Of a stretch of 35,512 nucleotides of DNA, positions 1 to 35,512 are shown piece by piece; position 1 is the first letter of the stretch, and each line of letters begins with the position of its first letter. The notes under the pieces were generated by a model. It saw nothing but the letters and a program-made list of their open reading frames with translations. It was not told where the DNA came from and searched no databases. Position numbers and translations under genes: made by a program. The stretch spans positions 1 through 35,512 of the forward strand of contig JAVCCZ010000169.1 of the NCBI GenBank assembly GCA_030765265.1, written 5' to 3'. This DNA comes from Candidatus Erginobacter occultus (GTDB lineage: Bacteria > Auribacterota > Erginobacteria > Erginobacterales > Erginobacteraceae).

Positions 1-1
1 C

Positions 2-568
2 CGGTTCTCGATCGAGGGGACCGCGGCCTTCATCGGCCTGGACTCGCCCGCCGTCTTCGCCGGCAACCATATGAGCGTCCTGGAAACCTTCGTCCTCCCC
101 TCGATCATCCAGCCCCACCGGCCGGTGACTTTCGTGGTCAAGAAGGAACTCCTCGACTACCCGGCTTTCGGCCCGGTCCTGGCCGGACGCCGGCCGATCG
201 TGGTCTCCCGCCAGGACCCCCGGAAGGACCTGGAGACCGTGCTCCGGGAAGGCGAGCAACGCCTCCGGGGGGGGACCTCGGTGATTGTTTTCCCCCAGAA
301 TACCCGGACGCCGGACTTCAACCCCGCCCGCTTCAATTCCCTGGGGGTGAAACTGGCCCGGCGGGCCGGGGTCCCGGTCATCCCCTTCGCCCTGCGCACC
401 GACGCCTGGGGGACCGGGAAATGGCTGAAGGATTTCGGGAGGATCTCCCCCGACCTCCCGGTCCGGATCAGTTTCGGGGAGGCCATCCGGGTGGAGGGGA
501 ACGGCCGGAAAGGACAGGCCCGGCTGGTGGAATTCATCTCCCGGCGGGTCAACCGGTCCGGCTCATAG
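2..568 (+). CDS. PlsC-like lysophospholipid acyltransferase, 5'-truncated
   Basis: This is the C-terminal part of a glycerolipid acyltransferase, a membrane-associated enzyme that moves an acyl group onto a lysophospholipid. The frame is open from base 2, so the start lies outside the window; the ATG at 71 lies inside the first active-site motif (AGNHMSVLET) and cannot be the true start. The catalytic His-X4-acid motif is present as HMSVLE, with Glu instead of the usual Asp. The third motif reads FPQNTR where most PlsC proteins have FPEGTR. The segment ending in SLGVKLARRAGVPVIPFAL is typical of the family. I recall a subfamily with the same NHMSxLET and FPQxTR variants, so the enzyme is probably functional. 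The 3' end overlaps the stop of the opposite-strand gene by 6 bp. Confidence 0.85.
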   Translation, partial: RFSIEGTAAFIGLDSPAVFAGNHMSVLETFVLPSIIQPHRPVTFVVKKELLDYPAFGPVLAGRRPIVVSRQDPRKDLETVLREGEQRLRGGTSVIVFPQNTRTPDFNPARFNSLGVKLARRAGVPVIPFALRTDAWGTGKWLKDFGRISPDLPVRISFGEAIRVEGNGRKGQARLVEFISRRVNRSGS

Positions 569-865
569 CCAGGCGAACCAGTTCAGGCCGAGGATCTCGG
601 AGGCCGTGGCCAGGCCGAGAACAACCACGTAGACGATCAGGATGGCAAGACCGATCGCCGAAGAGTGCTTTTTCACGAAAGGGAATTGTGAAAGAAAGAG
701 GCAGGAGGCGAATCCGGCGATCCAGAACAGCAGCGTAACCGCCAGGATAAGCTTCTGGGGCGGGCTGAACGGGGGGAAGAGCTGGGAAATTCCCCAGAGA
801 GCGGCGGTTATTACAACCACCAAAAGCAGGAAAACCTCTCCCCGCCGGCGGAGATAACTGATCAT
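563..865 (-). CDS. Small hypothetical membrane protein
   Basis: This 100-residue protein has three clear hydrophobic spans, at about residues 10-30, 38-59 and 70-92, joined by short loops, so it is very likely an inner-membrane protein. I recognise no family. The ATG at 865 follows a good GGGAGG ribosome binding site. It lies 15 bp downstream of the lipoprotein gene on the same strand and may be co-transcribed with it. Its last 6 bp overlap the end of the convergent acyltransferase gene. Confidence 0.7.
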   Translation of the reverse strand: MISYLRRRGEVFLLLVVVITAALWGISQLFPPFSPPQKLILAVTLLFWIAGFASCLFLSQFPFVKKHSSAIGLAILIVYVVVLGLATASEILGLNWFAWL

Positions 866-880
866 TGATGACCTCCCGGT

Positions 881-1912
881 TTATTGCTGAAGCTCAACGG
901 TAACTTCCATCGTGTCGTCCACCCGGATATCGATCTCCCGCCCCCGGAGCACCTGCTCGGCCGCGATCTTCAGATCAAGGGTCTGCCGGAGGGTGGACCG
1001 GCCGGCGAGCACCCGCCCGGCATCGAGATCAAATTCATAACTCCCCTCCAGGCGGTGAAAGGATCCACTCAGCCCGGAGCGATCCCCGGATCCCGAACCG
1101 GGAGACTCCTGACGGTAATCCCCGGCGTAAACAATCCGGGCGACCCGGTTGCCGCGGCCGGCGAAGCCCTGAAAGGTTGAATCAATCTCCACCGACCACC
1201 GCTCGCCCTGGTCCCAGGGGCGTCCCAGGCCGGGGCCGGGGACGGCGACCGTCCGGGTCCAGGAGGTGCCGGCCGGGACCGGTTCCCGGGGAAACTCCGG
1301 CTGCATCCGCTCCAGAAAGGCGTCGAACTGGAGCGAGGGAAAGAGGCGGTCGGGCGCGGGGGGTGTCCGGGATTCGAGGATGGTACCGCGGTTATCGACC
1401 CGGAACTCGAACTTTTCCCCGGCAATCCCCCGGAGAGGATACCCCTCCCCGCCGGACTCCGCTTCCTTGATCACCCGGTCACCCTCGGAGATGGTCAGAC
1501 CCCGGTCGGTGAGGAGGGCGGTCATCTCCCGCTCCCGGATCCGGCTGACCGAGGTTAATTGGAAATCCCGGTAGCTTAAGGAAAGCACGGCCTCTCCTTC
1601 GGGGGTAACCTCCTCGACCCCGACCTCCATCAGGTAGCTCCCCTCCACCCGGACCGGGAGGGAGATCTTATCCTCCTCATCTCCCCCTTCCTCCATCGTC
1701 ATCGTCACTTCTCCCCCGCCCTTGAGCGACACCCGGTAAGTCAGGACCTCGCCCGGGCGGAATTGATAACGAAAAAGGATCTCCTCCGGGGGCGGCGGCT
1801 TGCATCCCGTGGGCAGGATAGCGAGCAGAAACGCCGCCGCCAAAATCAGGACGGCCGGACGCCGGATCCCCGGTCCCGGCCGGGACGAAGAGATTGTTCT
1901 CCCAGCTGTCAT
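881..1912 (-). CDS. Hypothetical lipoprotein
   Basis: This is a predicted outer- or inner-membrane-anchored lipoprotein of 343 residues. The N-terminus has an arginine-containing n-region, a hydrophobic stretch (AVLILAAAFLLAILPTGC) and a lipobox LPTGC whose Cys would be lipidated. The mature part is rich in alternating beta-type segments beginning FRYQFRPGEVLTYRV. It loosely resembles uncharacterised beta-rich lipoproteins of PVC-type bacteria (DUF6263-like), which I cannot confirm. The ATG at 1912 is preferred over the one at 1936 because a GGGAGAAG site lies 8 bp before it and the signal peptide then has normal length. The upstream spacer carries a GATNNC repeat (1945-1961). Confidence 0.75.
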   Translation of the reverse strand: MTAGRTISSSRPGPGIRRPAVLILAAAFLLAILPTGCKPPPPEEILFRYQFRPGEVLTYRVSLKGGGEVTMTMEEGGDEEDKISLPVRVEGSYLMEVGVEEVTPEGEAVLSLSYRDFQLTSVSRIREREMTALLTDRGLTISEGDRVIKEAESGGEGYPLRGIAGEKFEFRVDNRGTILESRTPPAPDRLFPSLQFDAFLERMQPEFPREPVPAGTSWTRTVAVPGPGLGRPWDQGERWSVEIDSTFQGFAGRGNRVARIVYAGDYRQESPGSGSGDRSGLSGSFHRLEGSYEFDLDAGRVLAGRSTLRQTLDLKIAAEQVLRGREIDIRVDDTMEVTVELQQ

Positions 1913-1944
1913 AAACTTTTCTTCTCCCGCGAACACCCTATTTC

Positions 1945-1961
1945 AATCGCTATCGGGATCG
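1945..1961 (-). repeat. Short GATNNC hexamer repeat
   Basis: The minus strand reads CGATCCCGATAGCGATT, two to three units of GATNNC. The same 12-bp core GATCCCGATAGC recurs at 32822-32899 around the end of ligA, some 31 kb away. This copy lies in the 5' spacer of the lipoprotein gene. Confidence 0.7.
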
Positions 1962-2031
1962 AGTCTTTTTCGATTCTATAAGATATCCGGTTTCTAACTC
2001 TGGTAGTCGTCAAAACACCCCGGGCCGTTGT

Positions 2032-2766
2032 TTACCTTTCCGGAAGCCCCTGGGATCTTTCCAGCAGCTCACTGACAATCGGGGCCATATCTCCCTGGCC
2101 GGCCAGTCTCCGCAGGGCGGCGATGACGATCTCCTTGTAAAACCATTCAATCTCCGGGCTGTTGACCATCTCCACCAGGGCCTCGGCCGACTCCCGGACC
2201 GGGGTGTGGGCCAGGTCCCAGATCGCCGCCTGCCGGATCGGATCCGACAGGCCGGCATCGTTGAAAATTTGCACCAGCGGCTCGACCACCCGGCGGTCCC
2301 CGATATAACCCAGCATCTGCATCGCCGGCATCCGGTCTTCTTCCTTCCCCGAACGGACCTGGCTCAGGATATAGCCCTGGTAGCGGTTGTAATTATGGTC
2401 GAAGCGGCAGAGCGCCTGGGCCGCCTGGAGTTTCAGGGGGACGGAATCGGTCTCCTGCCAGATCTTCTCCGCCGCCGCCGCCGCCGGCCGGTAACGGATA
2501 AAGGCCAGAACCTCGAGCAGGCATCCGACCGCTTCCCGGTCGCCGGATTCCAGGGCCGCCAGCAGCGGCGGCCCCACCTCTTCCCCCATCCCGGCCAGGA
2601 GTGCGCGGGCCCGGAACCGCTCGGACGGCTCCGAAGATCCCAGGTCCCGGATCAGCTCGGCGACCTCCGGGGGTTTCTCCCTCGACGCCGCCTCCTCGGC
2701 CGGGAGAAATACCGGGATACCCGAGTAAAGAAATCCCAGGATGATAACGATGATAATTTTTTTCAT
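2032..2766 (-). CDS. Exported HEAT-repeat protein
   Basis: This 244-residue protein starts with a signal peptide (MKKIIIVIILGFLYSGIPVF, possible cleavage near residue 23) and continues as helical repeats of HEAT type. Repeat-like segments include SSEPSERFRARALLAGMGEE, MPAMQMLGYIGDRRVVEPLV and PIRQAAIWDLAHTPVRESAE. HEAT solenoids bind other proteins and no catalytic motif is visible, so the likely place is the periplasm as a scaffold, with an unknown partner. It lies on the same strand as surE, 111 bp downstream of it, and 119 bp upstream of the lipoprotein gene. A GGGGG tract 8 bp before the ATG can serve as ribosome binding site. Confidence 0.8.
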   Translation of the reverse strand: MKKIIIVIILGFLYSGIPVFLPAEEAASREKPPEVAELIRDLGSSEPSERFRARALLAGMGEEVGPPLLAALESGDREAVGCLLEVLAFIRYRPAAAAAEKIWQETDSVPLKLQAAQALCRFDHNYNRYQGYILSQVRSGKEEDRMPAMQMLGYIGDRRVVEPLVQIFNDAGLSDPIRQAAIWDLAHTPVRESAEALVEMVNSPEIEWFYKEIVIAALRRLAGQGDMAPIVSELLERSQGLPER

Positions 2767-2800
2767 AACTATTTACCCCCTTTCCCCCGCCTCAATCCAG

Positions 2801-2828
2801 ATCACCGATTACCGGTCACTGATTACGC
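2801..2828. repeat. Degenerate 7-bp tandem repeat
   Basis: Four successive heptamers read ATCACCG, ATTACCG, GTCACTG and ATTACGC. The tract lies in the 5' spacer between surE and the HEAT-repeat gene. It shares its 7-bp period, but not its sequence, with tracts at 10541, 22645 and 28527. Confidence 0.6.
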
Positions 2829-2877
2829 CTTTTCCATACTAACTATATCCCATAAACTCCCCGGGGAAAAGAATATT

Positions 2878-3666
2878 TCATTCCCGGCCGCGGTCCGGGG
2901 AGGAACCGAGGCCCCATTTCTCCAGTTCGGGGAGCAGCCGGTAATCGGTCATATCGTAATGGAGCGGGGTGACCGAGATGTAGTTCTCCAGCATCGCGGT
3001 ATGGTCGGAACCGTGGTCGTTCGAGGGCCGGTCCATCTCCCCCCCCAGCCAGTAGTAAGGCCTCCCCTTGAGGTCGATCCGCTGTTCCATCACTTCCCGG
3101 AACCGGGCGATCCCCTGGTGGGTCACCTTCACCCCCCGGATCTCGCCTTCCTTGACCGCGGGAACGTTGACGTTGAGGAGCAGCCGGGCGGGTTCTTCCC
3201 TCGCCAGCACCTTCTCGGCCAGAGACCGGGCAAAGCGGGCGGCGGGTCCGTAATCGGGGTTGACGAAGGTCCCCAGGGAGACGGCGATCGCCCGGATCCC
3301 CAGGATCGCCGCCTCGGTAGCGGCGGAGACGGTCCCGGAATAGATCACGTTGGTCCCGGTGTTCGGCCCCAGGTTGATCCCGGAGACGACCAGGTCCGGG
3401 GTCCTCGGAAGGAGGGCTTTCACCGCCACCTTGACCGAATCGGCCGGGGTCCCGTTGACGGCGTAGCCGTAGAGCAGGTCATCGCGGTAGATCTCTTTCG
3501 CCCGCAGCGGCTCGGTCAGGGTGATGGCGTGGCCGGCGGCCGAACGCTCGGAGTCGGGGGCAACGATCGCCACCTCCCCCAGCTTTCGGATCTCCCGCCA
3601 GAGAGCGTAAAGCCCCCGGGCGTTGATCCCGTCATCGTTGGTGAGGAGGATGTAGGGCTTGGTCAT
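2878..3666 (-). CDS. surE: 5'-nucleotidase SurE
   Basis: SurE is a cytoplasmic metal-dependent phosphatase that hydrolyses nucleoside 5'- and 3'-monophosphates. The 262-residue length is normal for the family. The metal-binding residues are visible: the N-terminal NDDG (Asp11, Asp12), Ser42 in PDSERSAAGHA, and Asn98 in SGINLGPN. The downstream segment NVIYSGTVSAATEA is also characteristic. The ATG at 3666 is preceded by an AAGGAAAG site. It is the third gene of an apparent dtd-GT2-surE operon, 18 bp after the glycosyltransferase gene. Confidence 0.96.
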   Translation of the reverse strand: MTKPYILLTNDDGINARGLYALWREIRKLGEVAIVAPDSERSAAGHAITLTEPLRAKEIYRDDLLYGYAVNGTPADSVKVAVKALLPRTPDLVVSGINLGPNTGTNVIYSGTVSAATEAAILGIRAIAVSLGTFVNPDYGPAARFARSLAEKVLAREEPARLLLNVNVPAVKEGEIRGVKVTHQGIARFREVMEQRIDLKGRPYYWLGGEMDRPSNDHGSDHTAMLENYISVTPLHYDMTDYRLLPELEKWGLGSSPDRGRE

Positions 3667-3684
3667 TATCGGCTTTCCTTTTTT

Positions 3685-4425
3685 TCAGCCGGGGACGGAC
3701 GGGGCCGAGCGGAGCCGTCTCCAGACCGCCCAGAGAAACCACCGGCAATACTCCGGCCCCACCTTCAGAACCCGGAAATGGGACTTGCCCCCGGCCCGGT
3801 CTTTCCAGACCGTGGGGACCTCGGCGATCCGGAAACCGGCCAGGTAGGCCTTCACGGTCAGTTCCAGCCCGGTAGTGTAGTTGTCCGATCTCAATATCCC
3901 GATCCGGTCGAGGATATCGGCCCGGTACATCTTGTAAGCGTTGGTGGCGTCGTTGGTCGGCAGCCCGATCAGCAGCTTCAACGCCCCGCCGAGGAACCGG
4001 GAGAGAAAATGCTTAACCCGGTCGTGGTGCTCTCCCTCACCTCCCGGGATGTAGCGGGAGGCCGAGACCAGGTCGTAACCCTCCTTGATCTTCTCCAGCA
4101 TCTCCGGGATGGCGGCGACGTCGTCGGCCAGGTCGGCCATCATCGCCACGATCACCCCCCCCTCCACTTCCTCGTAGCCCCGGTTGATGCACCTCCCCAG
4201 CCCGTGGTTGCCCCGGCGGTTGACCAGGACGAGGTCGCCGCTCTCCTCCTGGAGCTCCCGGACGATCTCCGCCGTCCGGTCGGTCGAGTTGTCGTTGACC
4301 ACGATCAGCTTGTGGGGGATCTTCACCCGGTCCTGGATCTCCCGGATGGTCTCGATGGTCTGGGAGATGTTGAGTTCCTCGTTATAGGCCGGAACGATGA
4401 TATTGAGGAAGTAGGGATCAGTCAT
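3685..4425 (-). CDS. Family 2 glycosyltransferase, dolichol-phosphate mannosyltransferase-like
   Basis: This protein of about 246 residues has the GT-A fold signature of GT2 enzymes: an N-terminal IIVPAYNEELNIS, the nucleotide-binding segment LIVVNDNSTDRTAEIV, and an acidic motif in MMADLADD where polyprenyl-phosphate sugar transferases usually have DADLQHPP. The later SASRYIPGG resembles the DPM1 subgroup, which transfers a sugar from a nucleotide sugar to a polyprenyl phosphate at the cytoplasmic face of the membrane. No C-terminal membrane span is present, as in the soluble DPM1 type. Donor and acceptor cannot be read from the sequence. The ATG at 4425 overlaps the dtd stop codon by 1 bp and has a GGAG site within the end of dtd, implying translational coupling; a longer frame to 4533 lacks family similarity. 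Confidence 0.88.
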   Translation of the reverse strand: MTDPYFLNIIVPAYNEELNISQTIETIREIQDRVKIPHKLIVVNDNSTDRTAEIVRELQEESGDLVLVNRRGNHGLGRCINRGYEEVEGGVIVAMMADLADDVAAIPEMLEKIKEGYDLVSASRYIPGGEGEHHDRVKHFLSRFLGGALKLLIGLPTNDATNAYKMYRADILDRIGILRSDNYTTGLELTVKAYLAGFRIAEVPTVWKDRAGGKSHFRVLKVGPEYCRWFLWAVWRRLRSAPSVPG

Positions 4426-4865
4426 TAATTCTTCTCCAGGATAATCGTCACCGGGCCGTCGTTCTCCAGCCGGACCAGCATCTCTTTTCCGAACACCCCC
4501 CGCCGGGGCGGAAAGCCGGCTTCTTCCAGACACCGGCAGAAATAGTCGTAGAGCCGCTCGCCCTCCGCCGGGGGGGCGGCCCCGCTGAAGCCGGGCCGCC
4601 GTCCGTGCCGGCAGTCGCCGTAGAGGGTGAACTGGGAGACGGCCAAAATCTCCCCCCCGGTCTCCCGCAGGGAGAGGTTCATCTTCCCCGCTTTATCGGG
4701 GAAGATCCGCAGCCCGGCGATCTTCTCCGCCAGCCAATCGGCCTCACCCTCCGTATCCCCCCGGCCCACCCCGAGCAGGACCAGCAGCCCCGGCCCGATC
4801 CGGGAGACCTCCTCACCTGCGACAGCGACCGAGGCCGATCTCACCCGTTGAATCACCGCCTTCAT
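4425..4865 (-). CDS. dtd: D-aminoacyl-tRNA deacylase
   Basis: Dtd removes D-amino acids (and glycine from tRNA-Ala) mischarged onto tRNA. The 146-residue length and N-terminus [13 protein letters not shown] are typical. Both active-site motifs are present: SQFTLYGD at residues 77-84 (usually SQFTLYAD) and NDGPVT at 135-140, which carries the Gly-Pro pair that excludes L-amino acids. It is the first gene of the dtd-GT2-surE operon and is divergent from the radical SAM gene, with a 64-bp spacer between them. Confidence 0.96.
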
Positions 4866-4929
4866 TGCCCTATACTACCGCCTGCCGGATAAATTTCAAT
4901 TCAATTCAGGGGTTGAAGCACGGTATGCC

Positions 4930-5889
4930 GTGCCCCAACGAATCGTCGATCGGATGACACCGCGAACAAAAAAGAACGACCGCCGCCGAACCTGCCGGAT
5001 CTGCCCCCGGGCCTGCCCGGTGGACCGGGCGGCGGGAGAGCTTGGCTACTGTCAAACCGGAGCGGGCTTCGCGGCGGCGACGATCTGCCTCCACCGGGGG
5101 GAGGAACCGCCGGTCTCCGGGCCGGCGGGGATCTGTAACGTCTTCTTCGCCCGCTGCAACCTCCAGTGCCTCTACTGCCAGAATTACCAGATCAGCCGCA
5201 ATCACGGCCCCCTCCCCTCCTCTCTCGACTCCCCGGAGGAGATCGTTGACCGGATCGAAGCGATCCTCGCTGAGGGGGCGAAGGCGGTCGGCTTTGTCTC
5301 CCCCTCCCACCGGATCCCCCGGATGCGCGAGATCATCCAAGAACTCCGCCGGCGGGGAAGGAACCCGGCGATGATGATGAACACCAACTGCTACGACCTC
5401 CCCGGGACCATCGCCGCCCTGGAAGGAGAGATCGACCTCTACCTCCCCGACCTGAAGTACCGCGACCCCATCCTCGCCCGGGAATACTCCGGGGCGGAGG
5501 ATTACCCCGAAGTGGCGGAGGCGGCCCTGCGGGAGATGTACCGGCAGAAGGGGACGGAACTGATCCTCGATGATGACGGCTCGGCCCGCTCCGGCCTGAT
5601 CGTCCGCCACCTGGTCCTCCCGGGGGCGGTCGAGAACTCCAAGGCCTGCCTCCGCTTCCTGGCCGAAGAACTCTCCCCTGATCTTCATATCTCCCTGATG
5701 TCCCAGTACCACCCGACCCCGGCCGTCCGGGACCACCCCGACCTGGGCAGAACACTCCGGGAGGAGGAGTACGGGGCGGTGCTCGAGGAGATGGAGCGGC
5801 TGGGGTTTACCCGGGGCTGGGTCCAGGAACTTGACAGCCCCGGCAGTTATCTCCCGGATTTCAACCGGCCGGCGGTCTTTGCGGACTGA
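4930..5889 (+). CDS. Radical SAM protein, PflA/PflX-like
   Basis: This 319-residue protein carries the radical SAM [4Fe-4S] motif CNLQCLYC (Cys76, Cys80, Cys83). A second N-terminal cysteine group, CRICPRAC plus Cys41, is typical of the family annotated as putative pyruvate formate-lyase activating enzyme (PflX type). The substrate of that family is not established, and no glycyl-radical enzyme lies nearby, so true pyruvate formate-lyase activation is doubtful. The start is uncertain: GTG at 4930 gives the full frame, while an in-frame ATG at 4954 is also possible; neither has a well-placed ribosome binding site, the nearest AGGGG being 17 bp before the GTG. The last 29 bp overlap the convergent MOSC gene. 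Confidence 0.85.
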   Translation: MPQRIVDRMTPRTKKNDRRRTCRICPRACPVDRAAGELGYCQTGAGFAAATICLHRGEEPPVSGPAGICNVFFARCNLQCLYCQNYQISRNHGPLPSSLDSPEEIVDRIEAILAEGAKAVGFVSPSHRIPRMREIIQELRRRGRNPAMMMNTNCYDLPGTIAALEGEIDLYLPDLKYRDPILAREYSGAEDYPEVAEAALREMYRQKGTELILDDDGSARSGLIVRHLVLPGAVENSKACLRFLAEELSPDLHISLMSQYHPTPAVRDHPDLGRTLREEEYGAVLEEMERLGFTRGWVQELDSPGSYLPDFNRPAVFAD

Positions 5890-6370
5890 CCGGCTGGTCG
5901 GGACGGATCCGGTCGCCGGCCTTCACCTTCCCCCCGGCGATCACTTTCACGAAGATCCCCTCCCGGGGCATCACGCAGTCGCCGGTCAGTTCCCGGATGG
6001 CGCAGCCGCTGTGGCATTCCTTCCCGATCTGGGTCACCTCGAGGACGACCTCCTCCCCAACCCGGAGCCGGGTCCCGATCGGGATGGTGAAGAGCTCCAG
6101 CCCCCGGACGGTCAGGTTCTCGGCGAAGTCTCCCGGGCGGAAAACGGGCGGCGGAGCGCCGGGAGCCGCCCGCTTCATCGAACGGGCCAGCTTCTCCATA
6201 CTCTCCACCGCCAGGAGGCTGACCTGGCGGTGCCACTTTCCCGCGTGGGCGTCCCCTTCCAACCCCCAGCCGGTCCGGAGGATACCCTCCCCGACATTCT
6301 CTTTTCTCACCCCTTTCCGGTCGCTGACGCAGACCGCCGTCACCTCGCCTGTCAGTTGCTGCTCCTTCAC
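5861..6370 (-). CDS. MOSC domain protein
   Basis: The 169-residue protein is a stand-alone MOSC domain, the fold found at the C-terminus of molybdenum cofactor sulfurases and thought to handle reactive sulfur or cofactor sulfur. Family features seen are GLEGDAHAG near residue 40, FRPGDFAENLTVRG in the middle, and the conserved cysteine segment GKECHSGCAI. It starts with GTG at 6370, inside a 4-bp GTGA overlap with the cutA stop, so the two are probably translated together. No other molybdenum cofactor gene is in the window. Confidence 0.88.
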   Translation of the reverse strand: MKEQQLTGEVTAVCVSDRKGVRKENVGEGILRTGWGLEGDAHAGKWHRQVSLLAVESMEKLARSMKRAAPGAPPPVFRPGDFAENLTVRGLELFTIPIGTRLRVGEEVVLEVTQIGKECHSGCAIRELTGDCVMPREGIFVKVIAGGKVKAGDRIRPDQPVSPQRPPAG

Positions 6371-6687
6371 GGGGAGACCTCCGAGTCCAGCCAGTCGAGG
6401 TACTCCTTGCTCCCCCCGGCTATCGGGAGAGCCACGATCTCGGGGACCTCATAACTGTGGATGGATTGAACGGTGGCAATCAGCGGCTCCAGAAGTTCCT
6501 TCCTGGTCTTGGCGATCAGCAGATGCTCTTCCGCCCGGTCGATCTTCCCCTCCCAGCGGAAGAGGGACTCGCCCTTGGGGTAGATCCCCACGCAGGCCGC
6601 CAAGCGTTTCTCGAGCAGCGCCCGGGCGATCGCCCTCGCCTCCTCCCCCTCGGGACTGGTAATCATCACCACGATAAACTCGGTCAT
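6367..6687 (-). CDS. cutA: CutA1 divalent-cation tolerance protein
   Basis: CutA1 is a small trimeric cytoplasmic protein linked to copper tolerance in E. coli; its biochemical role is still unclear. The 106-residue length and motifs fit the family: ITSPEGEEARAIARALLEK at the start, AACVGIYP (usually AACVNI), WEGKI, and SYEVPEIVALPI near the C-terminus. An AGGAG site lies 7 bp before the ATG. It is followed by the overlapping MOSC gene, and its upstream spacer carries the inverted-repeat element at 6713-6864. Confidence 0.95.
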   Translation of the reverse strand: MTEFIVVMITSPEGEEARAIARALLEKRLAACVGIYPKGESLFRWEGKIDRAEEHLLIAKTRKELLEPLIATVQSIHSYEVPEIVALPIAGGSKEYLDWLDSEVSP

Positions 6688-6712
6688 ACCAGACTCCTTA
6701 AACTAATAATTT

Positions 6713-6864
6713 GAACCGCAGAGAACGCAAAGAACGCAAAGATTTATTTGTAGTATATTCGACGCAGACTAAAATTCGACGTTCTCAGGAGTCTTAATCC
6801 GATGGAGATATCAATTTAAATTATCTAAGATTTCTCTGCGTCCTTTGCGTTCTCTGCGGTTCAT
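6713..6864. repeat. Inverted-repeat element with 9-bp internal units
   Basis: Two arms of about 30 bp face each other. The left arm starts GAACCGCAGAGAACGCAAAG near 6713, and the right arm is its near-exact complement ending near 6864. Each arm is built from 9-bp units of the type GCAAAGAAC. The enclosed ~90 bp is AT-rich and has no coding potential that I can support. The arms fill most of the 180-bp spacer between cutA and the ABC-class ATPase gene. Similar (GCAGAGGAC)n palindromes are dispersed in many bacterial genomes; this may be a small non-autonomous element or a folded RNA. Confidence 0.8.
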
Positions 6865-6867
6865 TTT

Positions 6868-8578
6868 CTACCCGCAGCGCAGGGTACGGAGCCGGTTGAG
6901 GGCCGCGGCGACCTCGAAGCGGCGGGGCCGGGCCAGGTTGCCCTTCATATAAACGCTGACGGCGTCCAGCCCCTCCCGGTCGAGATCGGCCTCGACCAAA
7001 TCCAGGATCTCCCCCAGGGTTCTCTCCCCGTCGATGTAATTGCCCAGGGCGTAGTGGAGGATGTCCCCGACCGCCCGGGTCTGGCTGATATCCACCAGCT
7101 GTTCGACCGCCGAGAGGTCGATCCACTCCTCGCCGAAGCCGATCAGTTTCCGGCTCTTGGCGGCGATCTTCACCTTCTTTTTCGGCCCCCGCCGGGGGTC
7201 GATGCTCTCCGGCCGCGGAAACCGGGCCCGGACGTTTCCGAAATGCTCCCCGCCCTCGAAACTCCGCCGGGTGGAGAAGTTCTCGGCCACCCGCCTCGCC
7301 TCCGCGGTCTTGTCCTTCGGGACGTACTCGTCCATCATTATCACGGTATCGGCGACGTCGAAGTAGTCTCCGCTCCCGCCCATCACCAGGATCGTCGAGA
7401 CCCCGAGGTCGCGGTAAAGCTGGCGGACCTTGTCGATAAAGGGGGTGATCGGCTCCTTCTCCTTGGCCACCAGGGCCTGCATCCGCCCGTCGCGGATCAT
7501 AAAGTTGGTGGCCGAGGTATCCTCGTCCATCAGCAAAAGCCGGGACCCCGCCTCCAGCGCCTCCATTATCCCGGCGGCCTGGGAGGTGGAGCCGCTGGCG
7601 TCGGCGGAGGAGAAGGCGGTGGTGTCGATACCCCGGGGCAGGTCGCGGATAAAGGGGCTGATATCGACGGAGGAGATCGACCGGCCGTCCTCGGCCCGGA
7701 TCTTCACCCCAGAAAAGTCGGCCACCACCAGCTCGCGGCCGTCGCCGGGGATGTGGTTGTAAACCCCCTTCTCCACCGCGTCGAGGAGGGTGGATTTCCC
7801 GTGGTAGCCGCCGCCGACGATCAGGGTCACCCCGGCCGGGATGCCCATCCCCGTCACCTTTCCCCTCCGGGGACAGACGAACTCGACTTCCAGCCCGGGG
7901 GGAGCTTGGAAAGCCACCGCCTCCCCTTCCTTCAGCGGGCGGTCGTCCACCCCCGAACGGCGGGGGAGGATGGCCCCGTTGCCGACAAAGGCCGCCAGCC
8001 CCTCTCCCGGCAATGACCGGCGGATGAAGTCGGCGTCCTCGGCGGTATCAACGAACTTCTCCAGCACCTCCCGGTCGAGGGCGGAGAAGTAGAGGGTATT
8101 GGCAATCAGTTCGGAAAGTTCCCCGAAGAAGATCTCCTCGGCCTGCCGGCCGGAGATCCGCCTACCCCGGGCCGGAAGTCCGACCACGAACCGGGCCTCA
8201 ACCCGGTCGGCATCGACCGAGATCGCCGTCCGCTGAAGGATCTCCTGGGAGGGCCGGTCGATCTCCAGTCGTCCGCTGTGCCCGGTCCCCCGACGGCCCT
8301 TGACCACCCGGCCGGCCTGGCGGAAAAAGTGGCGGTTCAGACAGTCCTCCAGGGCGGCCTGGCGGACCGGGGTGTCAAACAGTCCGGCGGGGAAACCGGC
8401 CGCCGTCCGGGGGACCCGGACCGCCGCCTGGCTGGGGGGGGCGAAGGGGTCGCTGGACGTAGTCGATGACCAGGGTGTAGCCGCCGAAGTCGTAGCTCCC
8501 CTTCAGGTCGCGGTAGAACCCGTAGGGTTTGCCGTCGATCCGGCGGAGCGCCTCGCGCAGCTGTTCCTTGCCTTTCAT
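6868..8578 (-). CDS. ABC-class P-loop ATPase, apparent frameshift
   Basis: The protein belongs to the predicted ATPase of the ABC class family (Pfam ABC_ATPase), cytoplasmic proteins of unknown role and about 560-570 residues. Walker A is GGGYHGKST, Walker B ends LLLMDEDTSATN, and the C-terminus PRRFEVAAALNRLRTL is typical. The N-terminus starts with ATG at 8578 (MKGKEQLREALRRIDGKPYG) and reads family-like to DYVQ at about 8453. Similarity then continues in another frame as DPFAPPSQAAVRVPRT and runs to 6868. Joining the two frames restores the expected length, so there is a 1- or 2-bp indel near 8452. Gene prediction alone would give a shortened protein starting with GTG at 8307. A real mutation, an assembly error or programmed frameshifting could explain this. 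It follows the FmdB-type gene by 29 bp. Confidence 0.82.
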
Positions 8579-8607
8579 ACCGAATTATCGGGAAAATCTT
8601 ATCGCGT

Positions 8608-8907
8608 TCAATCTTTGGCCGGCGCGGCCGTGGGTTTCTTCTCCGGCGTTTTCTTCTCCGCCGGCGATTTCGGCGGCGTCGGCTTAAAGACTTCCTTGTC
8701 CTTCTTCTCCCCATCCCGGTAGCTCTTCGAGCGGTAGTCGGTCTCGTAGAAACCCGAACCCTTGAAGATGATCCCGGCCCCGGTCCCGATCAGCCGCTTG
8801 ACCTTCCCCCTGCAGCGGGGGCAGCGGGTAAGCTTGCGGGCCTTGATGCTCTGAAACTTTTCGAAGTGAAGGCCGCACTCCTCGCAGTCGTAATCGTAGG
8901 TAGGCAT
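8608..8907 (-). CDS. FmdB-type zinc ribbon protein
   Basis: This 99-residue protein begins with the FmdB/CxxC_CxxC zinc ribbon: MPTYDYDCEECGLHFEKFQ and a second pair in TRCPRCRGKVKRLIG. The four cysteines (8, 11, 29, 32) would bind one zinc. The segment GSGFYETDYRSKSY after the ribbon is usual for the family. The tail from about residue 70 is a low-complexity Lys/Pro/Ala region. The family is sometimes called a regulatory protein but has no well-defined function. It is the first gene of a likely two-gene operon with the ABC-class ATPase, under the promoter at 8949-8976. Confidence 0.9.
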   Translation of the reverse strand: MPTYDYDCEECGLHFEKFQSIKARKLTRCPRCRGKVKRLIGTGAGIIFKGSGFYETDYRSKSYRDGEKKDKEVFKPTPPKSPAEKKTPEKKPTAAPAKD

Positions 8908-8948
8908 CTGCTTGATTCCTTATCCGGTTATTTTCTCGGAAGGGAAAA

Positions 8949-8976
8949 ATAGTAGGCGAATATTTCCTCTTGTCAA
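8949..8976 (-). promoter_or_regulatory. Sigma-70-type promoter for the fmdB-like gene
   Basis: On the minus strand a perfect -35 box TTGACA is followed after 16 bp by TACTAT. The predicted start would give a leader of about 35 bases before the ATG at 8907. Its -35 box overlaps that of the plus-strand promoter in front of ispA. Confidence 0.6.
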
Positions 8977-8999
8977 GGCCGTTGCCGGGAAGTTAGACT
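8970..8999 (+). promoter_or_regulatory. Candidate promoter for ispA
   Basis: TTGTCA and TAGACT are separated by 18 bp. Transcription would start only a few bases before the ispA ATG at 9008, leaving almost no leader, which agrees with the lack of a good ribosome binding site there. Confidence 0.4.
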
Positions 9000-9007
9000 A
9001 ATTCAGG

Positions 9008-9898
9008 ATGAACGCCAATCAATTACAGGTTTATCTGGAGGAAAAGCGAGGGGTAATCGAACTGGCCCTCGCCGACCTCCTCGACCGGGGTGAAGGCATC
9101 CCCTCCCGGCTGAGGGAAGCGATGGCCTACTCCCTGCTCGGCGGGGGAAAACGGATCCGCCCCATCATCGCTCTTTGCGCCTGCCGGGCCGCCGGCGGTC
9201 TCGAGGCCCCGGCCCTCTGCGCGGCCTGCGCTCTGGAGATGATCCACTGCTACTCCCTGATCCACGACGACCTCCCGGCGATGGATGACGACGACCTCCG
9301 CCGGGGCCGCCCCTCCCTCCACCGGGCCTTCGACGAGGGCACCGCCATCCTGGCCGGCGACGCGCTTTTAACCCTGGCCTTCGAGGTCGTCGCCCGCGAC
9401 CGTTCGCTCTCTGCCGCCCGGGCCCGGGAGATCATCGCCGAGCTGTCCGCGGCGGCCGGCGACCGGGGAATGGTCGGGGGGCAGCAGGCCGATCTCGACG
9501 CCGAGGGCGGGGAGATCTCCCGGGAGGAACTGGCCCGGATCCACTCCCGGAAGACCGGCGCCCTGATCACCGCCGCCGCGGTCACCGGGGCGATCGCCGG
9601 GGGCGGGGAGAAGGAGCTGGTCGGGATGATGCGGGCCTACGGGGGGGAGATCGGGCTCGCCTTCCAGATCAAGGATGACCTCCTCGACGTCGAGGGAAAT
9701 GAGAAGGCACTGGGCAAGGCCGTCGGCCAGGACCGCCGGGGAGGGAAGGCAACCTATCCCGCGGTCTGGGGGATCGAAGAGAGCCGCGAGGAACTGAAAC
9801 GGGCGGTCGTCCGGGCCGAAGCGGCCCTGGAGGGACTGGGGGAGGAAGCCGAACCGCTGCGGATGATCGCCCGCTTTATCGCCCGGCGGGAGAGCTGA
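9008..9898 (+). CDS. ispA: Farnesyl/geranyl diphosphate synthase
   Basis: This all-trans polyprenyl diphosphate synthase condenses IPP with DMAPP and GPP, giving FPP for quinones, bactoprenol and other isoprenoids. The first aspartate-rich motif is DDLPAMDDDD (from Asp87), preceded by YSLIHDD exactly as in E. coli IspA, which favours an FPP product. The second motif is KDDLLD (Asp223, Asp224, Asp227). Residues GGKRIRP near 47 bind IPP. The length of 296 residues is normal. No strong ribosome binding site precedes the ATG. The last 23 bp overlap the end of convergent hypB. FPP synthase is the best call; a GGPP synthase cannot be excluded. Confidence 0.93.
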   Translation: MNANQLQVYLEEKRGVIELALADLLDRGEGIPSRLREAMAYSLLGGGKRIRPIIALCACRAAGGLEAPALCAACALEMIHCYSLIHDDLPAMDDDDLRRGRPSLHRAFDEGTAILAGDALLTLAFEVVARDRSLSAARAREIIAELSAAAGDRGMVGGQQADLDAEGGEISREELARIHSRKTGALITAAAVTGAIAGGGEKELVGMMRAYGGEIGLAFQIKDDLLDVEGNEKALGKAVGQDRRGGKATYPAVWGIEESREELKRAVVRAEAALEGLGEEAEPLRMIARFIARRES

Positions 9899-10535
9899 CT
9901 CTCTCCCGCAGCCAGGAACCCCACTCCTCGACCCCCTCCCCCGTCCGGCAGGAGATCTCGATCACCCCGATCGCCGGGTTGATCGCCCGCAGGCCGGAGT
10001 AGAAGGCTTCCCGGTCGAAGTCGCTGTGGGGGACGAGGTCGATCTTGTTCAGGACCACCACCTCGGCCTCCCGGAAGAGGAGCGGGTACTTGGTCGGCTT
10101 GTCGTCCCCCTCGGCCACGGAGATCAGCCCGATCTTGGCCGTCTCCCCGAGGTCGAAACTGACCGGGCAGACCAGGTTGCCGACGTTCTCGATGATCAGA
10201 ATATCCAGCGCCGCCAGGTCGATCTCCGGCAGGGCCTTTTTGATCATCAGGGGGCTTAAGTGGCAGCCCCGGCCGGTGTTGATCTGGAGCGCGGGCAGCC
10301 CCAGGTTCCGGAGCCGGACAGTATCCTTGTCCGAGGCCAGGTCGCCCTCAATCACCCCGATCGCCAGCTCACCCCCCAGTTCCCGGTAGGCGGCCTCGAT
10401 CAGGGAGGTCTTCCCCGACCCCGGCGAGCCGATCAGGTTGAAGGCGGCCACCCCGCGGGCCAAAAATTCCCGGCGGTTCTCCGCCCCGATCCGGTCCTCC
10501 TCCTTCAAGATATCTTCTTTAATCGCGATCTTCAT
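9876..10535 (-). CDS. hypB: Hydrogenase nickel incorporation GTPase HypB
   Basis: HypB is a cytoplasmic GTPase that, with HypA, loads nickel into [NiFe]-hydrogenase. The 219-residue protein has the P-loop GSPGSGKTS (residues 36-44), the base-recognition motif NKID, and the nickel/zinc site at the dimer interface: GRGCHL (Cys91, His92) and VGNLVCPVSF (Cys123). The N-terminal CxxC nickel motif and His-rich stretch of some HypB proteins are absent, so it lacks that storage function. The ATG at 10535 matches the family start; the frame extends to 10685 without similarity. It follows hypA by 11 bp. No hydrogenase subunit or hypCDEF gene is in the window. Confidence 0.95.
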   Translation of the reverse strand: MKIAIKEDILKEEDRIGAENRREFLARGVAAFNLIGSPGSGKTSLIEAAYRELGGELAIGVIEGDLASDKDTVRLRNLGLPALQINTGRGCHLSPLMIKKALPEIDLAALDILIIENVGNLVCPVSFDLGETAKIGLISVAEGDDKPTKYPLLFREAEVVVLNKIDLVPHSDFDREAFYSGLRAINPAIGVIEISCRTGEGVEEWGSWLRERVSSPAGR

Positions 10536-10540
10536 TTGCC

Positions 10541-10568
10541 TATTCCCTATTCCCCATTCCCTTTTCCC
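10541..10568. repeat. 7-bp tandem repeat at the hypA-hypB junction
   Basis: Four perfect-period heptamers, TATTCCC, TATTCCC, CATTCCC and TTTTCCC (plus strand), cover the end of hypA and the gap before hypB. On the coding strand they read GGGAATA-type units and supply both the last codons of HypA and the A/G-rich stretch that would serve as the hypB ribosome binding site. Confidence 0.75.
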
Positions 10569-10900
10569 TCCAGATAATCGAGATACAACTCGTCTCCGGC
10601 GAGGATCTCCAGGTCGATCCCGCCGCAGCGTCCACAGGTGAAGGCGAGGTCGTCCCCGGCCTTCTTTGAGCCGCAATCGCGGCATTTCACGGCCAGGGGG
10701 ATCTTCTCGATCTTCAGCTCCGCCCCGGCGAACTCGATCTCCCCGATCAGATGGGAGAAAGCGGTTTTCAGGGTCTCCGGGATCACCTGCCGAAGCACCC
10801 CCACCTTGACATAGACTTCCGAAACCTCCGTCAGCCCCTCCTTCCGCGCCGCCTCCCCCACCAGCCGAACCAGATTATCCGCAATCGTCCACTCGTGCAT
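10547..10900 (-). CDS. hypA: Hydrogenase/urease nickel metallochaperone HypA
   Basis: HypA delivers nickel to the hydrogenase large subunit together with HypB. The 117-residue protein begins MHEWTIADNLV; the N-terminal Met-His-Glu is the nickel site, which fixes the start at 10900 and rules out the longer frame to 10921. The zinc site is formed by CRDC (Cys73, Cys76) and CGRC (Cys89, Cys92). The C-terminal residues GKGNGE are encoded by a heptanucleotide repeat. It is the first gene of the hypA-hypB pair, 29 bp downstream of rnz on the same strand. Confidence 0.94.
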   Translation of the reverse strand: MHEWTIADNLVRLVGEAARKEGLTEVSEVYVKVGVLRQVIPETLKTAFSHLIGEIEFAGAELKIEKIPLAVKCRDCGSKKAGDDLAFTCGRCGGIDLEILAGDELYLDYLEGKGNGE

Positions 10901-10929
10901 AACCCATTGAACCCCCCTCAATAGACAGT

Positions 10930-11871
10930 TCAGGTATGACGTGATTTATCTATCAAGGATTCCGGTTGGTAGTTGATTTCGTAGGCGTCAAGGTCCCGGG
11001 CGACCCGGGTATTGGGGAACTCCTCCCTGGCCTCTTCCAGCATCTCCCGGATCGAAAGGTAGCGGGGGCTGATATGGACCAGGACCAGCTGTCCGACCCC
11101 GGCCTTCCGGGCCAGCCGGGCGGCCTGGCGGGCGGTGGAGTGGCCCTTGGGTCCGCTCTCGGAGTCCATATCGTCGGCAAACATCCCGTCGTGGATCAAA
11201 AGATCGGCCCCTCGGACGAACTCCTCCGCCCCGGGAAAGGGCCGGGTGTCGACCATATAGACCACCGTCCGTCCCGGCCGGGCCGGGCCCAGGACCTCCT
11301 CCGGCTTCACCACCCTTCCCCCTCCCAACGTCACCTCCTCCCCCGACTGGAGCCGCTTGTAGAGCGGGCCGGCCGGGACCCCGAGCCGCTCGGCGGCGGC
11401 CAGGTCGAACCTACCGGGCCGGGGATATTCCTTCAGCCGGTAGGCCAGGGTGAAGACCCGGTGATCGACCGGGAGGGCGTCGATCCGGTACTCGGCTTCC
11501 TCGATCACCGGCCCCCCGGAGATCTCCCGGACCTCCAGGGGATAGGCGACCCCGAACTTCAGGTATTTCCGGGAGAGATCGACGTAACCGCGGATCCCGG
11601 CCGGGCCGTAGATGGTCAACGGATCGGTCCGCGAGCCCATACTCATTGTCATCAAGAGCCCGGCCAGGCCGATCACGTGGTCGCCGTGGAGATGGGAGAT
11701 AAAGATCGCGCGGAGCCGCGCCCAGCCCAGACGGGATTTGGCCAACTGGAGCTGCGTCCCCTCACCGCAGTCGAAGATAAACATCTCCCCTTCCCGCAGC
11801 AGCGCCGCCGCCGGCAGCATCCGCCGGGAAGTCGGAAACGCCCCCCCCGATCCCAGGATCACCGCTCTCAT
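10930..11871 (-). CDS. rnz: Ribonuclease Z
   Basis: RNase Z is a zinc metallo-beta-lactamase-fold endonuclease that matures tRNA 3' ends. This is directly relevant here, because neither tRNA in the window encodes CCA. The zinc motif is SHLHGDH (His60, His62, Asp64, His65). Later ligands lie in PVDH, in VDTRP (usually GDTRP) and in GHST near the C-terminus. The 313-residue length fits the short RNase Z form. ATG at 11871 (MRAVILGSGGAFP) matches the family start; an in-frame ATG at 11886 adds five residues. It is on the same strand as hypA-hypB. Confidence 0.94.
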   Translation of the reverse strand: MRAVILGSGGAFPTSRRMLPAAALLREGEMFIFDCGEGTQLQLAKSRLGWARLRAIFISHLHGDHVIGLAGLLMTMSMGSRTDPLTIYGPAGIRGYVDLSRKYLKFGVAYPLEVREISGGPVIEEAEYRIDALPVDHRVFTLAYRLKEYPRPGRFDLAAAERLGVPAGPLYKRLQSGEEVTLGGGRVVKPEEVLGPARPGRTVVYMVDTRPFPGAEEFVRGADLLIHDGMFADDMDSESGPKGHSTARQAARLARKAGVGQLVLVHISPRYLSIREMLEEAREEFPNTRVARDLDAYEINYQPESLIDKSRHT

Positions 11872-11912
11872 TATAGATCCATCCACTTTTTATCCTGTCG
11901 TTAAAACCGCCT

Positions 11913-11941
11913 CAGTTTGCGGGATTCCCCGGTTTTGTCAA
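11913..11941 (-). promoter_or_regulatory. Possible promoter for rnz
   Basis: A perfect TTGACA (complement of 11936-11941) is followed after 17 bp by AAACTG, or after 16 bp by CAAACT. The -10 match is weak, so the call rests on the -35 box and its position about 65 bp before the rnz start. Confidence 0.3.
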
Positions 11942-12079
11942 CCGGGAACTACCGGACGGGATTTACGGTTAGCGGGAAAACCCCGGCGGCGAGGGACGGG
12001 AGGACGAGAGAAGCGATTGACCGGGCACTTCCCTGCACAGTCGGAGGGGACCTTCATCCGGTGTTTCGCCTTCGCCCAC

Positions 12080-12301
12080 CTAGACACTGACCCAAGCCAA
12101 CCCCTCGGAAAACTCGCCCGCGGCCCGGAACCGGGGGGTTATCGCCACCCGGCCGGATTGATCGATATACCCCCGGAGGAAACCGTCGGCCGAGGGGCTG
12201 TCGACGAAGGCCGCCAAGCCTTCACCGAATCCGGCAAGCATACTTAACTTTGTCTCCACCAAGTTCGGGATGGGCACCGGGAGATACTGTGGGGGGATCA
12301 T
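12080..12301 (-). pseudogene. WG-repeat protein remnant
   Basis: The 73-codon frame contains about one and a half WG repeats, the beta-type repeat of KWG/WG-repeat proteins: GFGEGLAAF, then GYIDQSGRVAITPRF, then FSEGLAWV. Full members have many repeats and an N-terminal domain. Here a stop lies just upstream of the first Met and another right after GLAWV, so this looks like a decayed fragment rather than a working gene. It sits beside the toxin-antitoxin genes. The neighbouring stretch 11942-12079 holds nothing I can recognise. Confidence 0.55.
12267..12285. repeat. Short direct repeat flanking a TA module, copy 1
   Basis: GGGATGGGCACCGGGAGAT here matches 18 of 19 bases at 12992-13010. The two copies bracket the ParE-type toxin-antitoxin module. 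The origin is unknown and chance is possible. Confidence 0.4.
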
Positions 12302-12343
12302 AGTCAGCGGTGAGCGACGACAGCCGGCACCGCTTGGCGCGAA

Positions 12344-12634
12344 TTACCGGTTTTCCCAGTAATCCGGGTCGCGATGCAGATGCATTACGCCTATGACCGC
12401 GATGAAATCAGGTTTAATTCGGAATAAAACGCCGAAGGGAAAAGTCCTGGTCAGGCATCGTCGGACATCCCCCTCGACCAAGGCATAGAGCTCGGGATTC
12501 AGTTCAATCCGATTCAGGGCATCCTGGACGGCGGCGAGAAAACGCTTGCCGAGGTCTGGTTGTTGGGATTCGTACCAGACCGCGGCGTCAATCATCTCCG
12601 TATCGGCATCCGGATGAAATCGGATGGGCTTCAT
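12344..12634 (-). CDS. RelE/ParE-superfamily toxin
   Basis: The 96-residue protein has the ParE-type layout: an N-terminal strand IRFHPDADTEMIDAAVWYE, a helical GKRFLAAVQDALNRI, and C-terminal strands FPFGVLFRI, IAVIGVMHLHRDPDYW. ParE toxins act on DNA gyrase while RelE relatives cut mRNA on the ribosome; the family partner seen here favours the ParE group, but the target is not readable from sequence. It starts in a 4-bp ATGA overlap with the antitoxin gene upstream, a classic coupled toxin-antitoxin arrangement. Confidence 0.88.
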   Translation of the reverse strand: MKPIRFHPDADTEMIDAAVWYESQQPDLGKRFLAAVQDALNRIELNPELYALVEGDVRRCLTRTFPFGVLFRIKPDFIAVIGVMHLHRDPDYWENR

Positions 12635-12861
12635 CCGAGCGCCGCGTAGGCTTTAGCAACCACATCCGCGACCTCGCGCAACTCGACCGCGCCCTCGTCC
12701 ATCTCCCGACACCGCTTGCGCAGTTCGTCGCGCCACGCCGGGGAAATAGCTTCTCCCAGGCCGGCGTCAAGGCTTTCAATCAGGCGCTCGGCCACGAACG
12801 CCCGCGCCTGCGGGGAGAGGGCCAGGGCTTCTGTTATGACCTTTTCTGCTGTTATGCTCAT
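12631..12861 (-). CDS. Addiction-module antitoxin (Unstab_antitox type)
   Basis: The 76-residue protein resembles the putative addiction module component family (TIGR02574, Unstab_antitox): an N-terminal helix with LALSPQARAFVAERLIESL and the typical SPAWRDELRKRCREMDEGAV in the second half. Such antitoxins neutralise ParE-like toxins encoded immediately downstream, as here. The ATG at 12861 is the family start; the frame runs on to 13002 without similarity, through the spacer that carries two short repeats. Confidence 0.85.
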   Translation of the reverse strand: MSITAEKVITEALALSPQARAFVAERLIESLDAGLGEAISPAWRDELRKRCREMDEGAVELREVADVVAKAYAALG

Positions 12862-12991
12862 ACTGAAATAATACTCCATTCTGCCGCTCAGATCAATTTT
12901 TTGATGCGAACGAATTTCGCTAACAGGGACGACGGACATCCCAGAGCGTGGCTGATCTGGGATATTCTCAATATTTGTTATCGGACAGTGA

Positions 12992-13010
12992 GGGATGGGC
13001 ACCGGAAGAT
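12992..13010. repeat. Short direct repeat flanking a TA module, copy 2
   Basis: This is the second copy (GGGATGGGCACCGGAAGAT) of the repeat at 12267-12285. It lies between the two toxin-antitoxin modules. Confidence 0.4.
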
Positions 13011-13025
13011 GTGATTGCTTGGCGA

Positions 13026-13301
13026 TTATGAAACTTGAACTCTGATCTGCTTCCCCAAGGCCTTAGCAAATCTTTCCAGAGTGGAGAGACGGATGTCCTC
13101 GGCGTGGTTCTCAATCCGGGAGATCGCCGATTTTTGGGTATTTAACTTCTTCGCCACCTCTTCCTGGGTCAGACCGGCGCTTTCCCGGACCTGCTTGAGC
13201 AGGACTCCGATTTTGAAGTCGGCATAGCCGATATCGAAGTTCTCCGCGAACTCGGGGTCGCGGGCCTTCCTCTCCGCAACATATTTTTTGACATCGCTCA
13301 T
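13026..13301 (-). CDS. HigA-type antitoxin, XRE helix-turn-helix
   Basis: The protein of about 91 residues is an XRE-family DNA-binding antitoxin. The helix-turn-helix is clear: VRESAGLTQEEVAKKLNTQK followed by SAISRIENHAEDIRLSTLER. It would neutralise the upstream-encoded toxin and repress the operon, probably through the dyad at 13657-13674. ATG at 13301 has a GGAGG site 9 bp upstream and overlaps the toxin stop by 1 bp; a GTG one codon earlier is the alternative. Confidence 0.88.
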   Translation of the reverse strand: MSDVKKYVAERKARDPEFAENFDIGYADFKIGVLLKQVRESAGLTQEEVAKKLNTQKSAISRIENHAEDIRLSTLERFAKALGKQIRVQVS

Positions 13302-13648
13302 CACTTCTTCCTCCCCAGGTAATCTCTCTTTCTGCTTTCCGCCAGAGCGATGGCTCCGGCTGGAGTTTTTCGGGTCTTCTTGGAGAATGCGTAGTTCAAA
13401 ACGATCAACCTGGCCCCGTCGAAAAAGCCCAGCAACCGGAAGATCTCCCCGCCGGTCCGGACCCGGACTTCCCAGATATCATCGGTGGCGACCAGTTTCT
13501 TGAAATACTGCGTCGGGACCCGTTCAAGTTCCTCCACCAGTTGTAATACCCAGACAACCTTCCGGGCTTGTTGGGCGTTGAGTGAATCAATAAATTCCTT
13601 CACCGGACATCTGCCTGATTCCGTCCGGTAAAAGATGATCGCCCTCAT
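13301..13648 (-). CDS. HigB-type toxin (phage Gp49-like family)
   Basis: The 115-residue protein belongs to the Gp49/HigB group of RelE-superfamily toxins, ribosome-dependent mRNA interferases in characterised members. Seen are the N-terminal FYRTESGRCPVKEFIDSL, the central IWEVRVRTGGEIFRLLGFF and the C-terminal LNYAFSKKTRKTPAGAIALA, all typical. The toxin gene comes before the antitoxin gene, the order of higBA loci. It lies just beyond the tRNA-Asp terminator and has its own candidate promoter. Confidence 0.88.
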   Translation of the reverse strand: MRAIIFYRTESGRCPVKEFIDSLNAQQARKVVWVLQLVEELERVPTQYFKKLVATDDIWEVRVRTGGEIFRLLGFFDGARLIVLNYAFSKKTRKTPAGAIALAESRKRDYLGRKK

Positions 13649-13654
13649 AACCCT

Positions 13655-13682
13655 AAGTTAACATATACGTGAACCAGGGCAA
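13655..13682 (-). promoter_or_regulatory. Candidate higBA promoter and operator
   Basis: On the minus strand TTGCCC and TAACTT are spaced 16 bp. Between them and over the -10 edge lies an imperfect dyad, GTTAACATATACGTGAAC on the plus strand at 13657-13674, with 14 of 18 positions symmetrical. Its place over the promoter fits autoregulation by the HigA-type antitoxin. Confidence 0.45.
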
Positions 13683-13721
13683 CAAAAAAATATAGAAAGT
13701 AATTCCCTCTTTCAGTAACAA

Positions 13722-13754
13722 AAGGCCCGGAAGGGATGCCCCCTTCCGGGCCTT
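13722..13754 (-). terminator. Intrinsic terminator after tRNA-Asp
   Basis: A perfect 14-bp stem (AAGGCCCGGAAGGG with its complement) and a 5-base loop lie just downstream of the tRNA on the minus strand. A short run of T residues follows the stem in that direction. Confidence 0.85.
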
Positions 13755-13758
13755 GAAA

Positions 13759-13832
<74 letters not shown>

Positions 13833-13850
13833 AACAACTTAATCGCAAGC

Positions 13851-13879
13851 AACTTATCCGAGCCGGAGGGAAAAATCAA
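13851..13879 (-). promoter_or_regulatory. Candidate promoter for tRNA-Asp
   Basis: TTGATT and TAAGTT on the minus strand are separated by 17 bp and lie about 20-45 bp before the tRNA 5' end. The -10 match is modest. Confidence 0.4.
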
Positions 13880-13957
13880 CCATATTTTTTCCCTTGAACC
13901 GGTTTCCGGCCGGATGATTGGAAAGCAATACACACATTCCTGGCGGGAGATACCCGG

Positions 13958-13979
13958 GCACAGGCAGGAATGCCTGTGC
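13958..13979. repeat. Short hairpin of a probable dispersed repeat
   Basis: GCACAGGCA, a GGAA loop and TGCCTGTGC form a perfect 9-bp inverted repeat. Sequences of this CAGGCAGGAATGCCTG type recur across many genomes of uncultured bacteria and give spurious peptides with TGIPACA. Only one copy lies in this window. Confidence 0.6.
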
Positions 13980-14134
13980 TACTCTGGCCGGCGGCCATAT
14001 CACCTGATGGGTTACCCCGAATAGTAATGATTTCGCGCAATATCGGATTGCTCGACAAAGATTTAGGTTATAGCCACTTTTCCGAGGATATACAATTCAG
14101 GTATTATTTATTAAGACAGAAACCCCGGGTTAAA

Positions 14135-17100
14135 TCACCGGGAGGAAAGGTCGGCCAGGTCGGCGTCGATCCGGGCGATTTTTCCCTCACGAATATCCCG
14201 GGCGGCTTTTCCGGCGACGACAGGACCGACTACGGTCTTCTTCCGGCCGTCGCGGTAGGTCAGCCGGTAACGGATCACCTTCGTGCCGGAAGAGCTTGAG
14301 GCGTCCCCGCCTCCGGGGTGGTGATAGACGACCAGGGTCCGGCCGAGGAAGAGAAAGGCGAAGGATCGCGCGGGGAGACGGAGCTTTTCCTTCTGGCCCC
14401 CGTCGGCCGGGATGTCGCGCTCGGCGGCCTCCTGTGTGAAGAGCCAATCCGGAAGGGCAGGGTCGAGTCGGAAGGCGAGCTTGCCGTCCCCGACGAGAAG
14501 GAAGGGCTCCGCCCCGGCGGTCATCAGGGTCAAGATATGGATCATCTCCCCGGTCACCCCGCTCAGCCGGGGCTGGAGGCCGCGCCCGTGCATCGTTTCG
14601 TCCGGGAAGGCGGAGGAGACGATGAAGGAGACGTTCTCCAGGGGGCTGCGGCCGTAAACCTCGGGGGAGAGAAAGGGCGGAAGCATCGTGAGCAGGTCAG
14701 CGAAGAATTCCCCGTGGAGGCCGGAACGGAGCAGCTCGAGCAGGTACTTAAACTCCATATGGGTATAGATCGATTCGTTCTCGATCCAGCCCGGGCCCCA
14801 GGCCTTGACCCTCCCGATCTCGAACGGCGCCGCCTCGAGCGACTCGCAGACCTTATACATCTTCAGCTTCCCGTCGAAGAGCCCGGAATCCCGGACCGCC
14901 CGGTAGATGCTCCCGGCCCCTTCGGGATGGACCCGGAGATAGTGGACCGGCCCCTCGAGGAAGAGGGGGAGCGGTTCCTGGCGGAAGGAGAGCGGCTCGA
15001 CCAGGGGGAGTCCGTCGGGGTTGAGCAGGATTTGGCCGTCGCTCCCCCGGCGGCGGCGGAAGCGGGTGACCCGGTTGACCAGATAGGTATAGGGGATCCC
15101 GGCCGGGTTGAAGACCCGGCGGCGGTTCTCGGGGAGGTAGATGAGCTGGACCACCTTCAGCCCCGATTCGAGAAAGCAGGCCAGTTCATCCCGACTCAGG
15201 GTCTTCTCCCCTCCCCCGATCCCGTAGACGGTGGCGGCACGGTACTTCTCCTTCAGGGTATTGCTCAGGTCCCAGTAGCGGCGGGGGCCGATCTTGCCGG
15301 CAGCCCGGCGGGCGACCAGACGGGTCAGGCCGGCGATAAAATCGGCCAGCTCGGAATAAACCCGGACCGGCCGCTCGAGGCCGGCGAGACAGGAGAGGAG
15401 GAATTCCAGGGCCCGCTCCAGCTCGAAGGTCTGGCAGAGCGAGGAACCGACGATCCCGGGGAGACCGTTCATCGAGTCATTCCACCCGGGCTTATCGGCC
15501 TCCATCTCGATCCCGATCCCGGCGGGATCGAGGGTGGCCAGACGGTTGGCGACCAGGCAGAGCAGCTTGGTCAGAAGGCAGGTGTAGTAAACCTCGCCCT
15601 TCCCCCCCTCTGTCCGCATCCGGGCGGGAAACTGTTCGCGGGAGGCGAGCAGTTCGGCCTTCTTCCGGTCCCGGGCCACCGCGCCGTAGCGCCTCACCCC
15701 GTCCGGGGTGAGGACGAACTTCTCCGCCCGGGGGACGACCAGGTCGGGGTTGTCATAGAAATAGTATCGGCGGTTGTTGAGCAGCAGATCCTCCGCCCGG
15801 TCGGGAAAGACGGAGAGAAAGACGTCGAGGAGGTCGAGATTGTAGAGCCAGTGGTCGACCCAGTAGCCTTCGTGGACCCCGGCGGAGTCCTCCTCGACGC
15901 AGTAGCCGAGCAGCTTCTCCAGGAGCCGGCCGGGGTTATCCGCCCCACGGATCTTCAGTTTTCCGGCCGCCATCGCGAACTGTCCCGGGGAGAAGGAACC
16001 GTCGAGCAGATCGCCCAGCCGGCGGGATTTCTCCTTCCCGGCGATACTCTTCAGCCAGCGGCGGCAGCCCGCCCGGTTCCTGACCCGGTAGGTGACCTGG
16101 TTGACCTCCAGGGGGTTGTAGCCGTCGGTCTGGATAAGGTTGAGAAAGAGCCGGATGTTCTCGTCTTCAGTCTCGGGAAAAAACCTGACGTCGCAGCGCC
16201 GGTTCTGGTTGACCGACCGGTAATGGCCGGTCCCCTGGGAGTAGTAGGTGGGATCGAGGACGAAGAAGTGGTAGTCGCGCTCGAGGTCGCCGTTCTGCCG
16301 GGAGTAGACGTAAAAGGCCGACTTGCCCTCGGCGGTCGGGAAGACTACCGGCATCCCGCCGCGGATCACGTTGTCGAGGAAGGTCTGCCGGCAATAGTTG
16401 TCGAAGTCGGGGCTCCCGGACGCAGTAAAGCTCTTATCCCGGATCGCCCGGATGATCCGGGAGTTCTCCTTCCGCCGGGCCGCGAGGTATTCCGGATCGA
16501 TCCGGGCGAGCAGAACGGGGATCTCTTCCTCCCCGGCCTGGCCGATCACCGAGTAGATCCGGAAGGTCTCTTCCGGCTTCAGGCGGAAGGGGGAGACGGC
16601 AAAGGCGCAGGGGGTCTTGTTCTGCCGGGCCTGGGGGAGACGGGAGACTTCCCCCGGCCGGAGCCGGGCCATCCGCCAGGGCCGGTCGTAGATCTCGCTG
16701 TCGGAGAAGATCGCCGCCGGGTCGACGATATACGACGTCCGGCCGGGATCGGGCCGGGTGGAAGTGAAGGCGGCGTAGAAATTCCCCTTCCGGATCTCCT
16801 CGATCCGCTCGACATCGGCCGGGCTCTGCTTGAGGCGGAAGAGCGGGACCCCGCCGGCGTCAAAGACCCCGATCATCCCCTCGATGTGTCGGGCGGTGGT
16901 CTGGAGGATCTCCTGGTCGCAGCCGAAAGGCAGGATCCGGGCGACTCCGTCGACGACCTCCCCCTCCAACCCGCGATCCGAGATATTGCGGAGGGTGAGA
17001 ACCCGGACCAGGGCAGGATAATCCTCCCCGGGGAGGGTGAAGTAAACCACCTCGGTCTCCAACCCCCGCCGGGGGGACCGCTCGGTCAGGGTCAGCTCGG

Positions 17101-17425
17101 CGGAATCCACCGCCATCGTCTGCCGAATATTCCTATCCCGGCTCTTGCGGAAAGGTTCGTAGATCCCTTTATTTCCGCCCCGGATAAAGGTCCTAAATCC
17201 CTGCTGGGCCACCGTCTGGAGGGCCCGGTTGAAGGAGAGGAACTCCAGGATCTGGTTGTTCTTGTCCCCGACCCCGGCCGAGCAGAGACACTGGCCCCGA
17301 CTGACGTAGTAGGCCCAGAGCGGTATCCCGGTCTCCCCGGCGATCCCGGGCAGGAAGTTGGAGAAAGAAGGCTTCCAATTGTAATCTTCAAGAAGAAATA
17401 TTCCCTCGGGGGTGGTCCGGCTCAT
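14135..17425 (-). CDS. GH94-type glycoside phosphorylase
   Basis: The 1,096-residue protein matches the cellobiose phosphorylase group (COG3459), inverting enzymes that split beta-glucosides with phosphate to a sugar 1-phosphate. Diagnostic stretches are YRSVNQNRRCDVRFF with LNLIQTDGYNPLEVNQ near residue 410-440, and EADKPGWNDSMNGLPG near residue 640-656. The Asp in the latter's WND aligns with the general acid of GH94. Members acting on cellobiose are about 800 residues; 1,100 residues and this motif set are closer to the long forms such as GH149 (beta-1,3-oligoglucan phosphorylase), so the substrate is open. ATG at 17425 has a GGAGG site 7 bp upstream; a longer frame to 18049 is only antisense to nadE. 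No signal peptide is seen, so it is cytoplasmic. It is divergent from nadE. Confidence 0.82.
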   Translation of the reverse strand: MSRTTPEGIFLLEDYNWKPSFSNFLPGIAGETGIPLWAYYVSRGQCLCSAGVGDKNNQILEFLSFNRALQTVAQQGFRTFIRGGNKGIYEPFRKSRDRNIRQTMAVDSAELTLTERSPRRGLETEVVYFTLPGEDYPALVRVLTLRNISDRGLEGEVVDGVARILPFGCDQEILQTTARHIEGMIGVFDAGGVPLFRLKQSPADVERIEEIRKGNFYAAFTSTRPDPGRTSYIVDPAAIFSDSEIYDRPWRMARLRPGEVSRLPQARQNKTPCAFAVSPFRLKPEETFRIYSVIGQAGEEEIPVLLARIDPEYLAARRKENSRIIRAIRDKSFTASGSPDFDNYCRQTFLDNVIRGGMPVVFPTAEGKSAFYVYSRQNGDLERDYHFFVLDPTYYSQGTGHYRSVNQNRRCDVRFFPETEDENIRLFLNLIQTDGYNPLEVNQVTYRVRNRAGCRRWLKSIAGKEKSRRLGDLLDGSFSPGQFAMAAGKLKIRGADNPGRLLEKLLGYCVEEDSAGVHEGYWVDHWLYNLDLLDVFLSVFPDRAEDLLLNNRRYYFYDNPDLVVPRAEKFVLTPDGVRRYGAVARDRKKAELLASREQFPARMRTEGGKGEVYYTCLLTKLLCLVANRLATLDPAGIGIEMEADKPGWNDSMNGLPGIVGSSLCQTFELERALEFLLSCLAGLERPVRVYSELADFIAGLTRLVARRAAGKIGPRRYWDLSNTLKEKYRAATVYGIGGGEKTLSRDELACFLESGLKVVQLIYLPENRRRVFNPAGIPYTYLVNRVTRFRRRRGSDGQILLNPDGLPLVEPLSFRQEPLPLFLEGPVHYLRVHPEGAGSIYRAVRDSGLFDGKLKMYKVCESLEAAPFEIGRVKAWGPGWIENESIYTHMEFKYLLELLRSGLHGEFFADLLTMLPPFLSPEVYGRSPLENVSFIVSSAFPDETMHGRGLQPRLSGVTGEMIHILTLMTAGAEPFLLVGDGKLAFRLDPALPDWLFTQEAAERDIPADGGQKEKLRLPARSFAFLFLGRTLVVYHHPGGGDASSSSGTKVIRYRLTYRDGRKKTVVGPVVAGKAARDIREGKIARIDADLADLSSR

Positions 17426-17465
17426 CGGTATTCCTCCAGGGGCTGCGATTTTTGGGGGGATCTTT

Positions 17466-17494
17466 ACCTTACCGGGTAATCTCGACCCGGTCAA
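17466..17494 (-). promoter_or_regulatory. Candidate promoter for the GH94-type gene
   Basis: TTGACC and TAAGGT on the minus strand are spaced 17 bp, which gives a leader of about 35 bases before the ATG at 17425. Confidence 0.45.
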
Positions 17495-17560
17495 GGGAAA
17501 GGGAAACTTTGCCTTGCCTTGGGAGGAAGAGCGGACTATCTTCATAGCGCCAACAGATCG

Positions 17561-19204
17561 ATGAAAATTGCCGTCGGACAGCTCAACCCCACGGTGGGGG
17601 ATATCGCCGGGAATCTGGCCAAGCTTGAGGCGGCCCTCTCCGGGGCGGCCGGGAAGGCAGACCTGGCGGTTTTCCCGGAACTCTTCCTGACCGGCTACCC
17701 CCCCCGAGACCTGCTGGAGAAATCCTGGTTCAACCGCCGGGTGGAGGAATCCCTGGCCCGGGTCGCCGCACTCTCCCGCCGTTTCCCCGATACCGGGATC
17801 CTCCTCGGGGCCCCGATATCTTCCGGGCAGAAGGTGGGAAAGGGGATTTACAACGCCGCCCTTCTCTTCTCCGGGGGAGAGATCGTCCACCGCCAGGCCA
17901 AAACGCTCCTGCCCAGCTACGACGTCTTCGACGAGACCCGCTATTTCGACCCGGCCCCCGGGCAGGAACCGTTCTCCTTCCGGGGTGAGATGCTGGGGAT
18001 CTCGATCTGCGAGGATATCTGGAACGACCCCGGGTTCTGGCCCCGGCAATACTACCGGGAGGACCCTATCCGGTCCCTGGCGGAGCAGGGCGCCACGCTG
18101 CTGATCAACATCGCCGCCTCCCCCTTCACCGCCGGGAAAGACCGGGTCAGGTTCCGACTCTTAAGCGGCCAGGCTAAACGCTACCGGATCCCGCTGCTTT
18201 ACGTCAATCAGGTCGGGGGGAACGACGAGCTGATCTTCGCAGGGTCGAGCTTCCTTCTTGACCGCGAAGGGGAACCGGCGGCCGTCCTGAAGGATTTCGC
18301 CGAAGAAGTCCGGATCGTCGAGACCTCGGCCGCTGGACGGCCGGGACTCTTCCCGGACCGGGAACGGATCGATTCCATCCGGCGGGCGCTGGTCCTGGGG
18401 ATCTCGGACTACTCGCGTAAATGCGGTTTTTCCTCCGCCCTGATCGGGCTTTCCGGGGGGATCGACTCCGCCGTCACCGCCGCCCTGGCCGTGGAGGCGC
18501 TGGGTAAGGAAAACGTGACCGGGATCACGATGCCTTCTCCCTTCACGGCGGAGATCTCGAACCGGATGGCCGCTGGGCTGGCCGCCAATCTGGGGATTAC
18601 TCTCCACGCGGTCGAGATCTCCGGGATATTCGCCGGTTACCTGGAAGCTCTCGGGGAGGAATTGCCGCCGGGGGAACCGGCGGCCGACCTGGCCCGGGAG
18701 AACATCCAGGCCCGGATCCGGGGCAACATCCTGATGGCCTTCTCCAACCGCCGCGGCTCCCTGGTCCTCTCGACCGGGAACAAGAGCGAGATGGCCACCG
18801 GCTACTGTACCCTCTACGGGGATATGTCGGGGGGGCTGGCGGTCCTCTCCGACCTTCCCAAGACCGGGGTCTACGAACTGGCCGGCGTTCTCAACCGGGA
18901 ACGGGAGGTCATCCCCGCCGGGACGATCGAGCGGCCGCCCTCGGCCGAGCTGAAGTCCGGCCAGACAGATCAGGACACCCTCCCCCCCTACCCCATCCTC
19001 GACCGGATCCTCTTTCATTACATCGAGGAAAATCTCTCCGAAGACGAGATCATCGCCCGGGGGTTGGACCCGGCGGCGGTGAGCTGGACGGTGGAGGCGG
19101 TCAACCGCAACGAGTATAAGCGACGCCAGGCCCCCCCGGGGCTGAAGGTGACCGGGAAGGCCTTCGGGAGCGGTCGGCGGATGCCGATCTGCGCCCGGTA
19201 CTAA
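17561..19204 (+). CDS. nadE: Glutamine-dependent NAD+ synthetase
   Basis: This enzyme makes NAD+ from nicotinic acid adenine dinucleotide, ATP and glutamine, the last step of NAD synthesis. The 547-residue protein has an N-terminal nitrilase-type amidase with the triad Glu40 (FPELFLTGYPPRD), Lys114 (QAKTLLPSYDVFDE) and Cys150 (ICEDIW). The C-terminal synthetase domain has the ATP pyrophosphatase motif GLSGGIDSAV (298-303) and STGNKSEMATGYCTLYGDMS. ATG at 17561 (MKIAVGQLNP) matches the family; its ribosome binding site is weak, and the nearest GGGAGGA lies about 33 bp upstream. It stands alone on the plus strand. Confidence 0.97.
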   Translation: MKIAVGQLNPTVGDIAGNLAKLEAALSGAAGKADLAVFPELFLTGYPPRDLLEKSWFNRRVEESLARVAALSRRFPDTGILLGAPISSGQKVGKGIYNAALLFSGGEIVHRQAKTLLPSYDVFDETRYFDPAPGQEPFSFRGEMLGISICEDIWNDPGFWPRQYYREDPIRSLAEQGATLLINIAASPFTAGKDRVRFRLLSGQAKRYRIPLLYVNQVGGNDELIFAGSSFLLDREGEPAAVLKDFAEEVRIVETSAAGRPGLFPDRERIDSIRRALVLGISDYSRKCGFSSALIGLSGGIDSAVTAALAVEALGKENVTGITMPSPFTAEISNRMAAGLAANLGITLHAVEISGIFAGYLEALGEELPPGEPAADLARENIQARIRGNILMAFSNRRGSLVLSTGNKSEMATGYCTLYGDMSGGLAVLSDLPKTGVYELAGVLNREREVIPAGTIERPPSAELKSGQTDQDTLPPYPILDRILFHYIEENLSEDEIIARGLDPAAVSWTVEAVNRNEYKRRQAPPGLKVTGKAFGSGRRMPICARY

Positions 19205-19216
19205 TTCTCAACCCGG

Positions 19217-19726
19217 TCAGGGCAGCTCGACGATGTTACTCAGCACCACGGGGTCGGCGTAGGGGTTGTCGGATGCTTGCACCAGGTAGAGGGGCCAGCC
19301 GGACGGAACGACCAGGGAGAGGGTGAACTCCCCGGTTTCAGCCGTGAACAGCCCCGGGTTGGCGTGGTCGACCAGGACCCGGTTATCCGGGGTCTTTCGG
19401 GTATGGACGGCGAGCCGGGGTTCGCCTTCGTGGGGCCGGAGCCGGGCGTAAGAAAAGACGAGACTCGCCCGGTCGGACCCGGCCACGGCGATCCGGTAGG
19501 CATCTCCCGCCTTCGGCTGGAATTCCGGATCCGGCAGAAGCGACTTCCAGAAACAACCGACCGGAACCGGTTCACTCTCCGCCACCGCTTCCTCCTCTCC
19601 CTCCACCGCCGTCTCGGTCAAATCCTCCCCGACCGTGGAGGCCGGCGGCGGATTCTCTTCCCCGGCCGGATAAAGTTTCGGAAGCGTAAAAACCAGCAAA
19701 ACCAGGGTCAGTATCAGCCTTGGCAT
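19217..19726 (-). CDS. Hypothetical secreted protein
   Basis: This 169-residue protein has a signal peptide (LILTLVLLVFTLPKLYPAG), then an acidic low-complexity linker rich in Glu/Thr/Ala (residues 25-55), then a beta-type domain with segments SLVFSYARLRP, RLAVHTRKTP and FTLSLVVPSGWPLYLVQASD. I do not recognise the family. It lies 10 bp downstream of the histidine kinase on the same strand, so it could be co-transcribed and work in the same pathway, but nothing else supports that. Confidence 0.65.
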   Translation of the reverse strand: MPRLILTLVLLVFTLPKLYPAGEENPPPASTVGEDLTETAVEGEEEAVAESEPVPVGCFWKSLLPDPEFQPKAGDAYRIAVAGSDRASLVFSYARLRPHEGEPRLAVHTRKTPDNRVLVDHANPGLFTAETGEFTLSLVVPSGWPLYLVQASDNPYADPVVLSNIVELP

Positions 19727-19736
19727 ATCGGACTCC

Positions 19737-21473
19737 TTAATTATCTCCGCCCCGGTCCGGTCCGGCCGGATTGGATTTATTTAATTCAGCCCGAATGATC
19801 CGGGCCAGTTCATCTTCCTTCGCCGGTTTTTCCAGTATCCCGGTAATCCCCAGGGCGGCGGCGTTTTCCCGGGCCCGGTGATCGAGCCCCCCGCTGACCA
19901 GGACACAACGGAGCCGGGGCTGGATCTCGAGGATCCGGCGGTAGAGTTCGAGACCGTTCTCGTTGTCAAGCATCAGGTCCATCACCACCAGGTCGGGGGA
20001 GTGGCGGCTGAGATAGTTCAGCGCCTCCTCCCCGTCGGCGGCCTGGGCAACTTCGTAACCGAGAGAGGACAACCGGCCGACCAACCCCCTCCGGTCGGCA
20101 TCGTCGTCATCGACCACCAGGAGCCGCTCCCCGGTTCCCGAAACCCGGGAAGCCGCGGATGGTTTATCCTCCAGAGCCCGCAGGTAGATCATAATCACCG
20201 TCCCTCGTCCCGGCTCCGACTTCACGTCGAGATAGCCCTGATGGTCTTCGATCACCCCCGCCACCACCACCATTCCCAGCCCGGTCCCGGAACCGCCCAT
20301 CTCCTTGCCGGAGACAAACGGGGTAAAAAGCTGCTTGATCTCTTCCTCCCCCATCCCTTTCCCCGAATCCTCAACCTTCAAAATCGCGTACTCGCCCCGG
20401 GGGACCTGCTGAAATCCCCGGTAAGGTTCCTCGAGGGATACGGCGGCGGTGGAGACGCGAACCTCCCCTCCTTCCTTCATCGCCTCGCACCCGTTCTTGA
20501 CCAGGTTCATCAGCACGCTGTTCAGCTGGGGAGCGAGACCCTTCACCGGCGGCAGCCGATCCGCCAGGTCGAGAGTGATCCGGGCGGTGGGGAACCGGTC
20601 CTCCAGGGTCTTGCAACCCATCGACTGGATGTAAATCCTGACCAGGTTGTTCAGGTCCAGCGGCTGCAGCTCCAGGCGGCCCCGGCGGGCCAGGGATAAG
20701 AAGTTCTGAACCAACTCCGAGGCCTGGGCGGCGGCGTTCTTGATCCGTTTCACCGGACCCCGGAGATCGCTCTCGGGGGGAAGCTTATCGGCGATGAAAT
20801 CCGGGTAGGAAAGCACCGGATTGAAGAGGTTTTTCAGGTCGTGGGCGATCCCCCCGGCCATAATACCCAGGGATTCCATCCGGGCGGAGAGGGCCAGCTT
20901 TCTTTTCAGGTCTTCCTCGTCGGCTTCCATCCGGCGGTGCGCGGTGACGTCGGTCCCGGAGAGCACGATTCCGGCCGGGACGCATTCTTCTACCACTGTC
21001 AGATGCTTCTCCCCGAATAAAATCCGGCGGGGGCCCCGCGGACCCGGAAACTCGACTTCCCGCTCCGGGGTGTAACTGTCCTTCTGATGCTCCTCCAGGT
21101 AGGCGGCGAAACCGGCTTTCCCTTCTTCCGCGGCCAGGTCGAAGAGTTTAACCCCTTCCAGTTCCGCTTTCTCCCGGTCGAAAAGGTTGAGAAAGGCCCG
21201 GTTGATATCCTTGATCCGGCTTTCCCGATCGAGGAGAACGTTGAAGGTCTGCGCTTCCTCGAAAAAGAAGCGGTAGCCGGCTTCCAGCAGGTGGACCCGC
21301 TCCCGGAGTTCCTCGATCTTCAGACTCCGGACCCCCTTGATTTTATCGATCTCTTCCGCGGCCAGGGAACGGAAACGGAATCGGATCTTCTTCAGCTTGA
21401 TCAGAAGCGCGATCAGCCAGACCAGTAACAGCAGGGCCAGCCCGGCCAGGAACAGAGCTATTGTCTCCCACAT
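19737..21473 (-). CDS. Hybrid sensor histidine kinase with receiver domain
   Basis: The 578-residue protein has one N-terminal membrane span (residues 5-26), a coiled coil (about 36-75), a PAS domain (about 75-180), a HisKA domain with His211 in GGIAHDLKNLFNP, and an HATPase domain with the N box NSVLMNLVKNGCEAM, VEDSGKGMG and GGSGTGLGM. A C-terminal receiver follows from about 450, with VVDDDDAD and phosphoacceptor Asp499 in VVMDLMLD. There is essentially no periplasmic loop, so the signal is probably sensed in the cytoplasm through PAS. No separate response regulator or output domain is nearby, so the target is unknown. It follows rmd by 17 bp on the same strand. Confidence 0.93.
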   Translation of the reverse strand: MWETIALFLAGLALLLLVWLIALLIKLKKIRFRFRSLAAEEIDKIKGVRSLKIEELRERVHLLEAGYRFFFEEAQTFNVLLDRESRIKDINRAFLNLFDREKAELEGVKLFDLAAEEGKAGFAAYLEEHQKDSYTPEREVEFPGPRGPRRILFGEKHLTVVEECVPAGIVLSGTDVTAHRRMEADEEDLKRKLALSARMESLGIMAGGIAHDLKNLFNPVLSYPDFIADKLPPESDLRGPVKRIKNAAAQASELVQNFLSLARRGRLELQPLDLNNLVRIYIQSMGCKTLEDRFPTARITLDLADRLPPVKGLAPQLNSVLMNLVKNGCEAMKEGGEVRVSTAAVSLEEPYRGFQQVPRGEYAILKVEDSGKGMGEEEIKQLFTPFVSGKEMGGSGTGLGMVVVAGVIEDHQGYLDVKSEPGRGTVIMIYLRALEDKPSAASRVSGTGERLLVVDDDDADRRGLVGRLSSLGYEVAQAADGEEALNYLSRHSPDLVVMDLMLDNENGLELYRRILEIQPRLRCVLVSGGLDHRARENAAALGITGILEKPAKEDELARIIRAELNKSNPAGPDRGGDN

Positions 21474-21490
21474 TGACCCATCCTCCCGTC

Positions 21491-22471
21491 TTAACCCCGG
21501 GATTTTCCCCGGTTAAGCTTCACCCGACCCCGCCAGTAATCGAGAATCGCTTTCAGGGTGTCGTCGATACCATATTCGGGCCGCCAGCCGGTGGCGGCGG
21601 TGAACCGGGAATGGTCGCCCCGGAAGATCGGAACATCGGTAGCCCGAGTCCTCTCCGCGGACGGCCGGACTTCAATCTCCAGATCGCTCAGCTTCAGCAA
21701 ACGGTCGAGGATTTCCCGGATCGGGTAGGCCCGCCCGGAACAGATATTGTAAACGGAGCCGGAATCGCACTTCCCCACCGCCAGCCGGTAACCCCGGACC
21801 ATATCCCGGGCATCGGTAAAGTCCCGGGCTGGATCAAGGTTCCCAACCTCCAGAACCGGCGGCTGGAGCCCTTTTTCGATCCGGGCGATCTGGAGGGCGA
21901 AGGAGGCGGAGACAAACCGGGGGCGCTGGCCGGGGCCGATGTGATTGAATGGCCTCAAGACCACCGCGTCAAGGCCGCGGGTGCGGGCGTAATAAAAAGC
22001 CGTCTCTTCGGCGCAGAGCTTGGTCAGCCCGTAGATCGAGGCCGGCCGTAGGGGCCGGTCCTCGGTGAGCGGCATCTCTTCCGGCCGGGATTTCCCGTAG
22101 ACCTCGGCCGAGCTGACCAGGATCAGCCGCGCTGAGGGGGCGGAAGCGGCGGTCGCGTCGAGAATGTTCAAGCTGCCCTTGATATTGGTCTCGAAGGCCA
22201 TCTGGGGGTCGCTCTGGGCCATCGGGATATGGGTGGTCCCGGCGAGGTGGAAGATCGCATCCGGTTGGAATTCCCCGATTACCCTCCCCAATTCCCGGGC
22301 GGCCAGAATATCGCACTCTTCGACCTTGACCCGATCGAGGAGAAAGACCGGGTGGTCAAGGACCGCCCCGTGGCGCTCGATCCCGGCCACCTCCCAGCCC
22401 GCCTCGATCAGCGATTCGGCCAGGTGACCGCCGGCGAAGCCGGCGATCCCGGTTATCAGGGCCTTTCTCAT
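21491..22471 (-). CDS. rmd: GDP-4-dehydro-6-deoxy-D-mannose reductase
   Basis: This extended SDR protein of 326 residues has the NAD(P)-binding motif GIAGFAG (Gly8-Gly14) and the catalytic Ser121, Tyr147 and Lys151 (VSSAEVYG and YGLTKLCAE). The segments RPFNHIGPGQRP, VGNLDPARDFTDARDMVRGY and VYNICSGRAYPI are those of the reductase that turns the Gmd product into GDP-D-rhamnose. It lies downstream of gmd on the same strand, supporting this over a generic epimerase. The spacer between them (214 bp) is filled with repeats. The alternative product, GDP-L-fucose, would need a WcaG-type enzyme, which this does not resemble. Confidence 0.88.
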   Translation of the reverse strand: MRKALITGIAGFAGGHLAESLIEAGWEVAGIERHGAVLDHPVFLLDRVKVEECDILAARELGRVIGEFQPDAIFHLAGTTHIPMAQSDPQMAFETNIKGSLNILDATAASAPSARLILVSSAEVYGKSRPEEMPLTEDRPLRPASIYGLTKLCAEETAFYYARTRGLDAVVLRPFNHIGPGQRPRFVSASFALQIARIEKGLQPPVLEVGNLDPARDFTDARDMVRGYRLAVGKCDSGSVYNICSGRAYPIREILDRLLKLSDLEIEVRPSAERTRATDVPIFRGDHSRFTAATGWRPEYGIDDTLKAILDYWRGRVKLNRGKSRG

Positions 22472-22500
22472 CTCGATCCACTGATTGCTTTTTTCAATTA

Positions 22501-22681
22501 CCCCCGCCCCGGCCCCTTTTTAATCCACTAATCTTCACCAATCTTCGCCAATCTATCCCCCGCCTCGGCCCATTTTTGGTCCACTAATTACACTAAAAAA
22601 TCACTAATTTAATTATTGCTTTCCCCCGCCTTGCCCCCTTGTTGGAACTTCGAACTTAGAACTTTAGGCACTTCAAACTTG
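22501..22681. repeat. Repeat-filled spacer between gmd and rmd
   Basis: Three kinds of degenerate repeat fill this 214-bp spacer. A CCCCCGCCNNGCCC box occurs at 22501, 22557 and 22623. Decamers of type CACTAATCTT follow the first box (22527-22556) and, more degraded, the second. Heptamers GAACTTC, GAACTTA and GAACTTT lie at 22645-22665, with two shifted relatives to 22681. No coding sequence is seen. Confidence 0.65.
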
Positions 22682-22685
22682 CCCC

Positions 22686-23681
<996 letters not shown>

Positions 23682-23743
23682 TCAACTGATTTTCTTGAAA
23701 TAACAATGCTTGCGGCAATAATCGCCGGCGGTTAAAGTAGTTT

Positions 23744-23771
23744 TTGACGTTTTCCCGGAGACCAATACTAC
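23744..23771 (+). promoter_or_regulatory. Candidate promoter for manA
   Basis: TTGACG and TACTAC are separated by 16 bp, the same short spacing as in the HU and fmdB-like promoters. A TAAGAT further on is an alternative -10 element with poor spacing. Confidence 0.35.
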
Positions 23772-23806
23772 GGTAAGATAGGGAGAAATCAAAGCGGAAA
23801 GATACC

Positions 23807-25042
23807 TTGAGCGGATATTCCCACCAGATCCTGCGGCTGGAAAACCCGGTAATGGAATACGCCTGGGGGTCGAAGACCTTCATCCCCGAGCTGCTGGGCC
23901 GGCCCGCACCGGCCGGACGGACGGCGGCGGAACTGTGGATGGGGGCCCATCCCCGGGCCCCCTCCCGAGTACAGACAGATGGTCGCCCAGTCCCCCTTGA
24001 CCGCTTGATCAGCGAGGACCCGGAAGGGACCCTCGGACCCCGGTCGGCAGACCGGTTTCAGAAGAAGCTCCCCTTTCTTTTCAAGATTCTCGCGGTTGAG
24101 CGGCCACTCTCAATCCAGGCCCATCCCGACCGGGAGCAGGCCCGAGCCGGGTTCCTCAGGGAAAACGCCGCCGGGACTCCCATCGACGCCGCCGATCGGA
24201 ACTATCGCGATCCTCAACCGAAGCCGGAACTGCTCTGCGCCCTGACCCGGTTCGAGGCCCTCTGCGGATTCCGGGAGCCGGAGGAGATCGCTGCCGCCGT
24301 CACCGAACTCGAACTGGAACCGCTCCTGCCGGAAGCCGGAGAATTTTGCCGATCTCCGGATGGGGAGCGGCTCCGGTGCCTCTTCCGGGCCCTGCTCACC
24401 CTCCCGGCCCAGGAAAACAATTCCCTCCTCGGCCGGATCGGCGAACTGTCCGTCGGGAAGAGGGAAATCCGCTCGGTTTCTCCCCGGGTCCGGAACCTGG
24501 TCGCCCGCCTCGGGAAACTCTACCCCGGAGATCTCGGGGTCCTCGGCCCGATCTTCCTCAATTTCGTCCAACTAGAGCCGGAGGAGGCCGTCTACCTCGC
24601 CCCCGGAGTACTCCACGCTTATCTCCGCGGGGCGGGGGTGGAACTGATGGCCGGCTCCGACAACGTCCTGAGGGGAGGGTTGACCGCCAAACATATCGAT
24701 GGCGCCGAACTGGCGAATATCCTTGCCTGCCGCTGCGGCCCGGCCGCCGTCGCGCGGGCGGAACCGGGGGACGGGGTGGAATTTATCTATCGAACCCCGG
24801 CCGCCGAATACCAGCTTTCCCGGCTCCTCCCCGCGCCCTCCTCGCCCTTCCGGTCCGGCGACCGGCGGGGACCGGAGATCGTCTTCTGCTACCGGGGAAG
24901 GGTCCGGGCGGCCGGCAATCGCGGACCGTCGGTCGCGCTGGTCCGGGGAGACTCGGTCTTTATCCCTTTCGGAGCCGGGGCGTACTCGCTCCGGGGCGAA
25001 GCCGTTCTCTACCGGGCGTCTCTCCCGGAAATTGGGAGCTGA
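23807..25042 (+). CDS. manA: Mannose-6-phosphate isomerase, type I
   Basis: ManA interconverts fructose 6-phosphate and mannose 6-phosphate, the entry to GDP-mannose. The 411-residue protein shows the zinc ligands Gln104 and His106 (IQAHPDREQ), Glu141 (PKPELLCALT) and His270 (YLAPGVLHAYLRG), and the catalytic Arg in NVLRGGLTAKHID. The start is TTG at 23807, because residues LRLENPVMEYAWGSK precede the next ATG (23852) and are conserved in the family. It is divergent from gmd, which uses GDP-mannose, a sensible grouping. The genes joining the two steps (manB, manC) are not in the window. Confidence 0.94.
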   Translation: MSGYSHQILRLENPVMEYAWGSKTFIPELLGRPAPAGRTAAELWMGAHPRAPSRVQTDGRPVPLDRLISEDPEGTLGPRSADRFQKKLPFLFKILAVERPLSIQAHPDREQARAGFLRENAAGTPIDAADRNYRDPQPKPELLCALTRFEALCGFREPEEIAAAVTELELEPLLPEAGEFCRSPDGERLRCLFRALLTLPAQENNSLLGRIGELSVGKREIRSVSPRVRNLVARLGKLYPGDLGVLGPIFLNFVQLEPEEAVYLAPGVLHAYLRGAGVELMAGSDNVLRGGLTAKHIDGAELANILACRCGPAAVARAEPGDGVEFIYRTPAAEYQLSRLLPAPSSPFRSGDRRGPEIVFCYRGRVRAAGNRGPSVALVRGDSVFIPFGAGAYSLRGEAVLYRASLPEIGS

Positions 25043-25064
25043 CGCCGGCGGATAAATTTTCGAC

Positions 25065-25092
25065 TTGACTTGGCGGAGGGTTCTGCTAACCT
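25065..25092 (+). promoter_or_regulatory. Promoter of the HU-family gene
   Basis: TTGACT and TAACCT are spaced 16 bp, about 105 bp before the start codon. The resulting leader of about 100 bases carries the palindrome at 25139-25161. Confidence 0.55.
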
Positions 25093-25138
25093 GCGTTATT
25101 AATATCCTTAGCCGGGGTAAAGAAAGTATATCCAATCT

Positions 25139-25161
25139 AATTCAGCGCCGGGCGCTGAATT
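25139..25161. promoter_or_regulatory. Perfect 23-bp palindrome in the HU leader
   Basis: AATTCAGCGCC, a central G and GGCGCTGAATT form an 11-bp perfect dyad. It lies downstream of the promoter and 26 bp before the GGAGG site, so it could be an operator or an RNA hairpin in the leader. It has no T-run and is not a terminator. Confidence 0.6.
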
Positions 25162-25198
25162 ATAAATCGCAAACTTTCCAGAACAAGGAGGAAAGGAA

Positions 25199-25480
25199 AT
25201 GGCCAAGAAGACCAAGAAAGACATTATCGCCCAGATCGCCAAAGACGCGGACATCAGCAAGAAGGCCGCCGAAGCGGCGTACAGTTCCCTGGTCGCCCAG
25301 GTTTACAAGGGCGCCAAGGCCAAGGTCGGGATCACCCTCCCGGGCCTGGGAAAGTTCATCAAGGTCCGGCGAAAAGCCCGCGCCGGCCGCAACCCGGCCA
25401 CCGGGGAAAAGATCAAGATCCCGGCCAAGACCGTCGTGAAGTTCAAGGTCTCCAAGGCCGCCCAGGACGCAGTCGTCTAA
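25199..25480 (+). CDS. HU-family DNA-binding protein
   Basis: The 93-residue basic protein is a nucleoid-associated HU/IHF-type protein that bends DNA as a dimer. It has the N-terminal helical pair (KKDIIAQIAKDADISKKAAE), the strand segment ITLPGLGKFIKV, and the DNA-arm motif RAGRNPATGE with the intercalating Pro66, then IPAKTVVKFKVSKAAQDAV. The GRNP sequence is HU-like; members are often annotated only as HU/IHF family. The start at 25199 has a strong GGAGG site 7 bp away. It is monocistronic, with its own promoter and terminator, as expected for an abundant protein. Confidence 0.94.
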   Translation: MAKKTKKDIIAQIAKDADISKKAAEAAYSSLVAQVYKGAKAKVGITLPGLGKFIKVRRKARAGRNPATGEKIKIPAKTVVKFKVSKAAQDAVV

Positions 25481-25495
25481 GACCCGGTCAGTTGG

Positions 25496-25536
25496 AAAAA
25501 AAAGACCGCGGCAGCAATGCCGCGGTCTTTTTTTTT
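25496..25536. terminator. Bidirectional intrinsic terminator
   Basis: A 10-bp GC-rich stem (GACCGCGGCA with its complement, loop GCAA) is flanked by A8 on the left and T9 on the right. It can end both the plus-strand HU transcript and the minus-strand malQ operon. The malQ stop codon lies within the T-run. Confidence 0.93.
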
Positions 25537-27028
25537 ATCTCCCGGTTTCCCTGGCCAGGCGGGAAAGATACCCGGCCAGTTCCCCGGTCAGACATTCTTT
25601 CTTGAACCGCCACTCCCACTGCCCGGTGGCCCGGCCGGGGATGTTCATCCTCCCCCCTCTCCCGACTCCCAGCGGCTCCTGGAAGGGAACGATCACCGTA
25701 TCGGCCTTCGATCGGAAGACGGTTTCAATCATCCCCCAGTGAATCTCCCGGGCGCCGACCCCGAGAAACTTTCGAACCTCTTTCTTCTTCTCCGGTTTCA
25801 GCGACCGGTACCAACCCCGGCAGGTGTCGTTATCGTGGAGCCCAGTGTAATAAGCGCAGTTTTTCGGGACCATCCCCGGGTGGTGGTAGCTCCCCGGAGC
25901 ACCCTCGAGGCCGAACTGCAGTTCCCGGATTCCCGGGATAGAGAATTCCGACATCAGGCGGTCGACCGGCTTTTCAATCTCGGCTTCCAGGGCCTCGGCG
26001 ATGATCGGCAATGACTGCCCCAGTCGTTTTCCCAGCGTCCGGAAGAGAGCGGCCCCCGGGCCCTTCACCCAGACGCCGTTCCGGGATGAGGGCCGCCGGG
26101 GTGGGATATGCCAGCAGGCATAAAAACCCGAGAAGTGATCAACCCGGACAACATCGACCAGGCTCAGCACCCGCCGAAAACGCCGGTACCACCAATCGTA
26201 CCCGTCCCGGCGCATATTCTTCCAATCGTAGAGCGGGTTGCCCCAGACCTGTCCCGTCCGACCGCCCTGGGGCGGCGGTACTCCGGAGAGGGCGGACCGG
26301 CGGCCCTGGGAGTCGACCAGGAATAAAGCGCGATTGGCCCAGGTATCGGCGCTGTCCCGATTGACGAAGAAGGGGAGATCCCCGACCAGGTCCAGACCCC
26401 GCGAGTTGACCTGCCGGCGGAAGCGATTCCACTGCCGGGAAAATAGGTATTGCTGGAAGCGAACCTCCTCGATCCTTTGGGATAGTTCTTGCCCCGCCTC
26501 CTTCAGTGCCTCCCCCTCCCGCCGGACCAGGGGAGCGGGCCATCTGTACCAGGGCCGGTAGGAAAGCTTTTCCTGGAGAGCGACGAAGAGGGCGTAATCC
26601 TCCAGCCAAAAAGAATTTTCTTCCCCGAACAGTTTAAAATCCCTTCTTCCGGACACCGAGGCGCCGGAGAGAAACTGCCGGAAGGCCTTTCGCAGCAGTC
26701 CGCGCTTGAAGCGAATCACCCGGCCGAAGTCAACCCGGTCGACGGGGAAGGAGGGGGGTGAGACCAGGTCGCCGGGGGCGAGCAGGCCTTCCTCGACCAA
26801 AGCTTCGAGATCAATCAGCAACGGGTTACCGGCAAAAGCCGAAGCCGAGGAATAAGGACAGTTGCCCGGGCCAATCGGGCTTAAGGGCAGGATCTGCCAG
26901 AGCTTGATCCCCGAATCGGAGAGAAAATCGGCAAACCGGAGCGAATCCGGGCCGAGGTCGCCGATCCCGAAGGGACCGGGGAGCGAGGTCAGGTGGGCCA
27001 GGATACCACCACGGCGGGGAAAACGCAT
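25535..27028 (-). CDS. malQ: 4-alpha-glucanotransferase (GH77), second tandem copy
   Basis: MalQ moves alpha-1,4-glucan segments between maltooligosaccharides in the cytoplasm. The 497-residue protein carries the GH77 motifs PLSPIGPGNCPYSS, SADTWANRALF, GQVWGNPLYDW, and the catalytic triad Asp297 (VRVDHF), Glu345 (IIAEALE) and Asp399 (LHDND), at nearly the positions known for Thermus amylomaltase. ATG at 27028 has a GGGAGG site 8 bp before it. The frame extends to 27361 but overlaps the other copy. It starts 5 bp after the stop of the first copy and keeps the more standard motifs of the two. It is the last gene before the terminator. Confidence 0.93.
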   Translation of the reverse strand: MRFPRRGGILAHLTSLPGPFGIGDLGPDSLRFADFLSDSGIKLWQILPLSPIGPGNCPYSSASAFAGNPLLIDLEALVEEGLLAPGDLVSPPSFPVDRVDFGRVIRFKRGLLRKAFRQFLSGASVSGRRDFKLFGEENSFWLEDYALFVALQEKLSYRPWYRWPAPLVRREGEALKEAGQELSQRIEEVRFQQYLFSRQWNRFRRQVNSRGLDLVGDLPFFVNRDSADTWANRALFLVDSQGRRSALSGVPPPQGGRTGQVWGNPLYDWKNMRRDGYDWWYRRFRRVLSLVDVVRVDHFSGFYACWHIPPRRPSSRNGVWVKGPGAALFRTLGKRLGQSLPIIAEALEAEIEKPVDRLMSEFSIPGIRELQFGLEGAPGSYHHPGMVPKNCAYYTGLHDNDTCRGWYRSLKPEKKKEVRKFLGVGAREIHWGMIETVFRSKADTVIVPFQEPLGVGRGGRMNIPGRATGQWEWRFKKECLTGELAGYLSRLARETGR

Positions 27029-27033
27029 ATCCG

Positions 27034-28524
27034 TCACCTCCCGGAATCCCGGGTCGCCCGGGCCAGCTGTTCGGCAATCGGCGACGAGATCATCTCGGAA
27101 CGAAAACGCCATTCCCACTGCCCGCTCCCGGCCCCCGGCGTATTCATCCGGGCCTCGCTGCCCAGGCTGAGGACATCCTGGAGTGGGATAATCGCGGTGG
27201 CGGCCGGGGATTGCTGGACGGCCTCGATGAACCACCAGTTGACCTCCCGCCCCTTTCTCGCTCCCAGGCGGGCGCGGACCCGGTCCCGGTCCGCCCTCGG
27301 TCGGGAGGAAAACCAGCCGCGGGCGGTGTCGTCGTCGTGGGTCCCCGGGTAGGCCGCGCAATTTATCGGGTAATTGGCGGGGAGATGGGGGTTGCCGGGC
27401 CGGCCGGAAAAACCGTGCTGGAGGATCCTGATCCCCGGGTAGCCGAGTTCCTCCAGCATCAGTTCGGTCCGGGCCATTATCTTCGGCTCCAACGCCTCGG
27501 CGATGATCGGCAGCGGTCCCCGATTCGCCTCCAGGGACTTAAATAGAGCCGTCCCCGATCCGCTCACCCAGCGCCCCTCGGCCGAGGTCCTGGCTCCCGG
27601 CCGGACGTGCCAGCAGGCGTAAAAGCCGGAGAAATGATCGACCCGGACGATATCGAAGGCGGCCAGCATCTCGGAAAATCTCAGCCGCCACCAGGGAAAA
27701 CCGGCATCCGCCATCGCCGGCCAGTCATAGAGCGGCATATCCCAGATCTGGCTCACCCCGAACCGGCTGGGCGGAACCCCGGAAAGTTCCCGGGGCCGGC
27801 CCCGTTCGTCGAGCAGGAAAAAACCGCGGTGGGCCCAGACATCGACGCTGTCGTGGTTGGCGAAGAAGGAGATGTCCCCGATAATCTCGATCCCCCGGTC
27901 ATTGGCGTACCGGCGCAGCCGCCGCCATTGCCGGGAAAACAGATACTGGTAAAAGCGCAGCTCCGAGATGACGGTGGAAAGTTCCTCTGCGGCCTTCCGG
28001 AGGGCGGCCGGTCTCCGGGAGGCGAACTCCTCCGGCCAGCTCGTCCAGGGCTTTCCCCGGAAGCGATCCTTGAGAGCGGAATAGAGGGCGACATCTTCCA
28101 GCCATTGAGCTTTTTCCCGACAATAATTTTCCAGGTGCCGCCGCTCCCGGCTGCCCGCGTCGGCGAGGAAATTTTGGTAGGCTTTCTTCAGCAGACGGCT
28201 CTTGAACTCGGCTGCCCGCCCGTAATCCGCCCGGCCGGGAGAGAACCCGGGGGAGGAAGAAAGTTCACCGGCCGAAAGCAGCCCGTCCCGGACCAGTTCT
28301 CCGGGGCTGATCAACAGCGGATTTCCGGCCAGGACCGCGGGACTGGAGTAAGGTGAATTGCCGAAACCGAGCGGGGAGAGGGGCAGAACCTGCCACAACC
28401 GCTGGCCGGAAGCGGCCAGGAAATCGACAAAGCGATAGGCTTCCTCCCCCAGGTCGCCGATCCCTCCCGGGGAGGGCAACGAGGTGGGATGAAGCAGGAT
28501 ACCTGAGCGGCGGGGAAAGATCAT
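27034..28524 (-). CDS. malQ: 4-alpha-glucanotransferase (GH77), first tandem copy
   Basis: This 496-residue paralogue aligns over its full length with the next gene and has the GH77 triad Asp296 (VRVDHFSGFYACWH), Glu343 (IIAEALE) and Asp397 (GTHDDDT). Two usually firm motifs differ: WGNPLY is WDMPLY at residues 261-266, and HDND is HDDD. It may therefore have a different donor or acceptor preference or lower activity. The ATG at 28524 has no visible ribosome binding site; instead a CAGAATT heptamer repeat lies directly upstream. It follows the second Deg-type gene by 71 bp on the same strand. Confidence 0.92.
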   Translation of the reverse strand: MIFPRRSGILLHPTSLPSPGGIGDLGEEAYRFVDFLAASGQRLWQVLPLSPLGFGNSPYSSPAVLAGNPLLISPGELVRDGLLSAGELSSSPGFSPGRADYGRAAEFKSRLLKKAYQNFLADAGSRERRHLENYCREKAQWLEDVALYSALKDRFRGKPWTSWPEEFASRRPAALRKAAEELSTVISELRFYQYLFSRQWRRLRRYANDRGIEIIGDISFFANHDSVDVWAHRGFFLLDERGRPRELSGVPPSRFGVSQIWDMPLYDWPAMADAGFPWWRLRFSEMLAAFDIVRVDHFSGFYACWHVRPGARTSAEGRWVSGSGTALFKSLEANRGPLPIIAEALEPKIMARTELMLEELGYPGIRILQHGFSGRPGNPHLPANYPINCAAYPGTHDDDTARGWFSSRPRADRDRVRARLGARKGREVNWWFIEAVQQSPAATAIIPLQDVLSLGSEARMNTPGAGSGQWEWRFRSEMISSPIAEQLARATRDSGR

Positions 28525-28526
28525 AA

Positions 28527-28561
28527 CAGAATACAGAATTCAGAATTCAGAATACAGAATG
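28527..28561. repeat. 7-bp tandem repeat before the first malQ
   Basis: Five successive heptamers read CAGAATA, CAGAATT, CAGAATT, CAGAATA and CAGAATG. The tract begins 2 bp upstream of the malQ start codon (minus strand) and occupies the place where the ribosome binding site should be. Confidence 0.85.
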
Positions 28562-28595
28562 AAGGCATTAGATTTACCGATAGTCCGGGCCGGGA

Positions 28596-30074
28596 CTACT
28601 CCAGCAGGCGCAGCCTGGGGATTTCGTACTGGTCGGCGATCCGGCGGTCGGCCTCCTCCAGGTCGGCGGCCCGGAAGACGATTTCCCGATCGAACTCCTC
28701 GAAGCGGAAACGGTGGAACTCCCCTTCGGGGAAACGGAGCGCCTCGGCCACATCCTCGATTCCCCCGATCGGCCGGCCGTTGACCTCGGCCAGGACCAGG
28801 TCCTCCAGACCCTGGTAACCGAGATTGACCTCGTCGGGAAGAACCCGGTTGAGCAGTACGACTCTCTCTCTTCCCGGCCCGATCCGGCGGGAGTTATAAT
28901 AGTTATGGTAGAGCAGCTTCTTGTTCCCCCGCCGCACCCACTGGTTTCCCCATTCCCGGAGATAATCCCGGGTCAGTTCCTGGATTATCACCCCCCCGAC
29001 AATCAGGTATTTGGTCGGTTCCCGACCGCTGTAGGGCGGGATCAGGTAATCGGAGAGGAGCCAGCGGCGGAGAACCATCTCCAGTTTTACCGTCTCTCCG
29101 TCCCGGACCAACTCCAATTTCACACGGTCGCCGGGAGAGTAAAACCGGGTGAAGAGATCCCGGTAATCGAGCCGCCCCCAGCGGGTATCCTCGTAATACC
29201 CCTCCAGGTCGAGGGGCCGGCCGTCAACCGCCAGGAGGACATCACCCGCTTCCAGCACCCCGTCGGCCGAGGACCGGGGATAGACGGAAGTGATATAGAT
29301 CCCGCCACCGTTATCCGGAAGTTGGAGGAACTTTCGGAAGGCGGGGTCGCGGGTGGGGACGGAGAAAAAACCCGGGTCGGGGAATCCGGCGTAGCCCTCC
29401 GGCTTGATCTCCGGTAAAAATCGCCGGATAATCGCCGCCGGGATGATAACGGCATACTGGCGCTGGCCGTCATAGGTCATCGTCAACCCGACCAGCTCCC
29501 CCCCGGCGACCACCGGCTCGCTCCAGCCCCCTCCCCGGTCCTCGAAGTTGACCGCCGCCCCGAAAGTCAGGAAACGATCGGGACTGAGGTAATACTCCTC
29601 CACCGAGACTTTGACGATCGCGCCCGGAATGGCCCGGATCCGGTCCGGTTCGGCGAAGACCAGGAACTGGACCGGCTGATCGAGTTCCACCGTCTCCGCC
29701 AGCTCGACCGGGGAGAGATCATTGAAGAATGATTCATCTTCAACGGATACCGTCGCCAGGTCGACGTCGTAATCGATCACCTCGACCCGGCCCTGATAAT
29801 AGCGTTTCTCCCCCCGTTTCTCGACCTTGATCATCGTGGCGTCCTTGACGATATCCGCGGTGGTGAGGATCCGCCCGGGGGAGATCACGCAGCCGTAGCC
29901 GGCCCGGGCGCTCTCCCGCGTCCGCTTCCAGGGACTGGAGTGATCGGTCTCCTGGCTGGTGACGTGGAGCCGGACCGGGACCGGTTCCGGCTCCGCCGGG
30001 GCGGAAAAGAGCAGCCCGGACCAGCCGAATAGGCAGATAGTCAGTTTCACCGCCAGGTTCATCAGTTCATTCAT
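28596..30074 (-). CDS. Deg-type protease homologue, catalytically inactive
   Basis: The 492-residue protein aligns with its upstream neighbour throughout: a signal-like N-terminus (AVKLTICLFGWSGLLFSA), a trypsin-like domain and two PDZ domains. The catalytic His is replaced by Asp (TTADIV, Asp74). Asp105 (DVDLATV) is kept. The serine motif GNSGGP is altered to GGWSEP, which would spoil the oxyanion hole even if Ser185 aligns. It should therefore not cut peptides and may serve as a binding or regulatory partner. It overlaps the active gene by 8 bp. ATG at 30074 has GGGAG only 1 bp away; ATG at 30062 is an alternative start. Confidence 0.85.
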   Translation of the reverse strand: MNELMNLAVKLTICLFGWSGLLFSAPAEPEPVPVRLHVTSQETDHSSPWKRTRESARAGYGCVISPGRILTTADIVKDATMIKVEKRGEKRYYQGRVEVIDYDVDLATVSVEDESFFNDLSPVELAETVELDQPVQFLVFAEPDRIRAIPGAIVKVSVEEYYLSPDRFLTFGAAVNFEDRGGGWSEPVVAGGELVGLTMTYDGQRQYAVIIPAAIIRRFLPEIKPEGYAGFPDPGFFSVPTRDPAFRKFLQLPDNGGGIYITSVYPRSSADGVLEAGDVLLAVDGRPLDLEGYYEDTRWGRLDYRDLFTRFYSPGDRVKLELVRDGETVKLEMVLRRWLLSDYLIPPYSGREPTKYLIVGGVIIQELTRDYLREWGNQWVRRGNKKLLYHNYYNSRRIGPGRERVVLLNRVLPDEVNLGYQGLEDLVLAEVNGRPIGGIEDVAEALRFPEGEFHRFRFEEFDREIVFRAADLEEADRRIADQYEIPRLRLLE

Positions 30075-31611
30075 TCTCCCTTGATCCCATCAAATTGCTT
30101 TCGGGGAGTTCGGGCACAGGTTTGGCCGGGCCGGCCAGATGACGATCGGCGGGGATCCGGTATCGCTGAAGAATTGTCGCATGCTCCGCTTCCGCCGCCG
30201 CCGCGTCGAGAACGACCGGGGGACCCGCCCCGTCAAACTCGATCAGGTGATAATCTCCCGCCGGCCGGGCGAAGGCTTCTTCCAGGTCGGCCAGGCCTCT
30301 GATCTTGACGCCGTTGACCCGCTCGACCACCTCCAGGGAGAGATCGGAATAGTACTGGTTGACCGGAGCGGGAAGAACCCGGGAGAGAACGACGATCTCC
30401 GGACGCTCGAGGTAGATCCGGTCCTGGTTGTAATAGCTGAAGTAATAGGGTAGCCGGGGATCGGCGCGACTGGACCAGTCGTCGCTCCAGGCCTGGAGAT
30501 ACTCCCGGGAGAGCGGCTGAAAGAGGAGACCGCCGAATATCAGGTATTCCGGCCGGGTTTCGTACTCGTTCCCGGTCCGCAGGGTCTCCCGCCCCGACCG
30601 GAGGAGGAGGGGAATAATCATCTCCTCCCCGTCCCGGACCAGGTCCAAGGCTACCTCTTCCCCGACCTGCTTCCGTTCCACCACCTCTTCGAGAAAGTAG
30701 CTCTCGCCGTCAATCAGAATCGTCCCGTCGTTGAGAATCGGATTGCCGTCGATCGCCAGGAGGATATCCCCGGGGAGGACGAACCCTTTCGCCGAATGCC
30801 CCTCGAGCACGGCCGCGGCCGCCACCCCGGTCTTCCCCTCCGGCAATCCCAGGTACTCCCGGTAGGCGGGGTTGAGGAGGTTGGCGGTAATGATTCCCAG
30901 ATCGGGATAGCCGTCGTAGCGGCCGTCGGTGAGATCCTCGAGGAAGTGTCGGATCACGGTGATCGGAATCACGTGGCCGACATTCTCCGAGGGCTGGACA
31001 CCCTGGAAGACGATCCCGACGATCTTTCCCTCCCGGAGGGCCGGGCCGCCGGAGTTGCCCGGGTTGACGGCGGCGTCGATCTGGACGACCAGATGATAAT
31101 CCCGGGCCGAATGATTGTAGAGGGCGTAATCGATCCGGGAGACCACCCCCCGGGTGACCGTGATCCTCCGCCCTCCGGCCGGGAAACCGTAAGCCTCGAC
31201 CATCGATCCGAGCGGGGGGATCTCCCGGTGAAAGTCAAGGTGGGTGGTATCGGCGAAGAATTCGGGGTCGAGGACCTCGAGCAGGGCCAGGTCGCAATCG
31301 TGGCCGATATGGGAGACCACCGCCCCGTAGGGTGTCCCGCTGTCCTCCTTCTCGACCTCCAGGTATCGGGAGTCGCTGACCACGTGGGCGCTGGTCAGGA
31401 TCCGGTTGCCGGGGATGATCACCCCGGAACCCCGCCCGAGGGAAAAATCCTTCTCCAGCCAGGGGGAAGCGTAATCCGGTCTCTGGCTGACGTTCTTGAT
31501 CTTGACGATCGCCGAACGGATCCGGGGGATCTCGTCTTCCTCGAGCGCGAAGACAGACAAGAGCGGAAGGAGAACCGAACCGCAAACCAGCGAAACCAAA
31601 AGCTTTCTCAT
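30067..31611 (-). CDS. Deg9-like serine protease with two PDZ domains
   Basis: The 514-residue exported protein has a signal peptide (residues 1-22), a trypsin-like domain with the triad His76 (TSAHVV), Asp107 (DCDLALLEV) and Ser187 (NPGNSGGPA), a PDZ domain (about 255-350; FVLPGDILLAIDGNPI) and a second C-terminal PDZ (about 360-480). The signature FGGLLFQPLSREYLQAW and the later VVLSRVLPAPVN and VERVNGVKI are those of the plant Deg9/Deg10 architecture rather than DegP/DegS. It probably cleaves misfolded proteins in the periplasm. It begins 1 bp after the stop of the DUF362 gene. Confidence 0.9.
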   Translation of the reverse strand: MRKLLVSLVCGSVLLPLLSVFALEEDEIPRIRSAIVKIKNVSQRPDYASPWLEKDFSLGRGSGVIIPGNRILTSAHVVSDSRYLEVEKEDSGTPYGAVVSHIGHDCDLALLEVLDPEFFADTTHLDFHREIPPLGSMVEAYGFPAGGRRITVTRGVVSRIDYALYNHSARDYHLVVQIDAAVNPGNSGGPALREGKIVGIVFQGVQPSENVGHVIPITVIRHFLEDLTDGRYDGYPDLGIITANLLNPAYREYLGLPEGKTGVAAAAVLEGHSAKGFVLPGDILLAIDGNPILNDGTILIDGESYFLEEVVERKQVGEEVALDLVRDGEEMIIPLLLRSGRETLRTGNEYETRPEYLIFGGLLFQPLSREYLQAWSDDWSSRADPRLPYYFSYYNQDRIYLERPEIVVLSRVLPAPVNQYYSDLSLEVVERVNGVKIRGLADLEEAFARPAGDYHLIEFDGAGPPVVLDAAAAEAEHATILQRYRIPADRHLAGPAKPVPELPESNLMGSRENE

Positions 31612-31612
31612 C

Positions 31613-32764
31613 TCATCCCACCTTCACCAGGCGGTAGTTTCTGGTACCGAGACCGGCCAGTTCGGCAGCGGCCAGAAAAGGTTCCAGGTCGACCCCGAAG
31701 AGGGTCTTGAACTTGTCCGGGAGACGGGGGAGGCAGCAGTACTGCCCGGCGATCTTTTCCGTCACCCGCTTATTCGAGACTCGGACCCGCTTCGCCACCG
31801 CGGTCGCGCCCGGGATCAGGGGGGCCTTCCGGATCAGGTCGATCGACGCCTGGTCAACGGCCAGGATATCCCGGGAGGCGAGGATCCCCTGGTCGGGGAC
31901 GAAGGGGGGTTCGGTCCAGTCGCAGCAGTCGCAATCGGGGGTGATGTCGAGGAGGAAATTCAGGTAAAGCGCCCGGTCCATTTTCCCCTCCAGAACCGCC
32001 CGGGCATAGGCGGCCGACTTTTCGGCCATCCGCTCCGATTCCCCCTTCCAGATCACCGGGATCGCCCCTTCGGGGCAGACGGCGATACATTCCCCGCAGC
32101 CGATACATTTTTCCCGGTCGATGACGGCCTTCCCCGCCCGGTCGAAGACGATCGCCGAAACCGGGCAGTAACGGATACAGGTTCCGCAGCCGACGCATTT
32201 TCCCTTTTTTACCACCGGTTTCAGATCGCTGTGCATCACCTGTTTCCCGGCCGGGGAGGCCAAGCCCATACTGATGTTCTTGACCGCCCCGCCGTAGCCG
32301 AAGGCCACGTGGCCGGTGGCGTGAGTGATCACCAGAAGGCTGTCGGCGGACCGGACCGCCTCCGCCACCCGGACCGGACGGCCGCCGATCGCCAGGCCCT
32401 TCTCCTCGAGAAAACGATCGGCGATCACGATCGGGGCCCCAATGTTTTCTTCCGTAAAACCGTGGCGGCGGGCGGTCTGGAGATGGGCGGCGGTCCGGTG
32501 GCGGCCGCCCCGGTAAAGGGTGTTGGAATCGGTAAGGAACGGCCGCGCCCCCAGTTCCCGCAGCTTTGCCACCAAACGGCGGGCGAAGGCGGGTTTCAGG
32601 TATCCGGTATTGCCCTCCTCCCCGAAGTGGACCTTGACCGCCACCCGGTCGCCGGGACGGAAGATCTCCCCTCCCCCGGCCCGGTCGAAGAGGTCGGAGA
32701 GTTTATCCAAACCCGACCGCCCGGCCCGGGCGGAGGAGTCGGCGTAATATATTTTGGCGGTCAT
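31613..32764 (-). CDS. DUF362 protein with two [4Fe-4S] clusters
   Basis: The 383-residue protein has an N-terminal DUF362 part (VAVKVHFGEEGNTGYLKP, THATGHVAFGYGGAVKNISM) and a central 2[4Fe-4S] ferredoxin domain: CVGCGTCIRYCP (Cys190-200) and CIGCGECIAVCP (Cys220-230). Further cysteines occur in DCDCCDW and QYCCLP. Members are called DUF362 or iron-sulfur cluster-binding proteins and have no assigned reaction; electron transfer is likely. No signal peptide is seen. It lies 104 bp after ligA and directly before the Deg-type pair, all on one strand. Confidence 0.9.
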   Translation of the reverse strand: MTAKIYYADSSARAGRSGLDKLSDLFDRAGGGEIFRPGDRVAVKVHFGEEGNTGYLKPAFARRLVAKLRELGARPFLTDSNTLYRGGRHRTAAHLQTARRHGFTEENIGAPIVIADRFLEEKGLAIGGRPVRVAEAVRSADSLLVITHATGHVAFGYGGAVKNISMGLASPAGKQVMHSDLKPVVKKGKCVGCGTCIRYCPVSAIVFDRAGKAVIDREKCIGCGECIAVCPEGAIPVIWKGESERMAEKSAAYARAVLEGKMDRALYLNFLLDITPDCDCCDWTEPPFVPDQGILASRDILAVDQASIDLIRKAPLIPGATAVAKRVRVSNKRVTEKIAGQYCCLPRLPDKFKTLFGVDLEPFLAAAELAGLGTRNYRLVKVG

Positions 32765-32821
32765 AGCAATAACTTCAGTCCATCCCCGGAGCCCGGCAAA
32801 CCATCCCTGGTCAATATAACT

Positions 32822-35044
<2,223 letters not shown>

Positions 35045-35091
35045 AGGGAATGACTCAGTTTGCGCTGCCGGCAAATAAACTGCGGAGGGAG

Positions 35092-35122
35092 CCCGGCGGG
35101 GGAGCCTTGCTCCCCCGCCGGG
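35092..35122 (-). terminator. Hairpin terminator after tRNA-Pro
   Basis: A perfect 14-bp stem, CCCGGCGGGGGAGC with its complement and a 3-base loop, lies 4 bp past the tRNA 3' end on the minus strand. The T-run is poor, with TTTATTT some 15 bases further on, but position and stem strength match the tRNA-Asp terminator. Confidence 0.7.
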
Positions 35123-35126
35123 ACAA

Positions 35127-35201
35127 TCGGGGCGGGCGGATTCGAACCGCCGACCTCACGGACCCGAACCGTGCGCGCTAGCCGGACTGCGCTACGCCCC
35201 G
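35127..35201 (-). tRNA. tRNA-Pro (CGG)
   Basis: The 75-base minus-strand sequence folds with acceptor CGGGGCG/CGCCCCG, D stem GCGC, anticodon stem CACGG/CCGTG and loop TTCGGGT, giving anticodon CGG. The T arm is GGCGG TTCGAAT CCGCC, the discriminator is A, and no CCA is encoded. It reads CCG, one of the most used codons in this window. Confidence 0.96.
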
Positions 35202-35221
35202 GACTATAAAAGACCGATTAC

Positions 35222-35250
35222 GGGATAAGGGATCGGCGCCGGTTTGTCAA
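35222..35250 (-). promoter_or_regulatory. Promoter of tRNA-Pro
   Basis: A perfect TTGACA is followed after 17 bp by TATCCC, about 20 bp before the tRNA 5' end. The TGA inside the -35 box is the stop codon of the DUF368 gene. Confidence 0.6.
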
Positions 35251-35512
35251 GTGACATTTGTTTTCGCTCGGGGTAAATCGAGCGGGGCCAGGCGGCGGGC
35301 GAGGGCGATCACCGCCCCCCCGACCACCGCGACCAGGACGCAGCCGAGAACCGTCTGCCAGCCCTGGGGGAGCTGGGGACTCATATTCCCCCAGTGGGGG
35401 ATCAATTTCGGCATATAGTGGGCCTTCCAGGGCCAGAGGGCGAGCAGGCTTCCCCCCATCAGGCCGCTCAAGACCGCCATCGTCCGGTCGTGGTAGCGGT
35501 GGAGGATCCGGC
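35247..35512 (-). CDS. DUF368 membrane protein, C-terminal part
   Basis: The last 87 residues of a protein whose start lies beyond the window. The segment [20 protein letters not shown], followed by LLALWPWK, is the conserved end of DUF368 proteins, and a final hydrophobic span (about [18 protein letters not shown]) follows. DUF368 members of the PopT type have been reported to recycle undecaprenyl phosphate across the inner membrane for wall and envelope glycan synthesis. The Met at 35480 is internal, not a start. The stop lies within the tRNA-Pro promoter. Confidence 0.85.

What the first reader, a model, noticed from the sequence alone, without database searches (positions are those of the whole stretch)
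28596..31611. Adjacent active and dead Deg9-like proteases
Two paralogous trypsin-PDZ-PDZ proteins overlap by 8 bp. The first keeps His76, Asp107 and Ser187; the second has Asp for His and GGWSEP for GNSGGP, while its PDZ domains are well conserved. Such a pair could form a mixed oligomer in which the dead subunit binds substrates or regulates the active one, as pseudoproteases do elsewhere. I do not know of a described bacterial Deg9-type pair of this kind.
Basis: partly seen in the sequence, partly recalled or inferred. Interest (0 to 1): 0.62.

Follow-up and report, generated by a model that had tools for sequence, protein, structure and literature searches.

The report
Ancient protease and dead-partner gene pair
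The window holds a working protease gene directly followed by a related gene whose protease centre has been lost, and the same pair turns out to be kept, always with the second copy dead, across very distant bacteria including the gut microbe Akkermansia muciniphila, which points to a partner protein with a real job and not to a broken gene.

Summary
Gene A (30067-31611, minus) is an intact Deg2/Deg9-type HtrA protease. Gene D (28596-30074, minus) overlaps it by 8 bp, is 32% identical and has lost the catalytic centre. The window comes from Candidatus Auribacterota. I classified 257 copies. All 103 A copies of pairs keep His-Asp-Ser, and so do 37 of 38 unpaired copies (one is His-Glu-Ser). None of 116 D copies does, and none keeps the His. 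D forms one clade even when only PDZ domains are used, so there was one old loss, not repeated decay. Close relatives of D show dN/dS of about 0.09 in the dead domain. D folds confidently as a complete Deg9 (TM 0.87-0.91). In 145 near-complete Verrucomicrobiota genomes, 31 have the pair, 21 have active copies only and none has D alone. A. muciniphila BAA-835 carries the pair. In ten loci the genes have separated, yet 9 of those 10 genomes keep an A elsewhere. Best reading: D is a dedicated non-catalytic partner of A, probably a subunit or adaptor. Physical interaction is untested. The concept has precedents (MamE/MamO, plant Deg7). I found no description of this family.

The parts
30067..31611 (-). 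Gene A: active Deg2/Deg9-type HtrA serine protease (signal-like N-terminus, Trypsin_2 domain c. 36-235, PDZ1 c. 240-337, PDZ_3 c. 348-490); His76, Asp107, Ser187
28596..30074 (-). Gene D: pseudoprotease partner of the same architecture; Asp74 for His, triad serine loop replaced by GGGWSEP
30067..30074 (-). 8-bp ORF overlap ATGAATGA joining the stop of A to the start of D, behind a Shine-Dalgarno-like AAGGGAG; suggests translational coupling (inference)
29853..29855 (-). D codon 74 (Asp) at the position of the catalytic His
   Evidence: computed coordinates; alignment
29517..29537 (-). D codons 180-186 (RGGGWSE) replacing the GNSGG loop that carries the catalytic Ser
   Evidence: computed coordinates

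Best explanation
A and D are a co-inherited protease-pseudoprotease pair exported to the periplasm. A does the cutting. D keeps the full protease-PDZ-PDZ fold without catalysis and most likely acts as A's dedicated non-catalytic partner, either as a subunit in a mixed HtrA oligomer or as a PDZ-bearing adaptor that presents substrates to A or sets its activity. Shown: the pair, the single origin and lasting loss of D's triad, selection on D, its predicted intact fold, linkage to A, and that D is not found without A in near-complete genomes. Inferred: export (signal-like N-termini), coupled translation, physical contact and regulation.
For: Triad: HDS in 103/103 paired A, 37/38 singletons (one HES), 0/116 D, none of which keeps the His or a G[NS]SGG motif. 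The replacement is patterned: Asp to Asn in 97/116 and His to Glu/Asp in 83/116, and an aromatic-x-x-P loop in 71/82. D is one clade in the whole-protein (support 100), PDZ-only (99) and protease-only (99) trees, and A of pairs is separate from singletons in the whole-protein tree. Purifying selection on D's dead domain: median dN/dS 0.089, maximum 0.227, over 42 close comparisons. Linkage: 70 of 82 D loci have A upstream on the same strand, mostly -4 to +60 bp, while other neighbours are not widely shared. Of 10 genomes with unlinked D, 9 carry an intact A elsewhere. In 145 Verrucomicrobiota genomes at least 90% complete: 31 with the pair, 21 with active copies only, 0 with D alone. D model: pLDDT 91, TM 0.87/0.91 to Deg9. 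Paired A differs from singletons at R149, D161, D171, H173, E309, E312 and R313; counting back from Ser, 149-161 matches the strand used for trimer contacts in Deg5 (PMC3640471). Precedent: MamO is needed non-catalytically for MamE proteolysis (PMC4794232).
Against: No interaction, expression or activity data. Multimer modelling was not possible. Co-inheritance alone gives the strong A-D distance correlation (0.96), so that is not evidence of contact. D differs from A at the strand used for trimer contacts in HtrA, and in some lineages D looks like a lipoprotein (Akkermansia), so the two might sit apart. In MamE/MamO itself no physical interaction was detected.
Confidence: 0.62

Rival explanations
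1. D works on its own in the same compartment, for example as a PDZ chaperone or peptide-binding protein, and is only co-expressed with A.
For: D has strongly conserved features of its own: D101, E366, G419, Y420 and the QELT segment. The genes have separated in some Verrucomicrobiota. HtrA proteins have chaperone activity apart from proteolysis (PMC4877387).
Against: D was never found in a near-complete genome without A, while A-type proteins occur without D; adjacency is held while other neighbours change.
Confidence: 0.22
2. D has taken a new active-site function, such as metal binding as in MamO, using the often acidic residue at the His position and the invariant Asp101 near it.
For: Acidic residue at the His position in 83 of 116 D; D101 invariant in the weighted set of 82; MamO binds metal (PMC4794232).
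Against: The position varies (Gln, Asn, Ala, Ser, Thr in other D copies), and Akkermansia D has Asn/Asn/Ala; no set of metal ligands is fixed across the clade.
Confidence: 0.1
3. D is a decaying duplicate, a pseudogene in progress.
For: Catalytic residues lost; D's protease domain evolves faster than A's (median dN/dS 0.089 against 0.029).
Against: Full-length open frames over several phyla, one old origin, dN/dS far below 1, confident complete fold.
Confidence: 0.02

Closest known systems
Plant Deg2 and Deg9 (PDB 4fln, 5il9; PDZ_3 family PF17815)
   Same: Same domain order and fold for both proteins; A keeps the triad.
   Different: The plant proteins are single active enzymes; D lacks the triad; this pair is bacterial and probably exported.
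MamE/MamO of magnetotactic bacteria (PMC4794232)
   Same: An active HtrA and a pseudo-HtrA in one gene cluster; the dead one is needed non-catalytically for proteolysis by the active one.
   Different: MamO carries a TauE transporter domain, binds metal and belongs to the magnetosome island; its loss of activity is a separate event within a narrow group.
Plant Deg7 (PMC3473262); yeast Nma111 by recollection
   Same: Active protease-PDZ-PDZ followed by inactive protease-PDZ-PDZ, in the same order.
   Different: Fused in one eukaryotic polypeptide; whether its halves are related to A and D was not tested.
Plant Deg5/Deg8
   Same: Two HtrA paralogues that form heterohexamers (PMC9319218).
   Different: Both are catalytically competent.

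Membership tests
Deg2/Deg9-type HtrA protease | Trypsin-like domain followed by PDZ and PDZ_3 domains | tested here: met
   A and D: Pfam (D's Trypsin_2 match is below cut-off), phmmer, Foldseek best TM 0.82-0.92 to Deg2/Deg9
Deg2/Deg9-type HtrA protease | His-Asp-Ser catalytic triad | tested here: not met
   Met in A (H76, D107, S187); not met in D or in any of 116 D copies. D is therefore a homologue with this fold, not a member as an enzyme.
Deg2/Deg9-type HtrA protease | Trimer/hexamer assembly | not testable with these tools
   Only monomers could be modelled
MamE/MamO-type protease-pseudoprotease pair | Linked active and catalytically dead HtrA genes | tested here: met
MamE/MamO-type protease-pseudoprotease pair | TauE transporter domain on the dead protein | tested here: not met
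   D ends after PDZ_3; no other Pfam domain
MamE/MamO-type protease-pseudoprotease pair | Dead partner needed for proteolysis by the active one | not testable with these tools
   Needs genetics
Deg7-type fused HtrA | Active and inactive halves in one polypeptide | tested here: not met
   Two separate ORFs with an 8-bp overlap; pairs elsewhere are separate ORFs too

The most novel reading that the evidence does not exclude
An obligate two-gene HtrA machine, with an active and a permanently dead subunit assembling together, arose once by duplication and has been kept since early in the Verrucomicrobiota-Auribacterota lineages. It would be the first widespread bacterial HtrA hetero-complex built on a pseudoprotease, and it would be open to test in A. 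muciniphila.
Probability: 0.4. Interest if true: 0.78.

Novelty: new variant of a known kind. Interest (0 to 1): 0.6.

Why it matters
Bacterial HtrA proteases are usually treated as homo-oligomers. A dead paralogue fixed once and kept beside its active partner across phyla, including a closed A. muciniphila genome, makes the role of a pseudoprotease in envelope protein quality control directly testable. It also means that naming members of the D family 'serine protease' would be wrong.

Tried and rejected
Pseudogene decay was rejected by open frames, dN/dS and the single clade. Convergent decay drawing dead copies together in the tree was tested with a PDZ-only tree; D is still one group, though several D branches are long and only quick trees were run. 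An operon-wide function was considered: ligA-DUF362-A-D is shared only with close relatives, and neighbours elsewhere differ, so neighbours say little. A first genome-contig scan with the single protein found nothing; the alignment worked. dN/dS over distant pairs is distorted by saturation and was not used. The A-D distance correlation is uninformative for contact. The Deg2 structure paper (internal PDZ ligand) and one A. muciniphila paper looked up by DOI are not held. Ten literature searches found no description of this pair; the library lacks most subscription journals.

Full report
The two genes are as described. A (30067-31611, minus) and D (28596-30074, minus) overlap by 8 bp, and D's start lies behind an AAGGGAG in the end of A. 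Both have Deg2/Deg9 architecture. A has H76, D107 and S187. D has Asp for His, keeps an Asp and has lost the serine loop.

Where it comes from. Contigs of two phylum relatives match, by length, records titled Candidatus Auribacterota (G010:C17, 50,720 bp = JAGLFH010000024; G025:C98, 10,283 bp = JAFGJP010000103). In the 44 genomes of the phylum, nine carry A then D on one contig. A tenth (G031) has D at one contig end and an A fragment with intact His and Asp at another. G016 has a lone active copy that groups with singletons.

Wider spread. An alignment of D found 203 relatives in genome contigs. The best 80 were read: mostly Verrucomicrobiota, with a few Kiritimatiellota and Lentisphaerota and single MAGs labelled Acidobacteria and Planctomycetota (MAG labels may be wrong). 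A second, less biased sample of 145 Verrucomicrobiota genomes at least 90% complete gave 31 with the pair, 21 with active copies only and none with D alone. One of them has a chromosome of 2,664,102 bp, the published length of A. muciniphila ATCC BAA-835 (PMC3048395), which also tells that the sampled phylum is Verrucomicrobiota. A broad sample of 384 genomes gave five pairs outside Auribacterota, all with active A and dead D.

The active site. Over all classified copies, 103 of 103 paired A and 37 of 38 singletons have His-Asp-Ser (the other has His-Glu-Ser); 0 of 116 D do and none keeps the His. The sets hold some near-copies; at 70% identity they are about 53, 35 and 69 clusters. The changes are patterned: His mostly to Glu or Asp, Asp mostly to Asn, and the serine loop mostly to an aromatic-x-x-P loop. 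The exact residue at the Ser position depends on the alignment because the loop length differs.

History and selection. D is one group in trees of the whole protein, the PDZ part and the protease part; A of pairs is separate from singletons in the whole-protein tree except for the lone G016 copy. One duplication and one loss of the triad, followed by joint inheritance, is the simplest account. Close relatives give median dN/dS of 0.029 (A protease), 0.037 (A PDZ), 0.089 (D protease) and 0.056 (D PDZ). D's protease domain is thus relaxed compared with A's but far from neutral.

Coupling. In 70 of 82 D loci A lies upstream on the same strand, usually overlapping or within 60 bp; one is 2.5 kb away (L043), and one negative value (L068) reflects an ORF start set too early. 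No other neighbour is shared widely. In ten loci D stands alone with its upstream DNA present (L064, L074, L083, L089, L092, L095, L097, L100, L101, L111). Nine of these genomes have an intact A elsewhere; only the L092 genome gave none. L059 starts 249 bp before D, so its A may be cut off.

Structure. D is modelled with pLDDT 91 and pTM 0.86, matching Deg9 and Deg2 over its whole length (TM up to 0.87/0.91). A gives 88 and 0.85. Residues shared by A and D include Pro-Trp at the start of the protease domain (A 50-51, D 48-49), also present in Deg2 and Deg9. Paired A differs from singletons at a few places in the protease domain and in PDZ1. The mapping of 149-161 to the Deg5 trimer strand (PMC3640471) rests on counting back from the serine and is only suggestive.

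Mechanism. The best reading is a non-catalytic partner of A. Shown are joint inheritance, selection, predicted fold and absence of D without A in near-complete genomes; inferred are contact and regulation. MamO shows that a dead HtrA can be required for an active one's work, and Deg7 shows the same order of halves in one chain. Both make the idea plausible and limit its novelty. This family is a new variant, with a fixed pair that spans phyla, as far as the held literature shows.

Limits.

Noticed in passing
window 25535-28524 (-): Two tandem GH77 4-alpha-glucanotransferase (malQ) paralogues, 50% identical, follow the pair; the second ORF's true start is probably well inside the listed one.
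   Followed up: partly
window 31613-32764 (-): A DUF362 protein with two 4Fe-4S motifs ends 1 bp before gene A; ligA-DUF362-A-D order is shared only with close relatives (L026, and L024 in part).
   Followed up: partly
L242:2263-3843 and L087:7833-9392: D of A. muciniphila and of Luteolibacter marinus begins with a lipobox-like signal (LGGC, LPGC), so in some lineages D may be a lipoprotein.
   Followed up: partly
L185:4791-6260: A single-copy relative has His-Glu-Ser instead of His-Asp-Ser, the only unpaired copy with an altered triad.
   Followed up: no
L240 and L252 (G474), L033 and L198 (G031): In two genomes the pair is split over two contig ends, probably assembly breaks.
   Followed up: partly
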